A DNA stretch of 64,000 bases from Microbacterium enclense (GTDB taxonomy: Bacteria > Actinomycetota > Actinomycetes > Actinomycetales > Microbacteriaceae). Every line of letters starts with the position of its first letter. The stretch's first letter is position 1. The notes under the pieces were generated by a model. It was given only the letters and a program-made list of their open reading frames with translations, had not been told where the DNA came from and made no database searches. Positions 1-64,000 of this stretch are shown here, piece after piece. A program made the position numbers and the translations under genes. The stretch covers positions 1-64,000 of the forward strand of contig NZ_RBZY01000004.1 of NCBI RefSeq assembly GCF_004022425.1, in the 5' to 3' direction.

Positions 1-30
1 GGGTCCCGGATGCCATGGCATCCGGGACCC
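1..30 (-). terminator. Perfect 30-bp palindrome, probable terminator of the YceI gene
   Basis: Positions 1-14 and 17-30 are perfect reverse complements around a central AT, so the stretch can form one uninterrupted hairpin. It lies 17 bp past the stop codon of the minus-strand YceI gene. The stem contains the heptamer GGATGCC and its complement, which recurs throughout the window. A U-tract cannot be judged because the window ends here. Confidence 0.6.
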
Positions 31-47
31 CGCGACGGTTCAGGCGA

Positions 48-608
48 TCAGGCCTGGAGCGCGAACTGCAGGTCGAGCTCGATGGTGACGTCCTTGCCGA
101 CGAGCACGCCGCCGGTCTCGAGGGCGGCGTTCCAGGTGAGGCCGTACTCTTCTCGGTTGATGACCGTCTTGGCGGTCGCGCCGGCCTTGTAGTTGCCCCA
201 CGGATCGGTGCCGAAGCCGCCGAAGTCGATCGCGAAGGTGGCGGGCTTGCTGACGCCGCGGATGGTGAGCTCGCCGTCGACGAGGAAGTCGCCGTTCTCG
301 ACACGGGCGCCGGTGGAGCGGAAGTCCATCGTCGGGTAGGTCTCGATGTCGAAGAACTCCGCCGAGCGCAAGTGCTGGTCGCGGCCCTCGTCCTTGGTGT
401 CGACCGAGGTGACGTCGACGGACGCCTCGACGGTGGCCTCGAGCGGGTTCTCGGGGGCGACGAGCGTCGCGCTCTTCATGCCGAAAGTGCCGCGGACCTT
501 CGAGATCATCATGTGGCGCACGGTGAAGGTCACCTCGCTGTGCGAGGGGTCGAGCACCCAGGTGCCCGCCTTGTAGCCGGGGATCTCGAGCGTGGTCGTG
601 TCGGTCAT
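48..608 (-). CDS. YceI family protein
   Basis: Predicted 186-residue protein of the YceI superfamily, lipocalin-like beta barrels that bind isoprenoid-type or other amphiphilic ligands. The family signature is clear: WVLDPSHSEVTFTVRHMM near residues 17-34, a HLRSAEFFD segment near the middle, and NREEYGLTWN followed by a GKDV strand near the end. No signal peptide is visible, so a cytoplasmic location is inferred, unlike E. coli YceI. The ATG at 608 was chosen because AGGAG lies just upstream; an in-frame extension to 665 has no support. The ligand is unknown. The gene is monocistronic, with a hairpin after the stop. Confidence 0.9.
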   Translation of the reverse strand: MTDTTTLEIPGYKAGTWVLDPSHSEVTFTVRHMMISKVRGTFGMKSATLVAPENPLEATVEASVDVTSVDTKDEGRDQHLRSAEFFDIETYPTMDFRSTGARVENGDFLVDGELTIRGVSKPATFAIDFGGFGTDPWGNYKAGATAKTVINREEYGLTWNAALETGGVLVGKDVTIELDLQFALQA

Positions 609-691
609 GTCACTCCTTGAGGTCTGGGGAGCCGGTTCGGCGTCCTGCCGATGCCCAACTCTCATTCATCCGAATGTATTCCACGATCACC

Positions 692-735
692 GAAAAACAC
701 GAACCCGAGGGTGCCGCAGCTCCCTCGGGTTCGTG
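692..735 (-). terminator. Intrinsic terminator of the FKBP gene
   Basis: A perfect 14-bp stem (698-711 with 722-735) and a 10-nt loop sit 23 bp past the FKBP stop codon. On the minus strand the stem is followed directly by GTTTTTCG, so this is a conventional rho-independent terminator, one of the few in the window with a real U-tract. Confidence 0.85.
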
Positions 736-757
736 AACGGGCGGTGAAGACGCCGAG

Positions 758-1123
758 TCAGCCGACCTTGAGCAGGTCGATGATGAAGATGAGGGTCTTG
801 CCCCCGAGGAAGTGGCCGCCGGCGGGGCCGTAGGCGAGGTGCGGCGGGATCACGAGTTCGCGGCGTCCGCCGACCTTCATGCCCGGGATGCCGTCCTGCC
901 AGCCCTGGATCAGGCCGCGGAGGGGGAACTGGATGCTCTCGCCGCGCCCCCAGGACGAGTCGAACTCCTCGCCCGACTCGTACTCGACACCGGCGTAGTG
1001 CACGGTGACGGTGTCGCCGGGCTTCGCCTCGTCACCATCGCCGACGATGATGTCGCGGATGACGAGGTCGGAGGGGGCGGGACCGGTGGGAGCGTCGAAC
1101 TCCGGCTTGGTGCGATCAGTCAT
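758..1123 (-). CDS. FKBP-type peptidyl-prolyl cis-trans isomerase
   Basis: A 121-residue single-domain FKBP that speeds prolyl bond isomerisation during protein folding. Visible signatures are GDTVTVHYAGV near residues 36-46, EFDSSWGRG near 53-61, IQGWQDGIPGMKVGGRRELVIPP near 72-94 and AYGPAGG just after. There is no signal peptide, so it is cytoplasmic. The ATG at 1123 fits the usual family length; a much longer in-frame extension upstream is antisense to the PrsW gene and was rejected. A second, lipoprotein FKBP is encoded at 42377-43342. A strong terminator follows the gene. Confidence 0.92.
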   Translation of the reverse strand: MTDRTKPEFDAPTGPAPSDLVIRDIIVGDGDEAKPGDTVTVHYAGVEYESGEEFDSSWGRGESIQFPLRGLIQGWQDGIPGMKVGGRRELVIPPHLAYGPAGGHFLGGKTLIFIIDLLKVG

Positions 1124-1171
1124 GAGTCCATCCAAGCACGCGGGACGCCACCGGAAACCCCCTGGACAAAG

Positions 1172-1222
1172 ACTCAGCGCCCGGTGCCGCGGCGATGCCT
1201 GCGTGTCTCCCGGGCGCTGAGT
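1172..1222 (-). terminator. Long inverted repeat behind the PrsW gene
   Basis: Perfect 13-bp arms, ACTCAGCGCCCGG at 1172-1184 and its complement at 1210-1222, are separated by 25 nt. The element sits 50 bp past the PrsW stop. On the minus strand the stem is followed by CTTTGTCC, only weakly U-rich. It may terminate transcription, but the long loop resembles the other intergenic inverted repeats of this window. Confidence 0.55.
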
Positions 1223-1272
1223 TGGCCTACATCGATGGTGCTCCCGGTCCGCGTCGCTGTCAAGACCCCCGG

Positions 1273-2439
1273 TCAGGGAGCCAGCAGGGCCGCACGCGCC
1301 GCCGTCGTCTGCTGCAGCAACGCGCGTTCCTGCGCGGCCGCGGTGGCGTCGCGTCCGGACAGCGCACGCTGTCGCGCGGCGGCGAGCGCCGTGGCATCCC
1401 GGATGAACGTCTTCATGACCGCGGAACGATCGCCCGGCAGGGAGCGCGCCCACGCCACCGACGACCGGCGTCCCGCGCCCGTGGCGAGCATGTCGACCTC
1501 GGACGCCGTGAACCAGCCCGCCGCGGCGTACTCGCCCAGCCGTGCCCGGGTGAGTCGCGCCTCCTCCCGCCGGAGAGCCAGGATGCCGAGGATGAACAGT
1601 ACGAACAGGGGCACCTGCAGCGTCGCGTACAGCTCGAAGAAGTTGAAGAAGGTGGCCGAGCCGTTCCACAGCGCGTGGAGCACGATGGCCCCGACGAGCC
1701 CGGGGAGCGCGTACCGGAACGCCGCGCCCGTTCGCAGCGAACGCCGGGCGGCGAGACCGAAAGCGAACCCCGTGAGGCTGGTGAACATCACGTGGGCGAA
1801 GGGCGAGAGCACGGCACGCAGGAAGAAGACGCCGCTGACCTGGACCGCCCCGCCCTCGATGAAGCTGATCGCGAAGTACTGCACGTTCTCGGTGAACGCG
1901 AAGCCCGCGCCGATGAGAGCGCCGTACACGATGCCGTCGACCGGCCCGTCGAACCACCGACGCGCACCGACGTAGAGCAGCAGCAGGCCGATGCCCTTAG
2001 CTATCTCCTCGACGATCGGCGCCTGCACGACCGAGCTGAACGCATCACCCGGACCGCCGACGAGGAACGACAGGAGCGCGTCGACACCGAGCGCGATCGC
2101 GACGGAGGCGATGGCCCCCCACGCGACGGCGAACACCAGCAGTCGGCGGGGCTCGGGCTCCCAGCGATCGATCAGACGTACCGCGAACCACACGATCACG
2201 AACGGCACCGCCGCGAGGATCACCCCGACGATGGATGCCGCAGGCCCGAGGAACCTCAGGAAGTACAGCACGAGGAGCGCGAGGACGGGCACGAGCAGCG
2301 CCGCGACGACCCAGAGGAGCGCTCCCCTCCCCCGCGACCGCGCGGGGACGGCGACCGCGGGGGCGGCGGACGGCGGGGCGTCGGAGATGCGCGCGGGCTG
2401 GCCCGGCCCGGGCTGCCACAGCGGCGAGGGGTAGGTCAT
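1273..2439 (-). CDS. PrsW-family intramembrane metalloprotease
   Basis: A 388-residue polytopic membrane protein. After a Pro/Ala-rich cytoplasmic N-terminus of about 40 residues come roughly eight hydrophobic segments. Family signatures are the glutamate pair in PIVEEIAKG near residues 142-150 and the DGIVYGALIGAGFAFTENVQ stretch soon after, with a later HVMF segment. PrsW of Bacillus cleaves the anti-sigma factor RsiW by regulated intramembrane proteolysis; the substrate here is unknown. The ATG at 2439 is preferred over a GTG at 2445 because TAGGCT lies exactly 6 nt upstream, suggesting a leaderless mRNA. It is divergent from the FAH gene. Confidence 0.85.
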   Translation of the reverse strand: MTYPSPLWQPGPGQPARISDAPPSAAPAVAVPARSRGRGALLWVVAALLVPVLALLVLYFLRFLGPAASIVGVILAAVPFVIVWFAVRLIDRWEPEPRRLLVFAVAWGAIASVAIALGVDALLSFLVGGPGDAFSSVVQAPIVEEIAKGIGLLLLYVGARRWFDGPVDGIVYGALIGAGFAFTENVQYFAISFIEGGAVQVSGVFFLRAVLSPFAHVMFTSLTGFAFGLAARRSLRTGAAFRYALPGLVGAIVLHALWNGSATFFNFFELYATLQVPLFVLFILGILALRREEARLTRARLGEYAAAGWFTASEVDMLATGAGRRSSVAWARSLPGDRSAVMKTFIRDATALAAARQRALSGRDATAAAQERALLQQTTAARAALLAP

Positions 2440-2445
2440 GCGCAC

Positions 2446-2451
2446 AGCCTA
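2446..2451 (-). promoter_or_regulatory. -10 element TAGGCT, leaderless start of the PrsW gene
   Basis: On the minus strand TAGGCT is followed by 6 nt and then the ATG at 2439. This spacing recurs across the window and indicates that transcription starts at the start codon. Confidence 0.65.
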
Positions 2452-2520
2452 GGGGCGCTGCTGCGCACTATCGGGAGGGTTGCCACGCTCCCGGACCGCT
2501 CTCCGCCGCGACCGGCCCGG

Positions 2521-2526
2521 TAGCGT
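2521..2526 (+). promoter_or_regulatory. -10 element TAGCGT, leaderless start of the FAH gene
   Basis: TAGCGT, 6 nt, then ATG at 2533. No Shine-Dalgarno sequence fits between, so a leaderless transcript is inferred. Confidence 0.65.
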
Positions 2527-2532
2527 AGAAGC

Positions 2533-3399
2533 ATGCGCTTCGCCCACGTCCGTTCCCCGAAGGCGGCGGATGCCCCTCGCCTCGTCAGCGTCCACGGCGA
2601 GGAGTTCGCCTTCGTCGACGAGTTCTTCCCGGACGCGCCGGCGACTCTCGAGCACCTCATCGCGGGAGGCGACGAGCTGCTCGACCGGGTGCGCGAGGCC
2701 GCCGGCACCGCCCAGCGGCATCCGCTCGACGGGGTCCGATTCGCATCGGCCGTGCTCGCTCCCCCGACGATCCTCGCCGTCGGCCTCAACTACGCGGCGC
2801 ACTCCGGCGAGCTGGGTCTGAAGACGGATGCCGGTCCCACGGTGTTCGTGCTGTGGCCGAACTCCCTGACGGCGCACCGCGAGACCACGTCGTGGCCGCG
2901 CGCGCTCAGCGAAGCGGTCGACTACGAGGCCGAGCTCGGCGTCATCATCGGCCGCCCCGGGCGTGACATCGCCGAAGCGGACGCGCTGGACCACGTGTGG
3001 GGATACACGGTCGTCAACGACATCACCGCACGCAACATCCAGTTCTCGGAAGCGCAGTGGTCGCGCTGCAAGTCCTTCGACGGCTTCACCCCGACGGGGC
3101 CCTTCGTCGTGACGGCCGACGAGATCCCCGACCCGCAGGACCTCCACATCTGGACGGTCGTCGACGGCCACACCGTGCAGGATGCCACGACCGGACAGAT
3201 GGTGCGGTCGGTGGCGACGCTCGTGCACAAACTGTCGGAGTCGGCGACCCTGCTGCCCGGCACCCTGATCTCGACTGGCAGCCCCGGGGGCGCCGGCTAC
3301 TCGCGCGACCCGCAGATCTTCCTTCGCGACCGCTCGACGGTCACGGTCGGCATCGACGGCATCGGCGAACTGACGACGCACTGCCGCATTCTCGACTGA
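2533..3399 (+). CDS. Fumarylacetoacetate hydrolase family protein
   Basis: A 288-residue enzyme of the FAH superfamily, which cleaves or hydrolyses beta-diketo, acylpyruvate or 2-hydroxy-dienoate substrates. The core signature AVGLNYAAHSGELG lies near residues 83-96. The acidic metal site is seen in DYEAELGVIIGRPG near 131-144, followed by GYTVVNDITARN and KSFDGFTPTGPF. The size matches bacterial members such as YcgM/HpcE-like hydrolases. The exact substrate cannot be told from sequence and no aromatic-degradation genes adjoin it. It ends 9 bp from the convergent aspartase gene. Confidence 0.88.
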   Translation: MRFAHVRSPKAADAPRLVSVHGEEFAFVDEFFPDAPATLEHLIAGGDELLDRVREAAGTAQRHPLDGVRFASAVLAPPTILAVGLNYAAHSGELGLKTDAGPTVFVLWPNSLTAHRETTSWPRALSEAVDYEAELGVIIGRPGRDIAEADALDHVWGYTVVNDITARNIQFSEAQWSRCKSFDGFTPTGPFVVTADEIPDPQDLHIWTVVDGHTVQDATTGQMVRSVATLVHKLSESATLLPGTLISTGSPGGAGYSRDPQIFLRDRSTVTVGIDGIGELTTHCRILD

Positions 3400-3408
3400 G
3401 CGCCGAGC

Positions 3409-4872
3409 TCAGTCCTCCACGACGCTGTCTGCGGCGCGGATCACCGGGATCGCCTCGGTGATCGCCTGCAGGCCCGACAGGCGTGCGGGAGAGATCTGCT
3501 TCGTGACCTCCTCGCGGGTCATGAGCCCCGCCTCGACCACGAGGTCGGCGACGTTGCGGTGTGTCAGGAGCGCCGTCTTGGCCAGCGCGGCGGCAGCGGC
3601 GTAGCCGATGAACGGCGTGAGGGCCGTGACGACGCCGACCGACGAGCCGACCATCGCGCCGAGACGCTCACGGTTGGCCGTGATGCCGTCGACGCAGTTC
3701 ACGCGCAGCGTCCACATCGCCTGTCGCATCCACGTGATCGATTGGAAGATCGAGTGCGCGATCACGGGCTCGAACGCGTTGAGCTGGAGCTGGCCACCCT
3801 CGACGGCCATGGTGACGGTCATGTCGGCCCCGACGACCGAGAACGCGACCTGGTTCACCACCTCGGGGATCACGGGATTCACCTTGCCGGGCATGATGCT
3901 CGAGCCCGCCTGGCGGGCCGGCAGGTTGATCTCCCCGAGACCGGCCTGCGGCCCGCTGGAGAGCAGACGCAGATCGTTGCAGATCTTCGACAGCTTGATC
4001 GCGTTGCGCTTGAGGGATGCCGAGAACGACATGAACGCGCCGGTGTCGCTCGTCGACTCCACGAGGTCGGTGGCGGTCTCGAGGTCCAGGCCCGTGATCT
4101 CCCGCAGGTGGCGCAGCACCGCGGGCCCGTACTCGGGATGTGCGGTGATCCCGGTGCCGATCGCGGTCGCGCCCATGTTGATCTCGAACAGCAGGTATGC
4201 GTTCTCCGTGAGGCGGTTGTAGTCCTCGCCGAGAGTCGTGGCGAAGCCGTGGAACTCCTGACCGAGCGTCATTGGCACGGCATCCTGGAGCTGGGTGCGC
4301 CCGACCTTCAGCACGTCGTGGAACTCTCGCGACTTGGCGAGGAACGACTGACGGAGCAGGCCCAGTTCCTCCAGAAGGCTGCGCAGCGTCAACGACAGGC
4401 CGATCTTGATCGCGGTCGGGTAGACGTCGTTGGTCGACTGGCTGCGGTTGGTGTCGTCGATCGGCGAGAGGAAGGCGTAGTCGCCCTTCTCGCGCCCCGC
4501 CATCTCGAGAGCGATGTTGGTGATGACCTCGTTGGCGTTCATGTTGGTCGAGGTGCCCGCGCCGCCCTGGATGACACCGACGACGAACTCGTCGTGGAAC
4601 TCACCGTCGATCACGCGCTGCGCGGCTCGGTCGATCAGGTCGGCGGTGGCGGGTTCGAGCACCCCGATCTGCCGATTCGCGCGAGCCGAGGCCTGCTTGA
4701 CCATCGCGAGGGCCACGACGAGATCGGGGTAGACCGAGATCGGTCGCTTCGCGATGGGGAAGTTCTCCAGCGCCCGCGCCGTGTGGATGCCCCAGTAGGC
4801 ATCGGCGGGGATCTCGAGAGAGCCGAGCGAATCGGTCTCGATACGGGTGCGCGTCATTGCGTCCAAAGCCAT
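3409..4872 (-). CDS. aspA: Aspartate ammonia-lyase (aspartase)
   Basis: A 487-residue member of the class II fumarase/aspartase superfamily that interconverts L-aspartate with fumarate and ammonia in the cytoplasm. Evidence is AYWGIHTARALENFPI near the N-terminus (aspartase-type rather than fumarase-type), GGAGTSTNMNANEV near residue 110, the LKVGRTQLQDAVP segment and the superfamily loop GSSIMPGKVNPV near residue 320. The ATG at 4872 is preferred because GAGGA sits 7 nt upstream; a GTG at 4896 would add eight residues. The C-terminal tail is ordinary. No linked transporter is present here, although an amino-acid permease and an asparaginase lie at 52.6-55.1 kb. Confidence 0.93.
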   Translation of the reverse strand: MALDAMTRTRIETDSLGSLEIPADAYWGIHTARALENFPIAKRPISVYPDLVVALAMVKQASARANRQIGVLEPATADLIDRAAQRVIDGEFHDEFVVGVIQGGAGTSTNMNANEVITNIALEMAGREKGDYAFLSPIDDTNRSQSTNDVYPTAIKIGLSLTLRSLLEELGLLRQSFLAKSREFHDVLKVGRTQLQDAVPMTLGQEFHGFATTLGEDYNRLTENAYLLFEINMGATAIGTGITAHPEYGPAVLRHLREITGLDLETATDLVESTSDTGAFMSFSASLKRNAIKLSKICNDLRLLSSGPQAGLGEINLPARQAGSSIMPGKVNPVIPEVVNQVAFSVVGADMTVTMAVEGGQLQLNAFEPVIAHSIFQSITWMRQAMWTLRVNCVDGITANRERLGAMVGSSVGVVTALTPFIGYAAAAALAKTALLTHRNVADLVVEAGLMTREEVTKQISPARLSGLQAITEAIPVIRAADSVVED

Positions 4873-4995
4873 GGGGGTGTCCTCGTGGGTCGTCACGGCG
4901 GTCAGGGATCCCCCGAGCCTAACGAGCGCGTCCCGGGGCGTCGCTGGACGCGGCGGCCTGTCGTGAGGTCGGCGCGCTCCCGCTCGTATAGCGGG

Positions 4996-5895
4996 TCAGC
5001 GCTTGCGCGAGAACGTCTCCAGACGTTGCTCCGGCGAGAGCTCCGCCATCCGAGCGACCCACGCGGGCGTGAAATGCTCGGCCGGCTCGGCATCCACGAT
5101 CGGAACGACGGCGTGGGTGATGGTGTCGTCCCAGACGTGGACGAGGTGGAAGGACTGACCGGCATCCATCCCGTTGACTTCGTCCGCGGGGCGCGCCAGG
5201 TCCATCGTGTAGCACGACGCCGCCGAGACGCTCACGGGCACCCCCGCGAACGTGCCGGACGTGGAGTAGTGGAGGTGCCCGGCGAGGATCGCGCGCACGT
5301 CGGTGCCGGCGATCGCTGCCGCCAGGCCCGGCTGGTCGCGGAGCTCGAGGATGTCGAAGAACGGGATGTGTGTGGGAAGAGGCGGGTGGTGGAGCGCCAG
5401 GATGGTGCCGAGCGGGGCCGGCTCGGCGAGCTCGGTTCGCAGCCACTCCAACTGTGCGGTGTCGAGATCGCCGTGGTGCCACCCCGGCACCGTGCTGTCC
5501 AGCGCGATGAGGCGGAGACCCGCGAGGTCCCAGACCCCGGTGACGGGTTCTTCGGTCGCCTCCGCATCGAGCAGCCCTGCGCGCAACGCCGGACGCTCGT
5601 CGTGGTTGCCCGCGACCCACACCACCGGTGCACCGAGGCGCTCGGCCCACGGTTCCACCGCCTCGCGGAGTGCGCGGTAGGCGTCGGGCTCGCCGAGGTC
5701 GGCGAGGTCGCCGGTGAACACCACGGCATCCGGTCGCACCCCCGTCGCCTCGGCGGCGGCGAGTGTGCGGCGAAGGTGCGCGGCCGTGTCGTACCGCCCA
5801 CCGAGCAGGCGGTCGCCGGCGAGGAGATGCGTGTCACTGAGATGGAGGATCACGCGCCGCGCGGGCGCATGCTGACCGAACTGCACCGATGCCAT
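4996..5895 (-). CDS. CpdA-like metallophosphoesterase
   Basis: A 299-residue calcineurin-like phosphoesterase resembling CpdA, the 3',5'-cyclic-AMP phosphodiesterase. All dinuclear metal motifs are present: SDTHL at residues 20-24, VVFTGDLAD near 59-67, GNHDE near 97-101, ALHHPPLPTH near the middle and GHLHYS near 216. No signal peptide is visible. Cyclic-nucleotide hydrolysis is the family-based guess; other phosphodiester substrates are possible. The ATG at 5895 follows TAGGGT by exactly 6 nt. It is divergent from oligopeptidase B, with the two -10 elements about 70 bp apart. Confidence 0.85.
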   Translation of the reverse strand: MASVQFGQHAPARRVILHLSDTHLLAGDRLLGGRYDTAAHLRRTLAAAEATGVRPDAVVFTGDLADLGEPDAYRALREAVEPWAERLGAPVVWVAGNHDERPALRAGLLDAEATEEPVTGVWDLAGLRLIALDSTVPGWHHGDLDTAQLEWLRTELAEPAPLGTILALHHPPLPTHIPFFDILELRDQPGLAAAIAGTDVRAILAGHLHYSTSGTFAGVPVSVSAASCYTMDLARPADEVNGMDAGQSFHLVHVWDDTITHAVVPIVDAEPAEHFTPAWVARMAELSPEQRLETFSRKR

Positions 5896-5901
5896 GCCCC
5901 C

Positions 5902-5907
5902 ACCCTA
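5902..5907 (-). promoter_or_regulatory. -10 element TAGGGT, leaderless start of the CpdA-like gene
   Basis: On the minus strand TAGGGT, 6 nt, then ATG at 5895: the window-wide leaderless spacing. Confidence 0.65.
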
Positions 5908-5976
5908 GGAGGCACCGCCGACACCCGGTCGAGTTCGGTGGTGGCGAACACCGCACGGCGCGTCGGCGCCCCGGGC

Positions 5977-5982
5977 TAGCGT
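5977..5982 (+). promoter_or_regulatory. -10 element TAGCGT, leaderless start of oligopeptidase B
   Basis: TAGCGT, the 6 nt GGACGG, then GTG at 5989. This supports the GTG start despite the lack of a ribosome binding site. Confidence 0.65.
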
Positions 5983-5988
5983 GGACGG

Positions 5989-8103
5989 GTGACCGACACC
6001 GACGCCCGCCCCCTCCCCCCTGTCGCCGCCCGACGCGTGACGACTCGCACCCATCACGGCGACACGTTCGACGACCCGTACGAGTGGCTCCGCGCCAAGG
6101 ACGACGCCGATGTCGTGGCCCACCTCGAGGCCGAGAACGCCTATACCGACGCGCGGACCGCGCACCTGGCCTCCCTCCGTGACGAGATCTTCGGCGAGAT
6201 CAAGGGTCGGACGCTCGAGACCGACCTCTCGGTCCCCGTCCGCCGCGGCGACTGGTGGTACTACGGGCGGACCGTGGCCGGGGCCCAGTACGGCATCCAG
6301 TGCCGGGCGCCGCTGGCCTCCCCCGACGACTGGACGCCGCCGCGGCTCTCTCCCGACGTCCCGGTCCCGGGTGAGCAGGTGCTGTTCGACGGCAACATCG
6401 AGGCCGAGGGCACCGAATTCTTCTCGCTCGGCAGCTTCGAGGTCTCGAACGACGGCACCCGCATGCTCTACGGCATCGACGTCGCGGGCGACGAGCGGTA
6501 CACCGTGCGCGTGCGCGACCTCGTGACCGGCGAGACGCTCGCCGACGAGATCCCCGGCACCTTCTCGGGCGCGACGTTCTCGCCCGACGGACGCTTCATC
6601 GTCTACACCACCGTCGACGACGCGTGGCGCCCCGACACCGTGTGGCTGCACGAGATCGGCACGGGCGTGGATGCCGACGTGCAACTGTTCCACGAACCCG
6701 ACGAGCGGTACTGGGTCGGCGCCGACTTCACCCGCAGCGACCGGTTCCTCGTCATCGGAGTCGGGTCCTCGATCACGTCGGAGGAGCGCCTCATCGACGC
6801 CGACGACCTCCGCGGCGAAGCCCGCGTGGTCTGGCCGCGGCGCGAGGGCGTGGAGTACTCGAGCGAGCACGCCGTCGTCGACGGCCAGGACGTGCTGTAC
6901 ATCCTGCACAACGACGGCGCGCTCGACTTCGAGCTCGTCCGGGTACCGGCATCCGATCCGCAGGGCGCCCGCGAGACCGTGATCCCCCACCGTCCGGGCG
7001 AACGCCTCCTCGGCGTCGACACGTTCCGCGACTGGGGCGTCGTCGCGTACCGCCGCGACGGTCTCGCACGCCTGGGCCTGCTGTCGTACGCCGAGGCGGC
7101 GGTGAGCGAGATCGCGTTCGACGAGCCGCTCTACAGCGTCGGTACCGGCGGCAACCCCGAGTGGGCGCCGCCCGTGCTGCGCGTGGGCTACGGCTCGTTC
7201 GTCACGCCGGGCACCGTCTACGACTACGTCATCGAGACCGGTGAGCTGCTGCTCCGCAAGCGGCAGCCGGTGCTCGGCGGCTTCGATCCCGCCGACTACG
7301 GTCAGGCGCGCGCGTGGGCCACGGCCGAAGACGGCACCCGAGTGCCGGTGTCGCTGGTGTGGAAGCGCTCGTTCGGTGAGCCCGGCGCTTCGCCGCGTCC
7401 GGTGCACCTGTACGGCTACGGCTCGTACGAGCACTCGATCGAGCCCGGGTTCTCGATTCCGCGGCTGTCCCTGCTCGACCGCGGAGTGATCTTCGCCGTG
7501 GCCCACGTGCGGGGCGGCGGCGAGATGGGCCGCCAGTGGTACGAGGACGGCAAGCTGCAGTCCAAGCGCAACACGTTCAGCGACTTCGTCGCGGTGGCGC
7601 GGCACCTCGTGGCATCCGGATACACCTCCCCCGATCGTCTCGTCGCCGAGGGCGGCAGCGCGGGCGGTCTGCTGATGGGCGCGGTCACGAACCTCGCCCC
7701 CGAGCTGTTCGCCGGCATCCTCGCCGACGTCCCGTTCGTGGACGCCCTGACCACGATCCTCGACCCCTCGCTGCCGCTCACCGTCATCGAGTGGGACGAG
7801 TGGGGCGACCCGCTGCACGACGCCGACGTCTACGCCTACATGAAGTCGTACACGCCGTACGAGAACGTTCGCGAGGGCGTGACGTACCCGCGCATCCTCG
7901 CCGTCACCTCGCTCAACGACACGCGCGTGCTGTACGTCGAGCCGGCCAAGTGGGTGCAGCGCCTGCGCGAGGTGGGTGCCGACGCGCTGCTGAAGTGCGA
8001 GATGGTGGCCGGCCACGGCGGCGTCAGCGGCCGTTACAACGCGTGGCGGGAACGGGCGTTCGAGCTGGCGTGGCTGTTGGACGTGCTGGGGCTGGCGAAG
8101 TAG
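5989..8103 (+). CDS. ptrB: Oligopeptidase B (prolyl oligopeptidase family S9A)
   Basis: A 704-residue cytoplasmic serine peptidase that cleaves short peptides after basic residues. An N-terminal beta-propeller domain (roughly residues 70-400) is followed by the alpha/beta-hydrolase domain. The nucleophile Ser is in AEGGSAGGLLMG near residue 558, the Asp is in SLNDTRVLY near 640, and the His is in VAGHGGVSGR near 675. The HVRGGGEMGRQWYEDGK segment is typical of oligopeptidase B. The start is a GTG, supported by TAGCGT 6 nt upstream. The gene is monocistronic; the 48-bp palindrome array begins 22 bp past its stop. Confidence 0.93.
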   Translation: MTDTDARPLPPVAARRVTTRTHHGDTFDDPYEWLRAKDDADVVAHLEAENAYTDARTAHLASLRDEIFGEIKGRTLETDLSVPVRRGDWWYYGRTVAGAQYGIQCRAPLASPDDWTPPRLSPDVPVPGEQVLFDGNIEAEGTEFFSLGSFEVSNDGTRMLYGIDVAGDERYTVRVRDLVTGETLADEIPGTFSGATFSPDGRFIVYTTVDDAWRPDTVWLHEIGTGVDADVQLFHEPDERYWVGADFTRSDRFLVIGVGSSITSEERLIDADDLRGEARVVWPRREGVEYSSEHAVVDGQDVLYILHNDGALDFELVRVPASDPQGARETVIPHRPGERLLGVDTFRDWGVVAYRRDGLARLGLLSYAEAAVSEIAFDEPLYSVGTGGNPEWAPPVLRVGYGSFVTPGTVYDYVIETGELLLRKRQPVLGGFDPADYGQARAWATAEDGTRVPVSLVWKRSFGEPGASPRPVHLYGYGSYEHSIEPGFSIPRLSLLDRGVIFAVAHVRGGGEMGRQWYEDGKLQSKRNTFSDFVAVARHLVASGYTSPDRLVAEGGSAGGLLMGAVTNLAPELFAGILADVPFVDALTTILDPSLPLTVIEWDEWGDPLHDADVYAYMKSYTPYENVREGVTYPRILAVTSLNDTRVLYVEPAKWVQRLREVGADALLKCEMVAGHGGVSGRYNAWRERAFELAWLLDVLGLAK

Positions 8104-8124
8104 GCGCGGGCGCCCGGGGCGCGC

Positions 8125-8172
8125 GTCCCAGTTCCTGCAGAAGCAGGCCGCCCCAGTCGCGCAAAGCGGGAC
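8125..8172 (+). repeat. Palindromic repeat copy A (48 bp), degenerate
   Basis: First of five same-oriented 48-bp units built as a 16-nt left arm, 16-nt core and 16-nt right arm. Left arm GTCCCAGTTCCTGCAG, core aagcaggccgccccag, right arm TCGCGCAAAGCGGGAC. It is the most diverged copy. Its core matches that of copy C at 13 of 16 positions. Confidence 0.8.
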
Positions 8173-8218
8173 ATGCCGTGCGGAGCCGCCGCACCGCGAC
8201 AGGGACCCGATGCCCCAT

Positions 8219-8266
8219 GTCCCACTTCGTGCAAGAAGAGGTCGTCTCCGTCGCACAATGTGGGAC
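8219..8266 (+). repeat. Palindromic repeat copy B (48 bp)
   Basis: Left arm GTCCCACTTCGTGCAA, core gaagaggtcgtctccg, right arm TCGCACAATGTGGGAC. It starts 94 bp after copy A. The arms can pair into a long hairpin with a few mismatches. Confidence 0.85.
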
Positions 8267-8310
8267 ACGGCATCGCTGCGTGGGCTCATCGGTCGCGGCC
8301 CCGCATCCAT

Positions 8311-8358
8311 GTCCCACTTCGTGCAGAAGCAGGCCGTCCGCGTCGCACGAAGTGGGAC
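8311..8358 (+). repeat. Palindromic repeat copy C (48 bp)
   Basis: Left arm GTCCCACTTCGTGCAG, core aagcaggccgtccgcg, right arm TCGCACGAAGTGGGAC. It starts 92 bp after copy B and is the last copy before the DUF559-like gene. Confidence 0.85.
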
Positions 8359-8454
8359 GCGGCCCCGCAAGCGACTACTCCTCCCCCGCGCCGCGATCGG
8401 CTACATCATCCACGAATGGCGTCCCCGTCACTCCGGTGACCCGTGGCGCGCCGC

Positions 8455-8460
8455 CATGCT
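8455..8460 (+). promoter_or_regulatory. Possible -10 element CATGCT before the DUF559-like gene
   Basis: CATGCT, 6 nt, then ATG at 8467. It keeps the A at position 2 and the T at position 6 of the TANNNT pattern, with the usual spacing, but it is weaker than the other examples. Confidence 0.4.
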
Positions 8461-8466
8461 CGGGTG

Positions 8467-9360
8467 ATGGTCGACGAACTTCGAATCTTCTCCGTTCGAG
8501 ATGCCATTGCCGCCGGTCGCTCCCGATTCGCCTTGCGCCGCGTCGGTGTCAGAACGCCCTATCGCGGCATCCGCTCCTCCGCCGGGACACCCGCGTCGGA
8601 CGACCTCCAGGCGCGCGCGGCGGAGTACGTTCCTCGCCTCCGGATCGGACAGTTCTTCAGCCACGAGACGGCGCTGGCATTGCTCGGCGCCCCTCTTCCT
8701 CCGTACCCCTATGTTCCTGGCATCCATGTGTCCGCCCATCGTCCGGCCCGCGAGCCCCGGGTGCCCGGCATCCACGGTCACCGCCTCCAGACGCGCAGTC
8801 CTGCCGTGCTCTCCACCTCCCAGGGCTGGCCCGTCGAGCATCCGGTGAGAGCGTGGCGGCAATGCGGGACGCTGTGGAGGCTCGACGACCTCGTCGCCGC
8901 CGCGGACTTCCTGCTCACCGACGCGAGGCCGAGGATCGAGGCGGACGAACTCGCCACCGAAATCGCCCGCATGGGCGACACGCGCGGGGGCGTACTCACG
9001 CGGGCTCTGGGTCTCAGCCGCTACGGACCGCGTTCGCCTTCCGAAACGCGGCTACGGCTGCTGCTGATACGCCACGGGCTCCCCGAACCCGAGATCTCCT
9101 GGGTGCTGCGAGACGCGAACGGCGTATTCGTCGCCGAGCTCGATCTCGCGTATCCGTCCTGGAAGGTCGCCGCGGAGTACGACGGGCGCGTCCATGCCGA
9201 GGATATGCGCCAGTTCGCTCGCGACGCCGACCGCTGGGATGCCATTCGGGAGTGCGGCTGGCAGCATGTGCGCATCCTCTTCCACCACATGCGCGGCGAC
9301 GGAGCGGTTGCGGTCGGGAAAGTGCGGGAGGCGCTTCGGTGTGCCGGGTGGCGCCGGTGA
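8467..9360 (+). CDS. Putative DUF559 / AbiEi-like PD-(D/E)XK protein
   Basis: A 297-residue protein without strong sequence identity to a characterised enzyme. The C-terminal 90 residues resemble DUF559/Vsr-like PD-(D/E)XK nucleases: SETRLRLLL, then FVAELDLAYPSWKVAAEYDG (candidate D, E and K), RVHAEDMRQFARDADRWDAI and a closing GWQHVRI strand. The N-terminal part looks like the AbiEi-type region often fused to DUF559 in actinobacteria, including GQFFSHETALALLGAP and a GWPVEHPVRAWRQC segment. Nuclease or antitoxin activity is inference. The ATG at 8467 was chosen for its -10-like element. Palindromes A-C lie upstream and D-E begin 11 bp past the stop, which suggests a linked unit. No partner toxin gene is adjacent. 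Confidence 0.7.
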   Translation: MVDELRIFSVRDAIAAGRSRFALRRVGVRTPYRGIRSSAGTPASDDLQARAAEYVPRLRIGQFFSHETALALLGAPLPPYPYVPGIHVSAHRPAREPRVPGIHGHRLQTRSPAVLSTSQGWPVEHPVRAWRQCGTLWRLDDLVAAADFLLTDARPRIEADELATEIARMGDTRGGVLTRALGLSRYGPRSPSETRLRLLLIRHGLPEPEISWVLRDANGVFVAELDLAYPSWKVAAEYDGRVHAEDMRQFARDADRWDAIRECGWQHVRILFHHMRGDGAVAVGKVREALRCAGWRR

Positions 9361-9370
9361 CGCCCGTCGT

Positions 9371-9418
9371 GTCCCACTTCGTGCAGGAATCTGAGACCAG
9401 ATCCGCACGAAGTGGGAC
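9371..9418 (+). repeat. Palindromic repeat copy D (48 bp)
   Basis: Left arm GTCCCACTTCGTGCAG, core gaatctgagaccagat, right arm CCGCACGAAGTGGGAC. It starts 11 bp past the stop of the DUF559-like gene and has the same orientation as copies A-C. Confidence 0.85.
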
Positions 9419-9464
9419 ATGCCGTCGGACGTCGGCTCCCCGCGACAGCCAGACAACCGCCCAT

Positions 9465-9512
9465 GTCCCACTTCGTGCAGAACAGAGCGAGAAAACGTGC
9501 ACAAAGTGGGAC
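9465..9512 (+). repeat. Palindromic repeat copy E (48 bp)
   Basis: Left arm GTCCCACTTCGTGCAG, core aacagagcgagaaaac, right arm GTGCACAAAGTGGGAC. It starts 94 bp after copy D. The flanking CAT and ATG extend its arms to 19 nt. The D-E spacer resembles the A-B spacer: both are 46 bp, begin ATGCCGT, end CCCAT and share CCGCGACAG. Confidence 0.85.
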
Positions 9513-9545
9513 ATGCCGCAACGACCGCGGACCACGAACGACAAC

Positions 9546-9568
9546 GCCCCGCCCCACCGAGGCGGGGC
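9546..9568 (-). terminator. Hairpin behind pfkA
   Basis: GCCCCGCC (9546-9553) pairs perfectly with GGCGGGGC (9561-9568) around a 7-nt loop, 19 bp past the pfkA stop. On the minus strand GTTGTCGTTCG follows, so there is no clean U-tract. A probable terminator. Confidence 0.6.
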
Positions 9569-9587
9569 GAGGCGTCGGAAGCGCACC

Positions 9588-10616
9588 TCAGCCGAAGAGC
9601 GCGGCGGCCTCTTCGTAGCGGTACAGCGGAACGGTGTTGAGCTCGCCCAGCGCGTCGGCGAACGGAACGCGGATGATGTCGGTGCCGCGCATTGCGACCA
9701 TCTGACCCCAGGCCTCGTCGGCGAGCGCGTCAGCGGCGTGCAACCCCAGGCGCGTGGCGAGCACACGGTCGAAGGCGGACGGCGATCCGCCGCGCTGGAT
9801 GTGCCCGAGCACCGTGGCGCGGGTCTCGATGCCGGTGCGGCGCTCGATCTCGGGGGCCAGCAGCTCGCCGATGCCGCCGAGGCGGGGGCGGTTGAAGGCA
9901 TCCAGGCCCTTGTCACTGAATGCCTCTTCCATGCCCGTGAGCTTGAAGCCCTCGGACACGACGACGAGCGGTGCGCGTCCACGATCGTGCGCGCGCGTGA
10001 CCTGCTCGACGATCTCGTCGATGGACATCGGCACCTCGGGGATGCAGATGACGTGGGCGCCGGCGGCGATGCCGGCGTGAAGGGCGATCCAACCGACGTG
10101 GCGGCCCATGACCTCGGCGACCATGCAGCGCTGGTGCGAGTCGCCGGTGGTGCGCAGGCGGTCCATGGCATCCGTCGCGATGTTCACCGCGGTGTCGAAA
10201 CCGAACGAGTAGTCGGTGGCTCGCAGGTCGTTGTCGATCGTCTTCGGCACGCCGAGGACGTTGATGCCGTCCTTCGACAGCCGGTCGGCCGCGGCGAGCG
10301 TGCCCTCGCCACCGATGGCCAGGATGCCGTCGATGCGATGCCCGTACAGCGTCTTGGAGATGTTGTCTGCTCCGCCGCGGACCCCCTCGTAGGGGTTGGT
10401 CCGGCTCGTGCCGAGGATCGTGCCACCGACCTTCGACAGGCCCTTCACCTCGTGGCGGGTGAGCGGGAAGAAGTCGCCGTCGACGACGCCGCGCCAGCCG
10501 TCGCGGATGCCGACGAACTCGATGTCGTGGTTCGTGGTGCCCTTGAGCACGACGCCACGGATGACGGCGTTCAGCCCGGGGCAGTCTCCGCCGCTGGTCA
10601 GGATGCCGATCTTCAT
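9588..10616 (-). CDS. pfkA: 6-phosphofructokinase
   Basis: A 342-residue glycolytic enzyme that phosphorylates fructose 6-phosphate. Signatures are GILTSGGDCPGLNAVIRG at residues 4-21, IGGEGTLAAADRL near 101, VPKTIDNDL near 123 and the substrate segment VMGRHVGWIALHAG near 169. The phosphoryl-donor loop has Gly at the position where PPi enzymes have Asp, which favours ATP, while the Lys of PKTIDND is the residue found in PPi and group III enzymes. The best reading is an ATP-dependent group III enzyme; donor use is inferred. GAGG lies 8 nt before the ATG. A hairpin follows the stop. Confidence 0.93.
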   Translation of the reverse strand: MKIGILTSGGDCPGLNAVIRGVVLKGTTNHDIEFVGIRDGWRGVVDGDFFPLTRHEVKGLSKVGGTILGTSRTNPYEGVRGGADNISKTLYGHRIDGILAIGGEGTLAAADRLSKDGINVLGVPKTIDNDLRATDYSFGFDTAVNIATDAMDRLRTTGDSHQRCMVAEVMGRHVGWIALHAGIAAGAHVICIPEVPMSIDEIVEQVTRAHDRGRAPLVVVSEGFKLTGMEEAFSDKGLDAFNRPRLGGIGELLAPEIERRTGIETRATVLGHIQRGGSPSAFDRVLATRLGLHAADALADEAWGQMVAMRGTDIIRVPFADALGELNTVPLYRYEEAAALFG

Positions 10617-10718
10617 GCTGTGAACCTCGCTAGTCGGGTGATCGAGTCGGCGACGCTGCCGCGTTCGACATTACTGCCCCACCCGCCGTGCTCGCCAAAC
10701 GGGGTACGCGCCACAACG

Positions 10719-10751
10719 CCCGAACGCCCCGGCAGGACCGGGGCGTTCGGG
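10719..10751 (-). terminator. Strong hairpin behind the SNF2 helicase gene
   Basis: A perfect 14-bp stem (10719-10732 with 10738-10751) and a 5-nt loop lie 7 bp past the helicase stop. There is no U-tract on the minus strand; termination is inferred from stem strength and position. Confidence 0.65.
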
Positions 10752-10758
10752 AGAGGGG

Positions 10759-12915
10759 TCAGGCCCCGAGCGCCTGCCGCAGCAGGTGCATGAGCGCGGA
10801 GAGCTGCACCGAGTCGCTGGACCCCGGCTCGATGGCGAGGCCGTCCAGCGCGCGCTGCGCCAGGCCCTCCTTCGAGTCGATGAGTTCGGCGATCTTCGTG
10901 TCGATCGTGTGCGCGGCGATGATGCGCCACGCGGTGACCGGCTCTTCCTGACCGATGCGGTGCACGCGGTCGATGGCCTGCGTCTGCTCCGCGGCCGTCC
11001 ACGAGAGCTCGGCGAGCACGACGTTGGACGCAGCCTGCATGTTCAGCCCGACGCCCGCGGCGGTGAGCGAACACACCGCGATCCCGACGGAGGGGTCGGT
11101 GTTGAACGCGTCGATCGCGGCCTGGCGGGCCGTGGAGGTCTGGTCACCGCGGACCGAGACGGAGCGAAGACCGGATGCCTTGAAGTGGGCCTCCGCGGCA
11201 TCCATGACGTCGATGTGCTTGGCGAAGAAGACGACCTTGCCGACCGAGCGCTGCAGCTGCACGGCGTAGTCGGCGGCGAGGTGCGCCTTGGCTTGACCGA
11301 TCCGCCGGACCATCGTGAACACGTTCTCGGAGCCGGTGCCAGCGGCCTTGCTCTCTTCGAGCTCGCCGTGGGCGACGAGCCGCACGATGTCCTCGTCGAT
11401 CTCGCCGGGCGCGAGTCCGCGGTCGCCGCGGGCCTCGATGATGCGGCGGTACTTCGCCGCGAGGCGGGCGCCGAGTTCGCGCTCGGCCTGTCGGATCGAC
11501 CGGCCGTACTCGTCGTCCAGCTCGACCGGGAGGTCGGCGACGAGCTTGTCGGGCAGATCGGCGGCGACGTCCTTCTTCTTGCGCCGGACGATGCCCATCG
11601 AGATGACGGCCTCGCGCGCCTCGGGGTAGAACGCCTTGTCCGCGGGCGTGAGGCCCGTGGCATCCAGCTTCTCCATGAGCTCGGGCCCCGGCTTCTCGCC
11701 GTTCGTCCAGCCGAGGAAACGCCAGATGGCGTCGAAGTCCTCGACGTCGTTGATCAGCGGGGTTCCGGTGAGCGCGAGCAGCAGCGGATCGCGCGTCTGC
11801 TGACGGACACGGGATGCCAGCGCGAGAACGTTCTGCGACCGCTGCGACGACAGGTTCTTGATGAAGTGCGCTTCATCGACCGCGATGCCCTTGAGGCCGA
11901 TGGACGACAGCCACGACAGGTGGCGGTCGAGGATCTCGTAGTTGACGATGAAGACGTCGGCGAAGGCGTCGATGTCGGCGCCGCTGCCGGAGATCACCGT
12001 GGCACGGCGGTGCGGCGTCCAGCGGTGGACCTCGCGGGCCCAGTTCATCTTCACCACGTTGGGCACGACGACCAGGAGCGGGTACGCGTCCGCGACCGAC
12101 GCGGCGAGCACCGACTCCGCGGTCTTGCCGAGACCGGGCTCGTCGGCGAGCAGGAACGAGCGGTGTCCTTGCCGGACGGCCTCGAGGAAGCGGGACTGAT
12201 GCGGCATGACCTCGAGCCCGCGCGGCGAGAGCCGATCGAACTCGGGCACCGGCGGGAGCTCCATGCTGGCGGCCGAGCCGCCCGCGCCGGTCTCGAACGC
12301 CTTGTACAGCGGACCCATGAGCTCCCAACCGTCGAGCCGACGGCGGGGCGCGTCGCCGGTCGGGCGCGGGGTGAGATCGGGGGCGAGGAACGGGTTCGCC
12401 ATCTGGCGGGCCTCGATGGATGCCGGAACGACCTGCTTCTCGGCGAGCGCCGCGGGCACGACGGGGGCTGCGGCGGGCGCGTTGTCGGTGATGATGAGCT
12501 CGTCCGGCGGCAGCTCCGCTCCGGACTCCAGCAGCCAGTCGCGACGCATGCGCCGGGCGACCGGCGACGTGGCCTGGTCGACTTCGAGCAGCTGGATCAG
12601 CGACGTATCGCGCGCGGCGGTCTTCGCCAGGATCGTGGCCACGCCGTCGAGTCGCTTGAGCAGCTCGGCGCGCGCGGCGTCGGTGATCTCGGGGTCGGCC
12701 TTCACGCGGGCGCGTTCCTCGCGGACGAGGAAGGCGATCACCTGGAACTTCACACGATTGGTCGGGCCGAGTTTGCCGCGCTGGGCCTTGGCCTCGACCT
12801 CGCGCACCTTGCGGGCGAGGATGGGGATGACGGGGGCCTCGTCGTCGCGACGGGATGACGAGGTCTTGCGGCGCCGTTGGCTCGAGCCTCGGGCGGCGGT
12901 TGCCGTGGTCGGCAT
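10759..12915 (-). CDS. SNF2-family helicase-like ATPase
   Basis: A 718-residue superfamily 2 translocase. A basic, low-complexity N-terminus and about 230 residues without a recognised domain precede the ATPase core. Motif I is ADEPGLGKTAES near residues 257-268, motif II is AVDEAHFIKN near 345, motif III is LTGTPL soon after, and the C-terminal lobe ends in SLTAAGVGLN and QAIDRVHRIGQEE, typical of SWI2/SNF2 and SMARCAL1-like proteins. It probably remodels or anneals DNA or displaces proteins from it. No methylase, nuclease or other defence gene adjoins it. AGGAGG lies just before the ATG. Confidence 0.88.
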   Translation of the reverse strand: MPTTATAARGSSQRRRKTSSSRRDDEAPVIPILARKVREVEAKAQRGKLGPTNRVKFQVIAFLVREERARVKADPEITDAARAELLKRLDGVATILAKTAARDTSLIQLLEVDQATSPVARRMRRDWLLESGAELPPDELIITDNAPAAAPVVPAALAEKQVVPASIEARQMANPFLAPDLTPRPTGDAPRRRLDGWELMGPLYKAFETGAGGSAASMELPPVPEFDRLSPRGLEVMPHQSRFLEAVRQGHRSFLLADEPGLGKTAESVLAASVADAYPLLVVVPNVVKMNWAREVHRWTPHRRATVISGSGADIDAFADVFIVNYEILDRHLSWLSSIGLKGIAVDEAHFIKNLSSQRSQNVLALASRVRQQTRDPLLLALTGTPLINDVEDFDAIWRFLGWTNGEKPGPELMEKLDATGLTPADKAFYPEAREAVISMGIVRRKKKDVAADLPDKLVADLPVELDDEYGRSIRQAERELGARLAAKYRRIIEARGDRGLAPGEIDEDIVRLVAHGELEESKAAGTGSENVFTMVRRIGQAKAHLAADYAVQLQRSVGKVVFFAKHIDVMDAAEAHFKASGLRSVSVRGDQTSTARQAAIDAFNTDPSVGIAVCSLTAAGVGLNMQAASNVVLAELSWTAAEQTQAIDRVHRIGQEEPVTAWRIIAAHTIDTKIAELIDSKEGLAQRALDGLAIEPGSSDSVQLSALMHLLRQALGA

Positions 12916-13146
12916 GCTCCTCCTGAGCGTGTCGTCCGGATCTGTCCGGGACGTCCCGGCCGGTGGCCGGTGGATCAGTGACCCCGGAGAATGCCGCGAG
13001 ACTCACCGCCGGAGCGGCAGCGTCTGCGACCCGCAACGCGTCTTCACCGGAACGGCTCGCGAGGGGGCGGGTGACGAGGTCGATACCATTCTAGCGCGTC
13101 GGCGAGCGGTGATGCCGTCGCCGCCCCCGCGCGCCGTGGCCGGACC

Positions 13147-13152
13147 TACGCT
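13147..13152 (+). promoter_or_regulatory. -10 element TACGCT, leaderless start of the MFS gene
   Basis: TACGCT, 6 nt, then ATG at 13159. The 243-bp gap back to the divergent helicase gene holds no other recognisable element. Confidence 0.65.
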
Positions 13153-13158
13153 GAACTC

Positions 13159-14526
13159 ATGACCGAACGGATGTCACGCGACCAGCGCGTCGTGCTGACC
13201 GTGGCGGTGCTGGCATCCTTCGTGTCCTTCCTCGACGGCACGGTGGTGAACGTCGCGCTCCCCGCGATCTCGCAGGAGCTCGGCGGCGGACTGTCGACGC
13301 AGCAGTGGGTGGTGGACGCGTACCTCGTGACCCTGGGCGCGTTCATCCTGGTCGCCGGTTCCATGAGCGATGTCCTGGGCCGCACTCTTGTGCTGCGCAT
13401 CGGCCTGATCGGCTTCGGCATCACCTCCGTCGCGATCGCCGCCGCGCCGACGGCGGAGTTCCTGATCGTCGCGCGTGCCCTGCAGGGGGTCGCCGGGGCG
13501 CTTCTCGTCCCGAGCTCGCTCGCCCTCATCACCTCCACCTTCCGCGGCGCCGACCAGGCGCGGGCGATCGGCATCTGGACCGGAGCCACCACCGTGGCCA
13601 TGATCGCGGGCCCCCTCATCGGCGGCATCTTCGTGGACGCGTTGTCGTGGCGCCTGGTGTTCCTGGTCAACGTGCTGCCGATCGGGGTGACGCTGTGGCT
13701 GCTCGCCCGGCGGGCGCACACCGAGGCTCGTCGACCGGGCGCCCACGTGGACGTCCTCGGTGCGGTGCTGTGCGCCGTGGGTCTCGGAGGGATCGTGTTC
13801 GCCCTCATCGAGCAGCCGAACCTCGGCTGGGGCTCGCCGGTGATCTGGATGCCGGCGGCGCTCGGGGTCGCGTCGTTCGCGGGGTTCCTCGTGCGCCAGC
13901 GTGTCGTACGCGAACCTCTGATGCCGCTCGACCTCTTCCGCTCCCGCAACTTCTGGGCGGGCAACCTCACCACGATGTTCGTCTACGCCGCGCTCTCGCT
14001 GAACGGCTTCGTGCTCAGCGTCTACCTGCAGCAGGGGGCGGGCCTGTCGGCGACCCTCGCCGGTCTCGCATCGCTGCCGAGCACGCTGCTGATGATCGCG
14101 TTGAGCTCGCGCATGGGGGCCCTGTCGGGTCGGATCGGCCCGCGGGTGTTCATGACGCTGGGCCCCGCGGTCATGGCCGTCGGTGCGCTGCTCCTGCTGA
14201 CGGTGCGGCCGGAGTTCGACTACTGGACGCAGGTGCTCCCGGGGGTGATCGTGTTCGGTCTCGGTCTCACCGCGACCGTGTCGCCACTGACCGCGGCGGT
14301 GCTCGGCGCGATCGAGACGGAACGATCGGGCATCGCCTCGGCGGTGAACAACGCCGTGTCCCGCGTCGCCGGACTCCTCGCGATCGCCGCGGTCTCGGCC
14401 GTCGCCGGCGGTGCGCTGGACCTCGACGGTTTCTACCGCGCCGCGATCTTCACGGCCGTGCTGATGGCTCTCGGCGCAGCGACGTCGTTCCTCGGCATCC
14501 GGAACCATCTGTCGCGGCGCGACTGA
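13159..14526 (+). CDS. MFS transporter, DHA2 (EmrB/QacA) family
   Basis: A 455-residue proton-coupled exporter with about 13-14 hydrophobic segments. The first helix carries the DHA2 signature FVSFLDGTVVNVALPAI near residues 19-35. Motif A follows in GSMSDVLGRTLVLRIG, and motif C-like glycines appear in ARALQGVAGALLVPSS and TVAMIAGPLIGG. Such proteins export drugs, dyes or metabolites; the substrate cannot be assigned. No TetR-type regulator is next to it. It is divergent from the helicase gene and convergent with ribF, with a small hairpin between. Confidence 0.9.
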   Translation: MTERMSRDQRVVLTVAVLASFVSFLDGTVVNVALPAISQELGGGLSTQQWVVDAYLVTLGAFILVAGSMSDVLGRTLVLRIGLIGFGITSVAIAAAPTAEFLIVARALQGVAGALLVPSSLALITSTFRGADQARAIGIWTGATTVAMIAGPLIGGIFVDALSWRLVFLVNVLPIGVTLWLLARRAHTEARRPGAHVDVLGAVLCAVGLGGIVFALIEQPNLGWGSPVIWMPAALGVASFAGFLVRQRVVREPLMPLDLFRSRNFWAGNLTTMFVYAALSLNGFVLSVYLQQGAGLSATLAGLASLPSTLLMIALSSRMGALSGRIGPRVFMTLGPAVMAVGALLLLTVRPEFDYWTQVLPGVIVFGLGLTATVSPLTAAVLGAIETERSGIASAVNNAVSRVAGLLAIAAVSAVAGGALDLDGFYRAAIFTAVLMALGAATSFLGIRNHLSRRD

Positions 14527-14539
14527 GACGGGCGCATCA

Positions 14540-14555
14540 GCGCCGAACGCGGCGC
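14540..14555. terminator. Small hairpin between the convergent MFS gene and ribF
   Basis: GCGCCG (14540-14545) pairs with CGGCGC (14550-14555) around AACG in the 35-bp gap between two convergent genes. It could act in both directions. There is no U-tract. Confidence 0.45.
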
Positions 14556-14561
14556 CCCGGA

Positions 14562-15506
14562 TCAGTGCAGGATGCGGCGCACGCGCTCGACGTCGTCCGC
14601 CATCTGGACGAGCAGCGCGTCGACGCCGTCGAATGCCGTCATGCCGCGGACGCGCTCGACGAAGCGCACCTCGACGTCGTGGCCGTAGAGGTCGAGATCC
14701 GTCTCGTCCAGGACATAGACCTCGACCTGGCGCGCGTGGACGTCGTCGAACGTCGGGTTCGTCCCGATGCTGATGGCCGCCGGGTAGCTGATGCGCCGGG
14801 TGCCCTCGACGTCGATGAGCCAGCCGGCGTAGACGCCGTCGGCGGGGACGAAGCCCTCGAGGTCGGGTGACAGGTTCGCCGTCGGGTACCCGAGCTCCCG
14901 CCCGCGCTTGAGCCCGTGCACGACCTCTCCCCACACCGAGGGCGCGCGCCCGAGCAGGCGCGCGGCGGTAGCGATGTCGCCGGCGGCGAGGGCCTCGCGG
15001 ATCCAGGTCGACGACACCCTCCGGTCCGCGTGCACGGCACGGACGTCGTCGACCACGTCGACGCGGAAGCCGTGCTCCTGCCCCATCCGCACGAGCAGGT
15101 CGGGGTCGCCGGCCCCGCCCGCGCCGAAGCGGAAGTCGCGCCCGACGAGTACGGTGCGGGCGGCGAGTGCCTCTACCAGCACGCGACGCACGAAGGCGTC
15201 GGCCGGGACGGCGGCGAGCGTCTCGTCGAAGGTCAGCAACAGGGTGGCATCCACCCCGGCCCGCTCGAGGAGCTCGAGCTTCTGGTGCGGTCCGATGACA
15301 TCGGGCGGGCACTTCTCGGGCCGCAGGACGCTGAGCGGGTTGCGGTCGAAGGTCACGGCGACGACCTGTGCGCCGTCCGCCGCCTCGACGCGAGCGCGGT
15401 CGATCACGGCGCGGTGGCCGGTGTGCACCCCGTCGAACTTGCCGATCGCGACGACCGAGGGACCGAACCCGGCGGGCACCTCCGCGGGGTCGCGGAAGAC
15501 GATCAC
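14562..15506 (-). CDS. ribF: Bifunctional riboflavin kinase / FAD synthetase
   Basis: A 314-residue enzyme making FMN and then FAD. The N-terminal nucleotidyltransferase half carries VVAIGKFDGVHTGHRAVI near residues 18-35 and GRDFRFGAGGAGD near 123-135. A linker with SSTWIREAL follows. The C-terminal riboflavin-kinase half carries KRGRELGYPTANL and a later NPTFDD. The GTG at 15506 overlaps the stop of the upstream membrane-protein gene as GTGA, which fixes the start and implies translational coupling. Upstream lie, in order, a second small membrane protein and truB, the usual actinobacterial truB-ribF neighbourhood. Confidence 0.94.
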   Translation of the reverse strand: MIVFRDPAEVPAGFGPSVVAIGKFDGVHTGHRAVIDRARVEAADGAQVVAVTFDRNPLSVLRPEKCPPDVIGPHQKLELLERAGVDATLLLTFDETLAAVPADAFVRRVLVEALAARTVLVGRDFRFGAGGAGDPDLLVRMGQEHGFRVDVVDDVRAVHADRRVSSTWIREALAAGDIATAARLLGRAPSVWGEVVHGLKRGRELGYPTANLSPDLEGFVPADGVYAGWLIDVEGTRRISYPAAISIGTNPTFDDVHARQVEVYVLDETDLDLYGHDVEVRFVERVRGMTAFDGVDALLVQMADDVERVRRILH

Positions 15507-15922
15507 GACGTCGCCCGGCGGTTCCGGATCAGCCACCACAGGCCGAGGAAGGGCAGCACGAGCGGGATGAACAGGTACCCGATCCCGTAGACCGACCACA
15601 CGGTCGGGTGCTGGAACAGCGCGGGCAGCGCCAGGCTGAGCGTGCCGACGACGAGCACCCCGACCAGCTCGAACACGATCGCGACCCACGCCACGCGATA
15701 CCAGGCCGGACGCCCGGAGAAGATCAGGGCGAGCGTGGCCAGGATGTAGACCACGGCGGCGAGTGCGGAGAGGGTGTACGCCACGGGCGCGTCGTCGAAC
15801 TCGCGAACGATCTGGACGAACGACCGCCCGGTGGCGGCGAGCGCCATGATGCCGTAGACGATCACGAGGACGCGGCCGATGCCGGTCATTCCGCGGGTGC
15901 GGGCGGGAGTGGTGGATGCCAT
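15503..15922 (-). CDS. Conserved four-TM membrane protein of the truB-ribF cluster
   Basis: A 139-residue protein with four hydrophobic helices (about residues 17-34, 47-68, 78-98 and 108-130) and a basic C-terminus. No family function is recognised. The GTGA overlap with ribF makes it part of that transcription unit; a link to flavin metabolism is only positional. The ATG at 15922 has GGGAAGG just upstream, and TAGGAT lies 9 nt before it, so this gene probably has its own promoter with a very short leader. Confidence 0.8.
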   Translation of the reverse strand: MASTTPARTRGMTGIGRVLVIVYGIMALAATGRSFVQIVREFDDAPVAYTLSALAAVVYILATLALIFSGRPAWYRVAWVAIVFELVGVLVVGTLSLALPALFQHPTVWSVYGIGYLFIPLVLPFLGLWWLIRNRRATS

Positions 15923-15931
15923 GACCTTCCC

Positions 15932-15937
15932 ATCCTA
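15932..15937 (-). promoter_or_regulatory. Probable -10 element TAGGAT with a very short leader
   Basis: On the minus strand TAGGAT is followed by 9 nt, including a Shine-Dalgarno-like GGGAAGG, and then the ATG at 15922. This would drive the membrane protein and ribF independently of truB. Confidence 0.5.
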
Positions 15938-15967
15938 GGCGGCCGGGCCCGTGGCATCCCGGCGCGG

Positions 15968-16336
15968 TCAGGCCACCTGGACCGTCCAGATCACGTGCAT
16001 GCGCCACACCATCACGGCGACCGCGAGCGCGGCCACGCCCATGATGACGGTGCTCCATCGGCTGCGTTCGATGAGCGCCCACGCGGCACCCGCGGGGGGC
16101 AGGAGAGCGGCCGAGACGAGGTAGGTCCAGAACTCCAGCAGGCTGCCCGTGGGCGGGTTCCCCGCGAACGGTGCGATGAGCGCGATCACGATCTGGACGA
16201 TCAGGAGCACCTCGATCAGCGCGAGCGCACCGACCGTGAGGTCGGAGGGTCGGCGACCGATGAGGCCCGCGACGACGGCGATGAGGCCCGCCAGCACGGC
16301 GACCCCCACCTGGGTGAGTGTGTACCACAGGATCAT
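15968..16336 (-). CDS. Small four-TM membrane protein downstream of truB
   Basis: A 122-residue protein with four hydrophobic segments (about residues 7-26, 34-53, 66-86 and 94-112). It has no motif that would assign a function. Its ATG at 16336 overlaps the truB stop as ATGA, so it is translationally coupled to truB. A stretch of 45 bp, containing a TAGGAT promoter candidate for the next gene, separates it from the following membrane protein. Both small membrane proteins may be recent neighbours rather than parts of the tRNA or flavin pathways. Confidence 0.75.
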   Translation of the reverse strand: MILWYTLTQVGVAVLAGLIAVVAGLIGRRPSDLTVGALALIEVLLIVQIVIALIAPFAGNPPTGSLLEFWTYLVSAALLPPAGAAWALIERSRWSTVIMGVAALAVAVMVWRMHVIWTVQVA

Positions 16337-17226
16337 CCCGCGACCTCCTCGGGCATGTTCATGACGCTCTTGAGCTGGGCCCCCCGACGCTCGACGATCC
16401 CCACGAGGCGTCCGTCGGGATCGATTGCCGCGGCGCGCTCTCCCGTCAGCCGACCACCGCCGTCGATCCGCTTGCCGTGGCGCAGGTCGCGGGCCTCGTC
16501 CGCCCCGACCGCGATCGCTCCGACGACCACCGCGGCGGCGGTCGCCGGGGTCACCAGCGCGTCCTCCGCGATGTCGTCGACCGATGCCGCGGCGGCGACG
16601 TCGAATGACCCGATGCGCGTGCGACGAAGAGCGATGAGGTGCCCGCCGACGCGGAGGGCTCGGCCGAGGTCACGGGCGAGCGCGCGGATGTACGTGCCGC
16701 TGGAGCAGTCCACGACTACGTCGAGCGCAATGGTCGCGCCCTCGCGCCGCGTCTCGCGCACGTCGAAACGCGACACCGTCACGCGGCGGGCCTTCAGCTC
16801 GACCGTCTCTCCGGCCCGGGCGAGGTCGTAGGCGCGGCGCCCCTGCACTTTGATGGCCGATACGCTGCTCGGCACCTGGTCGATCTCGCCGGTGAGCGCG
16901 GCGATGCCCTCTGTGATCGCGTCATCCGTCACGGCGGCGACCGCCGCGGCACCCGCTCGGAAGGTCTCGACCCCGTCGGCGTCGTCGCTGTCGGTCGCGG
17001 CCCCGAGCAGGATCGTGGCCTCATAGGTCTTGTCGGCCCCCACGATGTAGGTGAGCAGGCGCGTCGCTCCCTCGACGCCGAGCACGAGGAGACCGGTCGC
17101 CATCGGGTCGAGCGTGCCGGCGTGACCGATCTTGCGGGTGCCCAGCGCACGACGTGCGCGCGCGACGACGTCGTGGCTGGTGATGCCTCCGGGCTTGTCG
17201 ACCAGGAGGATGCCGGCGCGGGCCAT
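16333..17226 (-). CDS. truB: tRNA pseudouridine(55) synthase
   Basis: A 297-residue enzyme that converts U55 of tRNAs to pseudouridine in the T loop. The N-terminus GILLVDKPGGITSHDVV and the catalytic segment RKIGHAGTLDPMATGLLVLG (aspartate near residue 41) are unmistakable; a SGTYIRALARDLG motif follows near residue 180, and a short PUA-like C-terminal region ends the protein. The start codon shares one base with the stop of the upstream gene (TGATG), so the two are coupled. Downstream a small membrane protein overlaps by ATGA. Confidence 0.95.
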   Translation of the reverse strand: MARAGILLVDKPGGITSHDVVARARRALGTRKIGHAGTLDPMATGLLVLGVEGATRLLTYIVGADKTYEATILLGAATDSDDADGVETFRAGAAAVAAVTDDAITEGIAALTGEIDQVPSSVSAIKVQGRRAYDLARAGETVELKARRVTVSRFDVRETRREGATIALDVVVDCSSGTYIRALARDLGRALRVGGHLIALRRTRIGSFDVAAAASVDDIAEDALVTPATAAAVVVGAIAVGADEARDLRHGKRIDGGGRLTGERAAAIDPDGRLVGIVERRGAQLKSVMNMPEEVAG

Positions 17227-17732
17227 CAGCAGAAGTCGCCGAACACCTGCACGGGGTGCGCGGGGTCGGAGTTCTCGACGATGACGGACGCCGCAGCCTT
17301 CGGGCGGGCCGTCCGCAGGTAGGTCTTCTCGGCATCCGGAAGCTCCGGGCGCGGAGCGCCGATCGGCGGATGCGACTCGAGCCAGACGGAGAAGTTCCAG
17401 AGGCCCCGGAGCCCCGCCGCGTGCAGGAAGCGCCCGTCGAGGACGAGGACCGCCCCCGCGGGCGCGACATCACCCTCACCGAACGGCTCACCGGCGCGGA
17501 ACGGCGCGACCAGGTCGTCCCGGACGTCGCCGCCCGCATCGTCGGCGAGCGTGACGCGGAAGACGGCCGTGCCATCCTCGCCCACCGCCGCGGCGAACGC
17601 ATCGGCGAAGGCCGTCGCGGATTCGGCGTCCAGAGCGTCGATCCCCACCACGACACGACCGGAACCGGCGTTCTGACGCATCAGGTCGCGCAGGCTCCGC
17701 TGCAGGGTCTCGACGGGGTTCTCGCTCGACAT
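17226..17732 (-). CDS. Uridine-kinase-like protein with a degenerate P-loop
   Basis: A 168-residue protein whose start VETLQRSLRDLMRQ and later LVLDGRFLHAAGLRGLWNFSVWLES resemble actinobacterial uridine-kinase-like P-loop proteins. The expected GxxGxGK nucleotide loop after the first strand is replaced by VVGIDALDAESAT, with no Gly-Lys. Kinase activity is therefore doubtful; a binding or regulatory role is possible. It overlaps truB by one base, so it heads the truB operon. TAGGCT lies exactly 6 nt before the ATG, giving a leaderless start. Family assignment is moderate. Confidence 0.65.
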   Translation of the reverse strand: MSSENPVETLQRSLRDLMRQNAGSGRVVVGIDALDAESATAFADAFAAAVGEDGTAVFRVTLADDAGGDVRDDLVAPFRAGEPFGEGDVAPAGAVLVLDGRFLHAAGLRGLWNFSVWLESHPPIGAPRPELPDAEKTYLRTARPKAAASVIVENSDPAHPVQVFGDFC

Positions 17733-17738
17733 GCCTCC

Positions 17739-17744
17739 AGCCTA
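17739..17744 (-). promoter_or_regulatory. -10 element TAGGCT, leaderless start of the truB operon
   Basis: On the minus strand TAGGCT, 6 nt, then ATG at 17732. It lies 29 bp from the divergent mutY -10 element, so the two promoters share a very short region. Confidence 0.65.
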
Positions 17745-17773
17745 GGCTCGGCCGCCGCGCCCGCGCGGGATCT

Positions 17774-17779
17774 TAGAGT
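17774..17779 (+). promoter_or_regulatory. -10 element TAGAGT, leaderless start of mutY
   Basis: TAGAGT, the 6 nt GGAGGG, then ATG at 17786. The purine-rich spacer looks like a Shine-Dalgarno sequence but lies too close to the ATG to act as one. Confidence 0.6.
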
Positions 17780-17785
17780 GGAGGG

Positions 17786-18652
17786 ATGCCAGGAATCGCC
17801 GCGCCGCTCATCGCGTGGTACGGACGGAACGCGAGAGACCTCCCCTGGCGGCGTCCCGGGTTCGGCGCGTGGGGCACCCTCGTCAGCGAGTTCATGCTGC
17901 AGCAGACGCCGGTGGCCCGGGTGATCCCGCACCTCGAGGCGTGGCTCACCCGCTGGCCGACGCCGGCCGACCTCGCCGCCGCCGCGCCCGCCGCCGCCGT
18001 GACGCAGTGGGCGAACCTCGGCTATCCGCGGCGCGCGCTGTGGCTGCACCGGGCGGCCGTCGAGATCCGCGACCGCCATGACGGCCTCGTTCCGCGCGAC
18101 GTCGATGCGCTCCTCGCCCTCACCGGGATCGGCGACTACACCGCCCGTGCCGTCGCGGTGTTCGCATACGGGGACAGGCATCCGGTCGTGGACACGAACA
18201 CGCGCCGCGTCCTCGCCCGCGCGGTGGCCGGCCTCGCGCAGCCCGGGCCGCCGGGGAAGGGCGATCTCGCGCGGATGTCGGCGGAGCTGCCTTCCGACGT
18301 CGATGAGGCGGCGGTCGTCAACGCCGCGGCCATGGAGCTCGGGGCGCTCGTGTGCACCGCCCGCGCCCCGAAGTGCGACGCCTGCCCACTGGCGGCGCAG
18401 TGCGCGTGGCGCGCGGCCGGGTATCCGGCATCCGAGGATCGCCGCCGGCGTCAGGCGACGTACGAGGGCAGCGACCGTCAGGCGCGCGGAGCCGTGCTGA
18501 AGGTGCTGCGCGACGCCGACCCCGCTGCCGTCCGTCTCGACGACGTCGTCCCGAAGTGGCCCGACGCGGCGCAACGCGACCGCGCCATCGATTCCCTCAT
18601 CGCCGACGGCCTGGCCGAGGCCGCGGACGGCGCGCTCTTCCTCCCCCGCTGA
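17786..18652 (+). CDS. mutY: A/G-specific adenine glycosylase
   Basis: A 288-residue base-excision repair enzyme that removes adenine paired with 8-oxoguanine. The helix-hairpin-helix glycosylase domain shows SEFMLQQTPVARV (catalytic Glu near residue 37), LLALTGIGDYTARAV and the catalytic Asp in PVVDTNTRRV near 139. The 4Fe-4S cluster ligands are present as C-x6-C-x2-C-x5-C near residues 190-206. It lacks the NUDIX-like C-terminal domain of E. coli MutY, as in other short actinobacterial forms, and ends with a small winged-helix-like segment. It is divergent from the truB operon. Confidence 0.93.
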   Translation: MPGIAAPLIAWYGRNARDLPWRRPGFGAWGTLVSEFMLQQTPVARVIPHLEAWLTRWPTPADLAAAAPAAAVTQWANLGYPRRALWLHRAAVEIRDRHDGLVPRDVDALLALTGIGDYTARAVAVFAYGDRHPVVDTNTRRVLARAVAGLAQPGPPGKGDLARMSAELPSDVDEAAVVNAAAMELGALVCTARAPKCDACPLAAQCAWRAAGYPASEDRRRRQATYEGSDRQARGAVLKVLRDADPAAVRLDDVVPKWPDAAQRDRAIDSLIADGLAEAADGALFLPR

Positions 18653-18662
18653 TCGGTCCGGC

Positions 18663-19646
18663 TCAGATTGGCGGAGCGCTCGGGACCGCGTCGGTTCGGG
18701 CCGGGTCGGGACCGAGCCGCGCGTTCGATCGATCGGACCGGAATTGCCCCGTGACCGCCAGGATGCCGATGACCGCGGCGAACACGCCCCACATGACGAC
18801 ACCGAGCGGACCGGCGATGACGGGTGACGGCGTCGCGGAGTCCGCGGCGATGAAGAGCGCGCCGAGCCCCGCGGAGGCGTTGAAGGCTCCGTGCGCGAAC
18901 ACGGCCGGCCACACCGACGCCGTGCGCAGCCGGGTCCAGCCCAGCAGGATCCCGAAGAACACGCAGGCCACGATCATCATGAGCACGCCGAACGGGTTGG
19001 GTTCGAGGAAGTTGTAGCCGAGCAGGATCAGCGGCGCGTGCCAGAACCCCCACAACGCCCCCGAGACGACCAGGGCCGGCCACACGCCGAGCGGCCTCAG
19101 CGCGGGGAGCAGGAATCCGCGCCAGCCCAGTTCCTCGCCGAACGCGAACGGGGCGTTGATGACGGCACCGATCGGGATGGCCGCCAACTGAATCGCCGCC
19201 AGGAGAGCGATGGGCGGGAGCGGCGTCCCCGCGGGCACGGCCGCCTCGATGGTTCGAGCGAACCCCGAGAACCCGATCGGGTCGAAGGTTGCGAGGCCGA
19301 GGGCTCCGACGATGACGAGGCCGAGGGCGATCAGCAGCGGAGCGGCGACGATGACGGCCACACTCGTCCAGATCGTGCGCGCAGCGGGACGCAGCGGCCA
19401 CATCCCGAGGTCGCGCAGCACGACGCGCGCTCCCCGGCGCCCGCGGGTGCGGCCCTGCACGAGGAGCGCGGCGACGACACCGAGCGAGGGCGTGAACATC
19501 ATCGCGGCCGCGAACACCCCGAGGAACGGGTCGGCGAGACCCAGCCCTCGCAGCCACAGCGGCAGCGCGACGAGCCAGGACAGGGCGACGGACGTGACGG
19601 CGAAGACACCGATGGAGAGCCAGTCCGGGCGAGACGAAGCGGTCAT
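18663..19646 (-). CDS. CPBP-family intramembrane metalloprotease
   Basis: A 327-residue membrane protein with about eight hydrophobic segments. CPBP/Abi signatures are complete: the glutamate pair in FGEELGWRGFLLPAL near residue 168, then WGFWHAPLILLGYN near 198, and the last histidine in FAHGAFNASAG near 270. Related proteins process prenylated or other membrane substrates, and some give bacteriocin immunity; the target here is unknown. The ATG at 19646 lies 6 nt after TAGGCT, so a leaderless start is inferred. It is convergent with mutY with a 10-bp gap. Confidence 0.88.
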   Translation of the reverse strand: MTASSRPDWLSIGVFAVTSVALSWLVALPLWLRGLGLADPFLGVFAAAMMFTPSLGVVAALLVQGRTRGRRGARVVLRDLGMWPLRPAARTIWTSVAVIVAAPLLIALGLVIVGALGLATFDPIGFSGFARTIEAAVPAGTPLPPIALLAAIQLAAIPIGAVINAPFAFGEELGWRGFLLPALRPLGVWPALVVSGALWGFWHAPLILLGYNFLEPNPFGVLMMIVACVFFGILLGWTRLRTASVWPAVFAHGAFNASAGLGALFIAADSATPSPVIAGPLGVVMWGVFAAVIGILAVTGQFRSDRSNARLGPDPARTDAVPSAPPI

Positions 19647-19652
19647 GCCCCG

Positions 19653-19658
19653 AGCCTA
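19653..19658 (-). promoter_or_regulatory. -10 element TAGGCT, leaderless start of the CPBP gene
   Basis: On the minus strand TAGGCT, 6 nt, then ATG at 19646. Confidence 0.65.
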
Positions 19659-19740
19659 GGAAGGGCGGGATGCCACCACCTCCCCCGCGCGAGGGAGCCC
19701 GCCGGTCCGCCCCTCGGCGGATCCTGATCGCACGAAGAAA

Positions 19741-19776
19741 CGGCCGGATGCCGCCCGAGGGCATGGCATCCGGCCG
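19741..19776 (-). terminator. Terminator of the nusA-infB-rbfA run
   Basis: A perfect 12-bp stem (19741-19752 with 19765-19776) and a 12-nt loop lie 15 bp past the rbfA stop. On the minus strand TTTCTTCG follows the stem, a modest U-rich run. The stem contains the GGATGCC/GGCATCC heptamer. Confidence 0.75.
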
Positions 19777-19791
19777 TCGACGACGGCGACG

Positions 19792-20241
19792 TCAGTCGCG
19801 CTCGTCGTCCTCGTCGTCGTCCAGCTCGCGCGGCTTGACGTAGGGGTCGGCTTCGCCGGCGTAGGAAGCGCTCGCGGCCAGGCCCGCCACCGACTGGTCG
19901 CGCTCGCGCGCCTCGCGCAGCAGCGCCGAGATGTGGTCGGCGTTCTCGGGGATTGCGTCGAGGATGAACTCCAGCGTCGGCGTGAGCCGTGTGTTGAGGT
20001 TCTTGCCGACCTCGCTCCGCAGCATCCCGGTCGCCGACTTCAAAGCCGCCGCCGTGTCGGCACGGTGCGCCTCGTCGCCCATGACGGTGTAGAACACCGA
20101 GGCGTGCTGCAGGTCGCCCGTCACGCGGACATCGGTGATGGTGACGAATCCGAGTCGCGGGTCGCGCAGACCCTTCTCGAGGCGCTCCGCGAGGACCACG
20201 CGGATGCGGTCGGCCACACGGGCCTGTCGTTCCCCTGCCAC
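19792..20241 (-). CDS. rbfA: 30S ribosome-binding factor A
   Basis: A 149-residue KH-like protein that helps mature the 30S subunit and process the 5' end of 16S rRNA. Signatures are RVADRIRVVLAERLEKGLRDPRLGFVTITDVRVTGDL in the first 45 residues (seen as two adjoining segments) and FYTVMGD with a later LRSEVGKNLNTRLTPTLEF. The tail is acidic. The GTG at 20241 was chosen because AGGAGAAGGA precedes it and the protein then has family length; a longer in-frame extension runs into an inverted repeat. It follows infB, as is usual, but 196 bp away with two hairpins between. Confidence 0.93.
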   Translation of the reverse strand: MAGERQARVADRIRVVLAERLEKGLRDPRLGFVTITDVRVTGDLQHASVFYTVMGDEAHRADTAAALKSATGMLRSEVGKNLNTRLTPTLEFILDAIPENADHISALLREARERDQSVAGLAASASYAGEADPYVKPRELDDDEDDERD

Positions 20242-20322
20242 TTCCTTCTCCTTCTTCTTTACCGCCGTGGATGACGCAGCGGGTGCGCGTCCCGTCGAGG
20301 ATGCCGCCCAGCGTAGGCCGGA

Positions 20323-20386
20323 GGGGTGTGCACCTCCGAGAGCATCGGGGTAGGGGCCCTGCTCTGCTCTCGGAGGTGCACACCCC
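20323..20386. repeat. Perfect inverted repeat with 22-bp arms between infB and rbfA
   Basis: Positions 20323-20344 and 20365-20386 are perfect reverse complements, separated by 20 nt. The arm begins GGGGTGTGCACCTCCGAG. It is the longest perfect stem in the window. It lies between two genes normally co-transcribed, so it may cut or process the message. No second copy was seen in the window, though the layout resembles the other intergenic inverted repeats. Confidence 0.85.
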
Positions 20387-20404
20387 GCAGGCCGAAGCGG
20401 GAGC

Positions 20405-20420
20405 CGCGTCCGAAGACGCG
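20405..20420 (-). terminator. UUCG-tetraloop hairpin directly behind infB
   Basis: On the minus strand CGCGTC-TTCG-GACGCG forms a very stable UUCG tetraloop hairpin 17 bp past the infB stop. No U-tract follows. Partial termination or a 3'-end stabiliser is inferred. Confidence 0.5.
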
Positions 20421-20437
20421 ACCCCCGCCCGATGTGA

Positions 20438-23254
20438 TCAGCCTCGCGGCTTCTCGACCATTTCGGTCGTCTCGATCTCGTCGCCGATCTGGATGTCGTT
20501 GAACTTGCCGAGTCCGATACCGGCCTCGAAGTCCGTGCGGACCTCGGTGACATCGTCCTTGAACCGGCGCAGCGACTCGATCGCCAGACCATCGGCCAGC
20601 ACCACGCCGTCGCGGATGACGCGCGCCTTGGCGTTTCGCGTGATCGTTCCCGACCGCACGATGACACCGGCGATGTTGCCGAACTTCGAGGAGCGGAACA
20701 CCTCGCGGATCTCGGCGACACCCGACTGGACCTCTTCGAACTCCGGCTTGAGCAGGCCCTTGAGCGACTGCTCGACGTCGTCGATCGCGTTGTAGATGAC
20801 CGAGTAGAACCGGACGTCCACGCCCTCACGGGCGGCACGCTCGCGGGCCTTGGTGTCGGGGCGGACGTTGAAGCCGATCACGATCGCGTTGTCGATCGTG
20901 GCCAGGTTGATGTCCGACTCCGTGATGGCACCCACACCGCGGTGGATGATGCGCAGCTGGACGCTGTCGTCGACCTCGATCTTGAGCAGCGACTCCTCGA
21001 GCGCCTCGACGGCACCCGACACGTCACCCTTGATGATGAGGTTGAGCGACTCGACCTTGCCCTCTTCGAGAGCGCGGGTGAAGTCCTCGAGCGAGATGCG
21101 CTTGCGAGCCTTGGCCAGCTGGGCGTTGCGCTCGGCGGCCTCACGCTTCTCGGCGATCTGACGCGCGGTGCGGTCTTCCTCGGTGACGATGAAGACGTCG
21201 CCGGCGCGCGGGACCGAGTTGAGGCCCTGCACCTGGACGGGGCGCGAGGGGTAGGCCTCGTCGACCGCGTCGCCGTTCTCGTCCATCATCGCGCGGACGC
21301 GGCCGTAGGCCGTGCCGGCGACGATCGCGTCGCCGACGCGCAGCGTGCCCGACTGGATGAGGACGGTGGCGACCGAACCGCGACCCTTGTCGAGCTTCGC
21401 CTCGATCGCGACACCGCGGGCAGCCTTGTTCGGGTTGGCCGTCAGGTCGAGACCGGCATCGGCCGTCAGCAGCACGGCGTCCAGGAGGGCCTGGATGTTC
21501 GTGCCCTGGCGGGCCGAGACGTCGACGAACATGACGTCGCCGCCGTACTCCTCGGCGACCAGACCGTACTCGGTGAGCTGCTGGCGCACCTTGGCAGGGT
21601 TGGCATCCGGCTTGTCGACCTTGTTGACCGCCACCACAATCGGCACGTTCGCCGCCTGAGCGTGGTTCAGCGCCTCGACCGTCTGGGGCATGATGCCGTC
21701 GTCGGCCGCGACCACGAGGATCGCGATGTCGGTCACCTGCGCACCGCGGGCACGCATGGCGGTGAACGCCTCGTGACCCGGGGTGTCGATGAAGGTGATC
21801 GCGCGCTCGATGCCGTCGTGCTCGGTCCAGATCTGGTACGCACCGATGTGCTGGGTGATGCCACCGGCCTCGCCCGCCACGACGTTCGTCTGGCGGATGG
21901 CGTCGAGCAGTCGCGTCTTACCGTGGTCGACGTGACCCATGACGGTGACCACGGGAGGACGGATCTCGAGGTCGTCCTCGCTCTCGGCCTCCAGCTCGGC
22001 GTCGAGGTCGAGGCCGAAGCCCTCGAGGAGCTCTTTGTCCTCGTCCTCGGGCGAGACCATCTGGATCTTGTAGCCGAGCTCCTCGCCGAGCACCTCGAAG
22101 GTGGCCTCGTCGAGCGACTCGGTGGCTGTGGCCATCTCACCCAGGTTGAACAGGATGGTCACGAGCGTGCCGGGCTGCACGGTGTAGCCGCGCAGAGCCT
22201 CGAGTTTGTCCGCGAAGTCGGCGATCGAGGCGCCGCGACGCAGGCGGATGATCTCGCCGTTGCCCTTCGAGACGTTGACGCCGCCGACGACCGGCGCCGA
22301 CCGCATCTCGAATTCCTGCCGCTTCGCCCGACGCGACTTGCGCTGCTTGGACTTGCCGCCGCCCTTACCGAACGCGCCTGCGGTACCGCCACCGGGGCCA
22401 CGGCCACGACCGCCACCACCGCCGGGTCGACCGGCGAAACCGCCGCCGCCCGCACCGGGCGCGCCACCGGGACGCTGGAAGCCGCCACCGGCACCGCCGG
22501 GACGACCGGGGCCGCCGGGACGCTGCTGGAACGGAGCGCCGGGACGACCGCCGCCACCGGGACGACCGGCACCGCCGGGACGCGGAGCGCCGGGGCGCGG
22601 GGCGCCAGGGCGCGGAGCCTGAGGACGCGGGATGTTGCCGGGCGTCGGGCGCTGGCCCATGCCCTGCGCCGACGCGAAGGGGTTGTTGCCGGGACGCGGA
22701 CCCGCGGGACGCTGCCCCATGCCCTGCGCCGAGGCGAAGGGGTTGTTACCGGGGCGTGCGCCGCCCGGACGCGGGGGCGCGCTGGGGCCGGGCTTCGGGC
22801 CGCCGGGCTTGGGTGCCTGCGACGCGGGGGTCTGCGCCGCGGGTGCCGACGGAGCCGGAGCCGACGAGGCGGGCTTGGCCGGAGCCGCGGGGGCGGACGC
22901 AGCCGGAGCAGGCGCCGCCGGAGCGGATGCCGCAGGCGCAGCCGGAGCGCTCTCGGCAGCCGCCGGGCGAGCCGGGCCGGGCGTGGGGCCGGACGGACGA
23001 GCACCGGGCGTCGCCGCGGGGCGAGCCGGGCCGGGACGGGCGCCCGGGCGCGCCGCAGCGGCGGCGGGCTTGGCATCCGAGGATCCCGAAGCGCCCTCGG
23101 CCGCGAAGGCGGCGCGGAGCTTACGGGCCACCGGGGGTTCGATGGTCGACGAGGGGCTCTTGACGAACTCGCCGAGCTCCTTCAGCTTCGCAAGCGCGAC
23201 CTTGCTGTCGACGCCGAGCTCGGAGGCGATCTCGTGCACGCGTGGTTTTGCCAC
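20438..23254 (-). CDS. infB: Translation initiation factor IF-2
   Basis: A 938-residue GTPase that brings initiator fMet-tRNA to the 30S subunit. Residues 1-50 form the IF2N domain; about 50-300 is a Pro/Ala/Gly-rich low-complexity linker with an exact duplication of [17 protein letters not shown] at a 60-bp period. The G domain starts with [13 protein letters not shown] near residue 436, then DTPGHEAFT and NKVDKPD, followed by the C-terminal beta-barrel and tRNA-binding domains. The GTG at 23254 has AGGAGA just upstream. The order nusA-ylxR-infB-rbfA is conserved. Confidence 0.97.
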
Positions 23255-23348
23255 AATTCTCCTGTCTGAGGGGTCTACCCCGGACAGGGCAGACCGTTAG
23301 TTGCGGACGGGTCTCATTTCGAGCCGTTCACTTCGTGTCCATAGCCGT

Positions 23349-23600
23349 TCAGCCGTTTCGCTGGAGGGTTGATTCGAAGGTCTGCGTGTCAAGCGGGCCT
23401 GACACACGCAATGCTCGTACGAAGGCGCGGCGCGCGAGAGCTTTCCCGACGCACGCGTCCGTCTCGTGCACCCACGCACCCCGTCCCGGCAGGACCGCCC
23501 GCTCGTCTCTGACGAGGACCGACCCCTCCGCGACCACGCGCAGAAGCGATGATCGGGGGGCGCGTGCGCGGCATCCGACGCACGTTCGTACAGGTTCCAT
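23349..23600 (-). CDS. ylxR: YlxR (RnpM) family RNA-binding protein
   Basis: An 83-residue DUF448 protein. The signature MEPVRTCVGCRARAPRSSLLR opens the protein and GRGAWVHETDACV follows near residue 45. In other bacteria YlxR/RnpM binds the RNase P RNA. The ATG at 23600 is supported by GAGGTG just upstream; an alternative GTG at 23618 would lie closer to the nusA stop. It sits between nusA and infB, with gaps of 34 bp and 94 bp, and is probably part of the same transcript. Confidence 0.9.
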   Translation of the reverse strand: MEPVRTCVGCRARAPRSSLLRVVAEGSVLVRDERAVLPGRGAWVHETDACVGKALARRAFVRALRVSGPLDTQTFESTLQRNG

Positions 23601-23634
23601 GGTACACCTCGCCGTCACCGCGGCGATCGGACGC

Positions 23635-24624
23635 TCAGTTGTCTTCGAGGATGCTGTCCGGCTGGATGTCGATCTTCGCGCCGGTCAGTTTGGCCGCCAG
23701 ACGGGCATTCTGGCCTTCCTTGCCGATGGCCAGCGACAGCTGGTAGTCGGGCACGAGGGCACGGACGGCCTTGGTGGTGGCGTCGAGGACGAAGCTCGAG
23801 GTCACCTTCGCCGGCGACAGCGCGTTGGCGACGAACTTCGGCAGCTCGGCGTCGTAGTCGATGATGTCGATCTTCTCGCCCGCGAGTTCTTCGGTGACGG
23901 CGCGCACGCGGCGGCCCAGCTCGCCGATGCACGCGCCCTTGGCGTTGACCGTCGGGTCGTTGGCCTTGACCGCGATCTTCGAGCGGTGACCCGCCTCCCG
24001 GGCGAGGGACACGATCTCGACGAGGCCGGCGGCGATCTCGGGCACCTCGAGCGCGAAGAGCTTGCGCACCAGCCCGGGGTGGGTACGCGACACCGTGATC
24101 TGCGGACCCTTGTTCCCCTTGGCGACCGAGGTCACGTAGACGCGCAGGCGCGAGCCGTGCGCGTAGGTCTCGCCCGGAACCTGCTCCTCGGGCGGCAGGA
24201 TCGCCTCGACGGTGCCGAGGTCGACGTGCACCATGCGCGGGTTCGGACCCTGCTGCACGACACCGGCGACGATGTCGCCTTCCTTGCCCTTGAACTCCCC
24301 CAGCACGGCGTCATCGGCGATGTCGCGCAGACGCTGGCTGATGACCTGCTTCGCGGCGAACGCGGCGATACGACCGAAGTCGTCGGGAGCCTGCTCCTCT
24401 TCGCCGACGACGACGCCCTCGTCGTCGAGGACGGGGGTGAAGATCCCGACGTGGCCGCTCTTGCGGTCGAGTTCGGCGCGCGCGCCGGCGGGGATCTCAC
24501 CGGTGGGCGAGATGTGCTTGGCGTAGGCGGTGAGGATCGCCTGCTCGATGATCCGCGCGAGTTCGTCGAAGGGGATCTCCTTCTCGCGTTCGATCGTCTT
24601 CAGAAGTGCGAGATCGATGTCCAC
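23635..24624 (-). CDS. nusA: Transcription termination/antitermination factor NusA
   Basis: A 329-residue RNA-polymerase-binding factor. The N-terminal polymerase-binding domain (about residues 1-105) is followed by the S1 domain (GDIVAGVVQQGPNPRMVHVDLG near 115-135) and two KH domains (GELGRRVRAV near 232 and LSLAIGKEGQNARLAA near 296-311). It lacks the extra C-terminal acidic repeats of E. coli NusA, as is normal for actinobacteria. The GTG at 24624 has GGAGGG 4 nt upstream. It heads the operon; rimP, which usually precedes it, is missing here. Confidence 0.95.
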   Translation of the reverse strand: MDIDLALLKTIEREKEIPFDELARIIEQAILTAYAKHISPTGEIPAGARAELDRKSGHVGIFTPVLDDEGVVVGEEEQAPDDFGRIAAFAAKQVISQRLRDIADDAVLGEFKGKEGDIVAGVVQQGPNPRMVHVDLGTVEAILPPEEQVPGETYAHGSRLRVYVTSVAKGNKGPQITVSRTHPGLVRKLFALEVPEIAAGLVEIVSLAREAGHRSKIAVKANDPTVNAKGACIGELGRRVRAVTEELAGEKIDIIDYDAELPKFVANALSPAKVTSSFVLDATTKAVRALVPDYQLSLAIGKEGQNARLAAKLTGAKIDIQPDSILEDN

Positions 24625-24786
24625 AAGACCCTCCGTATTCAGCTCTCGTCGACGCGAATGGCGCCGACAACCCTCCTACGATACCCGGGATGCCGCCTCC
24701 CCCGCGACCCTCGGGCGCATACGGCATCCGGTCGCCACCGACACGACTCCCGCACATCCAGCGGTTCGCCGGATCGAGCCCGGCGG

Positions 24787-24813
24787 GCGCCGCACTCCGC
24801 AGGAGTTGTGCGC
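24787..24813. repeat. Compact hairpin related to the CAACTCC/GGAGTTG family
   Basis: GCGCCGCACTCC (24787-24798) faces GGAGTTGTGCGC (24802-24813) with a 3-nt loop and some mismatches. The right arm matches the right arms of the repeats at 37.9 and 41.2 kb. It lies in the 256-bp gap between glgP and nusA, which holds no gene. Confidence 0.5.
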
Positions 24814-24880
24814 AGAACGCGGCCGTCGCGGCCAACCGGAACGACGGATGCCACGACCCCGAGGCCGTGGCATCCGGTGC

Positions 24881-27385
24881 TCAGTTGACCGGGGTGGCGT
24901 GCCAGATCCGGTCGAGGTAGTCGCGCATCGCACGGTCGGAGGAGAAGAAGCCGCTGCGCGCGACGTTGAGGATGGCCGAACGCACCCAGGCGTCCTGGTC
25001 GGCGTACGCGAGATCGACCCGCTCCTGCGCGTCGATGTACGAGCCGAAGTCGGCGAGCGCCATGAAGCGGTCGTCGTAGAGGAGGTTGGAGATCAGCGGC
25101 TCGAACACCGTCCGGTCCCCGCCCGAGAACGTGCCCGCGGCGATCAGGTCGATGGCCCGCCGGAGACGCTCGTCCTCCTGGTAGAAGTCGGCGGGACGGT
25201 ATCCCTCGGCCCACAGGGCCTCCACCTCGGGCTCACTCATGCCGAAGAGGAAGAAGTTGTCGTCGCCGACGAGCTGTCGTATCTCGACGTTCGCGCCGTC
25301 GTCGGTTCCGATCGTGAGGGCGCCGTTCAGCGCCAGCTTCATGTTGCCGGTACCCGACGCCTCTTTGCCGGCGAGCGAGATCTGCTCCGACAGGTCGGCG
25401 GCCGGGATGATGCTCTCGGCGAGGGTCACGTTGTAGTTCGCGGGGTACAGCACCTTCAGCCGTCCCTCGACGCGGGGGTCGGCATTCACCACTTCACCCA
25501 CCGCGTTGATGAGGTGGATGATGTGCTTCGCCATCGCATACCCGGGCGCCGCCTTCGCGCCGAACAGGAACGTGCGCGACTGGACGTCCGCCACGTTCAC
25601 GCGCCCCGACACGATGCCGTCGTAGGCGCTCACGATGTGCAGGACCTTGAGCGTCTGGCGCTTGTACTCGTGCAGGCGCTTGATCATGACGTCGAGGAGA
25701 TGCCCGTCGTCGAGGGTCGTGCCGTCACGCGCGGCCAGCACGTGGCTGAGCCGGCGCTTGTTGGCGGCTTTGACCGCCGCGAAGCGCTCACGGAATTCCG
25801 GGTCGTCGGCGAACGCCTCGAGGCCCCGGAGGCGCTCGAGGTCGACGGTCCAGCCGGCGCCGAGCGTCTCGGTGATGAGTGTCGAGAGCTCGGGGTTCGC
25901 CAGGCGCAGGAACCGCCGCGGAGTGACGCCGTTGGTGACGTTCGTGAACTTCTCCGGCCACATCTTGGCGAAGTCCTTGAGGACGTTGTCGCGCAAGAGC
26001 TGCGAATGCAGCTCGGCGACACCGTTGACCTTGGAGCCGGCGACCGTGGCGAGGTACGCCATCCGCACCGAGCGGTAGGGGTGCTCTCCGATGATGGACA
26101 TGTCGCGGATGAGCATCTCGTCGTCGCCGAAGCGCTCGCGCACCTCGAGCAGGAACTCGTCGTTGATGCGGTAGATGATCTCGAGGTGGCGCGGCAGGAG
26201 CCGGCCCAGCAGGTCGACCGACCACACCTCCAGCGCCTCCGGCAGCAGCGTGTGGCACGTGTACGCGAAGCACTTCTGCGTGATCGCCCACGCGGCATCC
26301 CATTCCATGCCCTTGTCGTCGATGAGCACCCGCATGAGCTCGGGCACGCCGATCACGGGGTGGGTGTCGTTGAGCTGGAAGATGACACGTTCGGGGAGGT
26401 TGGCGAGATCGAAGCCCTTGGGCAGCACGTTCTCGACGAAGTCGGCGATGGATGCCGCGACGAAGAAGTACTGCTGCTGGAGCCGCAGCTCCTTGCCCTG
26501 GGGGGTGGAATCCTCCGGGTACAGCACCTTGGAGATGTTCTCGGCGAAGGTCTGCGCGCGCACCGACTCGACGTAATCGCCGGAGTTGAACGTGTGGAGG
26601 TCGAATGCGTTCGTGGCCACTGCTCGCCACAGGCGCAGGGTGTTGACGCGGCCGTTGTGGTAGCCCGGGACCATCATGTTGTACGGCACCGCCAGGACGT
26701 TCCAGTCGGGCACCCAGCGCGTGCGTTCGACACCGTCGTCGTCGTACGTCTCGGTGCGGCCGCCGAAGGAGATCGTCTGCGCCGCCTCCGGGTGCGGGAA
26801 GTCCCACGGCGAACCGAGCCGCAGCCACGCGTCGGGCTGCTCGACCTGCTGCCCGTCGGCGAACGCCTGGCGGAAGATGCCGTACTCGTATCGGATGCCG
26901 TAGCCGATTGTGGGGATGCTCATCGTCGCGAGCGAGTCGATGAAGCACGCGGCGAGGCGGCCGAGACCGCCGTTGCCGAGTCCGGGCTCGATCTCCAGCG
27001 CCCGCAGGTCGTCGATATCGATCCCGCACTGCGCGAGCGCCTCGGTCGCGATGTCGGTCAGCCGCGCGGCGAGCAGATTGTTGTCGAGTTGGCGGCCGAG
27101 CAAGTACTCGGCCGAGAGGTAGCACACCGTCTTGGACTGCTGCCTGCTCTGCTGGGCCTGATCGTCGAGCCAGCGCGCCATCAGGTAGTCGCGGACGGTC
27201 CCCGCGAGTGCCAGGTAGCGGTCGTTGTCGTCGGATGCCGACAGCGCGACGCCCTGGTCGAAGTTCAGGTTCTGCAGGAACCGGCGGACGAAGCCGTCGA
27301 CCGACGCCGGAGGGGCCGCCACGGGGGCGAGCGCGAGCGGGTGAGTCGGGCGGAGCTCGGACGCGGAGGAAGTGTTCTCGGGCAC
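24881..27385 (-). CDS. glgP: Glycogen/starch phosphorylase
   Basis: An 834-residue GT35 enzyme releasing glucose 1-phosphate from alpha-1,4-glucans, using pyridoxal phosphate. Signatures are YLSAEYLLGRQLDNNL near residue 90, EPGLGNGGLGRLAACF near 130, WNVLAVPYN and the PLP segment KEASGTGNMKLALNGALTIG, with the cofactor lysine near residue 681. Length matches the E. coli MalP/GlgP type. The GTG at 27385 is chosen because TACGGT lies 6 nt upstream and it gives family length; a longer frame overlaps the aldo/keto reductase gene. It probably feeds the glycolytic enzymes, including PfkA nearby. Confidence 0.94.
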   Translation of the reverse strand: MPENTSSASELRPTHPLALAPVAAPPASVDGFVRRFLQNLNFDQGVALSASDDNDRYLALAGTVRDYLMARWLDDQAQQSRQQSKTVCYLSAEYLLGRQLDNNLLAARLTDIATEALAQCGIDIDDLRALEIEPGLGNGGLGRLAACFIDSLATMSIPTIGYGIRYEYGIFRQAFADGQQVEQPDAWLRLGSPWDFPHPEAAQTISFGGRTETYDDDGVERTRWVPDWNVLAVPYNMMVPGYHNGRVNTLRLWRAVATNAFDLHTFNSGDYVESVRAQTFAENISKVLYPEDSTPQGKELRLQQQYFFVAASIADFVENVLPKGFDLANLPERVIFQLNDTHPVIGVPELMRVLIDDKGMEWDAAWAITQKCFAYTCHTLLPEALEVWSVDLLGRLLPRHLEIIYRINDEFLLEVRERFGDDEMLIRDMSIIGEHPYRSVRMAYLATVAGSKVNGVAELHSQLLRDNVLKDFAKMWPEKFTNVTNGVTPRRFLRLANPELSTLITETLGAGWTVDLERLRGLEAFADDPEFRERFAAVKAANKRRLSHVLAARDGTTLDDGHLLDVMIKRLHEYKRQTLKVLHIVSAYDGIVSGRVNVADVQSRTFLFGAKAAPGYAMAKHIIHLINAVGEVVNADPRVEGRLKVLYPANYNVTLAESIIPAADLSEQISLAGKEASGTGNMKLALNGALTIGTDDGANVEIRQLVGDDNFFLFGMSEPEVEALWAEGYRPADFYQEDERLRRAIDLIAAGTFSGGDRTVFEPLISNLLYDDRFMALADFGSYIDAQERVDLAYADQDAWVRSAILNVARSGFFSSDRAMRDYLDRIWHATPVN

Positions 27386-27391
27386 GGTTCG

Positions 27392-27397
27392 ACCGTA
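27392..27397 (-). promoter_or_regulatory. -10 element TACGGT, leaderless start of glgP
   Basis: On the minus strand TACGGT, 6 nt, then GTG at 27385. This decides the glgP start. Confidence 0.6.
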
Positions 27398-27486
27398 ATG
27401 AGAAGCGCCCGTGCGCGCCAAGAGGCAACGGGATCGACACAGGAACTTCACCCCGCCGCCGCATGCCCGAGGCGTCGCGGCGAGCT

Positions 27487-28308
27487 TCAGTCGAGGTCGG
27501 GGTTCCGGCCCGTGCGCTCGCCCGTGTCGAGCGTCGCGATCCGGGCGTGGTCGTCGCTGTCCAGCGTGAAGTCGAACACCTGGCCGTTCTCGCGCAGGCG
27601 ATCCAGCGACACCGACTTGGGGAAGACGACGAGCCCACGGTCGAGGTGCCAGCGGATCACGACCTGCGCCGCCGTCTTGCCGTAGCGCGCCGCGATCTCG
27701 GAGAGCACCGGTTCGTCGAGCAGTCCGCCGCGCGCGAGCGGCGCCCACGATTCGGTCACGATCCCGTGCTCCATGTTCCACTCGACGAGCTCGCGCTGCG
27801 GGAACCGAGGATGCAGTTCCACCTGATCGATGACGGGCAAGACGCCCGTCTCGTTGCGGAGGCGCTCGATGTGCACGGGCGAGAAGTTGCTGACGCCGAT
27901 CGAGGTGACGCGGCCCTCCTCCTGCAGACGCACCAGCGCCCGCCAGGTGTCGACGTAACGGTCCGCGCTCGGGATCGGCCAGTGGATCAGGTAGAGGTCG
28001 ACCCGGTCGAGTCCGAGGCGCTCGGCGCTCGCGTCGAAGGCGCGGAGCGTCGCGTCGAAGCCCTGGTCGTCGTTCCAGACCTTGGTCGTGACGAACACGT
28101 CCTCCGGGGCCAGACCGGACGCGCGAAGGCCCTCGCCCACCTCGCGCTCGTTGCCGTACAGCGCCGCCGTGTCGATGTGCCGATAGCCCGCGGCGAGCGC
28201 CCCGGCGACGAGATCCGCGGTGACCTCGGCGGGCACCTTATAGGTTCCGACGCCGAGCTGAGGAATGGAGGAGCCGTCGGCCAGGGGGATGCGGGGCGCT
28301 GCGATCAT
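27487..28308 (-). CDS. Aldo/keto reductase
   Basis: A 273-residue NADPH-dependent reductase of the AKR5-like group (2,5-diketo-D-gluconate reductase type). The catalytic tetrad is visible: Asp and Tyr in HIDTAALYGNE near residues 45-55, Lys in VFVTTKVWN near 77, and His in DLYLIHWPI near 110. NADP-binding SVSLDRLREN closes the barrel. It probably reduces sugar or small aldehydes and ketones; the natural substrate is unknown. The ATG at 28308 follows TAGCGT by 7 nt. The promoter sits in the 29-bp gap after proS. Confidence 0.9.
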   Translation of the reverse strand: MIAAPRIPLADGSSIPQLGVGTYKVPAEVTADLVAGALAAGYRHIDTAALYGNEREVGEGLRASGLAPEDVFVTTKVWNDDQGFDATLRAFDASAERLGLDRVDLYLIHWPIPSADRYVDTWRALVRLQEEGRVTSIGVSNFSPVHIERLRNETGVLPVIDQVELHPRFPQRELVEWNMEHGIVTESWAPLARGGLLDEPVLSEIAARYGKTAAQVVIRWHLDRGLVVFPKSVSLDRLRENGQVFDFTLDSDDHARIATLDTGERTGRNPDLD

Positions 28309-28315
28309 GGCATCC

Positions 28316-28321
28316 ACGCTA
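28316..28321 (-). promoter_or_regulatory. -10 element TAGCGT before the aldo/keto reductase gene
   Basis: On the minus strand TAGCGT, 7 nt, then ATG at 28308. The spacing is one base longer than the commonest form. Confidence 0.55.
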
Positions 28322-28337
28322 TCCGCCGCCTGAGGCA

Positions 28338-30134
28338 TCAGGCCGTGAGCCGCGCGAGGGCCTCGGCAACGGGGAGCGTCTCGCGCTCGCCGGTGCGGCG
28401 GTCCCACAGCTCGACCTCGCCATCGGCGGCACCGCGCCCGACGATGAGGATGCGCGGGATGCCGACGAGCTCGGCGTCGCCGAACTTCACGCCCGGCGAG
28501 ACCTTGGGGCGATCGTCATACAGGACGTCGAGTCCCGCCGCCTGGAGCTGCTCGGACACCGACGCCGCGAGGTCGAACGCGACCGCATCGCGGCCGGTCG
28601 CGACCACGTGCACGTCGAACGGTGCGACCGACGCGGGCCAGATGAGGCCCTTCTCGTCGTTGTTGAGCTCGGCGATGATCGCGAGGATACGGGTCACGCC
28701 GATGCCGTACGAGCCCATCGTGACGGTCGCGAGCTTGCCGTTCTCGTCGAGCACCTTGAGACCCAGGGCCTCGGCGTACTTGCGACCGAGCTGGAACACG
28801 TGCCCGATCTCCATGCCGCGGGCGAGCTCCACCGGGCCCGAACCGTCGGGGGCCGGGTCGCCGGGGCGCACGGTCGCGGCCTCGACGAATCCGTCGCCCA
28901 CGAAGTCGCGGCCGGCGACCAGCGCGTGCACGTGCTTCTGGTCGATGTTGGCGCCGGTGATCCACGCGGTCCCGTCGACCACGCGCGGGTCGAGCAGGTA
29001 CCGGATGCCGGTCGCCGACTCCTCGCCGAGCACGGGGCCCGTGGGCGACCAGGGCCCGATGTAGCCCTTCACCAGGAGCGGGTGCTTCGCGAAGTCCGCC
29101 TCGGTGGCGGCCTCGACCTCGGCGGGGGCGAAGGCCACCTCGACGCGCTTGTCGTCGATGTCGCGATCGCCGGGGATGCCGACGACGACGATCTCACGCG
29201 TGCCGTCGAGGTGGGTGAGCGCGAGCACGACGTTCTTGAGCGTGTGCGCGGCCGTCCACTCCGCCGCGTCCGCTGTGGCCGGGCCGGCGATGCCGGGCGC
29301 GGGGGCGTCCAGGTGCGCGTGCGCGTGGTCGACGAGGGTCGCGATCGTGGGGGTGTTCGGCGAATCGAAGATCACCGGCGCGGGCAGTCCCTCGATGGGG
29401 AGCGGTTCGGGCACCTCGGTCGTGAACGCCTCGACGTTCGCGGCGTACCCGCCGGCCGAGCGGACGAAGGTGTCCTCGCCGATGGGCGTCGGGTGCAGGA
29501 ACTCCTCCGACTTCGACCCGCCCATCGCGCCGGCGTCGGCGGCGACGATGACGTATTCGAGCCCGAGGCGCTGGAAGATGCGCTCGTACGCGTCGCGTTG
29601 CGCCTGGTACGAGGCATCCAGTCCCGCGTCGGTCGCGTCGAACGAGTACGCGTCCTTCATCGTGAATTCGCGGCCGCGCAGGAGACCGGCGCGGGGACGC
29701 GCCTCATCGCGGTACTTTTCCTGGATCTGGTAGATCGTCAGCGGCAGGTCCTTGTACGACGAATACAGATCCTTCACCAGGAGCGTGAACATCTCCTCGT
29801 GCGTGGGGGCGAGGAGGTAGTCGGCGCCCTTGCGGTCCTGCAGGCGGAACAGCGCATCACCGTACTCCTCCCAGCGGCCGGTGACCTCGTAGGGCTCACG
29901 GGGCAGCAGCGCCGGGAAGTGCACCTCGAACGCTCCGGCGTTCCCCATCTCCTCGCGCACGACCGTCTCGATCTTGGCCTTGACCCTCAGCCCCAGCGGG
30001 AGCCACGCGAAGACGCCCGGGGCGTTGCGACGGATGTAGCCGGCGCGCACGAGCAGGCGGTGGCTCGTGACCTCGGCATCCGAGGGATCTTCGCGGAGCG
30101 TGCGGAGGAAGTAGTTCGAGAGACGGGTGACCAC
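28338..30134 (-). CDS. proS: Prolyl-tRNA synthetase
   Basis: A 598-residue class II synthetase of the bacterial long form. The N-terminus [16 protein letters not shown] is typical. Class II motif 1 lies near [14 protein letters not shown], motif 2 in [21 protein letters not shown] near residue 150, the editing (INS) domain lies between about 225 and 400, and motif 3 is [12 protein letters not shown] near 445, before the anticodon-binding domain. An ATG lies at 30140, but TAGACT ends only 2 nt before it, so a transcript from there would begin inside it; the GTG at 30134 is preferred. A separate -10 element serves the reductase downstream. Confidence 0.94.
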
Positions 30135-30142
30135 GATCATCG

Positions 30143-30148
30143 AGTCTA
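30143..30148 (-). promoter_or_regulatory. -10 element TAGACT before proS
   Basis: On the minus strand TAGACT is 2 nt from an ATG and 8 nt from the GTG at 30134. With a start point 6-8 nt downstream, the GTG becomes the first usable start codon. Confidence 0.5.
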
Positions 30149-30168
30149 GAGCGGTGGATGCCACCGCC

Positions 30169-31260
30169 TCAGCCGAGCGTGGCCAGGACGGCCGCGGCAG
30201 CCTGCGACATCTCTTCCTGCGACATGCTCCGGGTTCCGACCGTCAGGACGTTCGGACCCGATTGCACGAGCACGAGCGCCGCCGACGCGGTGAAGTCGGG
30301 GAAGTACCAAGCGGCATCCGCGCCATCGACCGGGATCGGGGTTCCGCCGCGCCGGGCGATCTCGTCGAGATCAGGGGACGCGCCCGGTCCGAACATGAAG
30401 TCGACCACCGTGGCCGTGCCCTCGGGCGCGGACAGGTTGTCCACGGCGCAGTAGGCGGCGGCACCCCGTTCGCTCATCACCTGCCAGCTGAACCCGCGCG
30501 GGTAGTAGTCGCCGCGGTGATCGACGACGTCCCCGCGACCACGGGTGCGGTCGACGGCATCGCGGACGTCGGAGCATTCCGGAACGACCCACGCCCCGAC
30601 CGGGAGCGATCGAGCTGTCCCGGGCGACAGTGCGGCGCGCTCGCCGACTGCTGCGGCGAGCGCCGTCAGCTCCTCGGCGCGCGAGGCCCACACGAGCACC
30701 GCGGCATCGTCGAAGCGTTGCGCGTAGTCGCACGAGTACCCGTCGGTACAGTCCGGGACGACGCCGACCTCGGCTCGCACGTTCTCGGGGACGACCGCCC
30801 ACGGAAAGACCGCGACGCCGACGGCCTGGTACCCGTCACCCGTCGCCACCCATTGACAGGAGACACCCCCGAGAACACTCGCGCTCTGCGCCGACAACCC
30901 GTTCGACAAGGCCATGGGAACGCCGACGACGGATGACACCGCGTCCTCCGTCAGCACGGCGGCGCAGTCCCCATCGAAGGCGACGGACGGGGCGACCGTG
31001 GTGGGCGAGGGGGTCGGGGTCGGCGTCGGGCTCGGGGCGACCGATTCCGTCAGGGTGGGCGAGGGCGTGGTCGCGATCTGCGGGGCCGACAGAGTCGACG
31101 TCGCCACCGCACCCCCCGCGATCGCCGCCACCAGCACCGCCGCGACCGATCCAGCGATCCACGCGTTCCGATGCGCACCCGCCGGCTTGATGTCACGGGC
31201 ACCACCGAGAATGCGAGAACGCATCGCCGCGCGCTCGTCGGGTGTCAATTCGTCGTTCAC
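30169..31260 (-). CDS. Membrane-anchored protein coupled to a sigma factor (possible anti-sigma factor)
   Basis: A 363-residue protein with about 33 cytoplasmic residues ([18 protein letters not shown]), one transmembrane helix near residues 34-55, a Thr/Pro/Ser-rich linker and an extracytoplasmic domain with several cysteines. No known enzyme motif is seen. The GTG start overlaps the stop of the sigma-factor gene as GTGA. The single-span layout and coupling suggest an anti-sigma factor or sensor, but no zinc anti-sigma HxxxCxxC motif is present, so this is inference. The ectodomain vaguely resembles DUF3558-type lipoprotein domains. Confidence 0.65.
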
Positions 31261-31805
31261 GACGCCGCCCCTTCCCACGCGAGCTCGTCGCGCAACTTCG
31301 CCTTGGCTCGCGACAGACGAGACTTCACCGTTCCTGCGGGGATCCCCAGGGTCTGTGCGACCTCGCGCTCGGAGAAGCCCTCCAACACCGCCAGAACCAT
31401 CACCGACTGCTCCCGCTCGGGCAGACGCTTCAGCGCCGCCATCACGCCGCTGTCGTCGTGATCGTGCGACACCGGCTCCGCGACCGGCGCGCGATCAAGC
31501 AGCGTCCGGTAGCGACGCGCCGAACGCTCCAGATTCCGCGCGCAATGCGCCACCGTGTTCACCAACCACGGCAACGGCGACCCGTCCACCAGACGCACAG
31601 ACGCCCGCTTCCGCCACAACTCGAAGAACGCCACCGTCACGGCATCCTTCGCATCCTCTCGGTGCGTCAGCAGCCGCGATGCATGGCGAAACAGCCGCCC
31701 CTCGTACCGGTCGAACAGCCCCGCGAGAGCGAGCTCATCCCCCTCGCGCACACGTGCCCACAGCCCGGCGTCGTCATCTTCCACACTCCGTAGTGTCCGG
31801 GACAC
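31257..31805 (-). CDS. ECF-type RNA polymerase sigma factor
   Basis: A 182-residue sigma-70 family protein. Region 2 runs through LAGLFDRYEGRLFRHASRLL and REDAKDAVTVAFFELWRKR near residues 28-68; region 4 through LKRLPEREQSVMVLAVLEGFSEREVAQTLGIP near 127-158 and GTVKSRLSRAKAKLRDEL. The size and the lack of regions 1 and 3 make it an ECF factor. The GTG at 31805 has GGGAGG upstream at a long spacing; an internal GTG at 31784 is possible. It is coupled to the membrane-anchored gene and divergent from a secreted zincin candidate. Confidence 0.88.
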   Translation of the reverse strand: MSRTLRSVEDDDAGLWARVREGDELALAGLFDRYEGRLFRHASRLLTHREDAKDAVTVAFFELWRKRASVRLVDGSPLPWLVNTVAHCARNLERSARRYRTLLDRAPVAEPVSHDHDDSGVMAALKRLPEREQSVMVLAVLEGFSEREVAQTLGIPAGTVKSRLSRAKAKLRDELAWEGAAS

Positions 31806-31878
31806 GGGAATCGGTTCCCTCCCGCCGTGCCGGTTCGATAACGAAACAACAACGCGCCTCCGTGCCCCGGCGGCACCC

Positions 31879-31884
31879 TAGGGC
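31879..31884 (+). promoter_or_regulatory. Imperfect -10 element TAGGGC before the zincin gene
   Basis: TAGGGC, 6 nt, then ATG at 31891. The last base does not fit TANNNT, so this is weaker. It lies 73 bp upstream, on the opposite strand, from the sigma-factor start. Confidence 0.4.
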
Positions 31885-31890
31885 GAGGGC

Positions 31891-32700
31891 ATGCGTCCCC
31901 GCTGGATCGCCCTCCTCAGCGCGTCGATCGCCGTCCTGACGGGCGTCATGGTGTGGGTGGCGGTCGGTGCCGGTATCGGGATCGGCGGCGGTTTCCCGGG
32001 CATGCGCGGGAGCGACGTGGAGTCGTCCGAGTTCACCGCGACCGCGTTCTTCACGGTCTCCCCGGACGGTGGGCTCACCCCCGAGCCCGGAGAGCGGGCG
32101 CGCCGCGTCTGGGACGAACTCATCCGCGTCACGACGGTCGAGTTCGCGGCATCCGAGATCAGGGAGTACCAGGTCGGAGACGACGCCGACAGCGACACCC
32201 TCGCCTACGTTGCGAGCGCGTCGGACGACCCGACGAAATGGGCGTTCGCCGCGAACCTCGCCTACGCCGACGACGATGATCTGCTCCTGTCGACCCTCGT
32301 CCACGAGTACGCGCACCTGCTGAGCCTCGGTGAGGACGACGCCGATCCGTCGGCCGTGGAATGCGAGACCGAATGGACCGGGTCCGGATGCCTCCTACAG
32401 GATGCCGATCTCGAACGTTTCGCCCAGCAGTTCTGGTCCGACTACACCGACGCTCCCGCGCGCGACAACGTCGACTCCGACGTGGCGTGGGACTTCTACC
32501 GAGCGCACGAGGACGACTTCGTCAGCGACTACGCCGCGACGAACGCCTCCGAGGACTTCGCCGAGACGTTCGCGACGTACGTCATCGAGCCCAGCGGTCC
32601 ACGGGCGGGGATCATCGCGGAGAAGTTCGCGTTCTTCGACGCGCTGCCGGAGTACGCCGGCGCGCGTGAGCGCATCCGCGCGGAGTTCGGACTCGGCTGA
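31891..32700 (+). CDS. Putative membrane-anchored or secreted zinc metallopeptidase
   Basis: A 269-residue protein not assigned to a named family. A basic N-terminus and one hydrophobic segment (about residues 6-33) form a signal anchor. The zincin motif is STLVHEYAHLLSLGED near residues 133-148, with HEYAH as HExxH. A plausible third ligand is the Glu of NASEDFAETFATYV near residues 220-233. Three cysteines (CETEW, GCLL) may form a disulfide outside the cell. The domain is strongly acidic. It ends 19 bp before pcp and is divergent from the sigma-factor operon, which might control it. Confidence 0.7.
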   Translation: MRPRWIALLSASIAVLTGVMVWVAVGAGIGIGGGFPGMRGSDVESSEFTATAFFTVSPDGGLTPEPGERARRVWDELIRVTTVEFAASEIREYQVGDDADSDTLAYVASASDDPTKWAFAANLAYADDDDLLLSTLVHEYAHLLSLGEDDADPSAVECETEWTGSGCLLQDADLERFAQQFWSDYTDAPARDNVDSDVAWDFYRAHEDDFVSDYAATNASEDFAETFATYVIEPSGPRAGIIAEKFAFFDALPEYAGARERIRAEFGLG

Positions 32701-32707
32701 ACCGACG

Positions 32708-32713
32708 TAGCGT
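32708..32713 (+). promoter_or_regulatory. -10 element TAGCGT, leaderless start of pcp
   Basis: TAGCGT, the 6 nt GAAGGG, then GTG at 32720. It decides the GTG start and gives pcp its own promoter just after the zincin stop. Confidence 0.65.
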
Positions 32714-32719
32714 GAAGGG

Positions 32720-33358
32720 GTGACCACGATCCTCCTCACGGGCTTCGAGCCTTTCGCCGACGATCCGACCAACCCGTCCGGGGACGCCGTCCGCCTCATC
32801 GCCGAGCGCTGGTCCGGCCCCGAGGCGCTCGTGGTGGAGGTGCTGCCGGTCATCTTCGCGAAAGCGTCCGCGCGCCTCGGAGCGCTGATCGCCCAGCACT
32901 CCCCGACTGTCATCGTGGCCGTGGGCCTCGCAGGCGGCCGCACCGCCGTGACGCCGGAGCGGGTGGCCATCAACCTCGCGGACGCGCGGATTCCCGACAA
33001 CGACGGCGGCCGGCCTCTGGATCGACCGATCATCGACGGCGGTCCGGCCGCCTACTTCGCCACGCTCCCGGTGAAGGCGATGACCGCCGCGATCGCTGAA
33101 GCGGGTGTCCCGGCGGCCCTCTCCCACTCCGCCGGCACGTTCGTCTGCAACCACGTGATGTTCACGGCGCTGCACGAAACCGCCGACATCGACGGCATCC
33201 GGGCCGGTTTCGTCCACGTGCCCTACGCAACGCAGGACGCTCCGGAGGGCGCCTTCTCCCTCCCCCTCAACGAAATCGTTCGCGGGCTCGAGGCCGCTCT
33301 TCGTGCAGCGATCGACTCGCCGGTGGACGCGACTCTCCCGGGCGGAACGCTGCACTGA
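32720..33358 (+). CDS. pcp: Pyroglutamyl-peptidase I (pyrrolidone-carboxylate peptidase)
   Basis: A 212-residue cysteine peptidase (family C15) removing N-terminal pyroglutamate from peptides. The TGFEPFADDPTNPSGDAV start, VGLAGGRTAVTPERVAIN near residues 73-90 (Glu of the triad) and SHSAGTFVCNHVMF near 135-148 (nucleophile Cys) match the family; a C-terminal FVHVPYATQ carries the His. It is cytoplasmic and of usual length. It lies 7 bp from the convergent BenE gene. Together with oligopeptidase B it suggests peptide scavenging, but the two are not linked in an operon. Confidence 0.92.
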   Translation: MTTILLTGFEPFADDPTNPSGDAVRLIAERWSGPEALVVEVLPVIFAKASARLGALIAQHSPTVIVAVGLAGGRTAVTPERVAINLADARIPDNDGGRPLDRPIIDGGPAAYFATLPVKAMTAAIAEAGVPAALSHSAGTFVCNHVMFTALHETADIDGIRAGFVHVPYATQDAPEGAFSLPLNEIVRGLEAALRAAIDSPVDATLPGGTLH

Positions 33359-33365
33359 GTGTCGC

Positions 33366-34559
33366 TCAGGCCGCGCGCCGCCGTCCGAGGTGCAGGGCGG
33401 CCCGGACCACCAGCCCGGCCAGCAGCGCCCAGAACGCCGCGCTCACCCCGGCCACCGCCACGCCCGAGGCCGCGACCAGGAATGTCACGACCGCCGGCAT
33501 CCGCTCGCCCGGATCGTCGATCGCCTGCTGGATCGCCGACCCGAACGCGGCGAACAACGCCACTCCCGCGACGGCGGGGATCACGCCGGCCGGCGCGAGC
33601 AGCACCAGCGCCGCGAACGCCGACGACAGTACCGCGAGCACGAGGTACGACCCGCCCGCCGAGATACTCGCGAGCCACCGCCGCTGGGGGTCGGGGTGGG
33701 CGTCGGGGCCGGCCGCGATGGCGGCACTGATCGCCCCGAGGTTGATGGCGTGTGCGCCGGCGGGGGCAGCGAGGGCCGAGCCGAGACCCGTCACGATCAT
33801 CGCCGGGCGCCAGGGCACCGTGTAGCCGAGGCTGCGCATCACGGCAACGCCGGGCACGTTCTGCGACGCCATGGTCACCACGAACAGGGGCAGCCCGATG
33901 CCGACCACTGAGCCGAAAGTCAGGGTGGGCATCACGAACTCGATGCGCGGAACCAGGGTCGCGGCATCCACCTGGACGCCCGACCGGAAGATCCCGATGA
34001 CGATCACCGCCGTGGCCGCCGCGAACGCCAGCGGCACGGCCCACCGCGGCAGCAGTCGCGCGGCGACGAGCCACACGACGAGCACGGGTGCGACACCCCA
34101 CGGGTCGGACACCAGGCCCGTGAACGGCGCCACGCACAGGGGCAGGAGCACACCGGCCAGCATCGCCTGGGCGATCGACGGCGGGATGCGGGCGATGAGC
34201 GCGCCGAGCGGTGGGAAGAAGCCCGCGAGCAGGATCAGGGCCGCCGAGACCAGGAATCCGCCGACGACCGCCGGCCAGCCGCCGTCCACGGCGCCGGTGG
34301 CCGCCAGGAGCGCGACTCCGGGAGTGGACCACGCGATCGTGATGGGCATGCGGTACCGCGCGCCGACGAAGAGGCATCCGAGTCCGACGACGACGCACAG
34401 GGCCAGCAGCCCGCTGGCGGCCTGATCGGCGGTCGCGCCGACCGCGCGGAGGCCGGTGAGGACGACGGCGAACGTGCTCGTGAATCCGACGAGGGCCGTC
34501 ACCACACCGGCGATGATCGGGCGGGACGCGGGCGCGCCGGGAGAATGGGAAGCGGTCAT
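33366..34559 (-). CDS. BenE-family transporter
   Basis: A 397-residue membrane protein with about 12 hydrophobic segments, matching the benzoate/H+ symporter BenE family. Segments such as MPITIAWSTPGVALLAATGAVDGGW near residues 71-95, PPSIAQAMLAGVLLPLC near 130 and a GAHAINLGAISAAIAAGPDAHPD stretch near 270 are characteristic. The family moves benzoate or related aromatic acids, but many members stand alone, as here, so the substrate is uncertain. The ATG at 34559 has GGGAG 4 nt upstream and TAGCGT 10 nt before it. Confidence 0.88.
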   Translation of the reverse strand: MTASHSPGAPASRPIIAGVVTALVGFTSTFAVVLTGLRAVGATADQAASGLLALCVVVGLGCLFVGARYRMPITIAWSTPGVALLAATGAVDGGWPAVVGGFLVSAALILLAGFFPPLGALIARIPPSIAQAMLAGVLLPLCVAPFTGLVSDPWGVAPVLVVWLVAARLLPRWAVPLAFAAATAVIVIGIFRSGVQVDAATLVPRIEFVMPTLTFGSVVGIGLPLFVVTMASQNVPGVAVMRSLGYTVPWRPAMIVTGLGSALAAPAGAHAINLGAISAAIAAGPDAHPDPQRRWLASISAGGSYLVLAVLSSAFAALVLLAPAGVIPAVAGVALFAAFGSAIQQAIDDPGERMPAVVTFLVAASGVAVAGVSAAFWALLAGLVVRAALHLGRRRAA

Positions 34560-34569
34560 ACGGCTCCCG

Positions 34570-34575
34570 ACGCTA
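34570..34575 (-). promoter_or_regulatory. -10 element TAGCGT with a short leader before the BenE gene
   Basis: On the minus strand TAGCGT is followed by 10 nt, containing GGGAG, and then ATG at 34559. A very short leader with a ribosome binding site is likely. Confidence 0.5.
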
Positions 34576-34627
34576 CCGGGTTCGGCGCCGCCAGCATGCG
34601 GGCCACCGCCGCACGGGTGGCCTGGCG

Positions 34628-35779
<1,152 letters not shown>

Positions 35780-35785
35780 GCCCTC

Positions 35786-35791
35786 AGCCTA
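35786..35791 (-). promoter_or_regulatory. -10 element TAGGCT, leaderless start of ispG
   Basis: On the minus strand TAGGCT, 6 nt, then GTG at 35779. It lies 40 bp from the divergent trp leader -10 element. Confidence 0.65.
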
Positions 35792-35831
35792 CGCCGCCGC
35801 ACCCGAGCGGGGGCTGAAGGGGGCTCTGTGG

Positions 35832-35837
35832 TAGCTT
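35832..35837 (+). promoter_or_regulatory. -10 element TAGCTT of the trp leader transcript
   Basis: TAGCTT, 7 nt, then the ATG of the leader peptide at 35845. The leader peptide itself would therefore be translated from a (nearly) leaderless 5' end. Confidence 0.6.
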
Positions 35838-35844
35838 CGTCGCC

Positions 35845-35880
35845 ATGCGCGCGTATTCCAGCTGGTGGCTCACCGTCTAG
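35845..35880 (+). CDS. trpL: trp operon leader peptide MRAYSSWWLTV
   Basis: An 11-codon frame, ATG to TAG, with two adjacent Trp codons at positions 7 and 8. It lies 103 bp before the fused anthranilate synthase gene and overlaps the first of two competing hairpins. Trp is a rare residue, and tandem Trp codons in a tiny frame directly ahead of a terminator hairpin and a chorismate-using synthase are diagnostic of tryptophan attenuation. When charged tRNA-Trp is scarce, the ribosome would stall on the Trp codons and favour the antiterminator. Streptomyces and Corynebacterium have similar leaders. Confidence 0.85.
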   Translation: MRAYSSWWLTV

Positions 35881-35931
35881 GCGGTGAGCACGCGTGCGAC
35901 AGACCGCCCTCCCTCGGGATTCGGGCGGTCT
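35868..35931 (+). promoter_or_regulatory. Tryptophan attenuator
   Basis: Hairpin 1:2 is GCTCACCG (35868-35875) with CGGTGAGC (35882-35889), loop TCTAGG, spanning the leader stop codon. The terminator hairpin is AGACCGCCC (35901-35909) with GGGCGGTCT (35923-35931), followed by TCGTGTTTC. GGCGGT at 35880-35885 can pair instead with ACCGCC at 35903-35908, giving an antiterminator that excludes both other hairpins. This is the standard attenuator layout. The U-tract is short, as is usual in GC-rich genomes. Confidence 0.82.
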
Positions 35932-35983
35932 TCGTGTTTCCGGACGCCGCCCGGGACCCTCGATCACTGACGGAAGTACTTCG

Positions 35984-37882
35984 ATGACCGGGCCCGACCC
36001 CTCCTCCTTGATCCACGACCTCCTCGACGGCACCGCGCCCTTCGCATTGATCGCGCGCGACGACGCCACCGTCGAGGTCCTCACCGGCACCGTGGTCGAC
36101 GTCGAACTGCTCGCCGACATTCCGCTGGTAGACGCCGACGGCACCCGCCGGGAGGTGTTGGCGCTCGTCCCCTACCGCCAGGTGCGCGAGCGCGGGTTCA
36201 TCGCCCACGACGACGGCGCGCCGCTGCGCTGCCTGGTGATCGAGGAGCGGATGCCACTCCCCCGCGCCGCGGTGCTGGCATCCCTTCCCTCGGCCCCCGT
36301 CGCACTGCAGGACGCCGGGTTCGACATCGACGACGAGGCGTACGCCGACATCGTCCGGCGGGTGATCGCGGACGAGATCGGCCGCGGCGAGGGGGCGAAC
36401 TTCGTCATTCGGCGCGACTTCGTCGCCGGGGTGGACGCCGACCCGCGCGTCGCGGCGCTGACCTGGTTTCGCGCGCTGCTCGAGCACGAGAAGGGCGCGT
36501 ACTGGACCTTCGCGGTCGTGACCCCCGGCCACATCGCGGTGGGGGCGAGCCCCGAGGCGCACGTCAGCGCCCGCGACGGCATCGTCACGATGAATCCCAT
36601 CTCGGGCACGTTCCGCCACCCGCAGGGCGGCGCGACGGCCGACACGCTCGCGGAGTTCCTGCGTTCCACCAAGGAGACCGAGGAGCTCTTCATGGTGGTC
36701 GACGAGGAGTTGAAGATGATGAGCGCCGTCTGCAGCGACGGCGGGCGCATCACCGGGCCGCACCTCAAGGAGATGTCGCGCCTCACGCACACCGAGTACA
36801 TGCTGCGGGGCCGGAGCACGCTCGACCCGCGCGACATCCTCCGCGAAACGATGTTCGCCCCGACCGTCACGGGCTCGCCGATGCAGAACGCCTGCACCGT
36901 CATCGCCCGGCACGAGACGGCCCCGCGCGGCTACTACTCCGGCGTCGCCGCGCTGTTCACACCGAACGGCGCGACCGAGGGCCCCACGCATGATCTGGAC
37001 GCCCCGATCCTCATCCGCACCGCGTACCTCGTCGACGGTCGGCTTCGCGTCCCCGTCGGTGCCACGCTCGTGCGCCACTCCGACCCGTACGGCGAGGTCG
37101 GCGAGACGCACGGCAAGGCCGCGGGCGTCCTGGGCGCCATCGGCGCGATCCCGCGCGACGTGCCGACGCTCCCGGCCGACGCCGACCCCGACGCTCCGGT
37201 CGCCCCGCGTCGCCCCCTCGCCGAGGATCCCGCGATCGCTGAGCTCCTGGCATCCCGCAACGAGCGCCTCGCGCCGTTCTGGATGAACCCGCAGGATCCC
37301 GACGGTTCCGGGCCTTTCGCGGGCCGCACCGCTCTCGTCGTCGATGCCGAGGACCGCTTCACGACGATGCTCGCCCATCAGCTGCGCCACCTGGGCCTGG
37401 ATGCCCGGATCGTGCACTGGTCCGAGGCGACGGACGCGGACGTGGATGCCGCCGACCTCGTGGTCGCCGGCCCCGGTCCGGGCGATCCGCGGGATGACGC
37501 GAGCGACCGCATCTCCGCGATGCATCACGTGGTGTCACGCCGCCTTTCGCGCCGCGCACCGCTTCTCGCGGTGTGCCTGAGTCACCAGGTGCTGGCCGAC
37601 CAACTGGGCATCGACCTCGCCCCGCTCCCCCAGCCGCACCAGGGGCTGCAGAAGAGCGTCGACGTGTTCGGCGAGCGCGCGTCCATCGGGTTCTACAACA
37701 CGTTCACCGCGCGGCTCCCCCAGACGCTGCCCGACGGCGTCGAGGTCGCAGCAGACCCCGTAACGGGTGACGTCTACGCCCTCCGCGGCGAGCGGTTCTC
37801 GAGTGTGCAGGGCCACCTCGAGTCGATCCTGTCGCGCGACGGCATGCGCACCCTCGAGCGTCTGATCGCCGCCGCCCTCTGA
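35984..37882 (+). CDS. Fused anthranilate synthase (TrpEG / PhzE-like)
   Basis: A 632-residue fusion of a chorismate-binding synthase (about residues 1-410) and a class I glutamine amidotransferase (about 440-632). Synthase motifs are MNPISGTFRHP near residue 203, ELKMMSAVC, KEMSRLTHTEYMLRG and PTVTGSPMQNA. The amidotransferase Cys is in LAVCLSHQVLADQLG near 528 and His-Glu in QGHLES near 610. The sequence resembles PhzE, which makes aminodeoxyisochorismate, but the upstream Trp attenuator points to anthranilate for tryptophan. The LLES feedback-inhibition motif of TrpE is not seen at the N-terminus. The ATG at 35984 has GGAAG 7 nt upstream. Confidence 0.85.
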   Translation: MTGPDPSSLIHDLLDGTAPFALIARDDATVEVLTGTVVDVELLADIPLVDADGTRREVLALVPYRQVRERGFIAHDDGAPLRCLVIEERMPLPRAAVLASLPSAPVALQDAGFDIDDEAYADIVRRVIADEIGRGEGANFVIRRDFVAGVDADPRVAALTWFRALLEHEKGAYWTFAVVTPGHIAVGASPEAHVSARDGIVTMNPISGTFRHPQGGATADTLAEFLRSTKETEELFMVVDEELKMMSAVCSDGGRITGPHLKEMSRLTHTEYMLRGRSTLDPRDILRETMFAPTVTGSPMQNACTVIARHETAPRGYYSGVAALFTPNGATEGPTHDLDAPILIRTAYLVDGRLRVPVGATLVRHSDPYGEVGETHGKAAGVLGAIGAIPRDVPTLPADADPDAPVAPRRPLAEDPAIAELLASRNERLAPFWMNPQDPDGSGPFAGRTALVVDAEDRFTTMLAHQLRHLGLDARIVHWSEATDADVDAADLVVAGPGPGDPRDDASDRISAMHHVVSRRLSRRAPLLAVCLSHQVLADQLGIDLAPLPQPHQGLQKSVDVFGERASIGFYNTFTARLPQTLPDGVEVAADPVTGDVYALRGERFSSVQGHLESILSRDGMRTLERLIAAAL

Positions 37883-37975
37883 CGCGTTGCGCGTGCGCAA
37901 CTCCTGCAGATCGGGCTCGATCTGCCGTCACTCAACGCGGCGCCGCTCTTCTGCAGGAGTTGTGTCCACGCGTCA
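37880..37975. repeat. Inverted repeat joining two convergent stop codons
   Basis: Outer arms TGACGCGT (37880-37887) and ACGCGTCA (37968-37975) contain the stop codons of trpEG and rseP. Inner arms CAACTCCTGCAGA (37898-37910) and TCTGCAGGAGTTG (37950-37962) are perfect and belong to the repeat family also found at 41.1-41.25 kb. A bidirectional terminator is likely, but the inner arms are shared with other sites, so this is also a dispersed repeat. Confidence 0.75.
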
Positions 37976-39289
37976 CAGCAGCTGGACCGGGTTGAAGACG
38001 TCGGCGAGGAACAGGATGCCGCCCATCCCGATGAGGAGGATGACCACGACGAAGGTCACGGGCACGAGTTTCGTGGCATCCACGGGTCGGGCGACCGTGC
38101 CTCGCAGGCGGGCGAACCAGCGCTTCAGGCCGTCCCACAGCGCGACGACGACGTGCCCGCCGTCCAGCGGAAGCAGCGGGATGAGATTGAACACGAACAG
38201 CGCGATGTTCAACGCCGCGAGCAGGCCGATGATCGCCTGCACCCGGGCGAGGATCGGGGCGTCGATCGCGGCGAACTCGCCGGCGAGGCGGCCCGCGCCC
38301 ACGACGCTGAGCGGGCCGTTGGGGTCACGCGGCTGACCGGTGAACAGGTCGACCGCGGTGTCATAGACGCGAACGGGAAGCTGCGACATGATCTGCGCGA
38401 CCTGGCCCACCTGCTGGATCGTGGCCTCGGGGCCTGCCCAGATCGGCTGCGGCATGAGCGCCGACTGCGGGCTGAGGCCCGCGAAGCCGACCGTTCGGAA
38501 TTCCGGCTGTCCCGTGGCGTCCAGGACCGGGCGGCCGTTGGCATCCGTCACCGCGAGATCCGTCTCAATGGGCGTGATGGTCACCGTCTGTTCGGCCCCG
38601 TCGCGCTCGACGATGATCGGCAGGGACTGACCCGGCGAACGTTGGATGATCGCCGCGGCCTCCTCGAAGGTGGACACCGGAGTCCCCCCGATCGAGACCA
38701 GGACATCGCCGGGCAGGATGCCGCCCGCCGCCGCCGGGGCGACCGGGTCGGCCGGCGTGCAGTCGTTGCGGTTCTCGCTCGCGGGGATCACGCACTGCGA
38801 GACAGACGCGACGGTCGTCGTTCCCTGCGTGACGCCGATGGCGCTCACGGCGATGGCCGACAGCACGAAGGCGAGCAGGAGGTTCATCACAGGCCCGCCG
38901 AGCATGATGACGATGCGCTTCCAGACGGAGAGTTTGTAGAAGACCCGTTCGTCGCCGGCAATCATCGTCTCGGCGTTGGCGTCGCGGGCGTCTTGGATCA
39001 TCGTGGCGAACAGCCGCGATCGCCGGGTGGGCTGCACGTCGCCCGCGGGAGCGGGCGGGTACATGCCCGACATCGAGATGAATCCGCCGAGCGGGAGGAG
39101 CTTGACCCCGTACTCGGTCTCGCCGATGCGGCGCGACCACAGGGTGGGCCCGAAGCCGATCATGTACTGGCCGACGCGCACGCCGAACAGCTTGGCGGGC
39201 ACGAGGTGCCCGATCTCGTGCAGGGCGATCGAGACGGCCAGGCCAATCACGAGCACGAGCACGCCGATGAGGAAGGCGATCGCGGTCAC
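37973..39289 (-). CDS. rseP: Site-2 protease, RseP family
   Basis: A 438-residue M50 intramembrane zinc metalloprotease (Rip1-like) that cleaves anti-sigma factors or other membrane substrates. HEIGH lies at residues 24-28 in the first helix, a PDZ domain (GGILPGDVLVSIGGTPVSTFEEA) near residues 190-212, and the third zinc ligand in NLIPLLPLDGGHV near 378, with four helices in all. The GTG at 39289 follows TATCGT by 6 nt and places HEIGH at its usual position; a far longer upstream frame is antisense to murE. The sigma factor and membrane protein at 30-31.8 kb could be targets, which is speculation. Confidence 0.93.
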   Translation of the reverse strand: MTAIAFLIGVLVLVIGLAVSIALHEIGHLVPAKLFGVRVGQYMIGFGPTLWSRRIGETEYGVKLLPLGGFISMSGMYPPAPAGDVQPTRRSRLFATMIQDARDANAETMIAGDERVFYKLSVWKRIVIMLGGPVMNLLLAFVLSAIAVSAIGVTQGTTTVASVSQCVIPASENRNDCTPADPVAPAAAGGILPGDVLVSIGGTPVSTFEEAAAIIQRSPGQSLPIIVERDGAEQTVTITPIETDLAVTDANGRPVLDATGQPEFRTVGFAGLSPQSALMPQPIWAGPEATIQQVGQVAQIMSQLPVRVYDTAVDLFTGQPRDPNGPLSVVGAGRLAGEFAAIDAPILARVQAIIGLLAALNIALFVFNLIPLLPLDGGHVVVALWDGLKRWFARLRGTVARPVDATKLVPVTFVVVILLIGMGGILFLADVFNPVQLL

Positions 39290-39295
39290 TCGCCG

Positions 39296-39301
39296 ACGAT
39301 A
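39296..39301 (-). promoter_or_regulatory. -10 element TATCGT, leaderless start of rseP
   Basis: On the minus strand TATCGT, 6 nt, then GTG at 39289. It lies 62 bp from the divergent -10 element of the MurE-like gene. Confidence 0.6.
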
Positions 39302-39363
39302 CCGCCGTTGCCCTTTGAACCTCCCGTGCGGTGGCGGTGCGGGGGCTGTGCGGGGTCGGATGA

Positions 39364-39369
39364 GACAAT
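39364..39369 (+). promoter_or_regulatory. Possible -10 element GACAAT of the MurE-like gene
   Basis: GACAAT, 7 nt, then ATG at 39377. It deviates at the first base and in spacing from the common leaderless form. Confidence 0.45.
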
Positions 39370-39376
39370 GGCAGGG

Positions 39377-41035
39377 ATGCCGATCGACACGCCCTCCCAC
39401 CTCCCGCCCGTCCTGCGACCGGCGCACCCGCCGCGCCGCGACCTCTCGGAGTTGGCCCGCCGTTTCGGCGAGCGCAGCATCGGCGACGTCGAGGGCACCG
39501 TCCTCACCGGCATCACCCTGGCGACGGCGGATCTCCGCGCCGGCGAGGCGTTCGTAGCCATCCGCGGCGTGAACCGGCACGGCGCCGAGTTCGCGGTGGC
39601 TGCCGCCGAACGCGGCGCGACCGCCGTGGTGACCGACGATGCGGGCGCCGAGATCGCCGCGGCCGCGGGGCTGCCGATCGTCGTCGTCGCCGATCCGCGC
39701 GCGCTCCTGGGCGATCTGTCGGCCTGGGTCTACGGCACGGGCCCCGACGACGACCTTCCGCAGTTGCTGGCGACGACCGGCACCAACGGAAAGACGAGCG
39801 TGTCGCACCTGCTCGAAGGCATCCTGGGCCAGCTCGGCGTCGTCACGGGCCTGTCGTCCACGGCCGAGCGCCACATCGCGGGCGAGGTCATCGTGTCGCG
39901 GCTCACGACGCCCGAGGCATCCGAGTTCCACGCGCTGCTCGCGCTCATGCGCGAGCGCGGTGTCGAGGCCGTCGCGGTCGAGGTGAGCGCGCAGGCGCTG
40001 ACGCGGCATCGTGTCGACGGGCTCGTCTTCGACGTCGCCGGGTTCACCAACCTCACCCACGACCACCTCGACGACTACGCCGATATGCGCGAGTACTTCG
40101 AGGCGAAGCTCCCGCTGTTCCGCGCCGATCGTTCGCGGCGCGGCGTCGTCTGCCTCGACTCCCCCGCGGGCGCCGAGATCGCCGCCCGCGCCGACATCCC
40201 GGTCGTGACGATCATCACGCCCGCGATCGCCGCCGACCCGGCCGCCGACGCCGACTGGACCGTCGACATCGTCGAGGAACGCCAGGACGGCACGGAGTTC
40301 ACGCTGCGCGACCGCGGGGGACGTTCGCTGACGACCGTCGTCCCGGTGATCGGTCGGCACATGGCGGCGAACGCGGGCCTCGCGATCGTGATGCTGCTCG
40401 AGGCCGGCCACACGTGGGAGGCGCTGACCGAGGCCCTCGACGGTCGCCGGATCGCGGCATCCCTTCCGGGGCGGACGCAGCTCGTCTCCGGGCCCGACGG
40501 GCCGGCGGTCTACGTCGACTTCGGCCACTCCCCCGACGCGTTCGAGAAGACGCTCGCCGCGGTGCGGCGCGTGACGCCGGGCCGTGTCGTCATGCTCTTC
40601 GGCGCCGACGGCGACCGCGACGCGACGAAGCGCCACGACATGGGGCGCACGGCGGTCGAGGGCAGTGACGTCCTCATCGTCACCGACCACCACCCCCGAC
40701 ACGAGGATCCGGATGCCATCCGCGCGGTGCTCGTGGAGGGGGCTCGCCGCGCGCGCCCCGACGCCGAGATCCATGAATCCACGCCGCCCGAGCGCGCGAT
40801 CCTCGAGGCGGTGGCGCTCGTCGGCGAGGGTGACGCGATCCTCTGGGCCGGCCCCGGCCACCAGGACTATCGCGACATCCGCGGCATCCGGACCCCGTAC
40901 TCGGCCCGCGAGCTGTCGCGCCGCGCGCTCCGCGCCGCCGGCTGGCCGGTGCCCGACCCGGCCTGGCCGGTGCCGTACCCGGCCGACCGCACGCCGTCGT
41001 CCGACCCCGAACGCCCGGTCGACTTCCCCGCCTGA
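39377..41035 (+). CDS. MurE-like Mur ligase
   Basis: A 552-residue ATP-dependent amide ligase of the MurE group, which adds the third amino acid to UDP-MurNAc-L-Ala-D-Glu. The P-loop is TTGTNGKTSVSHL near residues 134-146, EVSAQAL near 196 and GFTNLTHDHLDDY with a later EYFEAKLPLF (candidate carbamylated Lys). The DNPR motif that reads diaminopimelate is HHPR here, within TDHHPRHEDP near residue 437, so a different third amino acid is likely. Microbacteriaceae use lysine, ornithine or other residues there. The gene stands away from the dcw cluster, so it may be a second MurE paralogue. The C-terminal tail is Pro-rich. Confidence 0.85.
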   Translation: MPIDTPSHLPPVLRPAHPPRRDLSELARRFGERSIGDVEGTVLTGITLATADLRAGEAFVAIRGVNRHGAEFAVAAAERGATAVVTDDAGAEIAAAAGLPIVVVADPRALLGDLSAWVYGTGPDDDLPQLLATTGTNGKTSVSHLLEGILGQLGVVTGLSSTAERHIAGEVIVSRLTTPEASEFHALLALMRERGVEAVAVEVSAQALTRHRVDGLVFDVAGFTNLTHDHLDDYADMREYFEAKLPLFRADRSRRGVVCLDSPAGAEIAARADIPVVTIITPAIAADPAADADWTVDIVEERQDGTEFTLRDRGGRSLTTVVPVIGRHMAANAGLAIVMLLEAGHTWEALTEALDGRRIAASLPGRTQLVSGPDGPAVYVDFGHSPDAFEKTLAAVRRVTPGRVVMLFGADGDRDATKRHDMGRTAVEGSDVLIVTDHHPRHEDPDAIRAVLVEGARRARPDAEIHESTPPERAILEAVALVGEGDAILWAGPGHQDYRDIRGIRTPYSARELSRRALRAAGWPVPDPAWPVPYPADRTPSSDPERPVDFPA

Positions 41036-41070
41036 GTCCGCGAGCTCATCCGCCGCGGCCGCGGTGCGCG

Positions 41071-41135
41071 CAACTCCTGCAGCGTGTGTGCAACGCGCGC
41101 GGCGAGGGCCGCGGCATCCGGTCCCGCCGGAGTTG
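41071..41135. repeat. CAACTCC/GGAGTTG inverted repeat, unit 1
   Basis: CAACTCC (41071-41077), continuing as CTGCAGC, faces GGAGTTG (41129-41135) over a 51-nt loop. The left arm matches the inner arm at 37898. It lies in the 249-bp gap between the convergent murE-like gene and dxr, which holds no gene. Confidence 0.65.
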
Positions 41136-41173
41136 TGTCGGCGGCCAGCCGAGGGCACGCCGCGCCCGGGGCA

Positions 41174-41251
41174 CCCGCACAAGTCCTGCGCAACGGGGCA
41201 CCGCACACACCCTGGCGGCCCGGGCGGAGGGTTCCGCCGGAGTTGTGCGGG
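41174..41251. repeat. CAACTCC/GGAGTTG inverted repeat, unit 2
   Basis: CCCGCACAAGTCC (41174-41186) pairs with GGAGTTGTGCGGG (41239-41251) at 12 of 13 positions over a 52-nt loop. It begins 103 bp after unit 1 in the same orientation, so the gap holds a two-unit tandem. Together they could separate the convergent transcripts. Confidence 0.7.
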
Positions 41252-41284
41252 CGGGAGATCGAGTGGGAGCCCGCACCGGGCGGG

Positions 41285-42367
41285 TCAGAGGGCGGCGATG
41301 ACGGCGTCGGCCGTACGGCGGGCCCACGCCTCGGCGTCGGCCAGCGACTCCCGGCTCAGTGCGGTGGGCGCATCGTGGCGCTCGACGACATGCTCGATGA
41401 CCTCGACGATGCCGAGGAAGCTCAGCCGACCCTCGTGGAAGGCGTCCACCGCCTGCTCGTTCGCGGCGTTGAACACCGCCGGGTAGGTGCCGCCGGCGCG
41501 GCCGACCCGCTTGGCGAGGGCGACGGAGCCGAACGCCTCTTCGTCGAGCGGTTCGAACGTCCACTGCGTCGCGGCCGTCCAGTCCAGCGGCGCGCCGACG
41601 CCGGAGATCCGGTGGGGCCAGTCGAGGCCCAGGGAGATGGGCAGCCGCATATCGGGCGGCGACGCCTGCGCGATCGTCGAGCCGTCGAGGAACTCGACCA
41701 TCGAGTGCACGATCGACTGCGGGTGCACCACGACCTCGATGTGCTCGTACGGGACGTCGAAGAGCAGGTGCGCCTCGATGACCTCGAGGCCCTTGTTCAC
41801 CAGCGTCGCGGAGTTCGTCGTCACGACCCGCCCCATGTCCCAGGTGGGGTGGGCGAGGGCCTGGGCGGGGGTGACGTCGATGAGTTCGCCCCGCGAGCGA
41901 CCGCGGAACGGACCCCCGGATGCCGTGAGCACGAGCCGGCGCACCTCGCGGGCTTCGCCCGAGCGGAGCGCCTGCGCGATCGCGGAGTGCTCGGAGTCGA
42001 CCGGGACGATCTGACCGGGAGCGGCCAGGCGCGTGACGAGGTCGCCGCCCACGATGAGGGATTCCTTGTTCGCCAGCGCGAGCGTCCGGCCCGCCTCGAG
42101 CGCCGCGAGGGTGGGACCGAGCCCCACCGACCCGGTGATGCCGTTGAGCACCACGTCAGCGTCGATGTCCCGCACGAGCTGTTCGGCCTCGACGGCTCCG
42201 AGGGCGACGTCGTCGACGCCGAACTCCGCCGCCTGCGCCTCCACGCCCGCGCGGTCGCTGCCCGCGGCGAGACCGACGACCTCGAACCGGTCCGAGTTGG
42301 CCCGGATCACATCGAGGGCCTGGGTGCCGATCGAACCGGTGGAGCCGAGGATGACGACGCGACGCAT
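41285..42367 (-). CDS. dxr: 1-deoxy-D-xylulose-5-phosphate reductoisomerase
   Basis: A 360-residue NADPH-dependent enzyme making MEP, the second step of the non-mevalonate isoprenoid pathway. The N-terminal Rossmann motif [19 protein letters not shown] spans residues 3-21; [14 protein letters not shown] near residue 100, [13 protein letters not shown] near 125 and [13 protein letters not shown] near 148 form the substrate site, with catalytic acidic residues in the DSEH and a later [13 protein letters not shown] segment. The ATG at 42367 follows TAGGCT by 6 nt. With ispG at 34.6 kb, two MEP steps lie in this window. Confidence 0.95.
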
Positions 42368-42373
42368 CCGCTC

Positions 42374-42379
42374 AGCCTA
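42374..42379 (-). promoter_or_regulatory. -10 element TAGGCT of dxr, overlapping the upstream stop codon
   Basis: On the minus strand TAGGCT, 6 nt, then ATG at 42367. The TAG of the hexamer is also the stop codon of the FKBP lipoprotein gene. Confidence 0.6.
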
Positions 42380-43342
42380 CTGAGCAGCTGCCGCCGCGTG
42401 CTGGACACCGAGGATGTCGACGACGAACACGAGCGGAGCGTTGGCGGGGATATCCCCCTGGCCCGCCTCGCCGTACCCGTCGGAGGCCGGCATGACCACG
42501 AGGACCTGCGAGCCGACGGTCTGGCCCTCGAGCGCCTTCCGGAAGCCCTGCACGACGCCCGTGGTGGAGAACTGAGCGGGCTCGCCGCGTTCCCAGCTGG
42601 AGTCGAAGACGGTGCCGCCGTCGTACAGCGCGCCGGTGTACTGCACGATGACCTGGTCACCGGGGTTCACGACGTCGCCGTCGCCCTCGCGGAGGTTCGC
42701 GACCCGCGTTTCGGTCGGAGCCGGCGCGTCGGGCATGGTGATGGTCGGCGCACCGGAGTCGTCGAAGGTCACGGTGGGCAAGCCCTCCTCGGGCGCTACC
42801 TCGGTGCCCTCCGCGCGGGTCGGGAGCTCCTCGATGGCGTCGGCGACGAGGATGAACGCCGGGGAGCCCTCGCCGAGCGCCCCTGCCGGGAAAGCGGAGA
42901 CCGTGCGCGAACCGATGGTGGCGCACTCGAGCGCGGCGCCGAAGATCTGCTGCGACGAGATGAGCGTGTCCATCCCGTCGGGCGCCGTCGTCTGGGTCTC
43001 GAGCTGGACCTCACCCGAAGAGGCATCCACGAGGGTGAAATTGGCCTTCAGGACGTCGCCGGAACGGACCTGCTCGCCGGGTCCTTCGACGAGCGTCGTG
43101 CGCTCGAGGCCCTCCGGCGCATAGCCGTCCGGGAGCGTGACCTCGACCTTGCCCTGGAAGTCGCCCGACACCTGCACGTCGCTCGACACCTCTCCCGCGG
43201 AGAGCGCGCTCTGACAGGCGGACGCGTCGGCGGAGCCGCTGGCGTCCGGCGTCGAGCTGTCGTTCGACGAGCCCGTGCACCCCGCGAGGAGAAGCACCGC
43301 TGCGGCGGCGACGGACAGGGAAGCGATCGGGCGGATGCGCAC
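42377..43342 (-). CDS. FKBP-type peptidyl-prolyl isomerase lipoprotein
   Basis: A 321-residue exported isomerase. The signal peptide ends in a lipobox LLLAGC with the lipidated Cys at residue 22, followed by a Ser/Asp-rich linker. About residues 70-180 form a degenerate FKBP-like domain (GDVLKANFTLVDASSG); the C-terminal domain (about 220-315) is complete, with GDQVIVQYTGALYDGGTVFDSSWERG and a GYGEAGQGDIPANAPL flap. Two FKBP domains, one degenerate, are common in actinobacteria. The GTG at 43342 has GAGAGG 6 nt upstream. It probably helps folding of secreted proteins. It precedes dxr by 9 bp. Confidence 0.9.
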   Translation of the reverse strand: MRIRPIASLSVAAAAVLLLAGCTGSSNDSSTPDASGSADASACQSALSAGEVSSDVQVSGDFQGKVEVTLPDGYAPEGLERTTLVEGPGEQVRSGDVLKANFTLVDASSGEVQLETQTTAPDGMDTLISSQQIFGAALECATIGSRTVSAFPAGALGEGSPAFILVADAIEELPTRAEGTEVAPEEGLPTVTFDDSGAPTITMPDAPAPTETRVANLREGDGDVVNPGDQVIVQYTGALYDGGTVFDSSWERGEPAQFSTTGVVQGFRKALEGQTVGSQVLVVMPASDGYGEAGQGDIPANAPLVFVVDILGVQHAAAAAQ

Positions 43343-43441
43343 GGCGGACCTCTCGAAGAGAACAGGGACGTGCCCCATCATCCCCCATCCGGCTTTGGTG
43401 CCGCTGGGAGCCCCATGCACAGCGGCGTATGCCGCGGGCAG

Positions 43442-43447
43442 TAGCCT
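43442..43447 (+). promoter_or_regulatory. -10 element TAGCCT, leaderless start of the acyltransferase gene
   Basis: TAGCCT, 6 nt, then GTG at 43454. It supports the GTG start. Confidence 0.6.
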
Positions 43448-43453
43448 CGTCGA

Positions 43454-44203
43454 GTGAGTTCCGACGAACCGGGCGGCACCCCCGCCGCCCCTCCGAAGCA
43501 GATGGGCGCGGCCTACGGTCTCGGACGCTTCTTCATCGCCCCGCTCGCGCGAGCGATCTATCGCCCCCGCGTGGAGGGGCGTGAGAACGTCCCGCGGACG
43601 GGCCCGGTGATCTTCGCGAGCAACCATCTCTCGTTCATCGACTCCGTCGCCATTCCCGTGGCCTCCCCCCGCCCCGTCCACTTCCTCGCCAAATCGTCCT
43701 ACTTCGAGAAGTGGGCGTCACGGCAGTTCTTCACCGCGATCGGCGCCATCGCGGTCGAGCGCGGTGCCGGGCAAGCCGCTCTCGACGCCCTCGACCAGCA
43801 GCGGGCTCTCCTGGAGGACGGCCGAGCGGTGGCCCTCTACCCTGAGGGCACCCGCTCCCTCGACGGGCGTCTGTACAAGGGCCGCACCGGTGTGGCCTTC
43901 CTTGCTCTGCAGACCGGCGCCCCGGTCGTCCCGGTGGGCCTCATCGGCACCGACAAGGTCATGCCCGTCGGCGCCAAGGTCCCCACCACGAAGGAACGGA
44001 TCACGGTCCGCTTCGGCGAGCCCCTCGATCTGTCCCCGCACGGTCCGGCCTCGTCCGGACGCGCGCGACGCGGCGCGACCGACGAGATCATGGCCGCGAT
44101 CCACGCGCTGAGCGAGCAGGAACTCGCCAACGCCTACAACGAGGTGCCGGCCCAGAATCCGATCGACCGCATCAAGCAGGTCCTCCCGCACGAGCGCATC
44201 TGA
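43454..44203 (+). CDS. plsC: 1-acyl-sn-glycerol-3-phosphate acyltransferase
   Basis: A 249-residue PlsC-family enzyme that acylates lysophosphatidate to phosphatidate in phospholipid synthesis. The NHxxxxD motif is FASNHLSFIDSVA near residues 55-67, the glycerol-phosphate site is LYPEGTRSLDG near 130-140, and VPVGLIGTDK follows near 163. One hydrophobic stretch could associate it with the membrane. The GTG at 43454 is supported by a leaderless -10 element. It is divergent from the FKBP lipoprotein gene and precedes the dha operon by 87 bp, which contains no clear terminator. Confidence 0.9.
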   Translation: MSSDEPGGTPAAPPKQMGAAYGLGRFFIAPLARAIYRPRVEGRENVPRTGPVIFASNHLSFIDSVAIPVASPRPVHFLAKSSYFEKWASRQFFTAIGAIAVERGAGQAALDALDQQRALLEDGRAVALYPEGTRSLDGRLYKGRTGVAFLALQTGAPVVPVGLIGTDKVMPVGAKVPTTKERITVRFGEPLDLSPHGPASSGRARRGATDEIMAAIHALSEQELANAYNEVPAQNPIDRIKQVLPHERI

Positions 44204-44290
44204 GCGCACGCCCTTGACGTGGCGGCCCCTGGCGAGCAGGGTCGGAAGAGGTGGGCCCGAACCCGCCGCAGCCACGACGAGGAGGCACCC

Positions 44291-45286
44291 GTGAAGAAGT
44301 TCGTCAACGACCCGGCAGACGTGCTGGCGGAGGCTCTGCGCGGCATCCACGCCGCTCATCCCGACCTTCGCATCGACACCGAGAACCGCGTCATCCTGCG
44401 GGCCGAACCGACGCGCGACGGCAAGGTCGCGCTCGTCTCGGGCGGCGGATCGGGCCATGAGCCGATGCACGGCGGATTCGTCGGGCGTGGCATGCTCGAC
44501 GCCGCCGCGGCCGGCGAGGTGTTCACCTCCCCCACCCCCGACCAGGTGCTGGCGGCGACCCAGGCCGTGGATTCCGGCGCGGGCGTGCTGCACATCGTGA
44601 AGAACTACACCGGCGATGTGCTGAACTTCGAGATGGCCGTCGAACTCGCCGCCGCCGAGGGCGTACGGGTCGAATCCGTCGTCGTCGCCGATGACGTGGC
44701 CGTGCAGGATTCCACGTGGACGGCGGGGCGCCGCGGGACCGGCACCACCGTGATCCTCGAGAAGATCGTGGGCGCTCTGGCCGAGGAGGGGGCCGACCTC
44801 GACGCGGTCGCCGCCCTCGCCCGCCACGTCGCAGATGCCGGGCGCTCGATGGGCGTGGCCCTCACGAGCTGCACGGTGCCCGCCGTCGGACACCCCACGT
44901 TCGAGCTCCCCGAGGACGAGATGGAGGTGGGCGTCGGCATCCACGGCGAGCCCGGCCGCAGCCGCGTGAAGCTCGCCACCGCTCGGGAGGTCGCGAAGCT
45001 CATGGTCGACCCGATCGTCCACGACTTCGGCGCGCCCGTCGGACCCGCCATCGTGCTGCTGTCGGGTCTCGGCGGCACCCCGCTGATCGAGCAGTACCTG
45101 CTGTACGGCGAGATCGCGCCGCTGTTGGCCGAGGCCGGGGTCGACGTGCAGCGCGTGCTGGTCGGCGACTACATCACGAGCCTCGACATGGCCGGAGCAT
45201 CGCTCACCGTCGTGAAGGCCGACGACGAGTTCCTGCGCCTGTGGGACGCCCCGGTGGTGACCCCCGGCCTCCGGTGGGGCGCATGA
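44291..45286 (+). CDS. dhaK: Dihydroxyacetone kinase, DhaK subunit
   Basis: A 331-residue subunit that binds dihydroxyacetone covalently through a histidine. Signatures are VSGGGSGHEPMHGGFVGRGM near residues 49-68, AAAGEVFTSPTPDQ after it, and the C-terminal VAKLMVDPIVHDF region; the histidine-containing ALTSCTVPAVGHPTFEL segment is near residue 205. The GTG at 44291 has GGAGG 5 nt upstream. Its stop overlaps the dhaL start as ATGA. The linked DhaM shows that this is the PTS-dependent type rather than the ATP-dependent single-chain type. Confidence 0.94.
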   Translation: MKKFVNDPADVLAEALRGIHAAHPDLRIDTENRVILRAEPTRDGKVALVSGGGSGHEPMHGGFVGRGMLDAAAAGEVFTSPTPDQVLAATQAVDSGAGVLHIVKNYTGDVLNFEMAVELAAAEGVRVESVVVADDVAVQDSTWTAGRRGTGTTVILEKIVGALAEEGADLDAVAALARHVADAGRSMGVALTSCTVPAVGHPTFELPEDEMEVGVGIHGEPGRSRVKLATAREVAKLMVDPIVHDFGAPVGPAIVLLSGLGGTPLIEQYLLYGEIAPLLAEAGVDVQRVLVGDYITSLDMAGASLTVVKADDEFLRLWDAPVVTPGLRWGA

Positions 45287-45918
45287 GCGGCGCCGTCTCG
45301 ACCGACGACCTCGTCGCCTGGATCCGGGCGTTCCGGGATGCCGTGCGGGAACACCGCGACGACCTCACGGCCTTGGACTCGGCGATCGGCGACGCCGACC
45401 ACGGGTCGAACATGGCGCGAGGGCTCGATGCCGTCGTGGCGAAGCTGGAGACCACCCCGGCCTCGGCGCCCGACCTGTTCAAGACCGTGGGGATGACCCT
45501 CGTGTCGTCGGTGGGCGGCGCGAGCGGGCCGCTCTACGGCACGTTCTTCCTCCGGATGGGGCCTCCCCTGTCCGACAGCGTGGACGCCGCATCTCTGGGG
45601 GCCGCGCTGCGCGCCGGCGTGGACGGAGTGGTCGCGCGCGGCAAAGCCGAACCCGGCGACAAGACGATGATCGACGCTCAGCTGCCCGCCGTCGCCGCGT
45701 GGGATGACGCGGTCGACGGCGGCGCCGACGCCGCGGACGCGGCGACCGCCGCGGCGGAAGCCGCCGCACGGGGCCGCGACGCCACCGAGCCGCTCGTCGC
45801 CCGCAAGGGACGCGCGAGCTACCTGGGCGAGCGCAGCGCCGGGCACATCGATCCGGGCGCAGCCTCGTCGGCGCTGCTGTTCCAGGCGCTGAGCGACACC
45901 CTGGCGGCCCGCCGGTGA
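45283..45918 (+). CDS. dhaL: Dihydroxyacetone kinase, DhaL subunit
   Basis: A 211-residue ADP-binding subunit that transfers phosphate to the dihydroxyacetone bound to DhaK. The metal-binding aspartates are in LDSAIGDADHGSNMARG near residues 29-45; the nucleotide-binding segment is GGASGPLYGTFF near 80-91, GDKTMIDAQLPAV follows near 125-137, and the end contains ARKGRASYLGERSAGHIDPGA. The ATG is fixed by the ATGA overlap with dhaK, and its stop overlaps the dhaM GTG, so the three subunits are tightly coupled. Confidence 0.94.
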   Translation: MSGAVSTDDLVAWIRAFRDAVREHRDDLTALDSAIGDADHGSNMARGLDAVVAKLETTPASAPDLFKTVGMTLVSSVGGASGPLYGTFFLRMGPPLSDSVDAASLGAALRAGVDGVVARGKAEPGDKTMIDAQLPAVAAWDDAVDGGADAADAATAAAEAAARGRDATEPLVARKGRASYLGERSAGHIDPGAASSALLFQALSDTLAARR

Positions 45919-46637
45919 TCGGAATCGTCGCGGTCTCGCACAGCCGGCCGCTCGCCGAGGCCGCCGTCGACCTCGCGCTGCAGATGGGCGGCGACGAACC
46001 GCCCTCCGTCCGCGTCGCCGCGGGCGGTCCGGACGGGGATCTGGGAACGGATGCCACGGCGATCGCCGAGGCCATCGATGCGGCCGACTCCGGTGAGGGC
46101 GTGCTGGTGCTGATGGATCTGGGCTCGGCTCTGCTGAGTGCGGAGATGGCGCTGGAGTTCAGCGCGGCGCCCGAGCGGGTCGTGCTGAGCCCGGCGCCGT
46201 TCGTCGAGGGTCTTGTGAGCGCGGTCGTGACGGCGGCGGGTGGCGGGGCGCTGGGAGAAGTCGCCGCAGAGGTGGCCCGCGCCGCGGACGCGAAGCGCGC
46301 TCAGCTCGGAGCGACCGAGGCCGTCGCGCCCGCGCCGTCCCCCGCCGCACCGACGGATGACGCCCTCTCGTTCGAGACCACGGTGATCAATCCGTCGGGT
46401 CTGCACGCCCGACCGGCCGCGACCTTCGTCAAAGCGGCGTCCCGCTACGACGCCGACGTCCAGATCGAAGAGGTGGGCGGCGAAGCGCCCGCCGTCTCGG
46501 CCCGCAGTCTGCTGGCGCTCATGGCGCTCGGTGTCCGTCAGGGTGCGCGCGTGCGGGTGAGCGCCTCGGGACCTCAGGCGAAGGACGCCCTCGACGACCT
46601 GCGGTCCCTGATCGACGACGGTTTCGGAGAGGTCTGA
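45915..46637 (+). CDS. dhaM: PTS-dependent dihydroxyacetone kinase phosphotransferase DhaM with HPr domain
   Basis: A 240-residue phosphocarrier. The N-terminal EIIA-like domain (about 1-130) starts IGIVAVSHSRPLAEAAV, with the phosphorylated His at residue 9, and contains VLVLMDLGSALLSAEMALE. A short Ala/Pro linker leads to an HPr domain with INPSGLHARPAATFVKAAS near residues 157-175, active His in HARPA. There is no Enzyme I domain, so phosphate must come from a general EI encoded elsewhere. The GTG overlaps the dhaL stop. The SorC regulator gene ends 12 bp away and is convergent. Confidence 0.92.
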   Translation: MIGIVAVSHSRPLAEAAVDLALQMGGDEPPSVRVAAGGPDGDLGTDATAIAEAIDAADSGEGVLVLMDLGSALLSAEMALEFSAAPERVVLSPAPFVEGLVSAVVTAAGGGALGEVAAEVARAADAKRAQLGATEAVAPAPSPAAPTDDALSFETTVINPSGLHARPAATFVKAASRYDADVQIEEVGGEAPAVSARSLLALMALGVRQGARVRVSASGPQAKDALDDLRSLIDDGFGEV

Positions 46638-46649
46638 CCGCGGCGACGG

Positions 46650-47615
46650 TCAGCGCGTGACGCTGAGGAGGCGGCGGGCGAGGGCTTCCTCGACCACCAG
46701 TTCTGTCACGAGTCCCGCGGCGAGCGCACCGCGCAGGGCGCTCAGCTTCGACAAGCTCGACACGACGCAGAATCGACGCGGGATGCGGCGCACGGTGTCG
46801 AGGTCCGGTCCGCTGGAGCGGGCATTGAGCTCGGGGATGTCGCACGATCCGTCGACGCGATAGAACACGGTCGCGCAGTCGCCGACGACGCCCTCGCGTT
46901 CAATCACCGCACCGTCACGATCGTCGAAGTAGTCGCCGCTGTACACGTGCGAAGGGACCTCGGCGTGCGGGGACCCCAGACCGAACACGAACAGGCCCAC
47001 TCGCTGCTGGATCTCCAGGACCGAGCGCACCGATCGTTCGCGCCACATCGCCTGCTTGGTGCGGGGGTCGTCGAACAGTGCCGGTACCGGGAATTGGTGC
47101 ACCGACGACGACCACGCGGCACCGAGACGAGAGAGGATCTCCCCCGCATACGGGATGCCGGAGGTCCGGAGGTTCGCGGCCCCGTTCATCTGCACGATGT
47201 GGGTGTCGTGCACGTCCTTCGCAGGGACGTGCCGAGCGATCGCCGAGAGGGTGGACCCCCACGCGATCCCGATCGTCATCGACGACTCGATGCGCTCGAC
47301 GAGGATGCGCGCCGCGGTCAGCGCCGTGCGCTCGAGGCGCTCCGCCTCGGACGTGCGCGCGGGGGTCGGGACGACGTGCGCGGTGATGCCGAAACGATCG
47401 GAGATGCGCTGCGCCATCTGTCCGCGCGCGTCATCGGGCGAGCTGATCGAGATGGTCACGAGCCCGACGTCGCGAGCGTGCTGGAGCAGCCGGGAGACGG
47501 ACGACCGGGATACCCGCATCTCGTGGGCGATGGCATCCATCGTGAGGTCCTGCATGTAGTACAGCTGCGCCGCGCGCAGCGCGTCTCGGGAACGTTCCTC
47601 CGTTTGCGTCGTCAT
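46650..47615 (-). CDS. SorC-family transcriptional regulator
   Basis: A 321-residue regulator with an N-terminal helix-turn-helix (LTMDAIAHEMRVSRSSVSRLLQHARDVG near residues 24-51, in two segments) and a C-terminal sugar-phosphate-binding SorC domain (SMTIGIAWGSTLSAI near 112, GLGSP near 210 and a final DLDTVRRIPRRFCVVSS). Members of this family respond to phosphorylated sugars or polyols. It is divergent from glpD and convergent with dhaM, so control of glycerol and dihydroxyacetone use is inferred. GAGGGAG precedes the ATG. A 17-3-17 palindrome lies 26 bp upstream. Confidence 0.9.
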   Translation of the reverse strand: MTTQTEERSRDALRAAQLYYMQDLTMDAIAHEMRVSRSSVSRLLQHARDVGLVTISISSPDDARGQMAQRISDRFGITAHVVPTPARTSEAERLERTALTAARILVERIESSMTIGIAWGSTLSAIARHVPAKDVHDTHIVQMNGAANLRTSGIPYAGEILSRLGAAWSSSVHQFPVPALFDDPRTKQAMWRERSVRSVLEIQQRVGLFVFGLGSPHAEVPSHVYSGDYFDDRDGAVIEREGVVGDCATVFYRVDGSCDIPELNARSSGPDLDTVRRIPRRFCVVSSLSKLSALRGALAAGLVTELVVEEALARRLLSVTR

Positions 47616-47641
47616 CGTCTCCCTCTCGTCGCTTGCCTATT

Positions 47642-47678
47642 CTGCACGTTTGTTCAAGGGGCTTGCAACAACGTGCAG
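47642..47678. promoter_or_regulatory. Probable operator of the SorC regulator (17-3-17 palindrome)
   Basis: Left half CTGCACGTTTGTTCAAG (47642-47658), centre GGG, right half CTTGCAACAACGTGCAG (47662-47678). The outer nine bases and inner four bases match perfectly on both sides. It lies between the divergent regulator gene and glpD. A possible glpD promoter, TTGCAA (47663-47668), 17 bp, CATCCT, overlaps it, so a bound regulator would block or modulate glpD. Confidence 0.75.
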
Positions 47679-47722
47679 TGGCGCGCATCCTCGTTGTACC
47701 TCAACGAAAGGTCGCAGTCGAC

Positions 47723-49441
47723 ATGTCGTCCCCCTCTTCTTCGCTCCGCGCCGACGTCCAGGCGCTCCGTGACGCCGAAGACCTCGACGTCCTCATCATC
47801 GGAGGGGGCATCAACGGCCTCGCCACCCTCCGCGACCTCGCCCTCCAGGGCGTGAAGGTCGCACTCGTCGAGCGCGGCGACTTCGTCTCGGGCGCATCCT
47901 CGGCGTCCAGCCACATGGTGCACGGTGGCATCCGCTACCTCGAGAACGGCGAGTTCCGTCTCGTGAAGGAGGCGGTCACCGAGCGCAACGACCTGCTCAA
48001 AACGGCTCCGCACTACGTCAAGCCGCTCGAGACCACGATCCCGATCTACAAGACGTTCTCGGGCATTCTCTCGGCCCCCTTCCGCCTTCTCGTCACCCAC
48101 GGTCGCGGCAAGCCCAGCGAGCGCGGCGCGCTGCTGATCAAGGTCGGTCTCATCATGTACGACACCTTCTCGCGCGACGGCGGCACCGTCCCGCGGCACA
48201 AGTTCTTCGGGAAGAAGAAGTCGCTGGCCGACCTCCCCCGCCTGAACCCCGACCTCGCCTACACCGCGACCTACTTCGACGCCTCAATGCACGATCCCGA
48301 GCGCATCGCCCTCGACGTGCTGCACGACGGCATCATCGCCGGCGGCGGACGCACCCAGGCCGTCAACTACGTCTCGGCCGTGGGCGCCGATGAGAACGGC
48401 GTGCGCGTGCGTGACGAGGTCTCCGGCGAGGAGTTCTCGGTCACGGCCAAGGTCATCCTGAACACCTCCGGCCCCTGGACCGACCTCACAAATTGCGCCA
48501 TGGGACTGCCGACGGAGTTCATGGGGGGAACCAAGGGTTCGCACATCGTCCTCGACAACCCGGAGTTGCTCGCGGCGACCGGCGGACGAGAGATCTTCTT
48601 CGAGCACTCCGACGGTCGCATCGTGCTGATCTACCCGCTCAAGGACCGCGTCCTCGTCGGTACCACGGATATCGACGCCGACCCGGGTCAGCCGGTGGTC
48701 TGCACGGACGACGAGATCGAGTACTTCTTCGACCTCATCGGCGCCGTCTTCCCGACGGTCGCGGTCGAACGGTCGCAGATCGTGTACACGTTCTCCGGCA
48801 TCCGTCCGCTGCCCCGACACGACGACACGGCGCCGGGCTTCGTCTCCCGCGACTACCGCATCGTCGAGAACGAGATCGGCGGCACCCCGGCCATGAGCCT
48901 CGTGGGCGGCAAGTGGACCACGTTCCGCGCCCTCGCCGAGCACCTCAGCATGAAGACGCTGCAGCGGCTGCGCCGCCCCCACCGCGTCAGCACGCAGGGC
49001 CTCCCCATCGGCGGCGGCAAGGCGTTCCCCACCTCGCCTGAAGAGCGTCGCCGCTGGGTGGCCGCGCGCACGAATGCCCACCCGGCCGCCGTCGTGGATG
49101 CCATGCTCGAGCGCTACGGCACGCGCGCCGACGCGATCCTCGACGTCCTGCCCGCCGAGCCGACCGCGCTCGAGCACGCTCCCGGTTACTACCGCGAAGA
49201 GCTCGTTTGGATCGCCGAGAACGAGCAGGTCGTGCACCTCATCGACGTGCTCCTGCGCCGGACGCACCTCGCCTTCGTGGGAGGGATGACCGAGCGCACT
49301 CTCCGCGAGGTCGCTGACACCGTCGCGGCTCCGCTCGGGTGGGACGCGGCGCGCGTGGACGAGGAGATCGCCGCCGCCACAGAGACGCTGCGCACGGCGC
49401 ACCGGGTGGATCTCGCCGAGGCCGGCGTGGCCCGAATCTGA
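47723..49441 (+). CDS. glpD: Aerobic glycerol-3-phosphate dehydrogenase
   Basis: A 572-residue FAD-dependent membrane-associated enzyme that oxidises glycerol 3-phosphate to dihydroxyacetone phosphate and feeds electrons to the quinone pool. The FAD-binding motif LDVLIIGGGINGLATLRDLAL lies near residues 21-41, shown here as two adjoining parts, followed by SGASSASSHMVHGGIRYLE near 58-76. PIYKTFSG, TSGPWTD and GTTDIDADP follow, and the C-terminal DAO_C domain is complete. The ATG at 47723 has GAAAGG upstream at a rather long spacing. It opens the glpDFK run. Confidence 0.95.
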   Translation: MSSPSSSLRADVQALRDAEDLDVLIIGGGINGLATLRDLALQGVKVALVERGDFVSGASSASSHMVHGGIRYLENGEFRLVKEAVTERNDLLKTAPHYVKPLETTIPIYKTFSGILSAPFRLLVTHGRGKPSERGALLIKVGLIMYDTFSRDGGTVPRHKFFGKKKSLADLPRLNPDLAYTATYFDASMHDPERIALDVLHDGIIAGGGRTQAVNYVSAVGADENGVRVRDEVSGEEFSVTAKVILNTSGPWTDLTNCAMGLPTEFMGGTKGSHIVLDNPELLAATGGREIFFEHSDGRIVLIYPLKDRVLVGTTDIDADPGQPVVCTDDEIEYFFDLIGAVFPTVAVERSQIVYTFSGIRPLPRHDDTAPGFVSRDYRIVENEIGGTPAMSLVGGKWTTFRALAEHLSMKTLQRLRRPHRVSTQGLPIGGGKAFPTSPEERRRWVAARTNAHPAAVVDAMLERYGTRADAILDVLPAEPTALEHAPGYYREELVWIAENEQVVHLIDVLLRRTHLAFVGGMTERTLREVADTVAAPLGWDAARVDEEIAAATETLRTAHRVDLAEAGVARI

Positions 49442-49446
49442 GAGAA

Positions 49447-49480
49447 CGTGCGGGCGCGCCTTCTGTTGCGCGCCCGCACG
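49447..49480 (+). terminator. Hairpin between glpD and glpF
   Basis: CGTGCGGGCGCGC (49447-49459) pairs perfectly with GCGCGCCCGCACG (49468-49480) around an 8-nt loop, 5 bp past the glpD stop. No U-tract follows. It may terminate part of the transcripts or protect the glpD 3' end. Confidence 0.6.
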
Positions 49481-49561
49481 GCGGCCATACATTCGGGGTA
49501 ACCGAGCCGCGAAACGTCCGAGCCGATGGCGGCCGGGCACAACAGAAAGGTCGATGACGAC

Positions 49562-50320
49562 ATGCAAGAAGTGAATCTGGGGCTGTACTTCCTCTCGGAG
49601 GTCGTCGGCACCGCCATGCTGATCCTGCTGGGTTGTGGCGTGGTCGCCAACGTGGCGCTGGCCAAGACCAAGGGCAATGCCGGTGGATTCCTGATGGTGA
49701 ACTGGGGATGGGGCCTCGCGGTCTTCGCCGGTGTCATCGTCTCCGCCTACTCCGGTGCGCAGCTGAACCCGGCCGTGTCCATCGGACTCCTGGTCCACGG
49801 CGACATCTCGATCGCACAGTTCTTCGTGGCCGTCGCCGCGCAGCTGATCGGCGCCATCATCGGTGCCGTGCTCGCGTGGGCGTCGTACAAGCAGCACTTC
49901 GACGATGAGCCGGACCCCGCCGCCAAGCTCGGCGTTTTCTCGACGGGACCGGCGATCCGTTCCTACGGCTTCAACTTCCTCACCGAGGTCATCGCGACCT
50001 TCGTCCTGGTGTTCGTCATCTTCGGCTTCCGCGACTACGGTGTCGCCGACATCGGCGTCCCGGGCGGCATCGGTGGCCTCGCCGCCGTCCCGGTGGCCCT
50101 GCTCGTGGTCGGTATCGGCGCCTCCCTCGGTGGCCCGACCGGGTACGCGATCAACCCCGCCCGTGACCTCGGACCCCGCATCGCGCACGCCCTCCTGCCG
50201 ATCAAGGGCAAGGGTTCCAGCGACTGGGGCTATTCGTGGGTCCCCGTCGCCGGCCCCCTGGTCGGAGGCGCGCTCGCCGGGCTGCTGGCCCCCGTGCTCC
50301 TGGGCTTCGTCGCCGCCTGA
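49562..50320 (+). CDS. glpF: Glycerol uptake facilitator (aquaglyceroporin)
   Basis: A 252-residue MIP-family channel for glycerol entry. Six membrane helices and both half-helix motifs are seen: GAQLNPAVSIG near residue 66 and GYAINPARDLGPR near 197. The Asp after the second NPA (NPARD) is the residue typical of glycerol facilitators rather than water channels. The ATG at 49562 is preferred; AGAAAGG lies about 11 nt upstream, a leader resembling that of glpD, and the alternative at 49526 adds a polar stretch. It is flanked by glpD and glpK with a hairpin on each side. Confidence 0.94.
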   Translation: MQEVNLGLYFLSEVVGTAMLILLGCGVVANVALAKTKGNAGGFLMVNWGWGLAVFAGVIVSAYSGAQLNPAVSIGLLVHGDISIAQFFVAVAAQLIGAIIGAVLAWASYKQHFDDEPDPAAKLGVFSTGPAIRSYGFNFLTEVIATFVLVFVIFGFRDYGVADIGVPGGIGGLAAVPVALLVVGIGASLGGPTGYAINPARDLGPRIAHALLPIKGKGSSDWGYSWVPVAGPLVGGALAGLLAPVLLGFVAA

Positions 50321-50330
50321 TCCCCGGCGG

Positions 50331-50349
50331 GGGCGTCGCACCGACGCCC
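50331..50349 (+). terminator. Hairpin between glpF and glpK
   Basis: GGGCGTCG (50331-50338) pairs perfectly with CGACGCCC (50342-50349) around a 3-nt loop, 10 bp past the glpF stop. It might separate glpK expression from glpF or stabilise the message end. Confidence 0.5.
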
Positions 50350-50408
50350 TCGCCCCTCCCTCCGTTCCCCTCCGATCCACCTCAACCCACTGACAAAGGA
50401 GTCCATCC

Positions 50409-51920
50409 ATGGCCGACTACGTCCTCGCCATCGACCAGGGCACGACCTCGACGCGCGCGATGATCTTCAACAAGTCCGGCGGCGTCGTCTCCGTCGGACA
50501 GAAGGAGCACGAGCAGATCTTCCCCAAGGCCGGGTGGGTCGAGCACGACCCGCTGGAGATCTGGCGCAACACGCAGGAAGTGATCGGTCTGGCCCTCAGC
50601 CGCGCCGACATCACCCGCCACGACATCGCCGCGGTCGGCATCACCAACCAGCGCGAGACCGCCGTGGTCTGGGACAAGAACTCGGGCAAGCCGGTCTACA
50701 ACGCCATCGTGTGGCAGGACACGCGCACGCAGTCGATCGTCGACCGCCTCGCCGATGGCGACACCGAGCGCTACAAGAGCATCGTGGGCCTGCCGCTGGC
50801 GACGTACTTCTCGGGCACGAAGATCGTGTGGATCCTTGAGAACGTCGACGGTGCGCGCGAGAAGGCCGAGGCCGGCGACCTGCTGTTCGGCACCACCGAC
50901 ACCTGGGTGCTGTGGAACCTCACCGGCGGTATCGACGGTGGCGTCCACGCGACCGACGTCACCAACGCCAGCCGCACGCTCTTCATGGACCTCGAGACGC
51001 TCGAGTGGCGCGACGACATCCTCGCCGACTTCGGTGTGCCCAAGTCGATGCTCCCCCAGATCCGCTCCTCCTCCGAGGTGTACGGAACCGTCGAGTCGTC
51101 CTCGCTCCTGCGCGAGACCCCCGTGGCCGGCATCCTCGGCGACCAGCAGGCGGCCACGTTCGGTCAGGCCGCCTTCGACCCGGGTGAGAGCAAGAACACC
51201 TACGGCACCGGCAACTTCCTCATCTTCCAGACGGGTGAGGAGATCGTCCACTCCAAGAACGGCCTGCTGACGACCCTCGGGTACAAGCTCGGCGACCAGC
51301 CGGCGCGTTACGCTCTCGAGGGCTCGATCGCCGTGACCGGTTCGCTCATCCAGTGGCTGCGCGACCAGCTCGGCATCATCTCCTCGGCCCCTGAGGTCGA
51401 GGCCCTGGCGCGCACCGTCGACGACAACGGCGGCGTGTACTTCGTGCCGGCGTTCTCGGGCCTGTTCGCTCCGTACTGGCGTCCCGACGCCCGTGGCGCG
51501 ATCGTCGGCATGACGCGGTTCGTCAACAAGGGGCACATCGCCCGCGCTGCTCTGGAGGCCACCGCCTTCCAGACCCGTGAAGTCCTCGAGGCCGTCAACG
51601 CCGACTCGGGCGTCGACCTCACCGAGCTCAAGGTCGACGGCGGGATGACCGCGAACGATGAGCTGATGCAGTTCCAGGCCGACATCCTCGGTGTGCCGGT
51701 CGTCCGTCCCGTCGTCGCCGAGACCACCGCGCTCGGCGCGGCGTACGCGGCCGGCCTCGCGGTTGGCTTCTGGGACAACCTCGATGACCTCCGCGCCAAC
51801 TGGCAGGAGGACAACCGCTGGGAGCCCGACATGGACTCCGACGAGCGCGACCGCGAGCTGCGCCTGTGGAAGAAGGCCGTGACCAAGTCGATGGACTGGG
51901 TCGACGAGGACGTGCGCTGA
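50409..51920 (+). CDS. glpK: Glycerol kinase
   Basis: A 503-residue FGGY-family kinase that traps glycerol as glycerol 3-phosphate. Signatures are [15 protein letters not shown] near residues 6-20, the FGGY signature-1 region [10 protein letters not shown] near 98-107, [13 protein letters not shown] near 240 and a C-terminal [25 protein letters not shown], given here as its first part. The ATG at 50409 has AAAGGAG 8 nt upstream, the best ribosome binding site of the three glp genes. Its product is the substrate of GlpD. A strong bidirectional hairpin follows. Confidence 0.97.
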
Positions 51921-51934
51921 GCGCTCCCCTCAGA

Positions 51935-51971
51935 ACGGAACCCCGTCGGCTTCGCGCCGGCGGGGTTCCGT
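51935..51971. terminator. Bidirectional terminator between glpK and the OsmC gene
   Basis: ACGGAACCCCG (51935-51945) pairs perfectly with CGGGGTTCCGT (51961-51971); the loop contains a further CGGC/GCCG stem around TTCGC. It lies between convergent genes, 14 bp past the glpK stop. Confidence 0.75.
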
Positions 51972-51998
51972 CGTCTGCGGCCCTGCGACGGCGACGCG

Positions 51999-52469
51999 TC
52001 AGGCCGCTATGACCACCGGCTCGTGCCGCACCGGGAAGTTGACCGAGTTTGCGATGAAGCACCATTCGCGCGCCTGGCGATGCGCCGCGATCGCGGCCTC
52101 CACCATGGACTCCTCCGCCACCACGACCTGTGGGCGCAGCAGGACATCCGTGAACGCGCCCCCACCCTTGCCGTCCTCGACGAGCGTTCCGCTGGCATCG
52201 TCTCGGTAGGACACCACGACCACGTCCGTCTTCACGCACGCGTACAGGTACGACAGCAGGTGACATTCGCTCAGAGCGGCCAACAGCAACTCCTCGGGGT
52301 TCCACTTGGCGGGATCACCCCGGAACGGCGTGTCCGCCGACGCCTCGAGCAGGGGCTTGCCGTCGACCACGAGCGAGACCGATCGGTCGTAGTCGCGGTA
52401 CCCGCTCGTGCCGGTCCCCCGGTCTCCGGTCCACGTGGCCTGCAAGCGGTACTGGTGCTCTCCGATCAT
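51999..52469 (-). CDS. OsmC family protein
   Basis: A 156-residue member of the OsmC/Ohr superfamily, thiol peroxidases that reduce organic hydroperoxides. The first redox Cys is in LLAALSECHLLSYLYAC near residues 64-80, where a second Cys lies eight residues on; the later Cys sits in REWCFIANSVNFPV near 134-147. A YDRSVSLVVDGKPLL start and the FRGDPAKWNPEELL segment match the YhfA-like branch. The ATG at 52469 follows CAGGAT by 6 nt. It is divergent from the asparaginase gene. Confidence 0.88.
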   Translation of the reverse strand: MIGEHQYRLQATWTGDRGTGTSGYRDYDRSVSLVVDGKPLLEASADTPFRGDPAKWNPEELLLAALSECHLLSYLYACVKTDVVVVSYRDDASGTLVEDGKGGGAFTDVLLRPQVVVAEESMVEAAIAAHRQAREWCFIANSVNFPVRHEPVVIAA

Positions 52470-52475
52470 GGTTCC

Positions 52476-52481
52476 ATCCTG
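52476..52481 (-). promoter_or_regulatory. Possible -10 element CAGGAT of the OsmC gene
   Basis: On the minus strand CAGGAT, 6 nt, then ATG at 52469. The first base differs from TANNNT. Confidence 0.5.
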
Positions 52482-52595
52482 CTCCCTCCCCCGCGCGCCG
52501 TCGCGTGAGTCGCCCGGATTCGTGGCCTCACGAGGCCGAGAAGCGACGAACCTCGGCGACCCACGCCCGCATCTCACCGGCACGGACCCGCCGGA

Positions 52596-52601
52596 TACGA
52601 T
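52596..52601 (+). promoter_or_regulatory. -10 element TACGAT, leaderless start of the asparaginase gene
   Basis: TACGAT, the 6 nt GGAGGG, then ATG at 52608. It is the same arrangement as before mutY. Confidence 0.65.
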
Positions 52602-52607
52602 GGAGGG

Positions 52608-53591
52608 ATGCCTGCCACAGCCCCGGATGCCGTCGAGCTCGCCGTCGTCGAACGCAGCGGATTCATCGAGTCGCGCCACCACGGGGTCGCCGTGGTTCTG
52701 GCGCCCGACGGGTCCGAGCACCTCGCCCTGGGCGACCCGTCGGCGCACTTCCTGCCCCGCTCGAGCATGAAGCCGCTGCAGGCGCTGGCGTGCCTCTCGG
52801 CGGGGGCGGACCTCGTCGGCGAACGCCTCGCCCTGTCGATGGCGAGCCACTGCGGCACCGAGCGGCACGTCGAGGTGGCCCGTGGCATCCTGGAATCCGC
52901 CGGGCTGACCGAAGACGACCTCGGCTGCCCCGCCGCCTGGCCGACCGACACGCAGAGCCGCGACGAGCTCGTCCGCGACCACGGCGTTCCCTCTCCCCTG
53001 CGAATGAACTGTTCGGGCAAGCATGCCGCGATGCTGTTGACCTGCGTGACGAACGGGTGGACGACGGCGGACTACCTCGACCCGCAGCACCCGCTGCAGG
53101 TGCACATCCGAGAGGTCATCGAGCGGCTGGTCGGCGAGCGGATCACCACGACCGCGATCGACGGGTGCGGCGCCCCGGTGTACGCGATGAGCCTGACCGG
53201 CCTCGCGCGCGCCATCCAGCGCCTCGCGACCTCGTCCGAGCGGTCGCCGTTCGCCCTCCACCGCAGCGCGGGCACCCTCGTGCGCGCCGTGCGCGAGAAC
53301 CCCTGGGCGATCGATGGCCCCGGCCGACCCGACACGATCGTGATCGAACGGCTCGGCGTCTTCTCCAAGATGGGTGCCGAGGGCGTGCAGGTGATGGCCG
53401 CGCCGAACGGCACGACGGTCGCCCTCAAGATGCTCGACGGTTCCAATCGCGCGGGTCACGCCGTCGCGCTCCGTCTGCTGGAGCGCGCGGGCGCCCTCGA
53501 GGCCGCTGCGGTCGCGGACGCCCTGTCCGCGCTGCCCCTCACCGTTCTCGGGGGCGGTCAGCAGGTCGGCGTCATCCGCGCCGCCGTCTGA
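52608..53591 (+). CDS. Asparaginase (class 3, Rhizobium etli ReAII/ReAV type)
   Basis: A 327-residue asparaginase of the beta-lactamase-like class 3, converting L-asparagine to aspartate and ammonia. The catalytic Ser-Lys pair is in PRSSMKPLQA near residues 50-59, the second Ser in MASHCGTERHVEV near 82, and the zinc-site Cys and Lys in NCSGKHAAML near 130, with another Cys in DGCGAPVYAMS near 185 and the later Lys in GVFSKMGAEGVQV near 250. All positions known from ReAV appear kept. The product aspartate could feed AspA. It is convergent with the permease gene, 10 bp apart. Confidence 0.88.
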   Translation: MPATAPDAVELAVVERSGFIESRHHGVAVVLAPDGSEHLALGDPSAHFLPRSSMKPLQALACLSAGADLVGERLALSMASHCGTERHVEVARGILESAGLTEDDLGCPAAWPTDTQSRDELVRDHGVPSPLRMNCSGKHAAMLLTCVTNGWTTADYLDPQHPLQVHIREVIERLVGERITTTAIDGCGAPVYAMSLTGLARAIQRLATSSERSPFALHRSAGTLVRAVRENPWAIDGPGRPDTIVIERLGVFSKMGAEGVQVMAAPNGTTVALKMLDGSNRAGHAVALRLLERAGALEAAAVADALSALPLTVLGGGQQVGVIRAAV

Positions 53592-53601
53592 ACAAGGACG
53601 G

Positions 53602-55134
53602 TCAGAGACCGCCGTCGACCGACCGCGGGTAGGCGATCGGTTCGTCGGGCACGAGCACCTCGGTGTCGCGGTTCAGGCTCTCGCCGCGGAAGAACGGCCG
53701 GGACCGCGGGAACGCGTACCAGAGCAGCATCAGCACGACGCCGATCGCGAGCGAGCCGATCCCCAGCACGAACGTGCCCCCGATCCCGAACAGGACGGTG
53801 TAGCCGTACTCCGGGTCGTACATGTCGATCGCCGACTGGACGAACGCGTAGGTGAGCATCAGCGCGCCGAGAAGGGGCAGGATGCCGCGATACACGAGGT
53901 TCCTGGCCGACGTGAACAGGTCGCGACGGAAGTACCAGACGCACGCGTAGCCCGTGATGGCGTAGTAGAACGCGATCGCGAGTCCGAGCGACAGGATCGA
54001 GTCCTGCAGGATGTTGTCGCTGATGAGCGTCATACCCACGTAGTAGATGCTCGCGACGATGCCCATGACCAGTGTCGAGAACGACGGTGTCTGGAACCGC
54101 GGGTGCACCGTGCTGAATCGCTGCGGGAGCGCCTTGTAGGCGGCCATGGCGAGCGTGCCGCGGGCGGTCGGAAGGATCGTGGTCTGCGTCGACGACACAG
54201 CCGAGATGAGGACCGCCACGATGAGGATCCAGCCGAACGGTCCGAAGAGCCCGTCCTTGAGCGCGAGGAACACGTCGTCGGCGTTGTCGGCGTTCGCCAA
54301 GCCGGTGCCGTCCTCACCGACACCGGCGTACATCATCGCGGCCACGGTCACGGCGACGTACGTACCGAGCAGGATGACCGTGGTCAACAGCGCCGCGCGG
54401 CCCGGAATGCGCTTCGGGTCCTTCGTCTCCTCGTTGAGGGCGAGGCACGTGTCCCAGCCCCAGTAGATGAACAGCGCGAGCAGAACCGCCTCGGTGAAGC
54501 CGCTCCAGTCGGTGAAGCCGAACGGGTTGAACCACGCGAGGTCGAAGGGCGTCGGATTCGGAGCCGTGCCGTCGAAGAACTTCCACAGGGCGACGACGAC
54601 GAACAGGGCCAGCACGAGGTACTGCACCCCGAGCAGGATGTTCTGGATGCGCTCGCCGATCTCGACACCGCGGTAGCTGACGTAGGTCATCGCGGCGATG
54701 AATGCGACACCCGTCGCCGTGACCAGGGGGACGTTCTCCGCGAGAGACCCGTCGCCGATCAGCGACCACAGATAGATGCCCGCGATCTGGGCGAGGTTGG
54801 CGAGCACCACCATGCCCGCAACCGCGACCCCCCAGCCGCCCATCCAACCCACCCACGGCCCGAAGGCCTTCGTCCCCCACGTGAACGTCGTGCCGCAGTC
54901 GGGCACGTCGTTGTTCAACTCGCGGTAGGCGAACGCGATGAAGAGCATCGGGATGAACGCGATGATGAACGCGATGGGAGCCGAGGCGCCCACCGCGAGG
55001 ACGACGAAACCGAGAGTGGCGACGAGCGAGTACACCGGCGCGGTGGAGGCGAGACCGATGACGGTCGAGCCCCAGAGGCCCAGGGTTCCCGCGGCCAGGC
55101 CCTTGCCGGCCGTCCGTTCGGGTGCGGAGGTCAT
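53602..55134 (-). CDS. APC-superfamily amino-acid permease
   Basis: A 510-residue transporter with about 12 hydrophobic segments. The first helix carries GLWGSTVIGLASTAPVYSL near residues 18-36, the usual unwound TM1 glycines. Next come FAYRELNNDVPDCGTTFTWG near 68-87 and GWDTCLALNEETKDPKR near 238, the family intracellular loop. Amino-acid or amine uptake is inferred; the specificity is not clear. The ATG at 55134 follows TACGTT by 6 nt; a longer frame to 55215 runs into PP2C. It is convergent with the asparaginase gene, so a common role in asparagine or aspartate use is possible but unproven. Confidence 0.88.
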   Translation of the reverse strand: MTSAPERTAGKGLAAGTLGLWGSTVIGLASTAPVYSLVATLGFVVLAVGASAPIAFIIAFIPMLFIAFAYRELNNDVPDCGTTFTWGTKAFGPWVGWMGGWGVAVAGMVVLANLAQIAGIYLWSLIGDGSLAENVPLVTATGVAFIAAMTYVSYRGVEIGERIQNILLGVQYLVLALFVVVALWKFFDGTAPNPTPFDLAWFNPFGFTDWSGFTEAVLLALFIYWGWDTCLALNEETKDPKRIPGRAALLTTVILLGTYVAVTVAAMMYAGVGEDGTGLANADNADDVFLALKDGLFGPFGWILIVAVLISAVSSTQTTILPTARGTLAMAAYKALPQRFSTVHPRFQTPSFSTLVMGIVASIYYVGMTLISDNILQDSILSLGLAIAFYYAITGYACVWYFRRDLFTSARNLVYRGILPLLGALMLTYAFVQSAIDMYDPEYGYTVLFGIGGTFVLGIGSLAIGVVLMLLWYAFPRSRPFFRGESLNRDTEVLVPDEPIAYPRSVDGGL

Positions 55135-55140
55135 CTGCTG

Positions 55141-55146
55141 AACGTA
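55141..55146 (-). promoter_or_regulatory. -10 element TACGTT, leaderless start of the permease gene
   Basis: On the minus strand TACGTT, 6 nt, then ATG at 55134. It lies in the 46-bp gap behind the PP2C stop. Confidence 0.6.
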
Positions 55147-55180
55147 GAAGTCAGCAGGCCCCCGGGTCAAGCACCGCCGG

Positions 55181-55954
55181 TCAGGCGGCGCGTCGGGTGA
55201 CGTCGAGCACGACAATGGTGATGTTGTCGCGGCCGCCGTTCTCGAGCGCCGCCGCCATCATGGCCTCGACAGCATCGGCCGGGTCGGGGTTCGCCTCGAG
55301 GAAGTGACGGATGCCGAAATCGGTGAGTTCCTTCGTCAGCCCGTCCGAGCAGATGACGAAGCGGTCGCCGTCGAGCACCTCGAGGCGGAGGTAGTCGGGT
55401 TTGACGCTGTCACTCGGTCCGACGGCACGCGTGATCACGTTCCCGTAGGGGTGGTTCTCGGCCTCTTCCGGGCTCAGCCGGCCGGCGGCGATGAGCTCTT
55501 GCACGACCGAGTGGTCGGTCGTGATCTGGACGATGTCGTCATCGCGCAGGAGATAGACACGGGAGTCGCCGATGTTCAACGTCACCCAGTGCGGTTCGTC
55601 ACCGGCCGCTTCGAGGTACAGGCCCGTGAGGGTCGTTCCCGTCCCCTCGTCGGTGGTCCCGGGGTGGGCGACGATGTCTTTCACCGCGCGCGAAAGGGCC
55701 TTCTCGATGTTCTTCGGGGAGACGGTGCCGCCCTCGACGACCGCGCGCAGCCGTTCGACGGTACTGGCGCTCGCGATCTCGCCTCCCAGGTGCCCGCCCA
55801 TCCCGTCGGCGACGACGAAGAGCGGGAACTCCGCCAGGACGGCGTCCTGGTTGACCTCGCGACGTTTGCCGGTGTCGGTGGTCGCCGCCCAGGAGAGGTC
55901 GAGCGCGCCGCCCGTGACCGGGACAGTCCGCGAATGGGTGGTCACCTCGGGCAC
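55181..55954 (-). CDS. PP2C-family serine/threonine phosphatase
   Basis: A 257-residue Mn/Mg-dependent protein phosphatase of the PstP/Stp type. Metal-site motifs are all present: VNQDAVL near residue 35, VADGMGGHLGGEIAS near 49-63, GTGTTLTGLYL near 107, NIGDSRVYLL near 127, CSDGLTKELTD near 201 and GGRDNITIVVLDV near 240. There is no transmembrane anchor, unlike mycobacterial PstP. The GTG at 55954 has GGAGG 7 nt upstream. No Ser/Thr kinase gene adjoins it in this window, so its partner kinase lies elsewhere. Confidence 0.92.
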   Translation of the reverse strand: MPEVTTHSRTVPVTGGALDLSWAATTDTGKRREVNQDAVLAEFPLFVVADGMGGHLGGEIASASTVERLRAVVEGGTVSPKNIEKALSRAVKDIVAHPGTTDEGTGTTLTGLYLEAAGDEPHWVTLNIGDSRVYLLRDDDIVQITTDHSVVQELIAAGRLSPEEAENHPYGNVITRAVGPSDSVKPDYLRLEVLDGDRFVICSDGLTKELTDFGIRHFLEANPDPADAVEAMMAAALENGGRDNITIVVLDVTRRAA

Positions 55955-56076
55955 GAACGATCCTCCGGTTGGCCGACATCTTCGCCGGCGGGAACGCACG
56001 GCTCTGTCATCCTAGTCGACACGCGGACGTCGCCTCGGGACGCCGCCGGGCGCGGCGCCGGCGGCCCGGATCCCCC

Positions 56077-56107
56077 TGGGCTCCCCGCCGTTCACGCGGG
56101 GAGCCCA
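56077..56107 (-). terminator. Hairpin behind the DUF5684-like gene
   Basis: A perfect 12-bp stem (56077-56088 with 56096-56107) and a 7-nt loop lie 10 bp past the stop codon of the gene at 56118. No U-tract follows. Confidence 0.65.
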
Positions 56108-56117
56108 CGGCGTGCGG

Positions 56118-56810
56118 TCAGGACTGGGGACCCGCCGGCGGAGGCGGCGTCGGTCCTGCCGGCGGCGCGGGTGGCGGCGGCGTGGTGCCGGCCGCCGGTG
56201 GCGTCTGCGGCGGGCTGTAGGGCTGAGCGGGCGGTGCGTAACCGGCGGCCGGCGCACCGTAGCCTCCTGTGGCGGGCGGTGCCTGCACCTGCTGACCGGG
56301 CTGTACCGGGATGCCGTTCCAGACCGTCTTGTCCGCGAGGAACGAGTTCGCCCACGGCGAGGGCTGGATGTTCGGGTTCCAGGGGTTGCTGCCGAAGGCG
56401 AGGATGCCGAGCCAGATCCACTGGCCGAGCGGCCCGAGGATGAACAACAGCAGGATCGGCCAGTCGCGGCCGAACTTCGCGTTCACCCGGTACGCCACCA
56501 TGATCAAGGCGACGAACAGTGCCAGACCCGCCAGGTACTGCAGGACCGGGATGGCCGAGGCGACCACGAGCCCGAGGATCACCCACGGCGAGAAGTCGCC
56601 GAGCTTGGCCAGGACGAGGTAGTTGTAGATCGGCACCCAGGCGCGCCACTTGCCCTGTACGCCCGCCTTCTCGAAGACCTTCGACAGAAGGAAGGCACTG
56701 ATGACGTAGGCCACGATGGCGAAGAGGAAGCCGAAGAGGCCGAGGATCAGGAAGGCAGCGGCCGACGCGGCGTCGCCGGCGCCGTAGTCGTAGTAAGCCA
56801 GATGGATCAT
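56118..56810 (-). CDS. DUF5684-like membrane protein with a proline-rich tail
   Basis: A 230-residue protein with four hydrophobic helices in the first 140 residues, a KWRAWVPIYNYLVLAKLG loop typical of DUF5684 proteins, and a WNPNIQPSPWA segment. The last 70 residues are rich in Pro, Gly and Ala (PPPPAPPAGPTPPPP) and probably lie outside the membrane. The function of the family is unknown. The ATG at 56810 is chosen because AGAGGA precedes it; an extension to 56840 is possible. It stands alone between PP2C and yaaA on the same strand. Confidence 0.75.
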   Translation of the reverse strand: MIHLAYYDYGAGDAASAAAFLILGLFGFLFAIVAYVISAFLLSKVFEKAGVQGKWRAWVPIYNYLVLAKLGDFSPWVILGLVVASAIPVLQYLAGLALFVALIMVAYRVNAKFGRDWPILLLFILGPLGQWIWLGILAFGSNPWNPNIQPSPWANSFLADKTVWNGIPVQPGQQVQAPPATGGYGAPAAGYAPPAQPYSPPQTPPAAGTTPPPPAPPAGPTPPPPAGPQS

Positions 56811-56926
56811 GACGAAGTTCCTCTCGGGTCGGGTGCACACGGGCGCCCGAATTACGGACGGGAGTCTCCCGTGTAGGTCATGGTAGCGAACCTGAATGTT
56901 CGCTGAAAGTACCCGGTTCGCGAAGG

Positions 56927-57676
56927 TCAGACCAGCACTTCCACCTCGCCCGCTGCCCCGTCGCGCACCACGACCCCGGACGACCGCGCCCAGTGGAGCA
57001 AGTCGGCCCGGGACGCGATGTCCGCCCGCATGGTGGCCAGCGCGCGCGTGAGCTCACCCTTCGCTCTCTTGTTGAGGTGGTTGAGCGCCCGCACCGTTCC
57101 ATCCGCACCCGCGGAGACCACGCGGACGTACACCCCGTCGACGCCTGCCGGGACAGGGCCGAGGGCGGCGTACGCCTCGGACCGGAGATCCAGGACGAAG
57201 CCCGGCGTGACTTCTCGGATCGCCGTGGACACGGCATCCCTCCAGATGTTCCGCGGCGACGGCGCACCGGGAAGCGAGGTCGACGCCGAGAGGCGGTACA
57301 TCGGAATTCCATCGAGCGCCCCCACCGGGCCGAACGGCGCCGAATGGATGAGGACGTGAGCACCCAGCCACGAACGGGCGCTCGCGTCGAGGGTCTCGGC
57401 ATCCAGGGCATCGAAGAGCACGCCTGTATACCGATCGACCGCGGGGAGCGTGGGCGCAGACCGCAGGGCGGCATTGTGGGCGACCTCGTGTCGGCGGCGC
57501 GCGCTGAGCTTGAGCACGCGAAGGGACGCCTCTTCGTCGGCGCTCAGCGCGACCAATGCGTCCACGACCTCCTCGCGCTGCGCGCGGAGTGACGGGAGGG
57601 CGAGCATGCCCAGGTCGATCGGAGCGCCGTCGCCGGCGGGGCGTTTGGTCTCGGACGGGGGAAGGAGAACGAGCAT
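56927..57676 (-). CDS. yaaA: YaaA family peroxide stress protein
   Basis: A 249-residue UPF0246 protein. E. coli YaaA binds DNA and limits free iron and oxidative damage during peroxide stress. The N-terminus MLVLLPPSETK is the family signature; AVDRYTGVLFDALD near residue 85, the HVLIHSAPFGPVGALDGIPMYRLS stretch near 110-133 (its core) and the LDLRSEAYAAL segment near 170 agree. It is cytoplasmic. The ATG at 57676 has GAGGT 4-5 nt upstream. It follows the atp operon on the same strand, after a hairpin. Confidence 0.88.
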   Translation of the reverse strand: MLVLLPPSETKRPAGDGAPIDLGMLALPSLRAQREEVVDALVALSADEEASLRVLKLSARRRHEVAHNAALRSAPTLPAVDRYTGVLFDALDAETLDASARSWLGAHVLIHSAPFGPVGALDGIPMYRLSASTSLPGAPSPRNIWRDAVSTAIREVTPGFVLDLRSEAYAALGPVPAGVDGVYVRVVSAGADGTVRALNHLNKRAKGELTRALATMRADIASRADLLHWARSSGVVVRDGAAGEVEVLV

Positions 57677-57695
57677 GCGACCTCGGGAGAACGAG

Positions 57696-57733
57696 CGACG
57701 CGCGCCGCCCGGCGAACCGGACGACGCGCGTCG
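57696..57733 (-). terminator. Hairpin behind the atp operon
   Basis: CGACGCGCG (57696-57704) pairs with CGCGCGTCG (57725-57733) around a 20-nt loop that has further GC pairing potential. It lies 14 bp past the atpC stop and would end the atp transcript. There is no strong U-tract. Confidence 0.6.
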
Positions 57734-57747
57734 TGAGAGAGGGAGTG

Positions 57748-58008
57748 TCAGGAGACGAGCGAAGCGTGACCGGCGACGATCGTCAGCTCGTCGTCCGCCA
57801 TCGACAGGAACCCGTCCTCGGCACTGGCGATGGTCTTGGTTCCATCGACGCCCGTGATGCGGACCTCGCCCTGGGCGAGGATGGCGAGCACGGGCTCGTG
57901 ACCCTGCATGAAACCGATCTCGCCCTCGACCGTCTTGGCCACGACGAGCGTCGCCTCACCGGTCCAGACCTCGGCTTCGGCCGAGACGAGGTTCACGCGC
58001 AGCGGCAT
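57748..58008 (-). CDS. atpC: ATP synthase epsilon subunit
   Basis: An 86-residue F1 epsilon subunit, part of the rotor stalk and a regulator of ATP hydrolysis. LRVNLVSAEAEVWTGEAT opens the protein, and GEIGFMQGHEPVLAIL near residues 29-44 is the family core. The C-terminal helical hairpin is missing, as in other short actinobacterial forms, so the inhibitory helix known from E. coli is probably absent. The ATG at 58008 lies one base after the atpD stop. It is the last gene of the operon. Confidence 0.93.
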   Translation of the reverse strand: MPLRVNLVSAEAEVWTGEATLVVAKTVEGEIGFMQGHEPVLAILAQGEVRITGVDGTKTIASAEDGFLSMADDELTIVAGHASLVS

Positions 58009-58009
58009 C

Positions 58010-60380
<2,371 letters not shown>

Positions 60381-60404
60381 GATTCCGTTCTCGTGTCGCC
60401 GCTA

Positions 60405-62036
60405 TCAGCGACGGCCCTTGACGATCCGCTCCTGGTTGACGTCCTCGGCCTCGGCCGCCTCGACCTGTTCGGCGCCCACGACGCCCTGGTCGGTGCCCGG
60501 CTGGAACTCGAGGATGAACTCGTCGATCTTCTTCTCGAGCTCGGCGACCGTGTCGTCACCCAGCGCGTTGGTCTCGCGCAGCGTGTCGAGGACCGTCGAG
60601 TTACGACGCAGGTAGTCCAGCAGCTCGCTCTCGAAGCGCAGCACGTCGGACACCTCGATGGTGTCGAGCTTGCCGTTGGTTCCGGCCCAGATCGAGACGA
60701 CCTGCTCCTCGACCGGGTACGGCGAGTACTGCGGCTGCTTCAGCAGCTCGGTCAGACGCGCACCACGAGCCAGCTGGCGACGCGAGGCCGCGTCGAGGTC
60801 GCTCGCGAACATCGCGAACGCCTCGAGCGAGCGGTACTGCGCCAACTCGAGCTTCAGCGTTCCGGAAACCTTCTTGATCGACTTCACCTGGGCGTCACCG
60901 CCGACGCGCGACACCGAGATGCCGACATCGACCGCGGGGCGCTGGTTCGCGTTGAAGAGGTCGGACTGAAGGAAGATCTGGCCGTCGGTGATCGAGATCA
61001 CGTTGGTCGGAATGTACGCCGAGACGTCGTTGGCCTTGGTCTCGATGATGGGCAGACCCGTCATCGAACCCGCGCCGAGCTCGTCGGACAGCTTGGCGCA
61101 ACGCTCGAGCAGACGCGAGTGCAGGTAGAACACGTCGCCGGGGTACGCCTCACGGCCCGGCGGGCGACGGAGGAGCAGCGAAACGGCACGGTAGGCCTCG
61201 GCCTGCTTCGACAGGTCGTCGAAGATGATGAGGACGTGCTTGCCGCCGTACATCCAGTGCTGCCCGATGGCAGAGCCCGTGTACGGAGCGAGGTACTTGA
61301 AGCCGGCGGGGTCGGACGCGGGGGCGGCGACGATGGTGGTGTACTCCATCGCTCCGGCGTCTTCGAGCGCTCCCTTGACGGAGGCGATCGTCGAACCCTT
61401 CTGACCGATGGCGACGTAGATGCAGCGGACCTGCTTGTTGACGTCGCCCGACTCCCAGTTGGCCTTCTGGTTGATGATCGTGTCGATCGCGATGGCCGTC
61501 TTGCCGGTCTGGCGGTCGCCGATGATGAGCTGGCGCTGGCCACGACCGACGGGGATCATCGCGTCGATCGCCTTGATGCCGGTCTGAAGGGGCTCGTGAA
61601 CGCTCTTGCGCTGCATGACGCCCGGCGCCTGCAGCTCGAGGGCGCGGCGGCCCTCGGTCGCGATCTCGCCGAGACCGTCGATCGGGTTGCCCAGCGGGTC
61701 GACGACACGACCCAGGTAGCCGTCGCCGACGCCGACCGAGAGGACCTCGCCGGTGCGGGTGACGCTCTGGCCTTCCTCGATGCCGGAGAACTCGCCGAGG
61801 ACGACGACACCGATCTCGTGCTCGTCCAGGTTCTGCGCGAGACCCAGCGTGCCGTCACCGAAGCGGATGAGTTCGTTCGCCATGACGCCGGGCAGTCCCT
61901 CGACGTGAGCGATGCCGTCGGCCGCGTCGACGACGGTGCCGACCTCGGTCGCACCCGCGCCCGTCGGCTCGTAGGCGTTGACGAAGTCCTTCAGCGCGTC
62001 ACGGATGACGTCGGGGCTGATAGAGAGTTCTGCCAT
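60405..62036 (-). CDS. atpA: ATP synthase alpha subunit
   Basis: A 543-residue non-catalytic F1 subunit. The P-loop is [17 protein letters not shown] near residues 170-186, followed by [14 protein letters not shown] and the arginine-finger region [20 protein letters not shown] near 369-388. A C-terminal Glu/Asp-rich tail of about 30 residues extends beyond E. coli AtpA, as is common in actinobacteria. The ATG at 62036 has GAAGGAAG just upstream. Confidence 0.97.
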
Positions 62037-62097
62037 TGTCTTCCTTCGTTCGTGGGGCGCGAGCCCCCAGATCTCCACCCGCTCGGGCGGGAAAGTC

Positions 62098-62889
62098 TTA
62101 GCCGGCGATGCGCTGGCGAAGGTCGGCGAGTCGTGCGGACACGCTCGCGTCGATGACGTCGTCGGCGATCTGCACGCGCAGGCCGCCTACCACCGTCGGG
62201 TCGATCACAGTGTTCAGGCTGACCGCTGCGCCGTACCGCGCGCGCAACGCGTTCTGCAGACGGGTCTGCTGCTCAGCGCTCAGGGGGGCCGCAGCGGAGA
62301 CCGTCGCGACGATGCTCGAGCGCTGATCGGCCACGATGGCCTCCGCGCGCCGCAGGAGCGCACGGATACGACGACCGCGGGCCTGCTGCACGAGGGACGA
62401 GACGATGAGGGTCGTCGCGGCGCTCGCGCGTCCCTCGAGGAGGGTCGACACGAGCGAGACCTTCGCCGAAGAGTCGCCCATACGACCACCCAGCGCGAGT
62501 TCGAGCTCGCCGTTCGACGACACCGTGCGGGAGAACTGGAAGAGCTCGCCCTCGATGTCGACGGACCGATCGGCCACCGCGGCCGCTCGGACGGCGAGTT
62601 CTTCCAACCCGTCCACGAACTCGGCGGCGTTCGACCACCGCTGCTCCGCAGCGCGACGCAGGAGCGAGACGGTCGGCTCGCGGAACGTCGAACCGAAGAC
62701 CGCGGTCACCAGTCCCTCGCGAGCGGCAGCCGGTGCTGTCGGGTCGGACAGCGCGCCGCTCAACTGCGCCGACCCGCTCACGGCGCCGACGACCGCGAAG
62801 AGCTCGCGGGCGACGTCGAGGTCGACGCCCGGGGTCGCCGTCAGCGCCTCGGTGGTCGCGGTCCGCGCCTGAGTGGTCGCGCTGCCCAT
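62098..62889 (-). CDS. atpH: ATP synthase delta subunit
   Basis: A 263-residue stator subunit linking F1 to the b subunit. It is longer than the 180 residues of E. coli AtpH, as in actinobacteria. [17 protein letters not shown] near residue 35, [19 protein letters not shown] near 168-186 and the [20 protein letters not shown] signature near 230-249 identify it. Its ATG shares one base with the atpF stop (TAATG), so the genes are coupled. No fusion with AtpF, as seen in mycobacteria, is present. Confidence 0.94.
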
Positions 62890-63446
62890 TACTGGGCCGC
62901 CTTCTCGGAGGCTTCGAGCTCGGCGAGGAAGCGGTCGACCACGGCCTGCGCACGGGCGTCGTCGGAGAGCGTCTCACCGATGACGTTTCCGGCGAGGTCG
63001 ACGGCCAGCGTGCCCACCTCGGCGCGCAGCGAGACGAGGGTCGACTGACGCTCGGCTTCGATCTGCGCGTGCGCAGCAGCGGTGAGGCGTGCGGCCTCGC
63101 TGGACGCGGTTTCCTTCGCCTCGGCGACGATCTTCTTGCCGTCCTCACGGGCGGCCTCGCGGATCTCACCGGCTTCCTTGCGCGCCGCGGCGAGCTGAGC
63201 GGTGTACTGCTCGAGCGCGGCCTCGGCCTCGCGCTGCGCCTCATCGGCCTTGGCGATGTTGCCCTCGATGGCGGCGCTGCGCGCGTCGAGAACCTTCGCC
63301 ATCCGCGGCAGCGCGATGCGCCAGACCACGAAGCCGATGATGACGAAGCAGACCAGCGACCAGGTGATGTCGTAGACCGCGGGCAGAAGCGGATTACCGC
63401 CGCTGTGACCCTCTTCGGCTGCGACCGTGACAAGAGCCTGAAGCAT
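62889..63446 (-). CDS. atpF: ATP synthase b subunit
   Basis: A 185-residue stator stalk. A hydrophobic helix near residues 26-46 (ITWSLVCFVIIGFVVWRIAL) anchors it; the rest is a long, charged, Ala-rich coiled coil with LDARSAAIEGNIAKADEAQ near 53-71, ending in a FLAELEASEKAAQ tail. A short N-terminal stretch precedes the helix. AAGGAG lies 5 nt before the ATG. It is between atpE (28 bp) and atpH (overlap). Confidence 0.94.
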   Translation of the reverse strand: MLQALVTVAAEEGHSGGNPLLPAVYDITWSLVCFVIIGFVVWRIALPRMAKVLDARSAAIEGNIAKADEAQREAEAALEQYTAQLAAARKEAGEIREAAREDGKKIVAEAKETASSEAARLTAAAHAQIEAERQSTLVSLRAEVGTLAVDLAGNVIGETLSDDARAQAVVDRFLAELEASEKAAQ

Positions 63447-63474
63447 CCTGTCTCCTTACTCGTGGATCGGGCGG

Positions 63475-63738
<264 letters not shown>

Positions 63739-63757
63739 TCAGCCAGGCGGCAGATCG

Positions 63758-64000
63758 TCAGTGCTCTTCCGCCACCGCGAGCTGGATGTAGACCGCGGTG
63801 AGGATCGTGAAGACGTAGGCCTGCAGGAGAGCCACGAACACCTCGAAGAGAGTGAACGCGAGCCCCAGCGTGAGCGTTCCTGCCGCCAGCGGGGTCAGCC
63901 AGTTGAAGCTGAAGAAGAAGAAGTTGGTCGCCGAGAAGAACAGCACCAGCATGAGGTGGCCGACGATCATGTTCAGCAGCAGTCGGAGGAAGAGCGAGAC
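63758..64000 (-). CDS. atpB: ATP synthase a subunit (partial, truncated by window end)
   Basis: The C-terminal 80 residues of the membrane a subunit, which forms the proton half-channels. The essential Arg lies in VSLFLRLLLNMIVGHLM at the edge of the window, in the RLxxNMxxGH motif. FEVFVALLQAYVFTILTAVYI forms the last helix (core shown), with the conserved Gln. The 5' part of the gene lies beyond 64000. The stop is 44 bp from atpE. Confidence 0.95.
   Translation of the reverse strand, partial: VSLFLRLLLNMIVGHLMLVLFFSATNFFFFSFNWLTPLAAGTLTLGLAFTLFEVFVALLQAYVFTILTAVYIQLAVAEEH

Follow-up and report, generated by a model that had tools for sequence, protein, structure and literature searches.

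In a 64-kb window of the Microbacterium enclense genome (the whole stretch of DNA that was analysed), a gene predicted to encode an AbiEi-like domain fused to a Vsr-like nuclease lies within an array of five palindromes. We interpret this locus, with a probability of roughly 60%, as a two-part system in which an AbiEi-Vsr-like nuclease is associated with its cognate 47- to 49-bp inverted-repeat sites and which works like the REP/RAYT pairs. Among well-studied systems, REP/RAYT is, to our knowledge, alone in associating palindromes dispersed in bacterial genomes with a nuclease gene devoted to them. That the gene and the palindromes form a maintained unit is highly probable. The open-access literature searched contained no account of palindromes paired with DUF559- or AbiEi-type nuclease genes, and we know of no homologous system that associates such proteins with bracketing and dispersed palindromes.

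Three palindromic units, A (8125..8172), B (8219..8266), and C (8311..8358), are located 5' and two, D (9371..9418) and E (9465..9512), 3' of the ~297-codon gene; none is assigned a strand. All are 48 bp long, with start-to-start distances of 94, 92, (across the gene) 1060, and 94 bp, and D starts 10 bp past the stop codon. These positions, and the single gene between C and D, are as reported in the first-pass annotation, which had also rightly noted a nearly invariant left arm (exact in four of the five units), the similarity of the A-B and D-E spacers (a 76-nt direct repeat, 75%), and the resemblance of the A and C cores. Its statement that all units share one direction holds weakly: they are near-symmetric, and a direction can be read solely from which arm has drifted. 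A covariance model built from 39 units including C, and named R1, recovers all five units on both strands, B to E at E ≤ 9.2e-10 (37.2, 47.6, 57.7, and 53.2 bits, respectively) and A at E-values of 0.0028/0.054 (17.1 bits). Unit A is considered degenerate or decayed because of this poor match; the 14-nt arms of C are perfectly complementary. Two additional R1 matches in the window, at 0.054 and 0.78, are unconvincing. The array looks like a tandem duplication of palindrome plus spacer, of which two identical units 94 bp apart at another locus (L055) provide an example. With its variable cores and related spacers, and as none of its three annotated neighbours is a cas gene, it is not a CRISPR, in agreement with the first-pass annotation.

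Allowing up to three mismatches, the arm GTCCCACTTCGTGCA has 15 matches in the window, versus 2.04 ± 1.42 in shuffled versions, none of 100 shuffles reaching 15. Over all 149 contigs of the assembly (3.41 Mb), up to two mismatches also give 15 matches, eight of them at the array; the remaining seven are lone two-mismatch matches elsewhere, and the reversed control pattern yields a similar number, five. According to this arm search, the palindromes of the array are found nowhere else in their own assembly. The arm cluster is thus confined to the gene locus rather than scattered without the gene, and the array is present in related species. As the genome lacks solo sites, i.e., sites away from the gene, there is no sign of dispersal in it. 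The array lies between an S9 peptidase gene (5989-8103, + strand), upstream of the family gene, and the phosphofructokinase gene pfkA (9588-10616, - strand), downstream of it. A terminator-like stem at about 9545-9569 belongs to pfkA. Scans of the window detected no Rfam match and, with ARAGORN, no tRNA.

The gene ends at position 9360 (+ strand) and more likely starts at ATG 8467 than at the upstream GTG 8443, giving a protein of 297 aa. AlphaFold2 applied to this protein and 49 relatives predicted a structure with a pLDDT of 92.9. By VIA-align, the C-terminal part (residues 187-296, 9025..9354, +) matches best the homing endonuclease I-Bth0305I (3r3p; Z 12.4, rmsd 2.3, 95 residues), followed by NGO0050 (Z 11.1) and Vsr (1cw0; Z 9.9), and the N-terminal part (residues 1-185, 8467..9021, +) matches 6y8q, an AbiEi antitoxin (Z 11.0, rmsd 5.4, 171 residues), and 1zel (Z 7.3, in a range, below Z 8, where matches may be due to chance). 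The protein is therefore predicted, from this modelled fold, to associate an AbiEi-like domain with a Vsr/homing-endonuclease-like domain of the PD-(D/E)XK type. The assignment depends on the second look by VIA-align and not on Foldseek, which alone found nothing at E ≤ 0.001. Likewise, comparison of profile A3 with solved structures gave no match at E ≤ 0.1, and NCBIfam has no family for this protein. PADLOC AbiEi models match it weakly (17.3 bits), and PADLOC identified no known defence system beyond such matches. Its scores fall under both relevant Pfam cut-offs (DUF559, 13.2 of 20.6 bits; REase_MTES_1575, 18.8 of 38.2 bits), whereas two of five relatives, L232 (24.1 bits) and an ORF of genome G029 (30.9 bits), pass the DUF559 threshold of 20.6. 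Three acidic residues, D234, E245, and D247 in the 305-aa numbering (codons within 9142..9183, +), are invariant in 30 of 30 sequences, and D226, E237, and D239 in the 297-aa numbering in 50 of 50. Judging from the modelled domain, these acidic residues are likely catalytic. Estimates of dN/dS of 0.07-0.46 (median 0.13, 17 pairs) indicate that the gene is under purifying selection.

Homologs of the protein at E ≤ 1e-20 were detected in 307 of the 366 genomes of the genus. Four of 58 relatives carry exact units, and 42 of the 366 genomes contain a looser version of the pattern. In the closest relatives, the gene keeps the same two neighbours, and therefore appears to be vertically inherited there. 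We read 110 Microbacterium loci: that of the window, 29 from the protein homolog search, and 80 fetched besides, among which is the second family gene of the window's genome (contig C65). Units with the ends GTC and GAC, which are conserved by design of the search, were present within 600 bp of the gene at 98 of these loci, 64 of which have them on both sides; the 12 others have no unit within this distance. Although lengths of 44-53 bp were allowed, 209 of the 210 units measure 47-49 bp (49 bp, 112; 48 bp, 72; 47 bp, 25; and a single one of 46 bp); a few are probably chance occurrences, such as one inside pfkA (L077) and one in L155. A motif-free scan for 46- to 56-bp palindromes within 500 bp was positive on at least one side for 56 of the 69 relatives classed as closer and for 34 of the 41 classed as more distant, two groups ("ortholog" and "paralog") set by match score and not by a tree, and on both sides for 31 and 21, respectively. 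Among control windows at a distance of 500-1000 bp, 0/67, 2/69, 1/41, and 1/40 (4 in 217) contained a palindrome, as did 1.4-2.2% of shuffled flanks. Four plasmid records matched, all below 60% identity and one only in part (a record of 11.9 Mb), and phages gave one partial match; nothing therefore points to mobile DNA as a frequent carrier.

The upstream unit generally lies 80-200 bp ahead of where the matched coding region begins. This position, the weak PADLOC AbiEi matches, and the autoregulation of AbiEi and Rv2827c through inverted repeats in their promoters, as described in PMC7319586, would suit palindromes that are operators only. The AbiEi-like part would then autoregulate the gene, and the nuclease would act elsewhere, for example on foreign DNA. 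However, a unit of like sequence is usually also found just past the stop codon (at 0-9 bp in 29 cases), and the location of the solo sites, detailed below, makes this explanation rather unlikely.

With profile A2, members of the protein family were identified in 101 of 150 genomes from the taxonomic family and in 87 of 148 from the class. Among 57 loci read (29 from the family and 28 from the class, 55 of them in other genera), each the best-scoring match of its genome, which biases the class sample towards close homologs, 52 have a 40- to 70-bp palindrome within 500 bp and 25 have one on both sides, compared with 8 of 114 far windows. The palindromes of these 52 loci are unrelated in sequence to those of Microbacterium. 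By contrast, a palindrome accompanies 7 of 24 weaker homologs retrieved by a search of the phylum, for which gene ends are approximate at the upstream end and of which three belong to the same class; none has palindromes on both sides, and 3 of 47 far windows were positive. The bracket is therefore a trait of a protein clade, mainly in Actinomycetes, and not of DUF559 proteins at large.

We also viewed the place between the S9 peptidase and pfkA genes in 28 genomes, mostly picked for having no strong homolog. In G058, a full-length homolog (63%) lies between these two genes; in G067, a 42-aa C-terminal remnant is next to two weak palindromes. G069 and G087 carry about 1 kb of DNA bounded by other palindromes, with an ORF of similar architecture as judged by eye, and the G029 ORF at this place, the sole one tested, is the one above the Pfam DUF559 cut-off. 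This place has seen loss and probably exchange. The presence of other DUF559-like genes with other bracketing palindromes in some species, such as G069 and G087, as if alleles had been exchanged, would also agree with a homing or defence nuclease, as would the closeness of the catalytic domain to I-Bth0305I. The palindromes would then mark self or target, and the bracket would protect or recombine its own locus with no spread of sites. Yet there is neither an intron nor an intein nor an interrupted gene; no known defence system is matched beyond the weak AbiEi hits, and the solo sites are mostly intergenic, 8 of 55 lying inside an ORF called by a simple GC-based gene caller. This alternative is improbable. 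As a difference from I-Bth0305I, the gene of the window is free-standing in its position between other genes and has palindromes on either side; no homing site came to light.

The arms vary according to the lineage: TGTCCCACTTCGTGC in the window, and TGTCCCGAAGTTGG, GAGGTCCCAGTTGGGCCGGG, AGTGTCCAAGACACGCCG, and TGTCTCACTTATTCAG in others. The second family gene of the window's genome, on contig C65, is N-terminally truncated and has a distinct palindrome, AGTGTCCAAGACACGCGG, on both sides. In an alignment of 39 units, mostly one per locus (A1), 90.9% of the arm cells are paired and changes on both sides are observed at 17 of the 20 arm pairs, the three others being the GTC/GAC ends fixed by the search. 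Double-change cells number 143, versus 44 ± 6 in shuffled alignments and a maximum of 56 in slid versions; these covariation counts share ancestry, and selection and templated correction of imperfect palindromes are inseparable by them. Upstream and downstream half-sites are also more alike within a locus (identity 0.819, 64 loci) than the same side is in the nearest relative (0.749), the within-locus value being higher in 39 of 64 loci with three ties (Wilcoxon p 0.0018). When the nearest relative is less than 75% identical, the values are 0.807 and 0.635 (higher in 28 of 31), whereas with relatives at least 80% identical the difference disappears, same-side copies from separate species then being no less similar than the upstream and downstream copies within a locus. 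This pattern implies that the sites change together at the pace at which the protein itself changes, and the lack of a gap at ≥80% identity that homogenisation is slow or only partial.

Templated correction is known for imperfect palindromes, and the symmetric arm changes could also stem from it. One might thus regard the units as ordinary palindromes that this process keeps symmetric and that stand beside family genes for no functional reason; orphan units in genomes without a homolog would fit. On the other hand, control windows and shuffled flanks are rarely positive, the two sites of a locus resemble each other, and the bracket recurs with unrelated sequences in other genera, which leaves this the least plausible of the explanations considered.

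Model R1, applied to the genus at E ≤ 0.001 with up to 15 candidates scored per genome, was positive in 237 of 366 genomes. These comprise all 66 genomes with a homolog at E ≤ 3.5e-87 and 171 of the 300 others, as compared by eye; we set aside the 66/66 result as evidence because R1 was trained on such units and the test is partly circular. Three genomes (G113, G343, and G106) have units and no profile A2 homolog at E ≤ 0.001, and two (G150 and G149) have units with partial weak A2 homologs only. Our sample of solo sites combines 20 sites in seven gene-bearing genomes with loci from seven genomes picked for no strong homolog. They are mostly single units of 48 or 49 bp, and none of L163-L198 contains the family gene. 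Their half-sites share 0.81-0.95 identity with the gene-flanking sites of their own genome and 0.72-0.77 with those of six other genomes, and their cores differ from the gene-flanking cores of the same genome. The intergenic gaps holding a solo unit are convergent in 23 cases, divergent in 3, and tandem in 21, compared with 2, 8, and 12 for the other gaps of the same loci (Fisher p 2e-4 for convergent versus divergent; L049 and L192 left out as duplicates of L172 and L028). Convergent gaps are the wrong place for operators. Orthologous solo sites are present in close species, and in two pairs (L176/L383 and L178/L391) the same change affects arm position 12 in both arms.

An additional half-site is present within 150 bp of 23 of the 55 solo sites. 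At 15 of these 55, it is exactly 21 bp outside an arm and in the direct orientation of that arm (about 13 independent cases, as two orthologous pairs are included), and three (L177, L179, and L180) have a further copy at 42 bp. The copy number of the extra half-sites varies between species. A spacing of 21 bp amounts to two helical turns, and the extra half-sites look like phased protein sites. One solo site of G320 is absent from G331, in which the corresponding stretch is unrelated and contains a different long palindrome; this single presence/absence site showed neither a clean empty site nor a target-site duplication. The mobile palindrome unit suggested in the first-pass annotation is therefore still a hypothesis: presence differs between close species, but the sole position examined was not a clean empty site. 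The suggestion of a REP-like family with a nuclease partner is, as a pattern, well supported by the bracketed loci inside and outside Microbacterium and by solo copies with the arms of their own genome.

The first-pass annotation had also considered an array of structured RNAs. The units can form hairpins, and the solo and downstream units are at the 3' ends of genes, as RNA hairpins or terminators would be. However, arm mismatches on the gene strand in the units of the 110 loci are 85 G/T and 86 A/C, so that there is no G-U preference and neither strand is favoured as RNA. The length is fixed at 47-49 bp despite a variable core, half-sites repeated directly at 21 bp are unable to form additional hairpins, and the absence of an Rfam match in the window and the terminator-like stem proper to pfkA are of no help to an RNA function, which we regard as very improbable. 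According to PMC7319586, AbiEi binds a pair of inverted 23-bp repeats with a gap of 3 bp (49 bp in total), and Rv2827c binds pairs of 23-bp repeats with a gap of 13 bp (59 bp in total). The unit observed here, 47-49 bp, matches the 49-bp AbiEi site in length. This geometry and the 21-bp half-sites argue for double-stranded DNA sites read by the protein rather than for RNA; the protein very probably reads the palindromes as double-stranded inverted repeats.

The pair resembles REP/RAYT, the REPtrons formed by REP/REPIN elements and RAYT genes, in several respects: a mostly single-copy gene of nuclease type bracketed by palindromes of one family, dispersed intergenic copies that track the gene lineage (here in other species and not in the window's genome), tandem repeats, and a gene apparently kept by selection. 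The components are different. According to PMC8266576, RAYTs (TnpAREP) belong to the HUH tyrosine transposases and act on hairpins of single-stranded DNA that carry a GTAG motif, whereas the protein described here is AbiEi-like plus Vsr-like according to its predicted fold and not an HUH tyrosine transposase, and the geometry of its sites suggests double-stranded DNA. REP palindromes, according to PMC3733652 for the tags, are 20-40 bp long with a GTAG/CGTC tag at the foot; our units are 46-49 bp long, and the flanks of those listed show no such tag. The likeness to AbiEi and Rv2827c lies in the predicted fold of residues 1-185 and, for AbiEi, in the site length. Unlike AbiEi, the protein has a fused nuclease domain and its sites are also found downstream of the gene and elsewhere; unlike in AbiE, no AbiEii nucleotidyltransferase toxin gene is adjacent. 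With the DUF559 and REase_MTES_1575 families it shares a C-terminal fold like that of Vsr and NGO0050 and conserved acidic residues, but the window protein itself does not reach the cut-off of either, and the open-access literature searched describes no cognate DNA repeats for these families. The AbiEi-Vsr/palindrome pair converges in outline on REPtrons: it would work like one, yet shares no part with one.

For the two-part system, we propose the following mechanism. Each half-site would be read, as double-stranded DNA, by one protomer, in the manner of AbiEi on its operator (23+3+23 bp), and the nuclease part would nick or cut at or near the site. Repair of the break would copy sites elsewhere and keep them alike, as in REP/RAYT pairs, and tandem duplication would build arrays such as that of the window. 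The chances that the protein copies or homogenises its sites by cutting are about even. Several observations count against the two-part system: orphan units (e.g., in G113 and G343), a window genome devoid of solo sites, no clean empty site at the position compared, the 12 Microbacterium loci that have no unit, and the low share of more distant loci with a palindrome (7 of 24).

More tentatively, this might be an element found throughout the class Actinomycetes, in which a fused AbiEi-Vsr nuclease recognises and cuts double-stranded DNA palindromes of AbiEi-operator geometry and spreads or homogenises them, with a palindrome code proper to every gene lineage, and which may have founded many of the intergenic palindrome families of actinobacteria. 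If the two-part system is correct, an arrangement of palindromes with a nuclease would have evolved more than once, with different chemistry, and palindromic repeats of the actinobacterial intergenic space would be assigned a partner. The family would also provide many natural protein-site pairs from which a DNA-recognition code might be derived and, if cutting is confirmed, programmable nucleases.

A second gene of the family to which the predicted AbiEi-like and Vsr-like (DUF559-like) nuclease of the window belongs lies on another contig of the same genome (G000:C65:26571-27056; loci L162 and L023). It is N-terminally truncated and has its own flanking palindromes, AGTGTCCAAGACACGCGG, which are present both upstream and downstream. 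In the window, the GC-rich stem at 9545-9569, between palindrome unit E and the pfkA stop codon, is probably the terminator of pfkA.

ORFs other than the window gene, called DUF559-like by eye with one ORF tested, were observed between the S9-peptidase gene and pfkA in L361 (G069), L368 (G087), L362 (G029), L360 (G012), L358 (G343), and L354 (G027). In G069 and G087, this ORF is bounded by different palindromes (CGAGAACAGGC..., GTAGGAG...). L367 (G067:C4), with a 42-aa C-terminal remnant of the family gene and weak palindromes alongside, is a copy of the locus in decay.

At the position of a solo unit of G320, G331 harbors a different long palindrome, GGCGTTTCGTCTCGCT...AGCGACGAGACGAAACGCC (L388, ~7690-7790). 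Units were also found in G113, G343, G106, G150, and G149 (L183-L198), where a good family homolog is absent; part of them have arms GTCGCACTT.... These units are either orphans or belong to an unknown partner.

L284 and L321 are close homologs filed under Stenotrophomonas maltophilia and Planococcus sp.; these assemblies are probably contaminated or carry the wrong label. The search of the same taxonomic class listed 10-12 family members per genome in G538, G582, and G599, all of one genus.
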